Part shown: positions 1 through 38,934 of the stretch, piece by piece
Layout: every line of letters begins with the position of its first letter
Numbering within the stretch: position 1 is the first letter of the stretch
DNA from: a virus
Virus record (IMG/VR): IMGVR_UViG_3300043811_000081
Coordinates: 1 to 38,934 of that record
Reading direction: 5' to 3' (one strand)
DNA length: 38,934 bases
Position numbers and translations under genes: made by a program
Notes under the pieces: model-generated
Seen by the model: only the letters and a program-made list of their open reading frames with translations
What the model was told of the DNA's origin: nothing
Database searches by the model: none

Positions 1-18
1 TCAATGTTGCTCCTCCTT
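1..18 (-). repeat. 18-bp direct repeat, copy 1: stop/ribosome-site/TTG restart module
   Basis: On the minus strand this reads AAGGAGGAGCAACATTGA. It is identical to the copy at 350-367. It combines a near-perfect Shine-Dalgarno sequence with a TGA stop that overlaps a TTG start by two bases. In the second copy the TTG opens a clear downstream gene. Here the downstream gene would run off the window end, or into base 38934 if the molecule is circular. Confidence 0.8.
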
Positions 19-33
19 AGCTGCGACGCTCAT
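1..33 (-). CDS. 10-residue leader-like ORF
   Basis: A tiny ORF, MSVAAKEEQH, starts at the ATG that overlaps the stop of the preceding gene (ATGA) and ends exactly at the TGA of the repeated restart module. Its last five residues (KEEQH) are those of the 64-residue protein at 350-544, because both are encoded by the same repeated bases. It may be a real micropeptide. It may equally be only a byproduct of the ribosome-binding module that keeps ribosomes moving to the next TTG start. I see no function in the peptide itself. Confidence 0.3.
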   Translation of the reverse strand: MSVAAKEEQH

Positions 34-353
34 GCCGCGTCCGCCTTTCGCCCGCGCGCCACGGTCCGCCGCGGTCCGATCCGCTCGACATCGCCGCGCT
101 GCGCAGGGCGGGGAACTCCCTCGCAATCGCTGCAGATGCTCAGCCGCGAATAATGCGCGCCTGTGTACAAGCGAATGAATCCGAGGTATCCGCACTTGCA
201 GCAGGCGCCGATGCGTTCATAGCCTGGCGGGTGGATCGGATTCTGGGAGGACGCGGTCGCCTCGTATGCCCGATCGAGCATCGCCTCGATGCGCGCGCTG
301 GCGATGCGGTCGCTTCGCCGAGGCGAGCTCGACGTGCCGCGCTGACCCCTCAA
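30..353 (-). CDS. small Cys-rich, probable zinc-binding protein
   Basis: A 107-residue hypothetical protein. The start is taken as the TTG at 353 because AAGGAGGA lies six bases upstream and the TTG overlaps the TGA of the previous gene. The basic N-terminal third is followed by a C-x-C pair (after two further residues of GACCKCG) and a second C-x-x-C pair (SICSDC) about 20 residues later, a spacing typical of a zinc ribbon. The C-terminus is arginine-rich. It belongs to the overlapping early operon and ends in an ATGA overlap with the 10-residue ORF. No family was recognised. A nucleic-acid-binding accessory role is an inference from the Cys pairs and charge. Confidence 0.65.
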   Translation of the reverse strand: MRGQRGTSSSPRRSDRIASARIEAMLDRAYEATASSQNPIHPPGYERIGACCKCGYLGFIRLYTGAHYSRLSICSDCEGVPRPAQRGDVERIGPRRTVARGRKADAA

Positions 354-367
354 TGTTGCTCCTCCTT
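350..367 (-). repeat. 18-bp direct repeat, copy 2: stop/ribosome-site/TTG restart module
   Basis: Identical over all 18 bases to positions 1-18. It encodes the C-terminal KEEQH of the 350-544 gene and is also the ribosome site for the TTG start at 353. Because even the codon third positions are identical, selection on the nucleotide signal rather than on the peptide is the simpler explanation. Confidence 0.8.
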
Positions 368-544
368 GGGCGCGATCAGCCCTTGCTTGAAGTCGTCGAT
401 GAGCTTGCCGATCGGGCAACCCGGGTTGTGTACGGTCGCGCCTCCCATCAGGTATGCGCCGCACGCTCCGCAGTGCGTTGGCAGCTGGAAGTTCGGTCTC
501 GTCTCCCTTCGAGGAGGTACCTCATGGCGACGAAAGTCGCTCAC
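350..544 (-). CDS. small Cys-containing hypothetical protein
   Basis: A 64-residue protein starting at GTG 544, which overlaps the stop of the upstream gene in a GTGA junction. It carries one C-x-x-C (THCGACGAY) and a further Cys in NPGCPIGK, so metal binding is possible but incomplete. The last codons form the repeated restart module. No known family was recognised. It lies in the middle of the coupled early operon. Confidence 0.65.
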   Translation of the reverse strand: MSDFRRHEVPPRRETRPNFQLPTHCGACGAYLMGGATVHNPGCPIGKLIDDFKQGLIAPKEEQH

Positions 545-759
545 AGCAGCATCCTCAGCGGGAACGCAACCACCTCCGGCTTTGGCGCGTGGACCTCCCG
601 CAGCTCCGCCTCGAGCTCGCTGGCGTTGGCCTCAATTGCGACTGCGATGCGCGTGACGAGGACCTGAACCTCGACACCGCGCTCCGTGCGCCCGATCCAG
701 ACGCGGCCCGGTACGCCGTTTACTTCGGTCATCGAGGTGCTCTTGATCGTCATCTGCAT
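541..759 (-). CDS. hypothetical early protein
   Basis: A 72-residue protein. A GTG at 777 would extend the frame, but the AAAAGGAG seven bases before the ATG at 759 argues for the shorter start MQMTIKSTS. The middle predicts as beta strands with a positively charged turn (GRVWIGRTERGVEVQVLVTRI), followed by an acidic helix. No family was recognised. The upstream gene ends at 774 and the downstream gene overlaps its stop, so it is part of the same polycistron. Confidence 0.6.
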   Translation of the reverse strand: MQMTIKSTSMTEVNGVPGRVWIGRTERGVEVQVLVTRIAVAIEANASELEAELREVHAPKPEVVAFPLRMLL

Positions 760-773
760 CGACCCGCTCCTTT

Positions 774-1022
774 TCACGCCCCCGCTTTCGCGACAGGCTT
801 GCCCGTCGCGTCATAAGACACGCGGCGCGGCTCGCGCAGCCAGTCTTCGAGGTCCGCGACGTGCTCGAAGAGGAATACATCGTTCGTCCGAAGATCGATG
901 TTCGTGGTCGGGTCTACGACGCGGCCCGAGCCGTCGCCCCACAGGCACAGCATCAGATCCATTCCGAGCCGCTCCTCCGCACTCACCAGCGCGCGAACGA
1001 TTCCCTCGGCAGTCATGGTCAT
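774..1022 (-). CDS. hypothetical early protein
   Basis: An 82-residue acidic protein beginning MTMTAEGIVRALVSAEERLG. The start at 1022 overlaps the stop of the upstream gene (ATGA). A longer reading frame upstream exists, but it is Arg-rich and lies inside the upstream coding sequence. The motif WGDGSGRVVDPTTNIDLRT is distinctive but not one I can assign. It looks like a small soluble alpha/beta protein. Confidence 0.65.
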   Translation of the reverse strand: MTMTAEGIVRALVSAEERLGMDLMLCLWGDGSGRVVDPTTNIDLRTNDVFLFEHVADLEDWLREPRRVSYDATGKPVAKAGA

Positions 1023-1561
1023 GCGCGGCCCTCCGCAGCCGCTCCGCCCGCGTCCCGCTCCCTGGCGAGGGCCTGTATGCGCTTCGCGTTCGCGCCTCGC
1101 GGGCCTCGCGCGCGGTTGCGGTACGCGTCGAATGCGGCGGCCCGAAACGCCTGCTGCGCGGCCGTCTCGAATGGCAGAGCCTGGGGTAAGAGCGCGTTGC
1201 GCAGCGCGGCGATCTTCCCGCGTTCGCGCGTCCACTGCTCTTTGGGATGACACCGCGCCGACGCTTCGCTAACGAGTGCCCGTGCAGTCGCCACGTCGGC
1301 GCCGGCCGCGGCAGGCACGTCGCGGTCTTCCCACACGCGCCAGATCATGCAGCGCACGAGCCGAGGCGGCCGGCTGCGATCGCGCGCCGACTCGTTGAGC
1401 CTTAGCCCGCACGTTTCACAGCGAACCGCAGCGTGTGTGTCGTCCATCGGATCAATCCACACGCGGACGTCATGGTTCGCGTGCGCCTGCCAGCGCGTAT
1501 CGAGCTGCTTCGGAAAGCCAAAGACGATCGCGTATCTGTTGCCATCGAAGAGAAACTTCAC
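1019..1561 (-). CDS. hypothetical protein with Cys pair
   Basis: A 180-residue protein whose GTG start at 1561 has a strong AGGAGG five bases upstream and overlaps the previous stop (GTGA). The N-terminal half contains a C-x-x-C (VRCETCGLRL) that could coordinate a metal with another Cys near residue 71. The C-terminal half is Ala/Arg-rich and probably helical. No family was recognised. Operon position with the replication protein suggests an early accessory role. Confidence 0.65.
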   Translation of the reverse strand: MKFLFDGNRYAIVFGFPKQLDTRWQAHANHDVRVWIDPMDDTHAAVRCETCGLRLNESARDRSRPPRLVRCMIWRVWEDRDVPAAAGADVATARALVSEASARCHPKEQWTRERGKIAALRNALLPQALPFETAAQQAFRAAAFDAYRNRARGPRGANAKRIQALARERDAGGAAAEGRA

Positions 1562-2187
1562 TGTTGCCTCCTGGAATTGCGGACCTGAGCGCTCGCGCGA
1601 TCGATGTGCTTGAGCAACTCGCCGAAGAACTCGCGCGCAACACGCTCGGGACAGTTCGTCGCGATGGCTCTTTTCACCATCGCCTCAAGGTCGCTGGCGA
1701 ATATCGCAGGCGAGCACAGGTCGCAGGCGCCCCATGCGCCTTTCTCCGCGCGGATTGTCACCGGGCGCGCTTCGTTGTCGACGGTTTCGACTTTGAACTC
1801 CGGATACTGAAACACCGTCAGCTCGGCTGAACTGCGCCCGCATGTATCGCACTCGAATGGCGGCCCCGCGATCGCGGATGCAATCTGTTCGGCGATTCGG
1901 GGGTCGCGTTTCTCCTGCTCGCGCACAAAGTCGCTCTTGAACGTGCGCGCCGGGTCGATCCCGCCGATAGCGCCGATGACCATCGTGCAGGGCGTGCAGA
2001 TGATGCCGACGCGCGAGAAAGACCCGCTCGCTTTGTACTCCGCGTATTGGCGCGCGCCGTCCGGCGTGATCATCACGCGCTGGCCGCACACTTCACAGGG
2101 GAACATCTGCCAGTCGGGCGGAGGCGTCTCGCCTTTCTCGCGGAAGTTGTCGAGCGAGCGGCCGGTGATCATGAGAGGCGATTTCAT
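1558..2187 (-). CDS. hypothetical protein with two Cys-pair zinc-finger-like units
   Basis: A 209-residue protein with two clear metal-binding-like units. The first pairs CEVC with CTPC about 30 residues later. The second pairs CDTC with CDLC about 40 residues later. Tandem treble-clef or zinc-ribbon folds are likely. The start at ATG 2187 overlaps the upstream stop (ATGA). The C-terminus is helical and basic (RNSRRQQ). It is the largest of the Cys-pair proteins in this operon. The function is unknown. Confidence 0.7.
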   Translation of the reverse strand: MKSPLMITGRSLDNFREKGETPPPDWQMFPCEVCGQRVMITPDGARQYAEYKASGSFSRVGIICTPCTMVIGAIGGIDPARTFKSDFVREQEKRDPRIAEQIASAIAGPPFECDTCGRSSAELTVFQYPEFKVETVDNEARPVTIRAEKGAWGACDLCSPAIFASDLEAMVKRAIATNCPERVAREFFGELLKHIDRASAQVRNSRRQQ

Positions 2188-2447
2188 TTCTCGCGTTCTC
2201 CGAAAGGAAATTTGGCGAACCGCGCGAAGTCGATCGCGACCCCGCTCCCATGGAATTCGCAGTCCTCAAGAATCGGAAGGCGGCCGTCGATCTCGAGCCT
2301 GCAGGGCGCATAACTATCGGTGATCAGCGCGCACTGGTTGCCGCCAGAGCCCATCAGCGCGGCGGCCGAGGGTATCGCGTGCATGCCGTAGAACGGGCAC
2401 TGCCGCGGCCAGCGCACCTGAATCTGGTTTGGCTGAACGCGCGTCAT
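2184..2447 (-). CDS. hypothetical early protein
   Basis: An 87-residue protein starting at ATG 2447 in a TGATG overlap with the end of the replication-like gene, so the two are translationally coupled. It contains three dispersed Cys residues and an aromatic, acidic C-terminal half ending FPFGEREK. I do not recognise the family. Confidence 0.6.
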   Translation of the reverse strand: MTRVQPNQIQVRWPRQCPFYGMHAIPSAAALMGSGGNQCALITDSYAPCRLEIDGRLPILEDCEFHGSGVAIDFARFAKFPFGEREK

Positions 2448-3385
2448 CAGAGACTCCTCGCTTTCTGCTTCACCTCGTCGACGAGCTCCTGCGCAAACGC
2501 CTTGTCCGCCCGTTTCGGCGGCCGGGCCCGGCTCCAACGCTCACGCGCCTCCGCGATCGCCTCGCGCGAATAGCCCCGCCGGCGATTGAGTGCGACCGTG
2601 ACGAACCACTCGGGCGACTCCTTCGGCTTCGGGCGCGAACGGAGAGAGCGCAGCTCGGCAATGAAGCACTCGACCTCCTCGGTGCTGGGCAGCGCAGCGC
2701 AGAGGCGCGCGCATACGTAATCGTCGGGCTCTTTCGCATTCAGGTTCGACCGCCGCATATAACCATGCATCCACTCGCGGGCGTGGTCAAGACGGGTTCG
2801 ATCGAAGTTTTCGGGTTTTGCTCTGAGGACAGATTCGATCGATTCAATCGAAGAATCGATATTCGAATTCGATGCGCCCGCGCCCGCGCGTTCCTTATTG
2901 GCTAGTGGGTCCCCAACGGACCCAGTGGAGTCCGCTAGTGGGTCCCCAACGGTCCCACCCTGGGTCCCCAAAGGTCCCACTACGGTTTCGGCTAGTGGGT
3001 CCCCAACGGTCCCACCCTGGGTCCCCAAAGGTCCCACTACGGTTTCGGCTAGTGGGTCCCCAACGGTCCCACTAACTTCCATGAGGGCGACCTCAAGGTA
3101 GCTCAGGTGGTGGCAATCGGGTTGCGTCCCGCTGCCTTCGCGAGTCCGCATCAACCCTCGTTGCCGGAGTCCCTCCAGTGCCTTTCGGAGGTGGGCTCTC
3201 CCTTTTGTCCTCAACTGGTTTGACAGGGTTCGATGACTCACTTCGACGTCGAGGCTGCCATTCTCGAGCGCCATCCTCGTCAACTTGACCAGCGCTCGGA
3301 ACTCGCCTTCCTTGAGGGTTGGCGCGATCGCGTCGATGTGTTTCAGCGCGTTGAAATAGGGGTTTGACGCACCCTCGGGCAACAA
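2447..3385 (-). CDS. putative replication initiator-like winged-helix protein with internal iteron-like repeats
   Basis: A 312-residue protein. It starts at TTG 3385 after AAGGGAAG. Residues about 20-85 look like a winged helix-turn-helix (SHRTLSNQLRTKGRAHLRKALEGLRQRG written in parts: recognition around residues 50-75). Residues 106-162 are a low-complexity tandem repeat of a 19-residue unit (VGDPLAETVVGPLGTQG). Residues 175-312 form a basic helical domain. The layout of a DNA-binding N-terminus, an internal repeat array in DNA and a C-terminal interaction domain resembles initiators such as lambda O, whose origin lies inside its own gene. That resemblance, the first position in the early operon and the iterons are the basis for the call. 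Sequence homology to a named Rep family was not seen, so a transcriptional regulator is an alternative. Confidence 0.5.
   Translation of the reverse strand: MLPEGASNPYFNALKHIDAIAPTLKEGEFRALVKLTRMALENGSLDVEVSHRTLSNQLRTKGRAHLRKALEGLRQRGLMRTREGSGTQPDCHHLSYLEVALMEVSGTVGDPLAETVVGPLGTQGGTVGDPLAETVVGPLGTQGGTVGDPLADSTGSVGDPLANKERAGAGASNSNIDSSIESIESVLRAKPENFDRTRLDHAREWMHGYMRRSNLNAKEPDDYVCARLCAALPSTEEVECFIAELRSLRSRPKPKESPEWFVTVALNRRRGYSREAIAEARERWSRARPPKRADKAFAQELVDEVKQKARSL
2901..3072 (+). repeat. six 19-bp iteron-like repeats within two 57-bp tandem units; candidate replication origin
   Basis: The core TGGGTCCCCAACGGTCCCA, with A or C at position 12, occurs at 2906-2924, 2939-2957, 2961-2979, 2996-3014, 3018-3036 and 3053-3071. 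Start-to-start spacings are 33, 22, 35, 22 and 35 bp. Two complete 57-bp units (2934-2990 and 2991-3047) are identical. The first copy is a perfect 7-bp inverted repeat (TGGGTCC / GGACCCA) around CCAAC, and the others deviate at one base. Because 57 is divisible by three, the coding frame is kept. Ordered, half-symmetric repeats inside a putative initiator gene fit an initiator-binding array. A neutral in-frame minisatellite is the alternative. Confidence 0.7.
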
Positions 3386-3415
3386 TCTTCCCTTGAAATG
3401 AACGTGGAAGGTACG

Positions 3416-3556
3416 TCAGAATGTTAGTGGGCACCCCAGCTCTGCTGGGCCTTCCGGTGTGCCGTTGCGTGGCATCGTCGCGCGTGCCTGCCAAGACGTT
3501 CGCGGCGCTGCCAGAAGGTAAACCGGGGGGTCCTCGGCCTGCAGCGCGGCCAGCAT
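3416..3556 (-). CDS. possible 46-residue leader-region protein
   Basis: An ORF starting ATG at 3556 with AAGGAAC seven bases upstream, located between the candidate TATAAT promoter and the replication gene. It encodes MLAALQAEDPPVYLLAAPRT and continues to residue 46. Composition is not strikingly protein-like and no family is recognised. It also covers a small perfect hairpin (CCCAGC tct GCTGGG, 3435-3449), so the stretch may instead be an untranslated leader. Confidence 0.35.
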   Translation of the reverse strand: MLAALQAEDPPVYLLAAPRTSWQARATMPRNGTPEGPAELGCPLTF

Positions 3557-3602
3557 GATAATAGTTCCTTATACGGGCTAAATTCTCCTTCATTCCCCGC
3601 AT

Positions 3603-3629
3603 ATTATACTGTTGCACTCCATTTGTCGA
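3603..3629 (-). promoter_or_regulatory. candidate sigma-70 promoter for the early minus-strand operon
   Basis: On the minus strand there is a perfect -10 box, TATAAT (3603-3608), and a TCGACA -35-like box (3624-3629) with a 15-bp spacer. The local sequence is AT-rich compared with its surroundings. It faces the replication gene. The short spacer lowers confidence. No equally good promoter is seen for the divergent integrase. Confidence 0.5.
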
Positions 3630-3677
3630 GAGTATTAGAATGCGTCTGTCGCGAATTTCCGGCGCGGGTCGTGTTTA

Positions 3678-4661
3678 TTGGCAAGGTACGAGTGCGAGCA
3701 GCTGTCGCTGTTCGATTTTGGAGGTGTCGATTTGGTAGCTCTTCGCGAGACGCGTGATCGTCTGACGCAGATCACGAGCGCGCCTCTGACGGTACGGGGA
3801 TATGCCTCGGACTGGCGCGTCTTCGAGCGCTGGTGTATCCGCACCGGCAAACATTCTTTGCCCGCTGAGCCCGACACATTGAGCCTCTACGTGACGTGGC
3901 TGCTCACCGAGCTGGGCCGTAAGCTCTCGACGGCCGAGCGGCATGTCTCCGCGATCGCTCACCATCACCGCCGGAGCAAATATCCTTCGCCCGTCACTCC
4001 TGACGTGCGGCAGGTCCTCAACGCCGTGCGCCGCGAACGCAAAGAGAAGCCGCAGGGCAAAAAGGCTCTCTCGGTTCGCGATCTGGTCAAAGTAGTGAGC
4101 GCGTGCAACCCGGAAACCAACATGGGTTCGCGTGACCGCGCCCTGATCGTGCTCGGCTTTGCAACGTCGCTCCGGCGCAGCGAGCTTGCGCGTCTCGAGC
4201 TCGCCGATCTGACGTTCCACGAGCAGGGTCTATCCGTATTCGTGCCCTCGTCGAAGACAGACCAGAACGGGAAAGGCCGCTTTCTCGCGGTATGGCCGGG
4301 GCGGCGCGCCTCGACCGACCCGGTCAGGGTTCTCCGGCACTGGATTGATAAGCGCGGCAAGTGGGCCGGCCCGTTGATCACGCGGATCACGAGGCGCGGT
4401 GACATCGTGATGCGTTCGTCGATCACGGGCGAAGCGATTAACGAGATCGTCAAGCGAGTGGTGGCCCGCGCTGGCCTCGACCCGAAACCGTACGGAGCGC
4501 ATTCCCTGCGCGCCGGCGCAGTCACGGCATGCGCGGAGCTGGGCCGAAGCGATCAGGAGATCATGAATTTCTCCGGTCACGAAAGCGCCAAGGTGATGCG
4601 GATGTATGTGCGCCCCGCGCGGCTGTTCTCCGGCCGCAACCCGCTGGCAGGGGCTTTATGA
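3678..4661 (+). CDS. tyrosine recombinase / phage integrase
   Basis: A 327-residue site-specific recombinase. It has an N-terminal SAM-like core-binding domain (residues about 35-125) and a C-terminal catalytic domain. The conserved residues are visible: Arg166 in SLRRSEL, Lys193 in SSKTDQ, His275 and Arg278 in HSLRAG, His301 in SGHES, and nucleophile Tyr310 in MRMYVRP. It would integrate the phage or resolve dimers of a circular molecule. The first possible start is TTG 3678. An internal TTG at 3732 has a better ribosome site (GGAGG, 7-nt spacing), so the true protein may lack the first 18 residues. It ends NPLAGAL in an ATGA overlap with the next gene. No attachment site could be identified. 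Confidence 0.95.
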   Translation: MARYECEQLSLFDFGGVDLVALRETRDRLTQITSAPLTVRGYASDWRVFERWCIRTGKHSLPAEPDTLSLYVTWLLTELGRKLSTAERHVSAIAHHHRRSKYPSPVTPDVRQVLNAVRRERKEKPQGKKALSVRDLVKVVSACNPETNMGSRDRALIVLGFATSLRRSELARLELADLTFHEQGLSVFVPSSKTDQNGKGRFLAVWPGRRASTDPVRVLRHWIDKRGKWAGPLITRITRRGDIVMRSSITGEAINEIVKRVVARAGLDPKPYGAHSLRAGAVTACAELGRSDQEIMNFSGHESAKVMRMYVRPARLFSGRNPLAGAL

Positions 4662-4813
4662 ATTGCGGAGATTGCATGGCAGGGCCTTCCGTTCTTTCCT
4701 CAAAAAATGACGGGCACCCTCCTTTCTCAAGTATGCCCATGGGAACTCCGCTCTCCGCCCGCGGCCGCGCTGTGAACACGGCCGCGGCGGAGAAACTGGC
4801 GGGTGCACTGTGA
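4658..4813 (+). CDS. 51-residue protein with AGAL C-terminus
   Basis: Starts at ATG 4658 inside the integrase stop (ATGA) and ends in a GTGA overlap with the next gene. It begins MNCGDCMAGP, so it has a C-x-x-C at the extreme N-terminus, and is otherwise Ser/Pro/Ala-rich. It ends in KLAGAL, the peptide shared with its three neighbours. No family was recognised. Tight overlap on both sides supports it as a translated gene. Confidence 0.6.
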   Translation: MNCGDCMAGPSVLSSKNDGHPPFSSMPMGTPLSARGRAVNTAAAEKLAGAL

Positions 4814-5061
4814 GCGATCCGGTGACCGCGCTGAGGGACGCCGCTGTCGCGCGCATTACATCCCGCGCCGCAACCATCGCCATGCTAACCACTCAGATTG
4901 ATGCGCGCGCCGGGCTCCGCCGCCATAAGAACAGTTTGGCCGTCAGGTACGAACAGATACGCGCAAGACTCCAGGGCGAACAAGAGCGCGACGAGGAATT
5001 GCTCGCCGAACTGAATGGCCTTCTGACCCGCTTCGAAGCGGACCAGGCGGGTGCGCTGTGA
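4810..5061 (+). CDS. 83-residue coiled-coil protein with AGAL C-terminus
   Basis: Starts at GTG 4810 in a GTGA overlap. From about residue 35 the sequence is strongly helical and charged (RYEQIRARLQGEQERDEELL), consistent with a coiled coil. It ends QAGAL, again followed by a GTGA overlap. No known family. It probably dimerises, but its partner is unknown. Confidence 0.65.
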   Translation: MSDPVTALRDAAVARITSRAATIAMLTTQIDARAGLRRHKNSLAVRYEQIRARLQGEQERDEELLAELNGLLTRFEADQAGAL

Positions 5062-5300
5062 TCGGGCTGCTGTTCGAAGACGAGAGGACGCGCGTTGAGC
5101 TTTATGACAGGCCGCCGTGCGTCTCGATCCTGCCGCGTCCGCTGCACGACCCGGCGCGGGCTGCGGAGCTGAAAGAGCTGTTTCCTATTGCAGACGGCTG
5201 GTTCCATTCCACGTATGCAGTGGGCTTCAATGACCGGAAGCTTAGTGCCGTGCGCGAGCGTGGCGAGGCCGCGGCGAAGAAGCTCGCGGGGGCGCTGTGA
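5058..5300 (+). CDS. 80-residue hypothetical protein with AGAL C-terminus
   Basis: Starts at GTG 5058 in a GTGA overlap. The body looks like a small alpha/beta domain with conserved-looking aromatic residues (WFHSTYAVGFNDRKL), followed by a helical tail ending KKLAGAL. No family was recognised. It sits in the coupled chain downstream of the integrase. Confidence 0.65.
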   Translation: MIGLLFEDERTRVELYDRPPCVSILPRPLHDPARAAELKELFPIADGWFHSTYAVGFNDRKLSAVRERGEAAAKKLAGAL

Positions 5301-5770
5301 CCATCGATCTCAATCAACTCGCCGGGCTGAGGTATCAGCAGGAGGCGAAGATCGCTCGCCTCGAAGCTGAGTTGGCAGTGGCACGCTGCGAACTCGAAAG
5401 CCTTGAAACTGCTGTCCGGTTGTTGCAGGCCGCGCAGCCGCTCGCGGGTGCGCGGTTGAAACGGCTCTCGGTCCACGAAGCATATGAACGCGCCCTCGAA
5501 GCGAGCTCACTCTCTTACCGCGAGGCGTACAAGCGCCTCGTCGATGCCGGCGCGATCATGCTCGCCGAGCCTGCCAAGGCAGAGTATCTCGTGGCGGGCG
5601 CCTGGCCGACCCGCAACCCGGGAACGCGTCGCGAGCGCTGCTTCCGCTGCAGCGCATACGTAACGGTCTCGCCGTCCTCTGGGATCCCCGCGCTGGCGGA
5701 GAACCCAAGTCTGAAGATCATCTGCTTCGAGTGCGCGCAGAAGATCGCGGCCGAGGAGCTCGCGCCGTGA
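5297..5770 (+). CDS. hypothetical protein: coiled coil plus zinc ribbon
   Basis: A 157-residue protein starting at GTG 5297 (GTGA overlap). Residues 10-50 form a coiled coil (EAKIARLEAELAVARCELES). The C-terminal part carries CFRC and, about 34 residues later, CFEC, a probable zinc ribbon. Unlike the previous four genes it ends ELAP rather than AGAL, although it is joined to the next gene by the same GTGA overlap. A DNA- or RNA-binding accessory role is an inference. Confidence 0.7.
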   Translation: MTIDLNQLAGLRYQQEAKIARLEAELAVARCELESLETAVRLLQAAQPLAGARLKRLSVHEAYERALEASSLSYREAYKRLVDAGAIMLAEPAKAEYLVAGAWPTRNPGTRRERCFRCSAYVTVSPSSGIPALAENPSLKIICFECAQKIAAEELAP

Positions 5771-6165
5771 ATGTGAAACCGCAGCCCCCGACGCCCGCGG
5801 ACGCGCTCACTCATCAACTCATCACCTACCTGAGCATCACGGGCCATCACGTTAACCACTGCGAGGCCGTGGAGATCGCGCAGATAGTCGCCGAGAACAT
5901 GCCGGCGACCGCGATGCCTGTCGGCGAGTTCAGGAAGATGACGATCTTTGAGCACCTCCTCGAGCGCCTGATGCCATCGCGCAAGCGCCGGCGCGAGCAG
6001 GAGGTTGAAGCCGGGATCCGCGAGCTTATGCAGGATCCGAAGGCCGCCTGCGTAATCGACGGGCGCCTGGTCGATCCGCAGCTCGCCCACGAGTTTATGA
6101 AGGCCGCGAAGGAGGCAGCACCCGGCAATGAGCCAACGGAAAAAATCGACCGTTCCCGTCCCTAA
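5767..6165 (+). CDS. hypothetical protein
   Basis: A 132-residue protein. The GTG at 5767 overlaps the preceding stop (GTGA), and upstream in-frame codons lie within the neighbour's coding region. The first 60 residues contain a possible helical bundle (YLSITGHHVNHCEAVEIAQI). The middle is very basic (MPSRKRRREQE). The last 38 bases overlap the next gene. No family was recognised. Confidence 0.65.
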   Translation: MNVKPQPPTPADALTHQLITYLSITGHHVNHCEAVEIAQIVAENMPATAMPVGEFRKMTIFEHLLERLMPSRKRRREQEVEAGIRELMQDPKAACVIDGRLVDPQLAHEFMKAAKEAAPGNEPTEKIDRSRP

Positions 6166-6634
6166 GAGCGAATGGGGCCCTGGCGACTGGCAGAACGAAC
6201 CCGACCGCGTCGACTTCGTGCACGCCGGCCTCGCGTGTCTGCTGTTGCGCCATTTCAACCACGGTTACTGGTGCGGTTACGTGGGGATCCCGCCCGAGCA
6301 TCCGCTTTACGGGAAGCTCTGGACCGAGACTCCGGAGATCCGCGATCTCGACGTGCACATGGGCGTGAACTACTCGGCCGCCTGCGAGGGCGAGATCTGC
6401 CACACGCCGGCGCCCGGCATGCCGCACCAGGTCTGGTGGCTCGGCGCCGACTTCGGTCACGCCTTCGACCGCGCGCCCGGGAGCGACGCGAACTTCCGCG
6501 AGCTGCTCAGATGCCGCGCCGGCGACGACTCGATCATCGAACAGCGTCACGAATGGGAGACGTACAGAAACGTTGCCTATGTCCGTCACGAGATCGAGAA
6601 GCTCGCCAGGCAGCTCGCCGCGTTGATGAAGTGA
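6128..6634 (+). CDS. conserved-looking phage protein of unknown function
   Basis: A 168-residue protein beginning MSQRKKSTVPVPKSEWGPGDW. The central block LRHFNHGYWCGYVGIPPEHP is the type of motif I associate with conserved hypothetical phage proteins, but I cannot name a domain. The core is rich in Trp, Tyr, His and Cys, and the C-terminus is helical. It overlaps the preceding gene by 38 bases. An AAGGAGG lies about 13 bases upstream of the ATG, farther than ideal. It is the last gene of the integrase operon. Confidence 0.75.
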   Translation: MSQRKKSTVPVPKSEWGPGDWQNEPDRVDFVHAGLACLLLRHFNHGYWCGYVGIPPEHPLYGKLWTETPEIRDLDVHMGVNYSAACEGEICHTPAPGMPHQVWWLGADFGHAFDRAPGSDANFRELLRCRAGDDSIIEQRHEWETYRNVAYVRHEIEKLARQLAALMK

Positions 6635-6685
6635 CTATGCCAAAATCGGAGTGATCAACGCGCTCGACCCGCGTCGTGGTCTGCG

Positions 6686-6745
6686 CGAAAGCCCGTCGGA
6701 CGTTGCCGCCAAGTGCTTTGGAGCAGGTGACGAGGCGGGCTTTCG
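6686..6745. repeat. 10-bp inverted repeat with 40-base spacer
   Basis: CGAAAGCCCG at 6686-6695 pairs exactly with CGGGCTTTCG at 6736-6745. It lies in the gap after the integrase operon and before the next gene. It may form a long-loop RNA hairpin. There is no U-tract, so it is not a canonical terminator. Confidence 0.45.
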
Positions 6746-6759
6746 TGCGTTGGAACGCG

Positions 6760-6765
6760 TACAAT
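6760..6765 (+). promoter_or_regulatory. candidate -10 box placing transcription start at the next ATG
   Basis: TACAAT lies exactly six bases before the ATG at 6772, the geometry expected for a leaderless transcript. There is no Shine-Dalgarno sequence in between. No convincing -35 box was found. The same geometry recurs at 10061-10066. Confidence 0.4.
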
Positions 6766-6771
6766 CGGCCC

Positions 6772-7152
6772 ATGACACCAAAAGCCGCAGCAGAAGATAA
6801 CGACCGCCCCGAGACCCAGCAATCCGAGCGCGCGGACCCGCACGCAACAGGGGCCGCCGGCGCCGCGACTGGGCTGAACCCATCAGGCGCAGGCCTCGCG
6901 GGCCAGGCAGGCAACGCGAAGGCGGACCCGACCGCGAAGCAGAATACGGCGACGATTCGCAAGCCAGCAATGTGCTCGCTCGTAGTCTTCCGCGACATCG
7001 CGCAGGATACGAATTCCTGGCCGGCGATCGTGCAGCGCGCGAATGCCGACGGCTCGCTCGACCTGGCCGTTCTCCGCGGCACAACGCTCGCGCAACACCG
7101 CGGCGTGACCGAGGGGACCTCGCCGGGAATGTGGACCTGGCCCAGCGTTTAA
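6772..7152 (+). CDS. hypothetical protein with disordered N-terminus
   Basis: A 126-residue protein starting MTPKAAAEDNDRPETQQSER. The first 75 residues are Ala/Gly/Asp-rich and probably disordered. The last 50 form a compact, likely beta-strand domain (MCSLVVFRDIAQDTNSWPAI). The start is favoured by the TACAAT box six bases upstream. An in-frame extension to 6676 has no ribosome site and an unlike composition. No family was recognised. Confidence 0.6.
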   Translation: MTPKAAAEDNDRPETQQSERADPHATGAAGAATGLNPSGAGLAGQAGNAKADPTAKQNTATIRKPAMCSLVVFRDIAQDTNSWPAIVQRANADGSLDLAVLRGTTLAQHRGVTEGTSPGMWTWPSV

Positions 7153-7504
7153 CGTGAAACCGCTCGCCGTCGACGCGGCGAGGTTCCAGCCCATAAAATG
7201 ATTCGCATGGCCCGATGCCGGGCCGTGGCGTGCGCGGGCGTTGACGAGGGTTCGCAATCAGCGTTGTCGCTGCTTTGAGAAGAGAAGGCTACCCTCCGAG
7301 CTCGCGTGCGCTGCGGTCCGGCCGGACCTGTTTTCGCCCCCCCGAAGGGCGTAGGATTCTGTGGACGCGAGGGGCGCGCCGGCGTCCAGGTTGATTATAA
7401 TCAAGCAACCCGCAAATGAATGAAAACACAGGTTTTGCGCGTCCATCCGTACGGAAACCATTTCCTTGTCGCACAGCAAAATGGCGCACGCAAGTGGCGA
7501 CGTT
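7153..7504. other. 352-base non-coding gap between convergent genes
   Basis: Both flanking genes end here. The stretch contains the hairpin at 7163-7182, a palindrome TCCGGCCGGA near 7317, and a C-rich hairpin (CGCCC...GGGCG) near 7332. A minus-strand ORF (7258 to about 7449) beginning MVSVRMDAQNL exists, but it has poor ribosome-site spacing and an unconvincing protein sequence, so I do not call it. Confidence 0.5.
7163..7182. terminator. possible bidirectional terminator hairpin
   Basis: CTCGCCG (7163-7169) and CGGCGAG (7176-7182) form a 7-bp stem with a 6-base loop just after the stop at 7152. AAC and GTT extend the pairing after a two-base bulge. There is no strong U-tract, so termination is uncertain. 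Its position between convergent operons fits. Confidence 0.4.
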
Positions 7505-7804
7505 TCAACGCCGATTTCGAGCGGTTTTGGAGGGCTTTCCGTACAGTCTGCGTCTCGCTTCGCGTTCGAGCGCGTCGAGCTGTTGATTCAGCCAGTTCAT
7601 TTCGCTGACGAGCTTGGCATCGGGCCAGCTCGGGAGATCCTTGATCAGGCGCGGAAACGAGATGTTCTGTCGGACGGAGTACTTCGCCTGCTCGGAGACG
7701 CACAGCTTGCAGAGGGTCTGCACTGGCACGCCACGCCTGCTGTTCTTCGCCATCTGGTCAGCGGTCTTGCCAGGACCGCAGCGGGTGCAGTTCATCCCGC
7801 TCAT
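7505..7804 (-). CDS. Cys-pair (zinc-finger-like) hypothetical protein
   Basis: A 99-residue protein starting at ATG 7804, overlapping the recombinase stop as TAATG. CTRC near residue 5 and CKLC about 26 residues later form a likely treble-clef zinc site. The C-terminal half is helical and very basic, ending SKTARNRR. Paired CxxC motifs with a basic tail are seen in small phage DNA-binding and HNH-like proteins, but no catalytic HNH or GIY signature is visible. Coupled translation with the recombinase suggests a joint function. Confidence 0.65.
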   Translation of the reverse strand: MSGMNCTRCGPGKTADQMAKNSRRGVPVQTLCKLCVSEQAKYSVRQNISFPRLIKDLPSWPDAKLVSEMNWLNQQLDALEREARRRLYGKPSKTARNRR

Positions 7805-8439
7805 TATGTCCGCATCGCGTCCGCAACGGTAGTCGCCGGCACGCCGAGCGCGCGGGCGATCGCGCGCACGCTCTTCCCCTCGGCCCGCATGCGCAGAGCT
7901 TCGTCGCGCCGGAAGATCCGCTTCGGCCGGCCGCAGTGCTTCCCCTGTCGCTGTGCCTCCGCCACGCCGGCGCGCACGCGCTCGACGATCAGGTTGCGTT
8001 CGAACTCCGCGAAGGCGCCGAAAATCTGCATGAAGAACCGGCCGGCCGCGTTCTGCTTGTCGGTGTCGATCCCCTGCGTAACGGCGATGAAACGGATCCC
8101 GAGCGTGTCGAGCGTGGTCACGTTCTCCATGAGCTGAGAGAGCGATCGCGCGAAACGATCGAGCTTCCACACGAGGACCACATCGAACTTGCGCAGCCGC
8201 GCGTCGGCCATCAGCCGCTCGAGGACCGGGCGCCTCTTCACACTGGATTGCTTCTCGGGGTACTCGAGGAGGTGCCAGCCGGCGCGCTCGACATAGCCGC
8301 GCAACTCGGTTAGCTGCATGTCGTGCTTCTGGTCCTGAGTGCTGACCCTAACGTAAACCGCCGCGGTGATGATCCGCCGCGGCGAGTTCAGCTTGTATTC
8401 GACTGGAATGGTGACGACGTCACCAGGTTGCATGCTCAC
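7804..8439 (-). CDS. serine recombinase (resolvase/invertase family)
   Basis: A 211-residue protein of usual length for small resolvases and invertases. The catalytic domain is clear: nucleophile Ser33 in AAVYVRVSTQDQ, the LVWKLDRFARS block, and the DTDKQNAAGRFFMQIFGAFA and EFERNLIVERVRAG blocks with conserved arginines. The C-terminal HTH is RRDEALRMRAEGKSVRAIAR followed by a second helix. An N-terminal extension of about 24 residues precedes the fold. Start is GTG 8439, seven bases after the TTGCCGACTA motif and without a clear Shine-Dalgarno. It may invert a phage segment or resolve multimers. Target sites were not found. Confidence 0.93.
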   Translation of the reverse strand: MSMQPGDVVTIPVEYKLNSPRRIITAAVYVRVSTQDQKHDMQLTELRGYVERAGWHLLEYPEKQSSVKRRPVLERLMADARLRKFDVVLVWKLDRFARSLSQLMENVTTLDTLGIRFIAVTQGIDTDKQNAAGRFFMQIFGAFAEFERNLIVERVRAGVAEAQRQGKHCGRPKRIFRRDEALRMRAEGKSVRAIARALGVPATTVADAMRT

Positions 8440-8446
8440 ACTCTTC

Positions 8447-8456
8447 TAGTCGGCAA
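8447..8456 (-). promoter_or_regulatory. TTGCCGACTA motif, copy A (recombinase gene)
   Basis: On the minus strand TTGCCGACTA sits seven bases before the GTG start of the serine recombinase and directly after the stop of a small membrane-protein gene. It is one of five perfect copies. See the findings for the sigma-28-like -10 hypothesis. Confidence 0.6.
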
Positions 8457-8558
8457 TCAGCGAAGGGTGAGGATTGCGATCGCGGCAGCGATGGCGCCGA
8501 GCGGCGCGCCGATCGCGAAGCCGAGGACCCTAATTTGCCAATGCGATGCGAGCTTCAT
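8457..8558 (-). CDS. 33-residue membrane microprotein
   Basis: ATG 8558 to TGA 8457 encodes a peptide with a 20-residue hydrophobic segment (VLGFAIGAPLGAIAAAIAIL) preceded by MKLASHWQIR. It overlaps the end of the upstream gene by 29 bases and ends just before motif A. A single transmembrane helix with a basic N-terminal flank suggests an N-in inner-membrane peptide. Function unknown. Confidence 0.45.
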   Translation of the reverse strand: MKLASHWQIRVLGFAIGAPLGAIAAAIAILTLR

Positions 8559-8739
8559 ACGATTCACCCGCTTTCTGCCACTCGAGCCGGCCGAAGACTC
8601 CCTCTGCAATCGAGCGGGCGTCCTCGAGCCGGTTCCAGCCCTCGTCGCTGGTGATGTCCGCGGCGAAATTGCCCGAGCCCAAGATCGCGATGCGCCACTC
8701 CCTCTTGTGCCTTTTGATGAGCAGGACCCTTATCACCAT
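8530..8739 (-). CDS. hypothetical protein
   Basis: A 69-residue protein starting MVIRVLLIKRHKREWRIAIL at ATG 8739, eight bases after GAGGAG and overlapping the upstream stop by seven bases. It looks like a small beta-alpha domain. A longer in-frame extension lies inside the upstream gene and is rejected. No family was recognised. Confidence 0.6.
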   Translation of the reverse strand: MVIRVLLIKRHKREWRIAILGSGNFAADITSDEGWNRLEDARSIAEGVFGRLEWQKAGESYEARIALAN

Positions 8740-8858
8740 GGCCGCCACTCCTCGCGCTCGGGACCGTACGCGTCCGCGTCCCACCACTCGGGCAGATCGT
8801 CTTCGTCTTCCTCGCGGTCATCGTCGTAACGCGAATCGTAGGCGTATTCCCAACTCAT
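8733..8858 (-). CDS. 41-residue highly acidic protein
   Basis: MSWEYAYDSRYDDDREEDED is followed by an equally acidic, Trp/Tyr-rich remainder. The start at ATG 8858 overlaps the upstream stop (ATGA). The net charge is strongly negative. Small acidic aromatic phage proteins are often DNA mimics or inhibitors of host nucleic-acid enzymes, but that is only a possibility here. Confidence 0.55.
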   Translation of the reverse strand: MSWEYAYDSRYDDDREEDEDDLPEWWDADAYGPEREEWRPW

Positions 8859-9496
8859 CGCCCCCCCTGTTCGTTGATGAAGAGCGTGGCCGCCATGCAG
8901 CGAATCGACTCTTCGGAAAAGTGAATCTCGGCGCCGCGCGAGGCCGCGTAGTTCTGTGCTTCGAGCGCGCAATCGACCGCGCACATCAGCGCAGCGAGGA
9001 GCTTCGCATGTGCCGTGGTGATCTCGCGGAGTTGCTCTGCCTGGTCGACCTGCCGCGGCGAGATGAAGGCGGCCGGACCGTGCTGGCGAGCAAGCTCGAC
9101 CGACTGCGCGAGCTTGGCCTCGAGGTTCGGACCGTACGTCGAGCCCGACGGCGCCGGCCGCCGCGGCCCCCGAGGCGCAGAGACGGGCGCAGGAGGCTCG
9201 TCGTCGGCCAGGCCAGGCTCGTCTGCCGGCTCGATCTTCAGGAACGACGATCGGCCGTGCTTGATCTTCGTGACGGTGATGAAGTCCTCGCCCGGCCGGA
9301 TCCGGTACTTGCGCATCGCCTCTTCGAGCGCGCTGGCCTCGTCGCCATCGACAAACGCCTTGCGGCCGTCGACGGCCGTGAACATGAACCGCGGGCCGTA
9401 GAGCCCGCTCACCGCTCTGCCCTGTGCTGCTTTCGGGCAGAACTGAACCGGAACGTTCTCGTTGAATTTGATGGTGTTGTCCGACGCTGGGGTCAT
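8855..9496 (-). CDS. hypothetical protein with disordered linker
   Basis: A 213-residue protein with a strong ribosome site (AAAGGAGG, 7-nt spacing) before ATG 9496, which also overlaps the stop of the small upstream gene. Residues 1-90 look like a beta-rich domain (TIKFNENVPVQFCPKAA...ITVTKIKHGRSSFLKIEP). Residues 90-120 are a Pro/Ala-rich linker and 125-213 a helical domain. The beta domain plus linker layout could fit a single-strand-binding or recombination accessory protein, but no family was recognised. Confidence 0.7.
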   Translation of the reverse strand: MTPASDNTIKFNENVPVQFCPKAAQGRAVSGLYGPRFMFTAVDGRKAFVDGDEASALEEAMRKYRIRPGEDFITVTKIKHGRSSFLKIEPADEPGLADDEPPAPVSAPRGPRRPAPSGSTYGPNLEAKLAQSVELARQHGPAAFISPRQVDQAEQLREITTAHAKLLAALMCAVDCALEAQNYAASRGAEIHFSEESIRCMAATLFINEQGGR

Positions 9497-9669
9497 CGGG
9501 TTTCCTCCTTTGCTCCTTCGAATGGGTAGGCTGCAGAATCGCGCCACGCGCGCGAAGCGTCGCGGCTCACCAGGTGGGAAACCGCATCACACAAAAACTG
9601 CCACTCGTCTGTTGTGGGCGCCGTCGACCGCCGCGCCGTGAGAAGAATTGTAAGCCAATCGAAGGGCAT
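9493..9669 (-). CDS. 58-residue hypothetical protein
   Basis: A small gene that starts at ATG 9669 directly after the TAG of the upstream gene and ends in an ATGA overlap with the downstream start. It begins MPFDWLTILLTARRST and ends EGAKEETR, the last codons supplying the AAGGAGG ribosome site for the next gene. The perfect fit between two neighbours is the main evidence. No family was recognised. Confidence 0.6.
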   Translation of the reverse strand: MPFDWLTILLTARRSTAPTTDEWQFLCDAVSHLVSRDASRAWRDSAAYPFEGAKEETR

Positions 9670-9957
9670 CTATGCGGCCCTCCTTTCGCGGCGCGCGCGG
9701 TAGAGCGCGCTCCGGAGCTTCGCCTCGCGGTCGATCATCGCCTCCGCGATGTTTTCCACGTGCTCGTCCGAGCAGGCTTCGAGCTTGAACTGCAGGGGCG
9801 TCGCGCAGCCCGTGCAAATCGAGTTGTCGCAGTGCGCCGCGCCGCACCATACGAGCGAAACCTCACGCTCGGTCTTGTGGCAGACGTGGCAGGTCGGCTT
9901 TCCCGCGTCGCGCGTTTCGTACCAGGCGTCGCGGGCGATCTCGTTTGGGGTGTTCAT
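9670..9957 (-). CDS. zinc-finger-like hypothetical protein
   Basis: A 95-residue protein. ATG 9957 has GGAGGAAAGGG immediately upstream, which excludes the longer in-frame start at 10026. The core contains CHVC, then C-x-x-x-H-C, then CTGC, a pattern consistent with a two-metal cross-brace or a B-box/treble-clef-like finger. The C-terminus is helical and basic (RARRERRAA). It is the first gene of the minus-strand operon that runs to about 8.46 kb. Confidence 0.65.
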   Translation of the reverse strand: MNTPNEIARDAWYETRDAGKPTCHVCHKTEREVSLVWCGAAHCDNSICTGCATPLQFKLEACSDEHVENIAEAMIDREAKLRSALYRARRERRAA

Positions 9958-9975
9958 CCCTTTCCTCCGTGTAAG

Positions 9976-10060
9976 CCATAAGCCGCTTACATGACCATTA
10001 ATGCCATGGGTCGGTACTAGATGCAAGTGGTTTGACGCGCTTATTTTTAGCGGCTTATGG
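9976..10060. promoter_or_regulatory. divergent control region bracketed by a 12-bp inverted repeat
   Basis: CCATAAGCCGCT (9976-9987) and its exact inverse AGCGGCTTATGG (10049-10060) lie one on each side of the divergent start region. Each repeat sits just upstream of one gene and reads outward as AGCGGCTTATGG. Between them is the palindrome CATTAATG (9996-10003). The symmetry suggests one regulator, or duplicated promoter elements, controlling both operons together. Confidence 0.6.
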
Positions 10061-10066
10061 TATAAC
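10061..10066 (+). promoter_or_regulatory. candidate -10 box for a leaderless transcript
   Basis: TATAAC ends six bases before ATG 10073 and directly abuts the AGCGGCTTATGG repeat. This would put the transcription start at or next to the start codon. There is no Shine-Dalgarno sequence. A TTGACG lies 23 bases upstream, too far for a standard spacer. Confidence 0.45.
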
Positions 10067-10072
10067 GTAGCG

Positions 10073-10291
10073 ATGGCGCGAAAAAAGCCGGCGCCGCCCC
10101 CGGCCGTCTCCGAGTACCTGCGTGAGATCGGCCGTAAAGGCGGGAAAGCTCAAACGAAGACGAAGGGATTTGGGTCGATGACCCCGGAGAGGCGCGCCGA
10201 AATCGCGGCTGCAGCCGCAAAGGCGCGGTGGGGGAAAGGAAAGACGGTGCGGAGCGCGAAGGTGACGAAGAAGAAGGACGCGTCCAGGTGA
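10073..10291 (+). CDS. small basic KGG-motif protein, possible DNA-binding
   Basis: A 72-residue, strongly basic protein. It contains EYLREIGRKGGKAQTKTKG followed by MTPERRAEIAAAAAKARWGK. The IGRKGGKA ... MTPE-R ... AAKARW pattern is common in small bacterial and plasmid proteins of the KGG type and is thought to be nucleic-acid-associated. Start at ATG 10073 is chosen because the TATAAC box lies six bases upstream. An in-frame extension to 10001 would contain the promoter and operator. It overlaps the next gene (GTGA). Confidence 0.7.
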   Translation: MARKKPAPPPAVSEYLREIGRKGGKAQTKTKGFGSMTPERRAEIAAAAAKARWGKGKTVRSAKVTKKKDASR

Positions 10292-10365
10292 CAGCCACGC
10301 AGGGTTGGATCGTGATCGTCCTGCTGGTTGGAATTCTGGTCGTTCTGTCGTCGAGGTTGCGGTGA
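10288..10365 (+). CDS. 25-residue membrane microprotein
   Basis: GTG 10288, overlapping the previous stop as GTGA, to TGA 10365. It encodes MTATQGWIVIVLLVGILVVL followed by SSRLR: one hydrophobic helix with a basic C-terminal end. Coupled translation and the clean membrane-peptide pattern support it, although it is very short. Function unknown. Confidence 0.5.
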   Translation: MTATQGWIVIVLLVGILVVLSSRLR

Positions 10366-10384
10366 AGGGAACGGAGGGAGTGAA

Positions 10385-10591
10385 ATGCTGAAACGCGCGT
10401 GGATGCTGGTGGCAGTGTTGTGGGCGGCCTGCGAGCTGGGCGCACAGCTGGCGTCCGGCCGCCCGGTAAGCGGAAAGATCTGGGGGATCGCGCTCGCGCC
10501 CCTGGCCCTCTGGTTCGTGCTCGGGGGCGCCGGCCGGTTCATCGTGACCGGTTCGTTCACGAAGCCGAAATGCAGGCTCTATCGGCCCTGA
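10385..10591 (+). CDS. 68-residue two-helix membrane protein
   Basis: ATG 10385 has GGAGGGAG about five bases upstream. Two hydrophobic segments are visible, WMLVAVLWAACELGA and IWGIALAPLALWFVLG, followed by a basic tail (KPKCRLYRP). Size and topology match small phage holins or superinfection proteins, but neither can be assigned. Its 3' end overlaps the convergent gene by 13 bases. Confidence 0.6.
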   Translation: MLKRAWMLVAVLWAACELGAQLASGRPVSGKIWGIALAPLALWFVLGGAGRFIVTGSFTKPKCRLYRP

Positions 10592-12168
10592 ACGCTCGCG
10601 TTGGCCACGCCTTGCGCCACAGGCGTCAGGGACGGCGCCGCCGCGCGAACCCGCGGCGCGACCTTCGACATGGCCACCATCAATTCGCCCATCAGCCGCG
10701 GTGAGGCAGCGACGATCGACGTGGCAGCCAAGGGACTGAGGTAGCCATGGGCGAGGGCGCCGAGGATGCCCACGCCGGTATCGAGCACGGGCGCGAGGCC
10801 CTGCGGACCGCCTTTGTTCAGCGCGGCGCCGGCGAGCTGGCCCTTGAGGTCCGCATTCGTGTACTGCGCGAGCGAATCGGTGAGGGCGCGGCGATAATCG
10901 CTGTTCTGCCGGACCACGGTCGAGAGCTTCCGCAGGGCCGTGCCTGGGTTCTTCGAGATGGACAGCTCATTGTTCACCAGGTCGAGCAGGTGGCTCGCGT
11001 CCTCGTAATCCTTCGTCATCGCCGTATAGCCCGGCACGTTCTGCTGCAGGAGGTCGGTTGTGGCAGAGCGCGCTTTCGCGATGAACGCGCTGGCCTGGCT
11101 GTCGTCCGACCACATCGCTCCGATTCTGCGCTTCAGAGTATCGACGCCTGCCGGCGTGAGGTCGTCGGGCTTTGAGCCCCAGCTGGCGAGGTCGTTGACG
11201 ATGCTCTTGACCGCATTCTGCGCCTTCGGATCCGTAATCGTCGAGCGGGAGAAATCGAGCTTCGGCGCGGCTGCCGCCTGAGCCGGCAAACCCGTGACGG
11301 CCGGCTGTGCCTGGCCCGCCGCGTTCACGATTGGCGATGCCGGCGGAGGCGCGGCCGCGGGCGGAGGAGTGATCTCGACTCCGAAGTCGTCCAGCATCTT
11401 CGACACCGTCGCTTTCACGGGCGTCACATCGAGCTTCAGATTCTGCGGAAGCTGCTGGAAGGCCGTCTGATATTTGGCGGCCCGATCGGCTTTGACGTTC
11501 TCCACCGCTTCGCGGAAGTTGCCGAGAATATCGTTTTCGTTGATAGAGCCGCGCATCGCCTTCACCAGGTCCGCGCTCGGCGTGCCTGCAGCCTCTTCCA
11601 TAGCGGGGGCGCCGGCGCCCGTGGTTCGCCCCAGAACCGCTGCGGCCGTCTTGGTGGCCACAGGCGCCGCGGCCTCAAGCACGCGGCCCACGAGCGGCCC
11701 CGCGGCGCCCAGCGCTGCCCCTTCAGCCACGGCGGCCGGCTTGCCGCCACTGTCGATCGCCGAAACGCCGGCGCCAACGCCGGCCTGCGCTGCGGTCCTG
11801 CCCAGCAGGCTAAGGCCCTGCGATGCTTTTTCCACCTCGCCTGCAGGGATCGCGAATTCCGCCACGTTCTCCGCGAACTTGCCGGCCTTCGCGGCGCCGC
11901 TCGTCGGTGTGTACTGCTTGATTGCGTCGTGCACGACGGACGAGTCGGGCAGCAGCTTGTTGAGGCCCGGGATCTTGCGAATCAGGTCGTAAGCGTTCAC
12001 GACGTGATCAGCCGCGGTACCCACAACGCCGTTCGCGAAATCGTTGACGTGCTGCGCAGCCGAGTTCACCACGCCCGCGGCAGCCGAGTGGTCGTTCGTG
12101 CTCTCCCAGCCTGCAGGCGCGGCGGCCGCCGGCGCCGCGTCACTCGTCGATTCCCACTGGTCTGCCAT
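10579..12168 (-). CDS. internal virion / DNA-ejection protein candidate (P22 gp16 position)
   Basis: A 529-residue Ala-rich protein. Residues 1-35 contain a repeated WEST-N/S-D motif (QWESTSD, GWESTND). The central region has glycine-rich possible amphipathic or membrane-active helices (AAVAEGAALGAAGPLVGRVL), then a Pro/Ala linker near 265-300 and a helical C-terminal half. In P22 the genes after gp14 are the ejection proteins gp7, gp20 and gp16. This is the third and last large gene after the gp14-like gene. Role from synteny and composition, not from a recognised domain. Confidence 0.6.
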   Translation of the reverse strand: MADQWESTSDAAPAAAAPAGWESTNDHSAAAGVVNSAAQHVNDFANGVVGTAADHVVNAYDLIRKIPGLNKLLPDSSVVHDAIKQYTPTSGAAKAGKFAENVAEFAIPAGEVEKASQGLSLLGRTAAQAGVGAGVSAIDSGGKPAAVAEGAALGAAGPLVGRVLEAAAPVATKTAAAVLGRTTGAGAPAMEEAAGTPSADLVKAMRGSINENDILGNFREAVENVKADRAAKYQTAFQQLPQNLKLDVTPVKATVSKMLDDFGVEITPPPAAAPPPASPIVNAAGQAQPAVTGLPAQAAAAPKLDFSRSTITDPKAQNAVKSIVNDLASWGSKPDDLTPAGVDTLKRRIGAMWSDDSQASAFIAKARSATTDLLQQNVPGYTAMTKDYEDASHLLDLVNNELSISKNPGTALRKLSTVVRQNSDYRRALTDSLAQYTNADLKGQLAGAALNKGGPQGLAPVLDTGVGILGALAHGYLSPLAATSIVAASPRLMGELMVAMSKVAPRVRAAAPSLTPVAQGVANASVQGR

Positions 12169-13944
12169 CTATTGCACCCTCTGCGACCGGAATTGCGTTC
12201 CGTCCTGCGGATTCACCGCCGTGATGCGGACCATCGCGCCCGCCTTGTTCATGTAGAGCTTGCCAACGTCACTGCCGGACAGCTTTGCCGGGAGCGGCGC
12301 CGCCGCGACAGGCTTCAGCGTGTCCGGATCGAACCCTCGCTGCTGCAGGATCGACTTCGCGTCCGGACCGAGGACCTGCACGACGTTGTCGAGCTTCGCG
12401 TTCTTTACGCGCTCCATCAGAGGCACGGCGCGGCCGGCGGCAATCTGCAGGAGAGTCCGGCCGGCGCCGGAGATCTGATCAGGGCTCGCGTCGCTCTTGA
12501 GATTGTCGAGGACCTTGTTCACCTCGCCCTCGGCCGGCACGCCTCCCGTGGCCACCTTCCCGGTTTCGCCGGCGAAGAACTGAGCGACCAGCGCTGCATT
12601 TGTGGGAGGCGCCGATCCGAACGCCGTGGCCACTTTGTTATAGATCGCGTTGCCAGGCTTGAACGTGCCGTTGTTCAGCGCGTCCGCAGTTTCCTGGTAG
12701 AGCTCGGCGTGGTGGATGAGCGTGTTGAGCGCGAGCGCCTGCCCGCCGGCCTTGCCGTTTGATGTGTTGGTGAACTCCTTAAGCGTGTTGTAGCGATTGT
12801 CGAGCGTCGCCTCGTCGAAATTCGGATCCAGTTTCTGGATCTGACCCATCAGCCCGGGCTGCGATCGCAGCATCATCCGTAGCTGCTGCGGGTCGATCTT
12901 TCCCGCGACAGCCATCTGCGCTGTTGGCGATACTCCGCCGCTCATGTCGAAGCCGAGTCGCTGCCTCTCGAGACCGAGCCGGCTGGCATCGAGCGCGATG
13001 CGCTTATTCGCGGCCCCTTCATCCACGGCATTGTGTCTCGCGGTTTCGGCAGCGTTGGCGGCCGCCTGGCCGGTCTGAACCTGCTGGTCGGTTGTCATCG
13101 CAAGTTGCCGCACGAACGCGGGCGTCTTCACCGGGTCGAACGCGTTGGCCGGCGGGAAGGCCGCCTGAATGTTCGCCGGATATTTGTTCAGGGTCGCCTG
13201 GTAGGAATCCGGATCCGTTGCGGTCGCGAGTTCCGATGCCGCATTCGATCGCTGCTGCTGGAAGCCCTCGCGGGTTTCCTTCGCGGCAGCAGTATCGGCC
13301 GTTTGTTTACGCGCCGCGGCCGTCGCGGCATTCGTATCGAGCTCGCGCTGCTTCGGCGAGCTGGCGATCAGCTGGTCGGTGATCTGCTTGACTGCCTGCT
13401 GTGCACTCGCTCCCGTTGGGTCGTTCTGGAGCGCGCCGGCGACCTGGTTGACGAGCGGCCCGACTGCCTGCGGGTCGACGTGCTTCGCCTGAACCGCATG
13501 CTGCATCAGGGTCATGAACAAATGCGGATCGTAATTCGCCTGGCGAACGCTCGCTCCCAGCGCGCCGGCCGCGTCCGCCTCGAGCGCGGCGACCTTGCCT
13601 TGCGCTTCCGACAGGTTCGCGCTCGATTGCTTATAGTCATTGACCTGCTTCAGCACCGCAGGGATTGCGCCGCCGTGGCCCGAAGCGGCGAGCGCCTGCG
13701 TGAGCCGGCCGGTGTCGACGTCCGCTGTTCCGTCGGGGTTCACGACGACGGAGCTGCGATACGCATCATTCAGCGCTTTCATCTGCGAAAGCTGGTTCTG
13801 TTTTTCCGCCAGCTCCGCCTGCCCAAGCTGCTGCTGCTGGACGAGCGAGCCAAGCGTGAGCGCGCGCTGCGATGCCTCCTGCGGGCTCTCGACCTGCGGC
13901 TGCCGGATTCCCTGCGCGATCAGTGCGTCAACATTGCCAGCCAT
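12169..13944 (-). CDS. internal virion / ejection protein candidate (P22 gp20 position)
   Basis: A 591-residue protein, largely helical and Gln/Ala-rich, with long coiled-coil stretches (for example around residues 30-60 and 195-240). It begins MAGNVDALIAQGIRQPQVES. No enzymatic motif was seen. Its place between the gp7-like and gp16-position genes, together with the composition, supports an ejection protein released with the DNA. It is immediately followed (TAG then ATG) by the next gene. Confidence 0.6.
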   Translation of the reverse strand: MAGNVDALIAQGIRQPQVESPQEASQRALTLGSLVQQQQLGQAELAEKQNQLSQMKALNDAYRSSVVVNPDGTADVDTGRLTQALAASGHGGAIPAVLKQVNDYKQSSANLSEAQGKVAALEADAAGALGASVRQANYDPHLFMTLMQHAVQAKHVDPQAVGPLVNQVAGALQNDPTGASAQQAVKQITDQLIASSPKQRELDTNAATAAARKQTADTAAAKETREGFQQQRSNAASELATATDPDSYQATLNKYPANIQAAFPPANAFDPVKTPAFVRQLAMTTDQQVQTGQAAANAAETARHNAVDEGAANKRIALDASRLGLERQRLGFDMSGGVSPTAQMAVAGKIDPQQLRMMLRSQPGLMGQIQKLDPNFDEATLDNRYNTLKEFTNTSNGKAGGQALALNTLIHHAELYQETADALNNGTFKPGNAIYNKVATAFGSAPPTNAALVAQFFAGETGKVATGGVPAEGEVNKVLDNLKSDASPDQISGAGRTLLQIAAGRAVPLMERVKNAKLDNVVQVLGPDAKSILQQRGFDPDTLKPVAAAPLPAKLSGSDVGKLYMNKAGAMVRITAVNPQDGTQFRSQRVQ

Positions 13945-13946
13945 GT

Positions 13947-14939
13947 TCAGTAGCCTCCGAGCGAGCCGAGATTGATTGCGCCGTTTTCATATGCCGACGG
14001 CAGTCCGGATGTCATCGGTAAAGCGATCGGCGAGCCGCCCCCGCCTCCACCGAGCTGAGGAATCCCACTCAGCGCTCCGCCCAAAGAGAAGCCTCCGCCC
14101 CCTCCGAACCCGCCAGCAAGTACTCCGTTCGCCGCGGTGCCGATCGACCCGAGCATTCCGTTCCATGCGTTCGCCGCGCCGACGTCGCCGGCCGCAGTCG
14201 CGTTGCCTTTGCCGATGAGTGCGTTCCCCTCATACTCGGCGCCGGCCATCGTGGTGGCCGCCTGGTTCCCTCCGCCCCACTCGGCCGCGTTGGCTGCGCT
14301 CGTGGCGCCGGCGAGGCCCGTGCTGCCGGCATATTCCGCGGCATTGAGGCCGAGGCCGGCCTGGGTCGTCGACGCGGTTTCCCCGAGGCCGGCGCCCGTC
14401 GCGAGGTTCGAGAAATTCGCCTGCCGATTCGTCATGTACTGGTTAAAGGCGTTGTTATATTCCGAGCTGGCCGCGCCCTGCGCATAGTCGTTGAGAGCCT
14501 TCGCCGCGCCCCCTCCGGAGATTCCCGAGGCTGCGAGCGATCGCTGAACTGCCTGCTCGCCTGTGTTCAGACGGAACTGATAGCCCGGGTCGTTGGCGGA
14601 CATGTCGGCCGCCGTGAAATTGCCGGTGAGGTTTCCACCGGGTGCGAGGCCTGCGTTGAGCTGGCTCGCGGCCGTCGAGCCCACGGTCGAGTAGGGGTTG
14701 AGCCCGGCGATCCCTGTTCCGGCCGCCGCGGTCGCGCCGGCGCCCGCAGTCCCGGCCGCGCCGAGGGTATAGTTCTCCGCCTGGTTCGCGCTCTCGCCAT
14801 ACTGGTTGACCGCTTGACCCGTGGCAGTTCCGACCATGTTGCCGGCGGCGAGGTAACCCGCCCCTGCAGCATTCGCCGCGTTGTGCGCAGCGCTCGAGCC
14901 CTGGAATCCTCCGATGATTCCCGTGACGACGGAAGGCAT
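13947..14939 (-). CDS. Gly/Ala-rich virion protein (P22 gp7 position)
   Basis: A 330-residue protein starting MPSVVTGIIGGFQGSSAAHN. A helical glycine/alanine region precedes a block with the pattern NDPGYQFRLNTGEQAVQRSL, AAKALNDYAQG and EYNNAFNQYMTNRQ. I know this combination from phage virion proteins annotated as internal or tail proteins. The C-terminus has long glycine runs (GGFGGGGGFSLGGALSG). It is probably a minor structural protein ejected early or located at the portal. Confidence in the exact role is moderate. Confidence 0.65.
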   Translation of the reverse strand: MPSVVTGIIGGFQGSSAAHNAANAAGAGYLAAGNMVGTATGQAVNQYGESANQAENYTLGAAGTAGAGATAAAGTGIAGLNPYSTVGSTAASQLNAGLAPGGNLTGNFTAADMSANDPGYQFRLNTGEQAVQRSLAASGISGGGAAKALNDYAQGAASSEYNNAFNQYMTNRQANFSNLATGAGLGETASTTQAGLGLNAAEYAGSTGLAGATSAANAAEWGGGNQAATTMAGAEYEGNALIGKGNATAAGDVGAANAWNGMLGSIGTAANGVLAGGFGGGGGFSLGGALSGIPQLGGGGGGSPIALPMTSGLPSAYENGAINLGSLGGY

Positions 14940-14966
14940 TGTGAAACCCCTTGTGTGTGGAATGAA

Positions 14967-15419
14967 CTACTCGATCGAAATGCCGACGAGCACGCGATCG
15001 ACGAGCCGGCCGTCCTTCAGCCAGCTTTTCGGATCGCGGCCGTGTTGGCGGAAGCCCGCGCGCAGCGCACAGCGCACAGCTGCGCGATTCGTTGCCGGGA
15101 TCGCCGCGACGATCCGCCGCACGCTCGTTTCGCACCCAAACCAGCGAACGGCGCCGGCGAGCTGCTCTGCGGCGCCGCGGCCGAAGACCCTCGTCGTGTG
15201 AATCTCCGCCGTGACCGCGTTCTGCGGGATGAACGTATAAAGGGCAATGAAGTGCCCGTCAGAATGCGCGATCACGTACCAGATCGCCGGGTGATCATTC
15301 GGCTGCCAGTCTGCCCGCCGCGGCGCGCTGTCGTCCGACGATGCGTTGTAAACGCCCGGGTCGCCGGCGATCGCCGCGCGGACGAGCGCGAGATCGCGAG
15401 TGCGTGTGAACCGGATCAC
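14967..15419 (-). CDS. GNAT-fold-like protein, P22 gp14-like head assembly factor
   Basis: A 150-residue protein starting at GTG 15419 in a GTGA overlap. The order of motifs resembles the GNAT fold: AIWYVIAHSDGHFIALYTFI, then VTAEIHTTRVFGRGAAEQLAG where acetyl-CoA loops usually lie, then RIVAAIPATNRAAVRCALRAG. P22 gp14 and relatives (DUF2824) show this GNAT-like pattern, and the gene lies directly before the gp7/gp20/gp16-position genes as in P22. The R/Q-x-x-G-x-G/A loop is only partly kept, so enzymatic activity is doubtful. Confidence 0.6.
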   Translation of the reverse strand: MIRFTRTRDLALVRAAIAGDPGVYNASSDDSAPRRADWQPNDHPAIWYVIAHSDGHFIALYTFIPQNAVTAEIHTTRVFGRGAAEQLAGAVRWFGCETSVRRIVAAIPATNRAAVRCALRAGFRQHGRDPKSWLKDGRLVDRVLVGISIE

Positions 15420-16744
15420 GACTGCCAGAGCAACTGCGCAAAGCCATAAACCGCGCCCTTGATGTTGCCCGTGAAGAAGGAATTCGTGGAGTCCGTCGTG
15501 TGGTTGCCCGTTCCGTACGAATTAAGCATCTGCCCGATGTTGTTTGCCTGAGGCAGGGCCAGGCTGCTGTTGACGGCGTTCGTGTCATACCAGATGTAGA
15601 AGTAATAGTCGTGGCTTGCGTCGATCGTTTTTGAAATCGCGTCGCTCAGGTTCAGCCCTGCCGACAGCGTGGGCGTTGAGCTCGATCCCCACGTAATGGC
15701 CGTCGAGTCGATGAACGACGACGAAAACGGTAAGGTCCGCAGCACCACGGCTGCCCCGATGTGTGCGCTCCCTGAAGAAATGTTGAGCCCGAGTTTCCAG
15801 GTGTTCGCGCTGTTGATGAGTTGCCCTGCCGGAACGAGCATGCCGATCGTGTAGTTGTTCCAATTGCTCGCGGTCGTGATGGGGAAGGGAAACTGGAGCA
15901 GGTTGAGTGCAGTCTGCGTACCGACTCCAGGGCAGGTCGCCCAATTCACTCCGTATGTCGCTCCAGAATTTGCCACGAGGCCGGAGGTGTTCGACCCCAC
16001 CGCGAGACGCTGCGGTGTGCCGGAAGAGCCCCCGACGATCACATCGCCGAGCGTCGTCATCGGATTTGAGAAACCGCCCGATGGCGTCGCACAGGCCCCG
16101 TCTCCTCTGAGGTAGGTAGACGACGAACACGATCCGGACCAGAGGCCGTAAACATTCGATGCGACGGCTGCGACGAGCTGCTTCGAAACATTCGACGCGA
16201 GGAGGGCGGCCGATGTTGGAACCACGGCGCCGTTAACCTGCGCCACGGTCGGGTTGGGATATGTGCCCGAGAGATCCCCGCCGGCCGAGCCCGAGGGCGC
16301 GCCGCTCGGCGCCGCACAGCTCCCGTCTCCCCTTAGAAATGTGCTCGAGGAACACGATCCGGACCAGAGGCCGTAAACGCCGGCCGCGTTCGCTGCGATG
16401 AGCTGTCTGGAGGAATTCGACCCCACGACTCCCGCGGATGCCGGCACTGCGGCGCCGTTCACCTGCGCCACGCCCGGGTTGGGATATGTGCCCGAGAGAT
16501 CTCCGCCGGCCGAGCCCGAGGGTGTTGCCGTGAGGCAATTGCCGCCCGAGCTCGTGAGGCAGCCGAGGCCACTCGAGTTGGAGAAGAAGCGCACGAAGCC
16601 GGCTGCGGGGTTGCCGGGCGTCGAGATCACCTGCAAATCCTGATAGCCGAGCACCGCGACGGCCGACACGATAAACGGCAGCCCGCAGATCAGCGTGACG
16701 ATTGCGACAGGATACCTGCCGAGAAAACGGAGAACCCTTTTCAT
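15416..16744 (-). CDS. tail fibre/adhesin with N-terminal membrane segment and tandem repeats
   Basis: A 442-residue protein. Residues 10-33 are a hydrophobic segment after MKRVLRFLGR, which looks like a signal anchor and is unexpected in a tail fibre. Two tandem units of about 77 residues follow (residues about 74-225), each with GGDLSGTYPNP, VAQVNGA and VYGLWSGSCSSSTxLRGDG. The GDLSGTYPNP motif is typical of phage tail fibres and bacterial trimeric surface proteins. The C-terminal 200 residues predict as a beta-sandwich, perhaps carbohydrate-binding. It overlaps the gp14-like gene by GTGA. Confidence 0.7.
   Translation of the reverse strand: MKRVLRFLGRYPVAIVTLICGLPFIVSAVAVLGYQDLQVISTPGNPAAGFVRFFSNSSGLGCLTSSGGNCLTATPSGSAGGDLSGTYPNPGVAQVNGAAVPASAGVVGSNSSRQLIAANAAGVYGLWSGSCSSSTFLRGDGSCAAPSGAPSGSAGGDLSGTYPNPTVAQVNGAVVPTSAALLASNVSKQLVAAVASNVYGLWSGSCSSSTYLRGDGACATPSGGFSNPMTTLGDVIVGGSSGTPQRLAVGSNTSGLVANSGATYGVNWATCPGVGTQTALNLLQFPFPITTASNWNNYTIGMLVPAGQLINSANTWKLGLNISSGSAHIGAAVVLRTLPFSSSFIDSTAITWGSSSTPTLSAGLNLSDAISKTIDASHDYYFYIWYDTNAVNSSLALPQANNIGQMLNSYGTGNHTTDSTNSFFTGNIKGAVYGFAQLLWQS
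16065..16510 (-). repeat. two tandem coding repeats in the fibre gene
   Basis: Two adjacent units of roughly 230 bp encode near-identical blocks of about 77 residues. The stretch cacgatccggaccagaggcc is identical in both (near 16128 and 16353). Length variation by slippage or recombination between the units would change fibre length in frame. Confidence 0.6.
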
Positions 16745-16753
16745 GAATGTTCC

Positions 16754-17560
16754 TTATCCGAGAACGTTGACCGAGCCCGTGAAGCTCGCTCCAAATGTCA
16801 AAGTCACGTCGTTCGCGTCCGTGACCGTGATCTGTTCGGGGATCACCAGATTTCCCGAGCCGTCGGAGACCTGAACCAGCACGGCCGTCGTCGCCAGATT
16901 GTGCGTGACCGTCACGCTCGTTTGTGAGGTCCACGAGGTCGAATACGACCGAACGGCGACGGCGAGGCCGATCACGACGACCGAGCCCGAGAAACTGGCG
17001 CCGAAAGTCAGCGTCACGACATTCGCGCTCGTCACGTTGATCTTCTGCGGAATGACGTGGTTCCCCGCAGCGTCGAAGACCTGAACCAGCACGGCCGTCG
17101 TCGCCAGATTGTGCGTCACCGTCACGCTGGTCTGTGAGGTCCACGAGGTCGAGTACTCCTGCGCCGGCGCCGCCGAGCTCGAGATCGCGATTACGACGAC
17201 TGAGCCGGTGAAACCGGCGCCGAACGTGAGCGTCACGACGTTCGCGCTGGTCACTGCGACATTCTCGGGAATGACCAGATCGCCCGAGCCGTCGAAGACC
17301 TGAACCAGTACGGCCGTCGTCGCCAAATTGTGGGTGACCGTCACGCTCGTCTGTGAGGTCCACGAGGTCGAGTACTTGCGCGCGGCGAGCAGATTCGATG
17401 ACGGCGTGCCTCCGTCGATCGCGTTGCCTGCCGCGTCATAGACGAGAACGTCGCCGGCGGAGAAGCTGCCCTTCGCCATCTGCACGACGTTGTTGTCGCC
17501 CTGGCGAAGAGCCGCCTGGATCAGCGTCGGGTCGAAATTCCCGCGGACGAGCTTCGACAT
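16754..17560 (-). CDS. repetitive beta-rich virion surface protein
   Basis: A 268-residue protein. The first 60 residues (MSKLVRGNFDPTLIQAALRQ...) are a likely virion-attachment domain. Three tandem units of about 68 residues follow, each starting YSTSWTSQTSVTVTHNLATT and containing VIPxxxxVTxANxVTLTFGA. Such repeats are typical of C-terminal tail-fibre or carbohydrate-binding beta folds. It lies between two other adhesin candidates, where P22 has the tail needle gene. No domain name is certain. Confidence 0.65.
   Translation of the reverse strand: MSKLVRGNFDPTLIQAALRQGDNNVVQMAKGSFSAGDVLVYDAAGNAIDGGTPSSNLLAARKYSTSWTSQTSVTVTHNLATTAVLVQVFDGSGDLVIPENVAVTSANVVTLTFGAGFTGSVVVIAISSSAAPAQEYSTSWTSQTSVTVTHNLATTAVLVQVFDAAGNHVIPQKINVTSANVVTLTFGASFSGSVVVIGLAVAVRSYSTSWTSQTSVTVTHNLATTAVLVQVSDGSGNLVIPEQITVTDANDVTLTFGASFTGSVNVLG
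16755..17390 (-). repeat. three tandem coding repeats of about 205 bp
   Basis: The gene encodes three successive copies of a 68-residue unit. The nucleotide conservation is high at the start of each unit (acgctcgtttgtgaggtcca, acgctggtctgtgaggtcca and acgctcgtctgtgaggtcca near 16913, 17123 and 17343), implying fairly recent expansion. Confidence 0.7.
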
Positions 17561-18739
17561 TTAGAACACCGGATGCCCGGTGACGACCGTTGTCCCGGTC
17601 ACGGTCGCGGTTGCGCCCGACGTCGCGAGGTCGAGCGGCGTGCTGTTGCCCATGACGCACTCAAACATCAGTCCGCCCGAGGGAGGCGAGCCCTGCATCG
17701 CCGCGGTGTGCTCCGCCGCGGTCAGCGCGCGCGTCCAGATGTATGTCTCCTCGATCGCGCCTCCCAGCGGATCCGCGGAAAACAGGCCGTCGTTCCCCAG
17801 ATAGAAGTCGCCGCCCTCGCTCTGATTGTTCGGAACGTCTGCACCTGCCCATGAGAAACTGCCGGCCGCGAGCAGGCTCTCTCCGTTTCCGATGTAGAGC
17901 GTCAGTGTGAGGCCCTGGCGCGAAAAGCCCACATAATACCAGGCGCCCGCGCCCAGCTGCACGTTGAAGGTGTTTGAGACGACAACAGGTATGGAGTTGT
18001 GCTTGTACGTGATATTCCAGGGTGGCCCCGCTGTGCCCAGCCCAGCCGTGCCGCCGATTGCGAGCCAGAAAGTCGTCCCGAGCTGCAGGCCTCCCGCGCT
18101 GTTGCCGGCCCTGCAGATCGAATTTCGCAGGCTGCCGGGAGTGAAACTGTCGAGTTTTAGCCAGCAGCCGAAACTCATGTCGCCGACGAGATTTGTAAAC
18201 GCCGTGCCCGGTCCCCAGGCGATCTGATCGGCCGCGTTGTATGCGAAATGCCGCGCAAACCCAGTCGCGGGCGGCAGATTGAGCGGCGCCGCGCCGGATC
18301 CGCCTCCGGTGCCCTTCGCGCCTGTGAAGTACCAGGCGTGCATGTTGTCGCCGGGTTGCGGCGCGATCGCATATGTGATCACGTTCCCCGCGAGCGAGTA
18401 GTCCGCGATCGGATCCTCGAGCGCATTGTCGAGATGCAAAACGAGCCAGCCGGCGAGCGGTGCATATGAGAGCGTGAAAACCTTGTTCACGCCGTCGATC
18501 GTTCCCATCGGCACTTCGTTGATCGGTTGCAGCGCCTGCGCCAGGGCTTCCGTGATTCCGCCCGAATTGGTCGCGAGCGCGCCGACGAGCTGCTCGAAAA
18601 ACAGGATCCACGTCCGTGCCATCGGCGGAAGGTCTGTCATCCCGGGCCCGGTCCACATGGGCGTCCGGAAGGGGACGCTGGGGATCGAGCTCGAGACGGC
18701 ACCCGATTTGGCGAAGTCCGTCTTTGTTTTCTGGCCCAT
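17561..18739 (-). CDS. LamG/concanavalin-like adhesin, tail protein
   Basis: A 392-residue protein. The N-terminal 150 residues include a virion-binding-like region (MARTWILFFEQLVGAL) and a small beta domain (VFTLSYAPLAGWLVLHLDN). Residues about 155-350 match a LamG/concanavalin-type jelly roll: SFGCWLKLDSFTPGS, WYYVGFSRQGLTLTLYIGN and GGAIEETYIWTRALTAAEHT are hallmark segments. It probably binds host surface polysaccharide. Position after gp10 is that of the P22 tail needle gene. Its start shares a base with the gp10-like stop (TGATG). Confidence 0.75.
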   Translation of the reverse strand: MGQKTKTDFAKSGAVSSSIPSVPFRTPMWTGPGMTDLPPMARTWILFFEQLVGALATNSGGITEALAQALQPINEVPMGTIDGVNKVFTLSYAPLAGWLVLHLDNALEDPIADYSLAGNVITYAIAPQPGDNMHAWYFTGAKGTGGGSGAAPLNLPPATGFARHFAYNAADQIAWGPGTAFTNLVGDMSFGCWLKLDSFTPGSLRNSICRAGNSAGGLQLGTTFWLAIGGTAGLGTAGPPWNITYKHNSIPVVVSNTFNVQLGAGAWYYVGFSRQGLTLTLYIGNGESLLAAGSFSWAGADVPNNQSEGGDFYLGNDGLFSADPLGGAIEETYIWTRALTAAEHTAAMQGSPPSGGLMFECVMGNSTPLDLATSGATATVTGTTVVTGHPVF

Positions 18740-20811
18740 CAGCGCGTCCTGGGTCGCCCTGGATGCGAATCAACCGAGCCGTTGATCAGCGCGACTTTTA
18801 CCGCGGCAGTGGTATAGATCCTGAAAGTGCGCGGGCGCGATCGCCCGAGCCGGCGCCATTCCCAGAAGCTGTAGACTTCATCGCCCACCGAGGCGGCCGG
18901 ATCGGCTGCCGGGTTGCCGAAGGTGTGGCCACCATCGACGGACCAGTCGAGCGTCGGATCGAGGGCGCCCGAGTTCTCGGCATCGAGCCTGAAACGCGAA
19001 TAGAACATCCAGTCGAGGTCGGGCTGCGAGATGTCGCTCGCCGCACGGACCCTGAGAATTTCCGTGCTCGCGTCTGTGTATGTGGTGAGCGACTGCACGT
19101 AGAGATTGCCGCTCGAATAGTCGCCGACGATGTGCTGATCGAGGATGAACGCGTGGAAGCTCTGGAGCTGCCGGCTGGTGACGAGAGCGCCCGATGGGTA
19201 GCTCACCGAGGCGTTGTACGCGCGCTCGTGCCACATCCCTTCGGTCAGGTCGTAAACCCATGTCGCGTTCCCCGTTGGGAAATCGATCACCCAGAAGTCG
19301 TGGCTGTCTTCCGCATACGTCCAGCTCACCGCGTCGGAGATCTTCGAATAGCCACGCCAGGCCGCCTCGATCGCCGGCGTCGACACGGGCGTCGGCTGGA
19401 AGCCCTGCGCGAGGTAGGCCCGGGCGCGCACACGCGTATCGCCGCCGAGCCAGCCAACGCACTGAGCGGCGCCCGTCCCGAGCCGCACGGGCGAGGCGGA
19501 GGCCGCGCAGCCGAGAGGCATAAACGCGCCCGGGTTGCGCTGCAGGGGAAACTGCGCGTTGCCGGTATCCTGCCAGAGTTCCGTGGTCTGCGAGCCGAAG
19601 AGCCAGAGCTCCTCATGGTCTGCCATGATCGCGACGAGGTTGTCGGGATAGCCTGCCTTCAGCGCGAAATCGAGCGGGTTGAAGCTTGTCCCGTCGCCAT
19701 ATGCGCTGATGTTGATCTGGCTGGTTGAGGGCGGGTTCACGATGACATAGCCGTCGAGGTAGGTCATGGTGGCCACCGTGACCGGATAGCTCGCGGTGTA
19801 TGCGACTCCGAGCTCGATCGTGAATGCGACAGCGCTCTGCGTGCCGGCCGAGCCAGTCAGCGTGATCGATGTTGTCGAGTTCACTGAAGAGATCGAGTAA
19901 GCAGTGCCGTTGATCGTCATCGTGACGGTCTGCCCGATCTGCTCGAGCGCGGCGACCTGCGCCGCGAGGGCGATGTCGAAGGTGGATCCGGAATCCCAGG
20001 AGACGCCCGTTCCGCTGGTGTCGCAGGTTCCGGTGTAGGTGTCCGACTGCGTCCCTGCGCTTGTCGAAAGCGTGATCGAGGTCGGAGAATTGACGCTCGA
20101 GACCGCATACGACGTGCCGTTGATGACCATCGGCCCGAGCAGGTTCGACGAATCGAACTTATCGCCAGAAATGGAAGTGACCGCCGTCCCGCTCGTGGTG
20201 ACGTTGCCGCTCCCGTTCGCATAGGAGATCTGGACAGGGCCGCCCCCGGTGTCGACGTAGAGGTCGCCGGCGGACGCGATCGCGAGCTGCGAGCCCGTTG
20301 GGATCATTTGCGCCGGGTTGCCATCGTTGCCGACGTTGCCGCGCGGGTAATAGCCCACGAAACCGACGTCGGTCTGCACGCCTGCGCTCGAGGCGAGCGT
20401 CGCGCTGAGCCCGTTGGTCGCGACGGCCGAGACGTTGTAGCTCGAGGCTCCGATCTCAATCACGGGCGTCGCGCCGGCGACTCCCTGCATGTAAACGAAA
20501 TCGCTGTAGCCCGAGACCCACGTTATGGCAGTGCCGTTCGTCGAGCAGACACCGACAAAAACCTCGTAGAGGATCGCGCCGGCGATCACAAAGAGCCGTT
20601 GCTGACCCGCAGTGATGCAACGGATCGGCGAGTGCGGAAGCGTAAGAAGGAGGGTGATGCCAGGGGTTCCGAGCAGGGCGCCGATGTTGCGGCCGCCCTT
20701 GCTCTGATCGCTCGAAGGATAGAGGTTTACGCAGCGCTGCGCATCGAGGTTGAGAGATTCGCCCTGATACGTCCCGCCGACGAGCTGGAACTTCGGCGTT
20801 GCGTTCGGCAC
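18739..20811 (-). CDS. P22 gp10-like packaged-DNA stabilisation / tail hub protein, expanded
   Basis: A 690-residue protein. Segments recognisable from the gp10 family are CVNLYPSSDQSKGG, GALLGTPGITLLL, and near the C-terminus SWTYAEDSHDFWVIDFPTGN with WVYDLTEGMWHERAY. P22 gp10 is about 470 residues, so this protein is about 200 longer. The excess seems to lie in residues about 85-330, where a motif (SVNSPTSITLSTSAGTQSD, SVNSTTSITLTGSAGTQSA) is repeated. Gp10 plugs the portal after packaging and connects to the tail. Start is GTG 20811 just after the upstream stop. Confidence 0.8.
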   Translation of the reverse strand: MPNATPKFQLVGGTYQGESLNLDAQRCVNLYPSSDQSKGGRNIGALLGTPGITLLLTLPHSPIRCITAGQQRLFVIAGAILYEVFVGVCSTNGTAITWVSGYSDFVYMQGVAGATPVIEIGASSYNVSAVATNGLSATLASSAGVQTDVGFVGYYPRGNVGNDGNPAQMIPTGSQLAIASAGDLYVDTGGGPVQISYANGSGNVTTSGTAVTSISGDKFDSSNLLGPMVINGTSYAVSSVNSPTSITLSTSAGTQSDTYTGTCDTSGTGVSWDSGSTFDIALAAQVAALEQIGQTVTMTINGTAYSISSVNSTTSITLTGSAGTQSAVAFTIELGVAYTASYPVTVATMTYLDGYVIVNPPSTSQINISAYGDGTSFNPLDFALKAGYPDNLVAIMADHEELWLFGSQTTELWQDTGNAQFPLQRNPGAFMPLGCAASASPVRLGTGAAQCVGWLGGDTRVRARAYLAQGFQPTPVSTPAIEAAWRGYSKISDAVSWTYAEDSHDFWVIDFPTGNATWVYDLTEGMWHERAYNASVSYPSGALVTSRQLQSFHAFILDQHIVGDYSSGNLYVQSLTTYTDASTEILRVRAASDISQPDLDWMFYSRFRLDAENSGALDPTLDWSVDGGHTFGNPAADPAASVGDEVYSFWEWRRLGRSRPRTFRIYTTAAVKVALINGSVDSHPGRPRTR

Positions 20812-21585
20812 TTAGTAGTCATCCCCGGCCTCGGTCTCACCGGTGAGCCAGTTGTAGAACTCTCCGCCATCGCCGATCATCGAGACATCACTCGCGACAA
20901 GCAGAGGCGACGGTGTGTTCTCGGTCGCGATCCCTTCGCGCGCGTCCTTGAAAAGCTGGATATGAAGGTCAGTCGGCGTGGTCCCGAACATGGACGCGGC
21001 CCGAATGCACATTCCGTAGAGCCAGAATTCGGCATAGCCCGACGGGTAGTTGAGCAGCGTCGTCGTCGACGCGACCTGAAGGAGTTGATCCCAGCTGTAA
21101 AGCTCCCAGGAATATGCCTGGTCCGGAATCATGTAGAAGTACATCGTTCCGAAGCCTGAGAGCGCGCCGCCCTGCGAGCCGAATCTGCGGTCGAAGTAGA
21201 GCGCCTGGGGCGGCCCCGTGACGTTCTGGTAGCGGATCGCTGCCCATTGTTTCGGATTCAGGATCCGGATCGGCCGACGAACCGTCGACGAGATCAGAAC
21301 GTTCGCGCGCTCGATCTTCGTTGGCCACGGGACGTTGAAGTCGGCCGTGTTCGACGCGGTCGGATCGATGCCGATCGTATAGCTCTGCTTGTTTGTCGTG
21401 AAGGTCAGCGGGTCGATCCGCTCGCCAAAGAGCAGAGGCTTCTGCACGCCGGCGGAATCGATGAAACGCTGCAGACGGTCGACGAATGAAGCCTGCTCGT
21501 TCGTTGTGATTGAGCCGCCCGAGCTGACAATCTCGAGCTCCTCCATCACTGCAGTCATCAGGGTCGCGACCGTCTGCGAGATCAT
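20812..21585 (-). CDS. P22 gp4-like head completion / tail accessory protein
   Basis: A 257-residue protein located directly before gp10 as in P22. The N-terminal helix region (MISQTVATLMTAVMEELEIV, SFVDRLQRFIDSAG), the SYTIG strand and the WPTKIERANVLIS region are consistent with the gp4 tail accessory family, although it is longer than P22 gp4 (166 residues). It likely binds the portal ring and continues the DNA channel. The assignment rests on synteny plus pattern. Confidence 0.65.
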   Translation of the reverse strand: MISQTVATLMTAVMEELEIVSSGGSITTNEQASFVDRLQRFIDSAGVQKPLLFGERIDPLTFTTNKQSYTIGIDPTASNTADFNVPWPTKIERANVLISSTVRRPIRILNPKQWAAIRYQNVTGPPQALYFDRRFGSQGGALSGFGTMYFYMIPDQAYSWELYSWDQLLQVASTTTLLNYPSGYAEFWLYGMCIRAASMFGTTPTDLHIQLFKDAREGIATENTPSPLLVASDVSMIGDGGEFYNWLTGETEAGDDY

Positions 21586-21588
21586 TTG

Positions 21589-22005
21589 TTACCTCGAGGA
21601 CCTTGGTCTGGTTGTTCCGGTCTCCGCGGCTGCCGGCGCCTCGCTCGGAGCTGCTGTGGTCTGGGTTGCGGCCTGCTCGACGATTCCGCGGAGTCGATCG
21701 ACTTCGGCCTTCGCCGCGGCGAGCTCGTCGCCTTTCGCGCGCGCGGCAGCGATCGCGGCCTGCCGAGCCTCCTCGCGCGCCTTCAATCGCACTGCCTCGG
21801 TCTGCGCCTTCGACGGCGCCGTGTGGCCAACGAACGTCGCCGGCGTGTCAGACCAGTCGGGGTCGTTCTTGAGCGCGTCCGACTCGTCGTCGGTCAGAAC
21901 CTCGATCGTGTCGCCCGAACGGTGATAGCGCACGCTCGGATAGCGCTGGTATACGTATGGCCGCGGTTTCTCTTCGCCGGCGGCCTCGATTGCGGTGAAA
22001 TCCAT
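21589..22005 (-). CDS. coiled-coil hypothetical structural protein
   Basis: A 138-residue protein. The first 65 residues are a compact acidic/aromatic region (RPYVYQRYPSVRYHRSGDTI). Residues 65-115 are a long Ala/Glu/Arg coiled coil, and the tail is Ala/Thr/Pro-rich and disordered. It sits between the signal-bearing protein and gp4, suggesting a head-associated role. AAAAAGGAAC lies upstream of ATG 22005. No family was recognised. Confidence 0.6.
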   Translation of the reverse strand: MDFTAIEAAGEEKPRPYVYQRYPSVRYHRSGDTIEVLTDDESDALKNDPDWSDTPATFVGHTAPSKAQTEAVRLKAREEARQAAIAAARAKGDELAAAKAEVDRLRGIVEQAATQTTAAPSEAPAAAETGTTRPRSSR

Positions 22006-22035
22006 AAAGTTCGGTTGTTCCTTTTTGTGCGGGTG

Positions 22036-22076
22036 AAAAGGCGGAGGCCTCCTGATCGGTTGAGCCGAAGGCCTCC
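22036..22076 (-). terminator. terminator-like hairpin after the secreted-type head gene
   Basis: On the minus strand GGAGGCC and GGCCTCC (22070-22076 and 22043-22049) form a stem around a 20-base loop, followed by GCCTTTTC. An inner CGGCTCAACCG can pair as well. It may be an attenuator that lowers expression of downstream tail genes relative to head genes. Confidence 0.45.
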
Positions 22077-22083
22077 AGCGGGG

Positions 22084-22848
22084 TCAATACGAGGGATCGA
22101 AGACGCTGTTTGTCCCGTCCCAGGTGAAGCAGAGCGTTTTCGATGCGACTGCGGTCGACGCTTTGCCGATATTGTTGGTCGCGGTCGTGGTGAACGCGGC
22201 GTCGGGAATGATGCAGAATCCGCCGCCGTTCCAGCCGGCGCCCATCGTGAAGCTGGTGATGGCATTGGTCCCGTTGATGTGCTGGAGCGGTCCGTTGACA
22301 GCGGTCGCGCCGGCGACGGAAGCGACGAGCGCGGTTACCTGCGCGTTGTTATTTCCCGCCTGCCGGTTCTGGAAACCAGGTACCCAGCTCAGGGTGATGG
22401 TTGAGCAAAGCCACTGATCGCCCGTTTTCGTGTTCACCCACGGGGAAGCGAAAACGGTCGCAGTGGTGCAGCCGCCCGAAGGATCGTAGTCGTAGAACCA
22501 GTTGGGCTGCCCCACGAGTACAAGAGAGCCGGATGGGAAGCCAGTCGCGGCGCCGCCGGACGTGCGCCGTACCGTGATGTTGGTGCTGTTCACGGCCTGG
22601 ACGAGCATTACGTCGCCGCGCGTGTTGCCCGGCGCGACGACATAGAGCTGGCTCCCGATCGTGTTCGACTGAATGTTCGGGGCGTTGATGTTGGTCGCCG
22701 ATGTGACCTGAATTACGGTTGTCTGCCCGCTTGCGATCGCGGACGAGAGCGTGGTTGCAGTGAGAGTGTTGATCTGGCCGAAGGCTGCGGGCCCGAGCCC
22801 GACAGCCAGCGCGCAGACCACGAAGAGCGAGGAAATTCGGTTGAACAT
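22084..22848 (-). CDS. secreted-type protein within the head gene cluster, possible decoration protein
   Basis: A 254-residue protein with a textbook Sec signal peptide: MFNRISSLFVVCALAVGLGP followed by AAFG-Q, with a predicted cleavage after AFG. The mature part is beta-rich, Thr/Ser/Asn-rich and has four Cys that could form disulphides (GGCTTAT, WLCSTI, GFCIIP, TLCFTW). It lies between coat and gp4, where phages often encode decoration proteins, but a cleavable signal is at odds with cytoplasmic capsid assembly. AAGGAG lies upstream of ATG 22848. An alternative is a secreted or envelope protein expressed late. Confidence 0.6.
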   Translation of the reverse strand: MFNRISSLFVVCALAVGLGPAAFGQINTLTATTLSSAIASGQTTVIQVTSATNINAPNIQSNTIGSQLYVVAPGNTRGDVMLVQAVNSTNITVRRTSGGAATGFPSGSLVLVGQPNWFYDYDPSGGCTTATVFASPWVNTKTGDQWLCSTITLSWVPGFQNRQAGNNNAQVTALVASVAGATAVNGPLQHINGTNAITSFTMGAGWNGGGFCIIPDAAFTTTATNNIGKASTAVASKTLCFTWDGTNSVFDPSY

Positions 22849-22880
22849 TTTGTGAAAAGGTCTCCTTGAAAATTGGGAGA

Positions 22881-22902
22881 GCCGAGCCCGAGCGGGCCCG
22901 GC
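22881..22902 (-). terminator. hairpin after the coat gene, attenuator-like
   Basis: GCCGAGCCCG and CGGGCCCGGC form a 10-bp stem with one mismatch and a two-base loop, directly after the coat stop. On the minus strand the stem is followed by TCTCCCAATTTTC. This would protect or partially terminate the coat mRNA. Confidence 0.5.
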
Positions 22903-22908
22903 CCAAGA

Positions 22909-24165
22909 TCAGCCGGCGATTACGCAGGCCAGTTCGCGATACAGCACACCGAGCCCGCTCAGCGTGTCGAATCTGTTACCGTGAACGCGATTCACCCCGT
23001 CAAAAAATCTGACGAACGAGAGCGTCAGAGCGGTCTCGGGGTCGGTTTCCTGGTAGGCTTCTTCGACGCCTTTGCCCGACTTCGGATCGTCCAACGGCAC
23101 GGAGACGAAGGCATAGGCGTTGCGGTGCAACAGCAGGCCCTGCTGGGTCACTGTCGATGCAGCCGTCCACATTGTGATCGCGATGCCGTCGGCCGGCGAT
23201 GCGGTCACGTTCTGATACTGGCCGCTCGGCGTGATGCCAGGAGCAACGAGAGCGGACATGTTGCCCGAGCTGTCGGCTGTTGCTGCCTGCAAAACAGTGA
23301 ACTGCTGCAGATCGCCTGTCGACTGGCGGGTTTGCGGGTGCACGCTGTAGATCCCGGCGATGGTGAACTTGTCACCCAGGGCCACGGCCCCGGTTGAGGC
23401 GGTCCAGCCCTTCAGCAGCAGCGTCATCGTGTCGTTGTTGCCGCCCGATGTGGTCTGGTTGCTGCCGTGGATCAGGGGCGTTCCGCCGTACGCGCCCGCG
23501 GTCTGGCTATAGATGGTCTGATCGCGGACCCAGTTGTAACCGAGCAGCTGATCCTTGCCGTTCTCAGCAACTCCGCCCTGATCGAACGAAGCGCTGATCT
23601 TGCCGGCCGGATTGTAGAGGGTCTTCTGACCGATCACGAACTGGCTCGACATTTTGCGATTGATGATCGCGGTCAGTTCCTCTTCGGGAGGCAGGCCCTG
23701 CTCGACGAGCTTGTCGCCGGCGAGCAGGTAGGTGTCGAGCAGAGTCGGGGTCGTTCCCGGCGTGCCCACGTTGTTAAACGTGTTCTGCGCGGCGAACTGC
23801 GCGGCGTTCGCGTTCAAATTGTGCGAGAGCGCGATGCCGGCCGGCTTCGCGTAATTCTCCTGGATGTCGTCGAGCGAGAGAGTCTTCTCGACGGTGTCCC
23901 ATTCGAAGTGCACGCCGGTCACGGTCCCGACCGAGATCGTGGTTTTGATGTTGGTCAGTGCCTGAGGCTGATAGAGCAGGCCGTTCGTGGGCGCATAGCG
24001 CTGCGGTTTGCGAACGCTGATGGAGTCGCCGATCTTCGCGTTTGCCTTCGCGAATTCCTTGCTGTACTCCTTCGTCATGTTGCGGCAGACCGCGAGGTAT
24101 CCGCCGAGGTTCATTAAGACCATTCGCGCGAACACCTGCGGGGTGAATAGAACGTTGTTGGACAT
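22909..24165 (-). CDS. major capsid protein, P22 coat (gp5) family
   Basis: A 418-residue protein. N-terminal features typical of P22-type coat proteins are visible: VLMNLGGYLAVCRNMTKEYS, KIGDSISVRKPQRY and VHFEWDTVEKTLSLDD. Length is close to P22 coat (430). The centre contains TGVHFEW and TIYSQTAGAYG, and the C-terminus GNRFDTLSGLGVLYRELACV matches the conserved end. It would form the HK97-fold shell with the I-domain region around residues 225-340. The strong site AAAGGAAAC lies before ATG 24165. It directly follows the scaffold gene. Confidence 0.88.
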   Translation of the reverse strand: MSNNVLFTPQVFARMVLMNLGGYLAVCRNMTKEYSKEFAKANAKIGDSISVRKPQRYAPTNGLLYQPQALTNIKTTISVGTVTGVHFEWDTVEKTLSLDDIQENYAKPAGIALSHNLNANAAQFAAQNTFNNVGTPGTTPTLLDTYLLAGDKLVEQGLPPEEELTAIINRKMSSQFVIGQKTLYNPAGKISASFDQGGVAENGKDQLLGYNWVRDQTIYSQTAGAYGGTPLIHGSNQTTSGGNNDTMTLLLKGWTASTGAVALGDKFTIAGIYSVHPQTRQSTGDLQQFTVLQAATADSSGNMSALVAPGITPSGQYQNVTASPADGIAITMWTAASTVTQQGLLLHRNAYAFVSVPLDDPKSGKGVEEAYQETDPETALTLSFVRFFDGVNRVHGNRFDTLSGLGVLYRELACVIAG

Positions 24166-24200
24166 GTTTCCTTTGCTTCAGCGCTCAGCGAGCGCGTGGG

Positions 24201-25253
24201 TTAAGCGGTTTTTTTGAAGTGGGCGCGCGCGAGCCGTTTGAACGTCCCCATGTCGATATCGGGGTCGTCGATCTTCTGCTCTTTTGCGCTGCCTGACCCG
24301 CCGCCCATCGGGGCGGCCGGCTTCGGCAGAGGCTTCTTTTCCGCCGCGGGGGGTTTCTTCTCTGCAGGCCTGGCTGCCGCTTCCAGTGCGGCTTCGATCT
24401 TGCCCAGCTCGGCGATCTGGCGTATGGGAGGAAGAGCCGCGATGCGCTTCACCTCGTCGGGATGCTTCGCGAGGTGATAGGCCAGTTCAGGCCCCTGCTC
24501 GCTGGTCACGATCGCGGTGTGCATGTCGCGGGTGATGGGGAGATCCTTCGCCCCCTCCATCACCTCGTCAAAGTCTTTGAGGGTTGCGGCTTTCGCCTTC
24601 GCGACGCGCTCCTGATGCTTCCGGAGCGTTTCCTTCTCTGCATCCTGGCGCGATCGCTGGGACTGGCTGCGCTGGTCTGCCGCCCGCTCCTGCTCGATCG
24701 TCCATTTGGTCAGGTCCTCGATATACGCTTCGTATGTCTCGAACTTTGCAGGTTCGGGTTTTGGTCGCGTCGGTGCGGATTCAGCTTTGTCGCCGGCTGA
24801 CTGCGCGGGCTTCGCTTCGGGCTTTTCTTTCCCGTCGCCAGGGCGCGACACCTGAGACTCTGTCAGCTTGCGCTCGGCTTCGTCCGCTCGCCGCTCGGCG
24901 TCTCGCTGCGCTCGCACTGCTTTGTCGATGCGCTTCTGAACGCCGGCAGGAACTTCGCCGCTTTCCTTCTCGCCTTTGTCGTCGCCGGGTTCGCCGGCGT
25001 TCTCATCCTTCGCCTTGAACTTGCCGTCGGTGCCGCGGGGTTTCCCATCCGCTTCGCCGGCCTGCTTACCATCCGTTCCCGAATTCGGTTCAGTTCCAGC
25101 CGCGGGTTGTTCGCCCCCGGCCGCGGGTGTTTCTTTGTCTTTCGGTTCGCCGGCGGCCGGCTTGGGCTCGTCGCCTCGCAGCATGCCGCGCAGTTCCCCG
25201 ATCGAATAATCGCCGCGGACGGATTCCGGCGCGGCTTCGTTGTTTTCTGCCAT
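24201..25253 (-). CDS. scaffolding protein
   Basis: A 350-residue, highly charged protein located between portal and coat, as P22 gp8. Residues 1-130 are Lys/Glu/Gly/Pro-rich and probably disordered. Residues 105-215 are helical with coiled coils (RIDKAVRAQRDAERRADEAE; TLRKHQERVAKAKAATL). The C-terminus is basic (MGTFKRLARAHFKKTA), matching the coat-binding basic C-terminal helix of P22-type scaffolds. It should leave the procapsid at packaging. GAGGAAAC upstream supports ATG 25253. Confidence 0.8.
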   Translation of the reverse strand: MAENNEAAPESVRGDYSIGELRGMLRGDEPKPAAGEPKDKETPAAGGEQPAAGTEPNSGTDGKQAGEADGKPRGTDGKFKAKDENAGEPGDDKGEKESGEVPAGVQKRIDKAVRAQRDAERRADEAERKLTESQVSRPGDGKEKPEAKPAQSAGDKAESAPTRPKPEPAKFETYEAYIEDLTKWTIEQERAADQRSQSQRSRQDAEKETLRKHQERVAKAKAATLKDFDEVMEGAKDLPITRDMHTAIVTSEQGPELAYHLAKHPDEVKRIAALPPIRQIAELGKIEAALEAAARPAEKKPPAAEKKPLPKPAAPMGGGSGSAKEQKIDDPDIDMGTFKRLARAHFKKTA

Positions 25254-25293
25254 TGAGTTTCCTCGCGCGGTCTATGAAGCGGGCCGTGACGCT

Positions 25294-25318
25294 GGCCACA
25301 AACCCTGGGTTTGTGGCC
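25294..25318. repeat. perfect 12-bp palindrome between portal and scaffold genes
   Basis: GGCCACAAACCC and GGGTTTGTGGCC are separated by one base. It lies in the only sizeable gap (81 bases) between the portal and scaffold genes. An RNA hairpin or a protein-binding operator are both possible. No U-tract follows on either strand. See findings. Confidence 0.8.
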
Positions 25319-25334
25319 GGAAATTGGTAGTGCG

Positions 25335-27467
25335 TTACTGCTGAGGTTGTTCTGCCGGCGGCCCCGCGGGGGGCGCCCCTTCGGGAGGCGCGCTCCCTGG
25401 GGGAATTGCCGGACTGAGATCGCTTTCCTGCTGCTTCGCGAGCAGGTTGTGAGCGTGATCCATCGCCTTGAGCCCGACTTCGTGCCCGTGATCGAACATC
25501 TGCTCGAGTCGCGTGCCCTCGTTCTGGGCGTCCACCACGCCGAGCTTCACGCCGGCCTGGATCTCCTCGACGCGCAGCGCGGTCCACGAGCGGAGCGCTT
25601 CGATCTTGTACTTCGAATCGGCCGCGAGCGATTCGATCTGCAACTTCGAGGACGCCTCGACCTGTTTGGTCTGGATGATCTGCTGAGCCTTGTTAAGCTC
25701 CGCCATGAGCTGCTGGTTCTGAGCACCGATCGCCTGCGCTCGAGCGTTCAGCTGCTGGAGCTGCTGCTGCGGATCCGAATTCGCCGGGTCAATTAAACCA
25801 GGAGTCCGGATCGAGATCGCGCGCTTCATGCGATCCGCCATGTCGACGGCGCCCGGGCCATCCGATGTCCCGAAATACAGATCGCCGAGAACCCAGAGGA
25901 GCTCGGGCGCCGCCTTGAGCACTTCCTGGACGCGCGCATTCTCCTGCTCGCGCGCCGAGTGATAACTTGGCCCCGTCGATACGGCGACTTCGTAGCGCCC
26001 GGGATCGCTCATATCGTGCAGGACAGGCTTGCCCGTCTTCGGGTGCGGATAAGACTCGTTGATCCGCACCATCGTGACCTTGCCGTCGATCCCGCGAACC
26101 GGCTTGTCGGCGGGTTCCTCGCCATCGAGCAAAGGCAGAATGCGAAGCAGGATCCGGCCGAGCTTCTTGCGCGATCGCGCTTCGTTGTCCGAGAAATGGA
26201 AATTCGCGACGTCCGATTCCGACCTGCGCTGCGCGATCGCAACTCCCGCGGTGTCGCCGGGCCCGGCGCCGAGTGACGCGTCGAAAATGCCCATCGACGC
26301 CTTGATCGCGTCGATCGCCTGCAGGTAGCCAGCGACCAGTGCCTGGATGGGTGGCTCGTTCACCTCGCGCGACGGCGGAGGAACGACCTGCCCGTTAATA
26401 ATCGCTTTGTATTGGATTACGCTTCTCTGAACCTCGTTGATCGTTTCCCATTCGCTCTCGCGGCCGGCGATCGAGCCCTCGGCAGCCCTGTAAGGAGTTT
26501 TGGGCATCAACGAAATCTGCTCGGCGATATTGCTCGCATACAGGTTCACGAGCTTCTGCGGGTCTTTCGCGTGTCTGATCAGCGAATAGGTGCGAAGCTC
26601 ATCTTCGACGACAAGCTGCTTGCCCCACACCGGAATGATCGGGATGATCCCCTCCGGATCGATCCAGTCGGTTTCGTCGAGGATCTCGACGCCATTCGTC
26701 GCACAGATCTTGCAGATGGGCTGGCCGTCTTCTGTCTTGTCGTCGTAATCGCGGTAATAGTAGTTCCCGACCTGAATCAGCCGGCCGTCGCTGCCGAGCC
26801 CCATCCAGCCGGGCGCGGGGTTGTCGCCCTCGAGGTAGAAACCCTGCTTGCTCGCCGTGGTGTCGGTCCCGAAGCGCCGGTCATGCTCTTCGCATGAAAT
26901 CTTTTCGATGACAAACCACCAGTCGGCGTCCTCGAGGTCGTAGCGCTTGCCCGCCGGATCCCAGACCACGGTGAAAGGGTTGTTAATCGGTTCGATCGCG
27001 GCATACTGCTCGCCGTCCGTGCCGTTGCGGTACTTCGTGACGATGCGATAGAACCCGCGCCCGCAGGTGATCTGGTATTCGCGCGATGTGTCGTACGCGA
27101 CGTCCGCGTCGCATTCATATTCCAGGTGGCGGATGCGCCCCTGGAAGTACTCGGAGGTCTCCTCGGTTCCCCCGTCCATCGGCGAGCAGAGGATCGAGCC
27201 TTTGTTCTCGCGCCCGTCGTTCGTGATCTGCGCAATTGACGGCGCGAGCTTGTTCTCGGTCAGCACGGGCCGCTTGTTTTTTTTGCGCTGCCGGACGATT
27301 TTCGGATCCCACTGGTTCAGGCCGCCAGTCGAAAATTTGACATCCTCCTGCGCGTCTTTCCGATCGGTGCTGTCCGCTTCGAGCCCCTGCTTGAAGCGCG
27401 CGCGCATCGTCGTAAAGAACTTGTCCGGAGGCTGCTTTTTCGGCCGAGCCAGTGAGGGATAGGTCAC
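25335..27467 (-). CDS. portal protein, P22 gp1 family
   Basis: A 710-residue protein, near the 725 of P22 portal. The N-terminus has ARFKQGLEADSTDRKDAQED and KFSTGGLNQWDPKIVRQRK, with RPVLTENKLAPSIAQITND soon after, patterns known from the P22 portal family. The crown and barrel region at the C-terminus is a long Gln-rich coiled coil (residues about 575-690). It forms the dodecameric DNA entry ring and docks the terminase. Start GTG 27467 closely follows the upstream stop. Confidence 0.88.
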   Translation of the reverse strand: MTYPSLARPKKQPPDKFFTTMRARFKQGLEADSTDRKDAQEDVKFSTGGLNQWDPKIVRQRKKNKRPVLTENKLAPSIAQITNDGRENKGSILCSPMDGGTEETSEYFQGRIRHLEYECDADVAYDTSREYQITCGRGFYRIVTKYRNGTDGEQYAAIEPINNPFTVVWDPAGKRYDLEDADWWFVIEKISCEEHDRRFGTDTTASKQGFYLEGDNPAPGWMGLGSDGRLIQVGNYYYRDYDDKTEDGQPICKICATNGVEILDETDWIDPEGIIPIIPVWGKQLVVEDELRTYSLIRHAKDPQKLVNLYASNIAEQISLMPKTPYRAAEGSIAGRESEWETINEVQRSVIQYKAIINGQVVPPPSREVNEPPIQALVAGYLQAIDAIKASMGIFDASLGAGPGDTAGVAIAQRRSESDVANFHFSDNEARSRKKLGRILLRILPLLDGEEPADKPVRGIDGKVTMVRINESYPHPKTGKPVLHDMSDPGRYEVAVSTGPSYHSAREQENARVQEVLKAAPELLWVLGDLYFGTSDGPGAVDMADRMKRAISIRTPGLIDPANSDPQQQLQQLNARAQAIGAQNQQLMAELNKAQQIIQTKQVEASSKLQIESLAADSKYKIEALRSWTALRVEEIQAGVKLGVVDAQNEGTRLEQMFDHGHEVGLKAMDHAHNLLAKQQESDLSPAIPPGSAPPEGAPPAGPPAEQPQQ

Positions 27468-27470
27468 GGC

Positions 27471-27800
27471 TTAGGCGCCCACCCAGTAAGTCACATAGAG
27501 CGCGTCGCCACTCGTCGCGACGTCCATCCAGTAGTTGGAGGCGTCCAGACGGTTCGCCCCGTCCTGCGACTCGATGGTTAACTGGTCGTCGATCGCGCCA
27601 GTCGCGGTCTGCGCGAGCTCGCGAATCACGCCGGCGCCCGTGGAATGCGACACCTTGGAGTTGCCCACGAAGGCAATGCCGGCGTTGCCGGACGGGACGC
27701 TGAACGTGATGCGCGAACAGGGCGTCTGCGTCGCGACGACCTGAACTGGTGTTCCCGCGGCCGCGACGGCCACCTTTCCGAGGCAGACAGGGCTTAGCAC
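27471..27800 (-). CDS. small beta-rich head-associated protein
   Basis: A 109-residue protein starting at GTG 27800, overlapping the upstream gene by seven bases. It is composed of short beta strands (VAVAAAGTPVQVVATQTPCS, DALYVTYWVGA) without a signal peptide. Location between terminase and portal and the compact beta content suggest a minor capsid or decoration protein. No family was recognised. Confidence 0.6.
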   Translation of the reverse strand: MLSPVCLGKVAVAAAGTPVQVVATQTPCSRITFSVPSGNAGIAFVGNSKVSHSTGAGVIRELAQTATGAIDDQLTIESQDGANRLDASNYWMDVATSGDALYVTYWVGA

Positions 27801-28048
27801 GATTTGTTCTGACCTCGCGTTGTGAAAAGCGGATTGTGGGCGATGCCGTCCGCGCTCTTCACGCTGCCGGCTTTCGGCGCGTTCACCTTGACCGGTTCGC
27901 TCTTCAGCGGAGCTGCGAACCTCGAGGCAGGCATAGCCCGCCGTGTGGGTACTGAGATTTTTGCCATGTGTGTCCTCTTTTTGCGGCCGACGATGTCGAA
28001 GGCGAAAACGTCGTCTTCATCGCCGAACCAGAATTCGTCGGTGTACAT
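27794..28048 (-). CDS. small basic protein, start uncertain
   Basis: The frame from ATG 28048 gives 84 residues beginning MYTDEFWFGDEDDVFAFDIV. A second ATG at 27967 has GAGGA at the right distance and gives a 57-residue protein beginning MAKISVPTRRAMPASRFAAP. The N-terminal acidic/aromatic part reads like real coding sequence, so both forms could be made. The C-terminal part is basic and Ser/Pro/Ala-rich. Function unknown. Confidence 0.55.
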   Translation of the reverse strand: MYTDEFWFGDEDDVFAFDIVGRKKRTHMAKISVPTRRAMPASRFAAPLKSEPVKVNAPKAGSVKSADGIAHNPLFTTRGQNKSC

Positions 28049-28066
28049 GCCCTGCGCAGGCAGGGC
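28049..28066. repeat. hairpin after the large terminase gene
   Basis: GCCCTGC (28049-28055) and GCAGGGC (28060-28066) form a perfect 7-bp stem with a 4-base loop, between the terminase stop and the ATG at 28048. There is no U-tract. It may occlude or set the level of the upstream start of the next gene. Confidence 0.5.
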
Positions 28067-28077
28067 TTCGGGTCAGC

Positions 28078-29352
28078 TCAGCCCATCCACGCGTCGTCGC
28101 CCGGATCCTCGCGCGCCTCGCGGATCTCGCGCATCTTTCGCTCGGGCGCCTTGATCGCGACCGCGAAATAGCGGAACGCGTCCGCCGCGTGCGATGCCCA
28201 GTCGTGCAGGGGTTCCCTTGTCGGGTGCTGCAGGTTCTTGACCTCGCCGTAGCGATAATTCCTGAGCGCCTGCAGGCCGTCCGCACAGCGTTCGCGGTCG
28301 AACCAGCACTGCGGCAGAATCAGCCGCGCCGCGTTGATCCCTTCCGAGATCGAGAGCTTCGGCAGGATCTCGACGTTGCGGCCGGCGTCGCGCATCAACT
28401 GCTCGATCGACTTGCCGGAGCCCATCTTCGCCGCGTGAAGGCCGAGGTCCCACGGCAGCCAGTCGGTCCCATAGGTGTATCCGCGCGCCTGCATCTGCTG
28501 CAGATACCAGTGAATTGTTTTGCCCGAGCCCTCGAGGTAGTCGATGACCCGGTACTCGAACGGGAAGGCCTGCGCGAACCAGATCGCGGTCAGGTCGCCA
28601 TAACCCAGATCCCAGAAACAATCGACAGGCCGCGTCCGGTCATAAGGGACGCGCGTAATTCTGTCTTCGGCTTCGACGGCGCGCAGCTCGTTCGCGTAGA
28701 TCGCGCCCGCGAGCACGTTGACCGTCTGGCCTTCCCAGATGTGATTGAAGCGATCGATATCCGTTCGCTTCAGGTGCTGCATTTCCGCGCGCAGCACCTC
28801 GGGAAACCAGGGATTGTCCCGCCAGGTGACCTTTACGACCTTCGCGTTCGGAGGTGGGTTCACAACGAAACGCTGATAGGTGTCGTCAGTCTCGAGGTCC
28901 GGGTTGAATGTTACCCAGATCTCGGATCCCTCTTTGCGGATCGTCGGGATGAGCTTTTCCCAGCTTCCGCGCGTGACCGTCTGCGCCTCTTCCACCCAGC
29001 AGACGTCGACAGCCTCGATCGACTTGATGTTGTCGACGTTGTGCTTCAGGCCGGCGAAGAAAAATTCCGTGCCGGTGTGGCGGCCGATGATCGAGGATTT
29101 CTGTACGTCGTAGTGCTGGCTGAGGCCGAGCTCTTCCACCTGGTCCGACAGCAGCTTGTGGACGCTGTCTGTAATCGATTTCTGCGTCTCGCGGCCGCAG
29201 AGAACGCGTAATCTCTGCCGCGATCCCTGAATCAGCAGCGCGCGCGCATATCCCCACGACTTTGCGGCGCCGCGCCCGCCATAAGAGACCTTGTACCGGT
29301 GAGGCTCGAAGAGAAACTGGAGCTTCAGCGGGAACTTCGCATCCGCGGTCAT
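28078..29352 (-). CDS. terL: terminase large subunit
   Basis: A 424-residue protein. The ATPase domain has Walker A at residues 24-32 (YGGRGAAKS), the adjacent CGRETQKSITDSVHKLL segment, and Walker B with catalytic acidic residues at 116-122 (DVCWVEE). The C-terminal nuclease domain includes DCFWDLGYGDLTAIWF, a typical first metal-ligand Asp, and LHDWASHAADAFRYF. This pattern is the PBSX/Terminase_3 type. It packages DNA into the procapsid through the portal. Follows the small subunit by a few bases. Confidence 0.92.
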   Translation of the reverse strand: MTADAKFPLKLQFLFEPHRYKVSYGGRGAAKSWGYARALLIQGSRQRLRVLCGRETQKSITDSVHKLLSDQVEELGLSQHYDVQKSSIIGRHTGTEFFFAGLKHNVDNIKSIEAVDVCWVEEAQTVTRGSWEKLIPTIRKEGSEIWVTFNPDLETDDTYQRFVVNPPPNAKVVKVTWRDNPWFPEVLRAEMQHLKRTDIDRFNHIWEGQTVNVLAGAIYANELRAVEAEDRITRVPYDRTRPVDCFWDLGYGDLTAIWFAQAFPFEYRVIDYLEGSGKTIHWYLQQMQARGYTYGTDWLPWDLGLHAAKMGSGKSIEQLMRDAGRNVEILPKLSISEGINAARLILPQCWFDRERCADGLQALRNYRYGEVKNLQHPTREPLHDWASHAADAFRYFAVAIKAPERKMREIREAREDPGDDAWMG

Positions 29353-29357
29353 GCTGT

Positions 29358-29777
29358 TTATTCGTCGGCTTCCGCCGCAGGCCGTACGAACGTCACGGTC
29401 ATTGCGGTCTGGATCGGGCCGCCGTCTTTCCCGGTCAGCTCGGCCGAAACGCGCTCGCGGTATTTCTCGGGTCGCAGTGCGCGCAGGAGGAACATCATCA
29501 GGCCGTCGGAATAGATCCGCTCGGCGCCGATGGGCTTGCCCTGGTAGTACCTCGCCTGCAGCACGCCTTCGTGGGCGCGCCGGACCGCTTCGTCCTCGAG
29601 GGTCTGCGCGGCCTCGTCCTTCGCCGCTTCGAACGCTTCCTTATAACCGGCGACCGTCTCGAGCCAGTCGTAGTGAGTGGTGCGCTCGAGCCCGCAGGCC
29701 TTCGCTGCCTTCGTGATGCTCGCCGTGGCTTTGAATGCGCTGAGGAAAGCCTTGTGCTTCTTAATCAGTCGCGCCAT
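29358..29777 (-). CDS. terS: terminase small subunit
   Basis: A 139-residue protein. The N-terminal HTH is FLSAFKATASITKAAKACGL with RTTHYDWLE as recognition helix, followed by EAFEAAKDEAAQTLEDEAVR and the typical LMMFLLRALRPEKYRER segment found in phage small terminases. It selects viral DNA for packaging with the large subunit encoded next. It starts one base after the stop of the methyltransferase gene. Confidence 0.88.
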   Translation of the reverse strand: MARLIKKHKAFLSAFKATASITKAAKACGLERTTHYDWLETVAGYKEAFEAAKDEAAQTLEDEAVRRAHEGVLQARYYQGKPIGAERIYSDGLMMFLLRALRPEKYRERVSAELTGKDGGPIQTAMTVTFVRPAAEADE

Positions 29778-29778
29778 G

Positions 29779-31014
29779 CTAAGCGGCGAGGCCCTCAGCG
29801 AGTCGCTCGGCCTTCATGTCCTCAAACGTCCGGCCGTCGGTTCCTTCGAGCGTGGCGAGCTTGCCCGTCTGGCTTTGCCACCTCATGAGGATCACGTCGA
29901 CGTACCGAGGATCCAGTTCCATAAGCCGCGCGCGCCGGCCGGTCTTTTCACATGCGATGAGCGTTGAGCCCGACCCGCCGAAAAGGTCGAGTACCGTATT
30001 CCGGGCCACGGAGCTGTTCTCAAGGGCGCGTTCGATGAGCTCGACGGGTTTCATCGTCGGGTGCAGTCTGCTGGCTCCCGGCTTGTTCACCTGCCAGAGC
30101 GTCGACTGGGTCTTGTCTCCAAACCACCGATCCGACTTGCCGGCGTGGTGACAGTAGAAGATCGGTTCGTGCTGGAACTTGTAGCGGCCGAAACCCCAGG
30201 CGAACGTGTTCTTCGCCCAGATGATCTGCGTGCGGACCTCGAAGCCCGCGGCCTCTAGCGCGTCCTGAAACTCGCGCTGCGACGAGGACGGATGGCAAAC
30301 GTAGAGCGAGCCGGCCGGCTTCACCGCTCTCGCATAGCAGGCGAAGGTCGCCGCGAGGAACGCTGCGAAGTCGTCGCGGCTCAGATGATCGCCCTGAAGT
30401 TTCAGGTGCTGTTCGGTATAACCCTCGTAATTGACGTTGTACGGGGGGTCGGTGAACGCCAGGTCGGCCAGCTTGCCGCCCAGCAGGCGCAACGTCGCGC
30501 TGGAGTCGGTCGCGTCGGCACAAAGTACCCTGTGCGCGTCCAGCAGCCACAAATCGCCCAACTTCGAAACTGCCGCGGGGGGCGGGTCGGGCGCCGCGTC
30601 TTCGTCCTGCTGGAGCGGAGGGCGAAGGATCTCCTCGAGTTCTGCTTCACTGAAGCCGGTGAGTCCGAGATCTGCCTCGAGCGCCTGCAGGTCAGCCATC
30701 TCCTGCTCGAGGACCTCGGTGTCCCAGCTCGATTCGTCGGCCGAGCGATTGTCCATCAGCCGGTACTGCTGCACCTGCGCCGGCGAGAGGCCTCGCGCAA
30801 CGTGCACAGGCACCTCGGTCATGCCGAGGGCTTTCGCCGCCAGCAGCCGGGTGTGTCCGACGATGATGACGCCTTCGTCATCGACGACGATCGGCTGCCG
30901 CCAGCCGAACTGGCGAATGGACGAGGCGACGACTTCGACGGCGCGATCGCTCAGCTTGCGTGCGTTCTTCTTATAGGGAGTCGGCCGGTCAACTAACCAG
31001 AGCTCGATCTCCAT
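29779..31014 (-). CDS. ParB-domain / adenine-specific DNA methyltransferase fusion
   Basis: A 411-residue protein from ATG 31014 (MEIELWLVDRPTPYKKNARK). A longer frame from 31068 lacks family support. Residues 1-75 are a ParB/sulfiredoxin-like N-terminal domain (ASSIRQFGWRQPIVVDDEGV, IVGHTRLLAAKALGM). Residues about 155-395 are a beta-class methyltransferase: DPPY at 189-192, then the FGGSGST AdoMet loop at 345-351. The order DPPY before FxGxG is that of CcrM-like enzymes. It probably methylates adenine in phage DNA for protection or packaging control. This fusion is common next to phage terminase genes. Confidence 0.9.
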   Translation of the reverse strand: MEIELWLVDRPTPYKKNARKLSDRAVEVVASSIRQFGWRQPIVVDDEGVIIVGHTRLLAAKALGMTEVPVHVARGLSPAQVQQYRLMDNRSADESSWDTEVLEQEMADLQALEADLGLTGFSEAELEEILRPPLQQDEDAAPDPPPAAVSKLGDLWLLDAHRVLCADATDSSATLRLLGGKLADLAFTDPPYNVNYEGYTEQHLKLQGDHLSRDDFAAFLAATFACYARAVKPAGSLYVCHPSSSQREFQDALEAAGFEVRTQIIWAKNTFAWGFGRYKFQHEPIFYCHHAGKSDRWFGDKTQSTLWQVNKPGASRLHPTMKPVELIERALENSSVARNTVLDLFGGSGSTLIACEKTGRRARLMELDPRYVDVILMRWQSQTGKLATLEGTDGRTFEDMKAERLAEGLAA

Positions 31015-31246
31015 CGTGCTCGCCGGCAGGAGCGGCGAGGGGCTGTTCGGTTCTGACTTCGACATCAAATTTCAGGTAGCGGGAGAGGAGCGCTCGAGCC
31101 ACGTCGCGCGAAGCGCGCCCGCGGGGGAAACGCTCAAAGAGCACGCGCTCGAGCTCGGGGCGGGAGTGGATCCCGGCCGCGATCGAGTGCGCGAGACGGT
31201 TGCTCGGGTTCAAAGGGCTCGATCGTTTTCGCTTGTGCGCGCTCAC
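30989..31246 (-). CDS. hypothetical basic protein
   Basis: An 85-residue protein from GTG 31246, overlapping the upstream stop (GTGA) and running 26 bases into the methyltransferase gene. Sequence: MSAHKRKRSSPLNPSNRLAH, then a helical part with FERFPRGRASRDVARALLSRYL. Basic and helical, it may bind DNA. No family was recognised. Confidence 0.6.
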   Translation of the reverse strand: MSAHKRKRSSPLNPSNRLAHSIAAGIHSRPELERVLFERFPRGRASRDVARALLSRYLKFDVEVRTEQPLAAPAGEHDGDRALVS

Positions 31247-31443
31247 GGTTTCTTCTGGTGGCACTCTTCGCGCATGTGCTCGACGAGGCAGACTCCGCAC
31301 ATCGGCATCACGCAGCGACCGCAAACGCCGACGCGATCGCGGATCTGGCAGCGAGCGCACGGCCCGTGGCTGCGGAAAATCTTCGCGTGGTGTTCACGCC
31401 TCCACACGCTCGCCGGGATCGGCCGATCCTCGCCCGCGGCCAT
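31243..31443 (-). CDS. Cys/His-rich zinc-binding protein
   Basis: A 66-residue protein packed with metal ligands: CARC, CGRC, CGVC and a further H-x-x-x-x-C (HMREECHQ) in about 35 residues. Two zinc ions could be bound in a cross-brace or B-box-like arrangement. It starts at ATG 31443 shortly after the upstream stop and is coupled downstream by GTGA. A nucleic-acid or protein-binding regulator is likely, but no family was recognised. Confidence 0.65.
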   Translation of the reverse strand: MAAGEDRPIPASVWRREHHAKIFRSHGPCARCQIRDRVGVCGRCVMPMCGVCLVEHMREECHQKKP

Positions 31444-31446
31444 TCC

Positions 31447-31680
31447 TCATCTCGGGGGTACGTGCGGACACAGCGGAAAATCACCGACGCGCAGCACGCG
31501 GCCGCAATCGCTGCAGGTCCGCGGCGCGGTCACGAGCTGCAGCCGTGGCGGTTTAACCGGCGCGAGCTCGACCTTCCGGATCGCGACCGTCTGCGGAATC
31601 GACGTCGGCTTGCGGCCCGGCCATACTGCCCACTCGAGATCTCGCCGCTCAACCGGCAGCATCCGCCCGTCAGGTGTCAT
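31447..31680 (-). CDS. hypothetical protein with C-terminal zinc ribbon
   Basis: A 77-residue protein, start ATG 31680 (ATGA overlap). The first 50 residues are a basic beta-rich segment. The C-terminal end has CSDCGRVLRVGDFPLCPH, a half ribbon with C-x-x-C and C-x-H ligands. It pairs in the genome with the next Cys-rich gene. Function unknown. Confidence 0.6.
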   Translation of the reverse strand: MTPDGRMLPVERRDLEWAVWPGRKPTSIPQTVAIRKVELAPVKPPRLQLVTAPRTCSDCGRVLRVGDFPLCPHVPPR

Positions 31681-31892
31681 ATTTGCCAGTCGCGCGGAGG
31701 TTCATTTTTCTTCCTGAATGCGACGGCCTGCGGGGTACCGTCGGTGTTGTAGGACTGGCACACCACGCCGAGCGCGCCCTGCAGCGCGGAGATCCCGAGC
31801 GCGGCGCCGGGCGAAATCTGGCCGCGCGCAGCGAGCAGGATCGTACAAGACATCATCAGCGCCTGCAGCAGGACCTGGAACCAGCGCGGCAT
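31677..31892 (-). CDS. small membrane protein, possible lysis gene
   Basis: A 71-residue protein from ATG 31892. A hydrophobic stretch (FQVLLQALMMSCTILLAARG) is followed by a second weaker one (GAALGISALQGALGVVC) and a charged tail (VAFRKKNEPPRDWQI). Two helices with a polar tail would fit a class II holin, but the identity is unproven. It is one of a cluster of small membrane proteins between 31.7 and 33.3 kb. Confidence 0.6.
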   Translation of the reverse strand: MPRWFQVLLQALMMSCTILLAARGQISPGAALGISALQGALGVVCQSYNTDGTPQAVAFRKKNEPPRDWQI

Positions 31893-31893
31893 C

Positions 31894-32148
31894 TTATTTT
31901 GCGCCGGAGGCCATGATCTCGAGCGCAAAAACGGCGCCGGCGCCCAGACACTCGAGCCCGATCATCGTGCCCTTTCCGACGACCTTCGCGACTTTGCGCA
32001 TGCGCGCGCGGCTCTTCGTCCACTTGCTTTGCGTCGCCGCCGTCGCGGTACCGCCAGCGACAGGCTTGCAGTTTAGGACGTCGGGCGTCTGCGCCGTCTG
32101 CGCCGAAAGGATGCTTGCGAAAACCAGCATTGCGATCGCGCTACGCAC
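31894..32148 (-). CDS. small exported or membrane protein
   Basis: An 84-residue protein from GTG 32148. The N-terminus MRSAIAMLVFASILSAQTAQ is a good Sec signal with a likely cut after LSA or TAQ. The mature part is basic (SKWTKSRARMRKVAKVVGKG) and ends with a second hydrophobic helix (LECLGAGAVFALEIMA). It could be a periplasmic lysis component such as an o-spanin-like or pinholin-associated peptide, but there is no lipobox. It overlaps its upstream neighbour by eight bases. Confidence 0.55.
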   Translation of the reverse strand: MRSAIAMLVFASILSAQTAQTPDVLNCKPVAGGTATAATQSKWTKSRARMRKVAKVVGKGTMIGLECLGAGAVFALEIMASGAK

Positions 32149-32362
32149 TGGCCGGACCTCCTGCTGCAGGCAGAGCCGGCGCCGCGCTCTGAGCCTTTGA
32201 CGCCTGGATGCCGGCGAAGATCGCCGCGGCGAGGATGCTTCCGAGCGCGATGTACGTCGGGACCTTGCTCGTCGGTTTGATGAGGCCGCCCTGCTGAGCG
32301 ACCGATACGCCGGTTGGCGCCGCCTGCGCGAGCGACGCGAGAATTGCGAGAAATGGATTCAT
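32141..32362 (-). CDS. small membrane protein, holin candidate
   Basis: A 73-residue protein from ATG 32362 (ATGA overlap with the NusG-like gene). Two hydrophobic segments are seen, MNPFLAILASLAQAA and YIALGSILAAAIFAGIQA, joined by a Gln/Lys/Pro loop. The tail is Ala/Pro-rich. Size and topology fit a holin, but I cannot assign a family. Confidence 0.55.
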   Translation of the reverse strand: MNPFLAILASLAQAAPTGVSVAQQGGLIKPTSKVPTYIALGSILAAAIFAGIQASKAQSAAPALPAAGGPASA

Positions 32363-32946
32363 GCGTTGTCTGACTCCTTGAGGTCACTCGCGTCGACTTC
32401 GACCGAGACCGCGCGTCGAAGGATCTCGACTCCGATCACGATGCGAGTCGCGCCCTTCGTTCGCTGGACCACACCCTTCACGCCGGCGAGCGGTCCCGAT
32501 TCGACCGTCACGGCCTCCCCCACGACATACGCGCACGGGGAAGCCGCGACGGCAGCCTCGGCCGCGCGGCGAACATTGTCGATTTCGCAGTCGGGGATCC
32601 GCTGAGCGCCATCCCGTGACGGCAAAACATCAATCACTCCGGCGAGCCTCATTAGGTATCCGAGACCCGCTTCGCTGCGAGGATCGATCCGCACGAACAG
32701 ATAGCCCGGAAAGAGCGGTCGCGCCACCTTCGCAACGCGATCGCTCCACCGATGCTCGTCGATATATATGGGGAGGTACGCCTCAAACCCGTGGTCCCAG
32801 ATCCTTCGCCGAACCCGAAAGTCATGACCGGCGCGGACGCGGAGCGCAAACCAGCCCGCGACCTGCGCGCACGCGACGGCTGCTGCGTCCTGGGAGGACG
32901 TGCTTCCGCCACAACGAGTCCCGTGCTGGGGTTCGCTCTTTGTCAC
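32359..32946 (-). CDS. NusG/RfaH-family transcription antiterminator
   Basis: A 195-residue protein. Residues 31-128 are an NGN domain (GWFALRVRAGHDFRVRRRIW, FEAYLPIYIDEHRW, ARPLFPGYLFVRID). Residues 141-190 are a KOW domain (YVVGEAVTVESGPLAGVKGV followed by a strand-rich part). The LFPGYLFV segment is diagnostic for the specialised NusG paralogues (RfaH, UpxY, LoaP). It should bind RNA polymerase beta-prime clamp helices and suppress pausing or termination. It begins at GTG 32946, 12 bases after a TTGCCGACTA motif. A role in the long late operon, which contains several hairpins, is inferred. Confidence 0.85.
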   Translation of the reverse strand: MTKSEPQHGTRCGGSTSSQDAAAVACAQVAGWFALRVRAGHDFRVRRRIWDHGFEAYLPIYIDEHRWSDRVAKVARPLFPGYLFVRIDPRSEAGLGYLMRLAGVIDVLPSRDGAQRIPDCEIDNVRRAAEAAVAASPCAYVVGEAVTVESGPLAGVKGVVQRTKGATRIVIGVEILRRAVSVEVDASDLKESDNA

Positions 32947-32958
32947 GCGCCATCGATA

Positions 32959-32968
32959 TAGTCGGCAA
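32959..32968 (-). promoter_or_regulatory. TTGCCGACTA motif, copy B (NusG-like gene)
   Basis: A perfect copy followed by TA, 12 bases before GTG 32946 and 23 bases after the previous stop. There is no Shine-Dalgarno in the gap. Confidence 0.6.
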
Positions 32969-32991
32969 TCGCGCGGAAAGCAGTGCGGACG

Positions 32992-33285
32992 TCAGGCTCG
33001 ATGGCAGAGCGATTCCTCGAGCTTCCCGAGCCGCTCGTCGAATTTGTCCTGCGCAATCGCGAGCGATCGGTGTCGCTCCTCTGCGATTCCGAGCGCCGTG
33101 TTGATCGCGGCGAGCGTGTTTTTGAGCGCTCCGACCTGGTTGTCGATCTTATCCGCGAGCGCGCTCATTTTCGCGGTCGCCGCATTCTCGCTCGAGGTGC
33201 GAACGAGATAGACGATCAGCCCGGTGACCAGGACAACGGGCGCGCAGAGCTGGTAGACGACCGAGATTACGCCGAGCGGACCCAC
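32992..33285 (-). CDS. single-helix membrane protein with periplasmic or cytoplasmic coiled coil
   Basis: A 97-residue protein from GTG 33285. Residues 5-28 are a membrane helix (VISVVYQLCAPVVLVTGLIV). The rest is a helical coiled coil (KIDNQVGALKNTLAAINTAL; FDERLGKLEESL). An N-terminal anchor plus coiled coil is the layout of i-spanins, though superinfection or scaffold proteins share it. It is preceded at nine bases by a TTGCCGACTA motif. Confidence 0.6.
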   Translation of the reverse strand: MGPLGVISVVYQLCAPVVLVTGLIVYLVRTSSENAATAKMSALADKIDNQVGALKNTLAAINTALGIAEERHRSLAIAQDKFDERLGKLEESLCHRA

Positions 33286-33294
33286 GCATTCGTA

Positions 33295-33304
33295 TAGTCG
33301 GCAA
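33295..33304 (-). promoter_or_regulatory. TTGCCGACTA motif, copy C (membrane coiled-coil gene)
   Basis: A perfect copy followed by TA, nine bases before GTG 33285. It lies in a 35-base gap after the glycosyltransferase-sulfotransferase gene. No Shine-Dalgarno is present. Confidence 0.6.
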
Positions 33305-33320
33305 ATCTTTCAGAACGTGG

Positions 33321-34688
33321 TCACGCGCTCGCGGAGGGGAGAGCGGGGTAAGGCACTGCCGGCGCCGGCAGGTTCAGGAATCGACATAGCTCCGGCCAGC
33401 CCGAGGTCTTGCCGGCGTCCGGACCTTGTCCCATGTCCATGACCAGCAGGTCCTTCGGCCGCGAGCGGAAATAGGCCATGACCTGCTCGTTGTGTTGGCG
33501 GTATCGCGCGAGAAACAGAGGCGCGTTGAAGGTGCTCTGCCCGTAAACCATCTTGTGGAGCGTGTGGGAAAACTGGTCGACGTTCCAGTTTTCGCGATAA
33601 GGATTGTGCGCGCGGTTCCAGTGCTTCTCGATGCTCCTGATCCAGGCTTCCTCGTCGCGAAGCGTGAGGATGAACTTCGAGCCGGGATACGCTTTGTCGA
33701 GCTTCTCGTAAAGGATCGAGATCGGGAGGTCGGCCAGCGCATAGTGCGACTCCACCGCGAGCGCGCGTCCCGTCGCGGAAATTTCGTGCCACAGCGAGCG
33801 AGCCATTGCGACGCCCGCCCAGTGCAGGCTGTCGAGCCCGAGGATCCGCAGGGCGCCGTGGAGCGAGGTAGTCCCGGTCTTGTGCATCCCTATCCCGAAG
33901 ATCCGCGTCGGCAGCCGGCCGAGTTCTATCTTGGGCTGGCAGCCGAACTCGATCCGGTCGGCGCCGAAGTTCCTCGTGACGACGCCCATGCCCACCTGGC
34001 CGTAGTTCGCGATCGTGGCCTCCGAGAACTGAACGCTGTGCCAGGGGTCGGGCCCGGGACGGTTGTAGTCTTTGAACCGCATCTCGTCGCTGTGGCTGAT
34101 CGCCGAGAGAAAGCGGCTCTCGATGTCAACGGGCTGGCAGCCGATCCGCTGCAGGCGCAGGATCATGTCGCGGTCGTCGGGGGCGTACGTTGTGAAGCGC
34201 TCGTCGTACCCACCGATTTTGAGAAAGGCGTGCCGGGTCATGCCGATACGGCCGCAAATGCCGTAATCGGTCAGTGGTTGCTCCATCGTCGGCCGGAAGA
34301 ACGGCTCGCCGTCGCCGCTCGAGCTGCTGAGCTGCTCGGCGATGTAGGAGGCGAAGCCGGCGCCGGTGAAATTGTCAGCGTCGATGTTCACCAGGACGTC
34401 GGCGCCTTCGATGATTCCGCAGCGATGGGCCATGTTCTTCGCGTGGGCCATCCGGAACGGCCCGACCCAGTCGTAGCGATAGACAGTGAGCCTCCCGCTC
34501 GCGATGAACGGCGCAAAGGCCTCGCCCTGCAGGAACGCCTCGAGGGTGTCGTCGCCGCCGTAATCAACCACCACGAATTTGCATCGCGCATAGTCGGCGT
34601 TGTCTGCGATGTTCTTCAGCAGGGTCGCGGCGAGGTGAGCCTGGCGGCCCTTGCAGGTGGTACAGAACACGATTAGAGGGTCGGTCAC
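33321..34688 (-). CDS. glycosyltransferase-sulfotransferase fusion
   Basis: A 455-residue two-domain enzyme. Residues 1-245 are a GT-A glycosyltransferase: IVFCTTCKGRQAHL at the N-terminus, metal-binding D-x-D in NIDADN (101-106), and GGYDERFTTYAPDDRDMILR (159-178) with the acceptor-site acidic residues. Residues 260-450 are a sulfotransferase: the PAPS 5'-phosphosulfate loop at 266-275 (IGMHKTGTTS) and the 3'-phosphate region at 341-352 (LTLRDEEAWIRS). It could add a sugar and then sulfate it on host envelope, phage or nucleic-acid targets. Start GTG 34688 overlaps the upstream stop. Such a fusion is unusual for a phage. Each domain is confident; the target is unknown. Confidence 0.85.
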   Translation of the reverse strand: MTDPLIVFCTTCKGRQAHLAATLLKNIADNADYARCKFVVVDYGGDDTLEAFLQGEAFAPFIASGRLTVYRYDWVGPFRMAHAKNMAHRCGIIEGADVLVNIDADNFTGAGFASYIAEQLSSSSGDGEPFFRPTMEQPLTDYGICGRIGMTRHAFLKIGGYDERFTTYAPDDRDMILRLQRIGCQPVDIESRFLSAISHSDEMRFKDYNRPGPDPWHSVQFSEATIANYGQVGMGVVTRNFGADRIEFGCQPKIELGRLPTRIFGIGMHKTGTTSLHGALRILGLDSLHWAGVAMARSLWHEISATGRALAVESHYALADLPISILYEKLDKAYPGSKFILTLRDEEAWIRSIEKHWNRAHNPYRENWNVDQFSHTLHKMVYGQSTFNAPLFLARYRQHNEQVMAYFRSRPKDLLVMDMGQGPDAGKTSGWPELCRFLNLPAPAVPYPALPSASA

Positions 34689-35101
34689 GCTGCCTTCGCC
34701 TCCAGCTCAAACGTCGCGAGGCGCCGCGGCCCGGTCTGCGCGGTCGAAACGACCTGCGTGAAGACATCCGGCGCGAGGACCTTCGCTGTCACGGCCGCTT
34801 CAATAACGCCGAGCGTGACGTGTGCATAGTTCGCGTACGTCTTCAGCCCGATCAGCTTTATAAGCTTCGGCTCATCGATGTGCCGCTCGAAGCCGCGCGG
34901 CCCGACGGACAGGCCGAACCTCGAGGCCCGCCTCTCATAGGGCTGCTCGACGGGCTTGTCCACGTAGAGAGCGCGCAGCGCTTTCTTCAGGGTTTCAACT
35001 CGCGCGATCTTCGTCTTGTACGGCGCCAGTTCGTTTTCAAGCGCACCGAGCTCGTCGATCTGAGCGAGAACCGGATCCCGGCTCGCGGAGGGTTTGGGCA
35101 T
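34685..35101 (-). CDS. hypothetical protein
   Basis: A 138-residue protein starting MPKPSASRDPVLAQIDELGA at ATG 35101. The start is chosen because a TTGCCGACTA motif ends nine bases upstream and the longer frame runs into the sigma gene. The N-terminal half is helical and charged. The C-terminal half (LIKLIGLKTYANYAHVTLGV) is a possible helix-rich domain. It overlaps the glycosyltransferase gene by GTGA, so they are probably co-translated. No family was recognised. Confidence 0.7.
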   Translation of the reverse strand: MPKPSASRDPVLAQIDELGALENELAPYKTKIARVETLKKALRALYVDKPVEQPYERRASRFGLSVGPRGFERHIDEPKLIKLIGLKTYANYAHVTLGVIEAAVTAKVLAPDVFTQVVSTAQTGPRRLATFELEAKAA

Positions 35102-35110
35102 GCACCGATA

Positions 35111-35120
35111 TAGTCGGCAA
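35111..35120 (-). promoter_or_regulatory. TTGCCGACTA motif, copy D
   Basis: A perfect copy followed by TA, beginning immediately after the TAG of the sigma-28-like gene and ending nine bases before ATG 35101. No Shine-Dalgarno is present. Confidence 0.6.
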
Positions 35121-35855
35121 CTACGCGGCGCGAGCGCGCACGCGATCGCCGCGGCGCGGCCAGACGTCGAGGATCGAGCTCCGCAGATGGAAGAGCGCAT
35201 TCGCTTTCAGCTGCACAACCCGCGAAATGTGAATCCCGAGCCGCTCGGAGATCTCCTTCAGCGTCAGGCCGCCCCAGAAATACAGAACGACGACGACTCG
35301 TTCCTTCTGAGGCAGGAGTTGCGCCTCGTATCGCAGGATGTCAGCGATCGCTGCGCGCTGGAGCTCGTAGTCCGGCGCATTCGCGTCGATATCGCGGATG
35401 CGCTGGATCGCCGCGCGGTGTGTGCCGTGCTTGTCGTCATCGAGGCTGCCGAGATCGATGCCATGGGTTTCCGCCTGCAGCTCGTGGAATTCCTCAAGCG
35501 ACACGCCGAGCTCGCACGCGACATGCTCGCTCGACGGGGTCGCGAGGTTCTTGTGGCCTGCCTTCGATGTCGCCTCGTCGATCGCCTTGAGCTTTCGCCG
35601 GCGATGGCGCGAGGCCCAATCGCACTTACGCAGGTAATCGAGGATCGCGCCGCGGATCCGACCCTCCGCGTAAGTCTTCAGTTTGTGGCCGCGCGCGGGC
35701 TCGTAGCTGTCGACTGCGGCGATCAGTCCCATCGTCCCGACGGAGACGAGTTCGTTGAACTGGATCGGGACACCGCTCTTGGCGATGCGCGAGGCTATGA
35801 GTTCGACCTGTGCGAGGTGCTCGAGAATCAGCCTGTCGCGATCGGCGGAGTCCAC
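35121..35855 (-). CDS. sigma factor of the FliA/WhiG (sigma-28) type
   Basis: A 244-residue sigma factor with regions 2, 3 and 4. Region 2 (residues 12-80) includes IQFNELVSVGTMGLIAAVDS and KLKTYAEGRIRGAILDYLRK, the core-binding and -10 recognition helices. Region 3 lies at 84-130 (VACELGVSLEEFHEL). Region 4 at 178-225 has LLPQKERVVVVLYFWGGLTL and KEISERLGIHISRVVQLKAN. There is no region 1.1, as in FliA. Start is GTG 35855, six bases after a TTGCCGACTA motif, so it may control itself. It overlaps the previous gene by 28 bases. Likely role: redirecting RNA polymerase to phage promoters. Confidence 0.88.
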   Translation of the reverse strand: MDSADRDRLILEHLAQVELIASRIAKSGVPIQFNELVSVGTMGLIAAVDSYEPARGHKLKTYAEGRIRGAILDYLRKCDWASRHRRRKLKAIDEATSKAGHKNLATPSSEHVACELGVSLEEFHELQAETHGIDLGSLDDDKHGTHRAAIQRIRDIDANAPDYELQRAAIADILRYEAQLLPQKERVVVVLYFWGGLTLKEISERLGIHISRVVQLKANALFHLRSSILDVWPRRGDRVRARAA

Positions 35856-36175
35856 ACTTGGTAGTCGGCAAAAGCGCGCGGCCTGCGAATGAGGAGGGAA
35901 TCGTGTCTCGCCTGGGTGCGGACGATGAACTCTTCAAGCTGCTGATTGAGGACGTTGTTGTACGCTCTCTGCGCCTGGCGGGCGATGTAAACGTTCGACT
36001 GCAGAACGCGGAGCGTTTCACGCGTGAGCCAGTCGCCAGGCATCAGCCGATTGCGCCCGAAGCCGGGTGGGATCGAGATCAGTTTGCGCGCGGGCTGCCA
36101 GATGAGCTGCTCGGGGTCGGCCGCCGCGGCGACGGCCGCGGCCCCGAGGAAGCGGAGGAACCCGCGGCGTTTCAT
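35828..36175 (-). CDS. protein with twin-arginine-type N-terminus, unknown function
   Basis: A 115-residue protein starting MKRRGFLRFLGAAAVAAAAD at ATG 36175 (ATGA overlap). RRGFL plus a short hydrophobic Ala-rich stretch matches a Tat signal. The mature part has LIWQPARKLISIP, a motif shared in part (KLISIP) with the upstream gene, then a helical region (RQAQRAYNNVLNQQLEEFIV). Its last 28 bases overlap the sigma gene and encode FADYQVWTPP over motif E. Function unknown. Confidence 0.65.
   Translation of the reverse strand: MKRRGFLRFLGAAAVAAAADPEQLIWQPARKLISIPPGFGRNRLMPGDWLTRETLRVLQSNVYIARQAQRAYNNVLNQQLEEFIVRTQARHDSLLIRRPRAFADYQVWTPPIATG
35862..35871 (-). promoter_or_regulatory. TTGCCGACTA motif, copy E (sigma-28-like gene)
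   Basis: A perfect copy, six bases before GTG 35855 of the sigma gene, and lying inside the end of the upstream coding sequence (Phe-Ala-Asp-Tyr). Conservation inside a coding region supports a nucleotide-level function. Confidence 0.6.
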
Positions 36176-36744
36176 AGCGTGACGTGGCGCGTCCGGGCCA
36201 GTTTTGAGACGGGCGTCGATCCAAGCAACTCGGCGCGATAGAGCGGCCTGAAATGCAGCGCAGAGGTCTCGACCTTCGTCACAACGAAGCGGCCTGGTTG
36301 TCCCCCGATCGTGATGACGTCGCCCACGCCAAAAAACGCGGAGTAGCACGTTATCGTCGGAGGCGTCTGCTTCTGCGGGATCGAGATCAGCTTGCCGCCG
36401 GCGCCGCGTCTCACGAGGACCTCGGCATAGTTGGTGAGCAGACTCCGTACCGGGTCGTAAACGCGAACCAGCCTCGCGCGCGGGACAAAGGAACGGACCT
36501 GCGGGGGCGGAAGGATGTAGCTGCCGTGAGCCCAGTAGGTGGATTGCAGCGGTCCGACCTTGAACTCGAGGCGCCCGGTGCCGAATCTCGCACGGATCGA
36601 TCTCTCGAGGTCGGGGAACGGGTTCAGGTCAGCGATGCCGATCCACGTCGAGCCGACGGTTGTCCATTCCTCCTCCTCGCTCCGGAGCAGGGGAATGGCG
36701 AGCGCGGCGCCGGCAAGCGCGCCGAGGAACCCGCGCCGGTTCAT
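36172..36744 (-). CDS. protein with twin-arginine-type N-terminus, unknown function
   Basis: A 190-residue protein starting MNRRGFLGALAGAALAIPLL at ATG 36744, with GGAG six bases upstream. The N-R-R-G-F-L-G motif and following hydrophobic stretch fit a Tat signal. The mature part is beta-rich with KLISIPQKQTPPTITCYSAF and a segment (FFGVGDVITIGG) partly duplicated in the next upstream gene. A structural or envelope role is possible. No family was recognised. Confidence 0.65.
   Translation of the reverse strand: MNRRGFLGALAGAALAIPLLRSEEEEWTTVGSTWIGIADLNPFPDLERSIRARFGTGRLEFKVGPLQSTYWAHGSYILPPPQVRSFVPRARLVRVYDPVRSLLTNYAEVLVRRGAGGKLISIPQKQTPPTITCYSAFFGVGDVITIGGQPGRFVVTKVETSALHFRPLYRAELLGSTPVSKLARTRHVTL
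36308..36334. repeat. 27-bp exact direct repeat, copy 1
   Basis: Identical to 36801-36827. Both copies are read in the same frame on the minus strand and encode FGVGDVITI in adjacent genes. Identity at third codon positions implies a recent duplication or gene conversion. Confidence 0.85.
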
Positions 36745-36745
36745 T

Positions 36746-36898
36746 TTACGCTCCACCCCTCGCACTCATAAACGACCAGCATACTGCCCATCCGAGCAGT
36801 ATCGTGATGACGTCGCCCACGCCAAAATCACCGCATCGCGGATGCGTGGGTGCATTCAGCGCGAAGCTCAGAAAGAGGACGGCAGCGACCAGCCTCAC
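36746..36898 (-). CDS. 50-residue small membrane protein
   Basis: GTG 36898 overlaps the stop of the sigma-like gene (GTGA) and the frame runs to TAA 36746, just before the next ATG. The peptide begins MRLVAAVLFLSFALNAPTHP, continues with GDFGVGDVITI and a second hydrophobic segment (LLGWAVCWSFM). Two membrane segments or a signal plus one helix are likely. It carries the second copy of the 27-bp repeat. Function unknown. Confidence 0.6.
   Translation of the reverse strand: MRLVAAVLFLSFALNAPTHPRCGDFGVGDVITILLGWAVCWSFMSARGGA
36801..36827. repeat. 27-bp exact direct repeat, copy 2
   Basis: Second copy of the repeat at 36308-36334, 493 bp apart, within the 50-residue membrane-protein gene and in the same reading frame. 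Confidence 0.85.
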
Positions 36899-37521
36899 GC
36901 GGGCTCTCGCAGCAGGCGCCGAAGCCCGTCGACGGCTTCGCGGTGCAGTTGCCCGGCGCGCCGCGCACTGATCCCCATCTGGCGCCCCGCATCGCGAAGC
37001 GTCGGCTCGGCCGGCGAATAGTAAGCCGCCAGCAGGCGTCGCTGATCTTCGGGCAGGAGCGCGGCAGCATTGGCCAGCCGGCGCCGCGCACGGTTCGAAT
37101 CGACGATCGCGACCGCGTCGGGAATATAACAATTTTGTGATAATTCCGGCGCCGCATCGAGCGACTGATGGTCCTCCTCGCGCCAGTTCTTACGCCGGAC
37201 GCTCTCGAGGATCGCCCCGCGAACGACGGGCCGCGCATACGCGCTGAACGGCGCCCCGTTGTGCTCAGCCGGCCGGTAACGGGTCGCCGCGTGAGTGAGG
37301 GCGAGATTGCCAGTGGCGACGAGGTCGTCGAGCAAAAAACACGACGGCAGCCGGCGATGCACGCCCTCCGCGATCTGCCGGACGAGCAGAAGATGCCCCG
37401 CCACCAGATCATCACGCCGCGCTAAAACTCGCTCGCGATGGTCACCCGACTCGATCGATTGGATTGCAGTAAGAGGCTGCGCTGGCCTCCGAACGGCGTT
37501 ACTGTCTGCCGTCCCGTTCAT
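36895..37521 (-). CDS. second sigma-70-family-like protein (regions 2 and 4)
   Basis: A 208-residue protein. Residues 39-113 match sigma region 2 (LVAGHLLLVRQIAEGVHRRL, FLLDDLVATGNLALTHAATR, PFSAYARPVVRGAILESVRR). Residues 155-204 match region 4 (LLPEDQRRLLAAYYSPAEPT, LRDAGRQMGISARRAGQLHR). The two are joined by a short linker with no region 3. It starts at ATG 37521 and has a host-type promoter in front, so it is probably made early from host polymerase. The region 4 helix-turn-helix is less canonical than in the 35121-35855 gene. Confidence 0.78.
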   Translation of the reverse strand: MNGTADSNAVRRPAQPLTAIQSIESGDHRERVLARRDDLVAGHLLLVRQIAEGVHRRLPSCFLLDDLVATGNLALTHAATRYRPAEHNGAPFSAYARPVVRGAILESVRRKNWREEDHQSLDAAPELSQNCYIPDAVAIVDSNRARRRLANAAALLPEDQRRLLAAYYSPAEPTLRDAGRQMGISARRAGQLHREAVDGLRRLLREPA

Positions 37522-37535
37522 AGGTCATGTAACAA

Positions 37536-37563
37536 ATCATACGTAGTTTTCCTGGGATTACAA
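37536..37563 (-). promoter_or_regulatory. candidate host sigma-70 promoter for the long minus-strand operon
   Basis: On the minus strand, TTGTAA (37558-37563) is separated by 16 bases from TATGAT (37536-37541), in an AT-rich island. Transcription would start about 10 bases before ATG 37521, leaving almost no leader. It is the only good promoter seen at the head of the 27-kb block. Confidence 0.55.
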
Positions 37564-37639
37564 GTGCGCGGCCGCCGGCGTTGAGGATGCTACACTTCCG
37601 GACGAGTGTCGCGCGTGAGTCGCGTCATGGGTCGAGCAG

Positions 37640-38164
37640 ATGTCGAGCGTTCCTACCATCCAAACAACCTCCGAGTCCGAATGGCTCTCAAAGGCTGATG
37701 CAGCCGCGTTCCTGAACGTGTCGCCCCGCCAGATCGAGCGACGCGCCGCGCAGGGGTATGTCGAGACACGACGCCTGCCGCGACGCCCGACAGAGCGCAG
37801 CGAGCGCGTCGAGTATTCGCTCGCGGACCTGGCCGCGATCCGGGAGGGGCGGCCGAATCAGCACGGCATTCCGGAACCCGCCGGCGATAATGCGGCGGGC
37901 GATCCGCCGGAACCCGTGGCGAAATCCACCGCTTTAGCGCGGCGAGGCCTGGAGTTTGACTGGAAAGCGATCGAGGGATTGCTCGCGCCTCGGCCGCCGA
38001 AGCCCTGGCTGACGCTGGACGAGGCTGTGATGTTCTCTGGATTGCCGAAGGGGTGGTTGATGCGGGAGGCGAGGAAGGGAAGCCCGCTCGCGCTCAATGT
38101 CGGCAGCGCGAAGCGGGCCAGTTTTCGGTTCAGCAGGGAGCTCCTCAGCGGGCGCCTGACGTGA
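37640..38164 (+). CDS. excisionase/MerR-like helix-turn-helix protein
   Basis: A 174-residue protein starting at ATG 37640. Residues 13-50 form an excisionase-type winged HTH (EWLSKADAAAFLNVSPRQIE, RRAAQGYVETRRL). A second similar module lies near the C-terminus (PWLTLDEAVMFSGLPKGWLM, REARKGSPLALNVGSAKRAS), joined by a Pro/Ala linker. Two DNA-binding modules fit an excisionase or a regulator. It is divergent from the sigma operon and convergent with the DUF3489 gene, overlapping it by 20 bases. As the only plus-strand gene in this region it is the best candidate for the lysogeny switch. Confidence 0.65.
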   Translation: MSSVPTIQTTSESEWLSKADAAAFLNVSPRQIERRAAQGYVETRRLPRRPTERSERVEYSLADLAAIREGRPNQHGIPEPAGDNAAGDPPEPVAKSTALARRGLEFDWKAIEGLLAPRPPKPWLTLDEAVMFSGLPKGWLMREARKGSPLALNVGSAKRASFRFSRELLSGRLT

Positions 38165-38852
38165 CCGCGGCCGGCAGGGAATAAAACCGGCGGCCGTCGG
38201 GTTCCTTCGTGCTGGTCACGGTGAGGCCATACTTCTTAGTCAACGCGCCGCCCGCGCTCATCAGGGCGCGCGCCGTGTGCGGCTGCCAGCCCATCGCCGA
38301 CATGATGTCTTCGAGCCTGGCGCCGCCCTGGCGTTGCAGCATGGCGATCACCTGGTCGAGCTTGCTGCCCTGACGCGGGCCGCCGTTCGCGCTAGCGGGC
38401 GCCGTGGCGGCCTTCTTCGCCCGGGTGGCCCTGGTCGTCGACGGCGCCTCGGCGAAGCCAGCGTCGGCCAGCGTCGCGGCGTCCTTGCGGCTGTAGCCGT
38501 TATCTTCGACCAGCGACTGGATCTGTTTGGCCCGCGCCCCCTTGGGCGTTTTCTTTCCGCGGGTGGCCGCATTGGCTGCCGGCTCCGCCGCGGGCGCCTC
38601 AGCGGGCGCCAGTGTTTGAATGGCGGCCCAGATACGGCTCACGCCCTTCGCGCGGTTCGTGAACTTGTTGACCGGTTTCACGCCCGGGATGCTGTTCCAG
38701 ATCTCGATAAGCCGCGCGCCGGGCCAGGCGATCGCGAGCCGGGCGAGGAAAACCTGGCTCGTGAATACATCGATTCCTTCGGTTGCGGGGACGGCCGCGG
38801 GCGAGGCGTAGACCGTGATGTTGTTTTCGGCGTCGATCGTAAATGCTTTCAT
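38145..38852 (-). CDS. DUF3489-type protein
   Basis: A 235-residue protein from ATG 38852, with AAAAGGAG upstream. The N-terminal 80 residues are a beta-alpha domain (MKAFTIDAENNITVYASPAA, AWPGARLIEIWNSIPG). An Ala/Lys-rich linker follows. Residues about 162-228 match DUF3489, a winged-helix-like domain: SKLDQVIAMLQRQGGARLED, IMSAMGWQPHTARALMS and LGLTVTS-like KKYGLTVTSTKEPDGRRFYS. Such proteins occur on plasmids and phages of Proteobacteria and soil bacteria. DNA binding is plausible. It would be the last gene of the early operon if the molecule is circular. Confidence 0.75.
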   Translation of the reverse strand: MKAFTIDAENNITVYASPAAVPATEGIDVFTSQVFLARLAIAWPGARLIEIWNSIPGVKPVNKFTNRAKGVSRIWAAIQTLAPAEAPAAEPAANAATRGKKTPKGARAKQIQSLVEDNGYSRKDAATLADAGFAEAPSTTRATRAKKAATAPASANGGPRQGSKLDQVIAMLQRQGGARLEDIMSAMGWQPHTARALMSAGGALTKKYGLTVTSTKEPDGRRFYSLPAAVTSGAR

Positions 38853-38908
38853 GGTGAGGCTCCTTTTTTCCCGCGGCTGATCAGGTCTGCCTCGGTGATC
38901 ACATTCAT
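38849..38908 (-). CDS. short ORF before the DUF3489 gene, maybe continuing across the window ends
   Basis: ATG 38908 encodes MNVITEADLISRGKKGASP (19 residues) and ends in an ATGA overlap with ATG 38852. If the window is circular, the frame is open back through base 38934 to the TTG at positions 4-2, giving 29 residues (MSLLVFRTRAMNVITEADLI and nine more) with AAGGAGGA as ribosome site. That would repeat the architecture seen at 353. Confidence 0.5.
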   Translation of the reverse strand: MNVITEADLISRGKKGASP

Positions 38909-38912
38909 CGCT

Positions 38913-38929
38913 CTTGTTCGGAACACAAG
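38913..38929. promoter_or_regulatory. palindrome, possible operator
   Basis: CTTGTTCGGAACACAAG is a 17-base imperfect palindrome with an inner perfect 11-base palindrome TGTTCGGAACA (38915-38925). GAAC/GTTC half-sites resemble some repressor operators, including LexA-type boxes. If the molecule is circular it would fall inside the 29-codon ORF. Confidence 0.35.
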
Positions 38930-38934
38930 CAAGC

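Follow-up and report, generated by a model that had tools for sequence, protein, structure and literature searches.

A candidate lambda-type replication origin inside a putative initiator gene of an uncultivated soil virus

Why should a viral gene carry, in the middle of its coding sequence, an ordered series of palindromic DNA sites? The question is raised by the open reading frame at 2447-3385 (-) of a virus record that contains a P22-type portal and a Terminase_3 large subunit; we refer to the whole stretch analysed, 38,934 nucleotides of IMG/VR record IMGVR_UViG_3300043811_000081, as the window. An earlier note on this DNA had proposed that the repeats are a replication origin lying within the gene of its own initiator. 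By analogy with known phages we consider it quite likely that replication starts here from a lambda-type intragenic theta origin, and the proposal gains from constraint at the DNA level, from an adjoining unwinding-like patch, from the lambda-like anatomy and from arrays in related viruses.

The iteron array

A pattern search for TGGGWCCNNNNNGGWCCCA, allowing up to two mismatches, returned six matches in the 38.9-kb window, every one of them with 0 mismatches and all on the plus strand (2906..2924, 2939..2957, 2961..2979, 2996..3014, 3018..3036 and 3053..3071). The starts are thus separated by 33, 22, 35, 22 and 35 bp, exactly as first described, whereas dinucleotide shuffles of the window contain 0.37 such matches on average and none of 100 shuffles reached six. 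Each iteron is a 19-bp interrupted palindrome with 7-bp arms and a 5-bp spacer; both arms are perfect in the copy at 2906, in line with the one perfect inverted repeat noted before, and one arm position is mismatched in each of the remaining five. Instead of the single varying internal base reported before, two positions vary: position 12 is C or A, and position 15 is A at 2906 and T in the other five copies.

The two 57-bp units noted previously (2939-2995 and 2996-3052) are indeed identical, and in frame, and Tandem Repeats Finder delimits the array as 2906-3072 with a period of 57. Since the second unit duplicates the first, the six copies are not independent. The suggestion that the alternation of 22 and 35 bp places the sites on related helix faces does not hold, as at 10.5 bp per turn their phases are 0, 51, 86, 206, 240 and 0 degrees. 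The exact iteron was absent from every other contig in a search of viral contigs, DnaA-box-like sites were not enriched, and GC skew, which had been put forward as a check, has no clear extremum at the array.

The gene and its product

The reading frame has a TTG start and encodes a protein of 312 amino acids, P0001, which we infer to be an initiator from the combination of the reading frame, the iterons and a candidate duplex-unwinding element. The iterons occupy fraction 0.33-0.51 of the gene, i.e. its middle, and in gene direction the order is an N-terminal part of about 100 residues, the six iterons, an A+T-rich patch and a C-terminal part. Residues 1-104 (3074..3385, -) may form a winged-helix DNA-binding domain: residues 31-87 give sub-threshold Pfam matches to HTH_Crp_2 (E 0.022), GntR and Rrf2, all of them winged-helix families. 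These sub-threshold matches are what speaks for the winged-helix-like N-terminus proposed earlier; AlphaFold gives no confident model of it (pLDDT about 40, low confidence, both for the whole of P0001 and for residues 1-104). The C-terminal coding part (2447..2794, -) had no family match and is, from its position, a candidate partner-recruitment domain.

Homologues of P0001 were found neither in phages, plasmids, viral contigs and genome contigs nor among PDB sequences, and its N- or C-terminal part alone likewise had no match in viral contigs. There was no curated family match above threshold, and comparison with 42 records of related viruses gave no homologue, only one chance-level match, in the relative G006. 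Aligning P0001 with the N-terminal domains of relatives by hhalign gave a probability of 0.5%; this comparison carries little information, and its leave-one-out controls yielded no score. The PHROG and Pfam families of phage replication protein O did not match P0001 at E-values up to 1, and because the O-family profiles do not recognise it we keep it out of that family. The protein and the repeat sequence are therefore unmatched in the databases searched, while the arrangement is one already known from lambda.

Genomic context

A tyrosine integrase gene (3678-4661, +) is divergent from the initiator gene and 292 bp away from it; a separate serine recombinase is encoded at 7804-8439 (-), and a similar pair is present in the relative G001. 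None of the window proteins scanned was recognisable as a helicase, primase or polymerase, in keeping with dependence on the host for replication, and among the scanned downstream proteins there was no match to a loader or helicase family, whether of the lambda P or the DnaC type. Rfam families and tRNAs were not found in the window, nor were relatives of the portal found in genome contigs.

Other features of the window include a ParB-like N-terminal domain fused to an N6/N4 DNA methyltransferase (29779-31068, -), two sigma-70-like factors (35121-35855 and 36895-37521, both -) near a NusG-like antiterminator (32359-32946), and a 219-bp tandem repeat of 2.5 copies (16836-17376) inside the reading frame 16754-17560 (-), which probably encodes a repetitive virion protein.

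Related soil viruses

Relatives were found through their terminase and portal, and their contigs were examined over all or most of their length. G004 has most structural genes and their order in common with the window, and once the two contigs are treated as circular permutations its gene 35680-36792, between a serine recombinase and HTH/sigma genes like its counterpart in the window, is the positional equivalent of 2447-3385; it contains AGTTGCCTTGCAAGGCAACT and, 42 bp further on, a close copy of it. In G001 the equivalent is the gene 3185-4549, paired with a divergent integrase as in the window, which contains several AGTCACGTTCAGACT-type sites. The candidate initiator gene of G007 has two CGAGCGAAATTAATTTCGCTCG-type sites and matches phrog_678, "replication initiation O-like", at 1e-5, and a gene of G042, with its own palindromic repeat pair inside, matches the same family at 4e-30. 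G003, G006 and G022 each have two intragenic copies of further, differing palindromes. By sequence, G001 is related to G006 and G006 to G022, G003 being only marginally so. The genes of G001, G003, G004, G006 and G022, which no family profile names, are presumably initiators, judging from position and layout. Since the intragenic palindromes of these relatives differ in sequence from those of the window, it is the layout that recurs while the site sequence changes.

Comparison of the repeats in relatives, which had been suggested before, thus revealed intragenic palindromes in several viruses, but not in all. G012 is close to the window by its portal, and its positional equivalent (780-2009, before HTH and sigma genes) is without palindromic repeats. 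The earlier note had held that relatives keeping the gene without the repeats would refute an origin; G012 goes part of the way toward this, with a gene that is equivalent in position and has no detectable homology to that of P0001. In G016 three interrupted palindromes, AGTTCCCGATACGTGCGGAACT (L081:5633-5712), are spaced by 23 and 35 bp, compared with 22 and 35 bp in the window; this array lies outside the initiator-like gene, about 570 bp upstream.

Repeat matches in G032/G033 and G040 were rejected as repetitive coding sequence, and the G012 palindromes at 34273 and 35073 were rejected as intragenic arrays since they lie upstream of genes. Paired palindromes before small genes, likely operators, were observed in G007 (L017:7219-7280) and in G012 (L080:14273-14306 and 15073-15106). 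The G007 contig (IMG/VR 3300036859_000658) also contains a CRISPR-like array (L018:18319-19605, about 38.3-39.6 kb), in which a 35-36-nt repeat, GCCGAAACAGCCCTAGGATTCTTCGTGCACTGCGAC, recurs about 18 times, for the most part every 70-75 bp; its copies are near-identical at one end and ever more degenerate toward the other.

A candidate unwinding patch beside the array

Next to the array, on its C-terminal side, lies an A+T-rich patch (2795..2869) that may serve as a duplex-unwinding element: it is rich in TTCGAT-type repeats and has 59% A+T over 75 bp, against a mean of 36%, and its core (2804-2863) ranks second for low stability among the 60-bp segments of the 38.9-kb contig. The one segment that is still less stable (3554-3613) falls in the A+T-rich, promoter-like intergenic region between the initiator gene and the divergent integrase (3554..3629, -), where a sigma-70-like site (3629-3601), a candidate promoter of the initiator gene, is recognised by consensus match.

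For nine viruses, with candidate genes picked by their repeats and not by their stability, the flanking 170 bp to either side of the array were set against every placement in the contig concerned. Pooled over the nine, the C-terminal flank was unusually unstable (Fisher P 2.2e-4, or 2.1e-3 when the window is left out), whereas the N-terminal flank was not (P 0.32). Individually, the C-terminal side was significant in the window (0.007), G003 (0.005) and G001 (0.045) and not significant in G004, G006, G007, G022 and G042, while G037 showed a pattern opposite to the pooled trend.

Comparison with known origins

The lambda origin, inside gene O, has 18-bp hyphenated inverted repeats, to each of which a dimer of O binds, and next to them an AT-rich region that the O-iteron complex destabilises (PMC6022878). 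In the lambda reference four annotated iterons (39034-39118) span fraction 0.39-0.48 of gene O, whose least stable 60 bp follow directly on their C-terminal side; the origins of P27 and 933W have six iterons (PMC7466680). The window resembles these phages in having interrupted palindromes of 18-19 bp that number 4 to 6 and sit midway along the initiator gene, a putative one in the window, and resembles lambda in the A+T-rich patch on their C-terminal side. It differs from lambda in that P0001 is not recognisably homologous to O, the iteron sequence is unrelated, and no P-like loader was found next to the P0001 gene. Moreover, the spacing alternates between 22 and 35 bp with a duplicated 57-bp unit, where lambda has 20-24 bp, and the patch is only 59-62% A+T, in a genome of 64% G+C. 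The phrog_678 genes of G007 and G042 have the same order as here, a replication-protein N terminus followed by intragenic palindromes and a C-terminal part, although P0001, unlike them, has no match to that family.

In the repABC plasmid p42d of R. etli, oriV lies within repC, and a low-stability A+T-rich region is required for replication (PMC3155836). The candidate origin here is similar in being situated within a putative initiator coding sequence and in having such a region. In contrast, p42d relies on the A+T-rich region rather than on an iteron array and is a different type of replicon, and no repA, repB or RepC was found among the window proteins scanned.

Alternative explanations

One may also consider that the palindromes are operators through which P0001, or another phage repressor, governs how the initiator gene or the divergent integrase is transcribed, with replication starting elsewhere. 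Palindromes do precede genes in relatives (at 34273 and 35073 in G012 and at 7219 in G007), and the weak HTH signal in the reading frame would suit a repressor. The array, however, begins more than 300 bp into the gene, with at least about 480 bp between it and the promoter-like region, and its six copies adjoin an unwinding-like patch in a layout whose lambda equivalent is an origin, so that we regard control of transcription as improbable.

Alternatively, a linker in the protein may have grown by tandem duplication, with the DNA palindrome as a by-product. The identical, in-frame 57-bp units indicate that a recent duplication did occur. In one 57-bp unit, however, the 19-mer is found in two codon frames (the copies at 2961 and 3018 being in the other frame) and encodes different peptides. 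Synonymous recoding of the reading frame, in which the protein was kept and codons were redrawn from usage in the window (n=5000), did not recreate the array: 4715 of the 5000 versions had no site, and the maximum was two. The two-frame copies and the rarity of the motif after recoding thus point to a constraint on DNA rather than on peptide, and in relatives, too, palindromic DNA is kept while the encoded peptides differ. A linker peptide made of repeats leaves the palindromes unaccounted for, and we consider an explanation at the protein level very unlikely.

Equally unlikely are iterons for copy control or partition, i.e. a centromere, bound by another protein such as the ParB_N-methyltransferase fusion (29779-31068): the window does encode a ParB-like domain, but it is fused to a DNA methylase and not close to the array, and initiation is what the patch and the gene context suggest. 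Least credible of all is that the palindromes serve the tyrosine integrase or the serine recombinase in recombination or as accessory sites (arm sites of an integrase, or the res site of a resolvase), as, despite the integrase gene 292 bp away and the serine recombinase at 7804-8439, G004 and G007 lack a relative of the window integrase in an all-ORF comparison and yet have intragenic palindromes.

A possible mechanism and its implications

If the locus is indeed an origin embedded in its initiator gene, binding, opening and recruitment can be proposed by analogy with lambda O. P0001 would bind, probably as dimers and through its N-terminal domain, to the six half-palindromic iterons that lie midway along its gene, and the resulting nucleoprotein complex would strain and open the A+T-rich patch at about 2795-2869, downstream in gene direction. 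The C-terminal part of P0001 would then recruit the host helicase, directly or via a loader, after which the host replisome would copy the phage DNA.

A bolder extension is that P0001 belongs to a family of initiators without kinship to lambda O which reached a gene-embedded origin independently, and that a group of P22-portal soil viruses swaps non-homologous initiators, each with its own iterons and melting patch in its gene, in which case initiator and origin would move together as a self-contained cassette; this we hold to be possible though doubtful.

If the lambda-type intragenic origin is real, the locus provides a specific candidate origin for a group of uncultivated soil viruses. Palindromic iterons and a melting patch within one gene can, in addition, point to phage initiators that escape protein searches. 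Because the repeat sequences vary between viruses while the layout stays, such loci also invite the question of how a protein and the DNA sites it recognises evolve jointly when a single stretch of bases specifies the one and contains the other.
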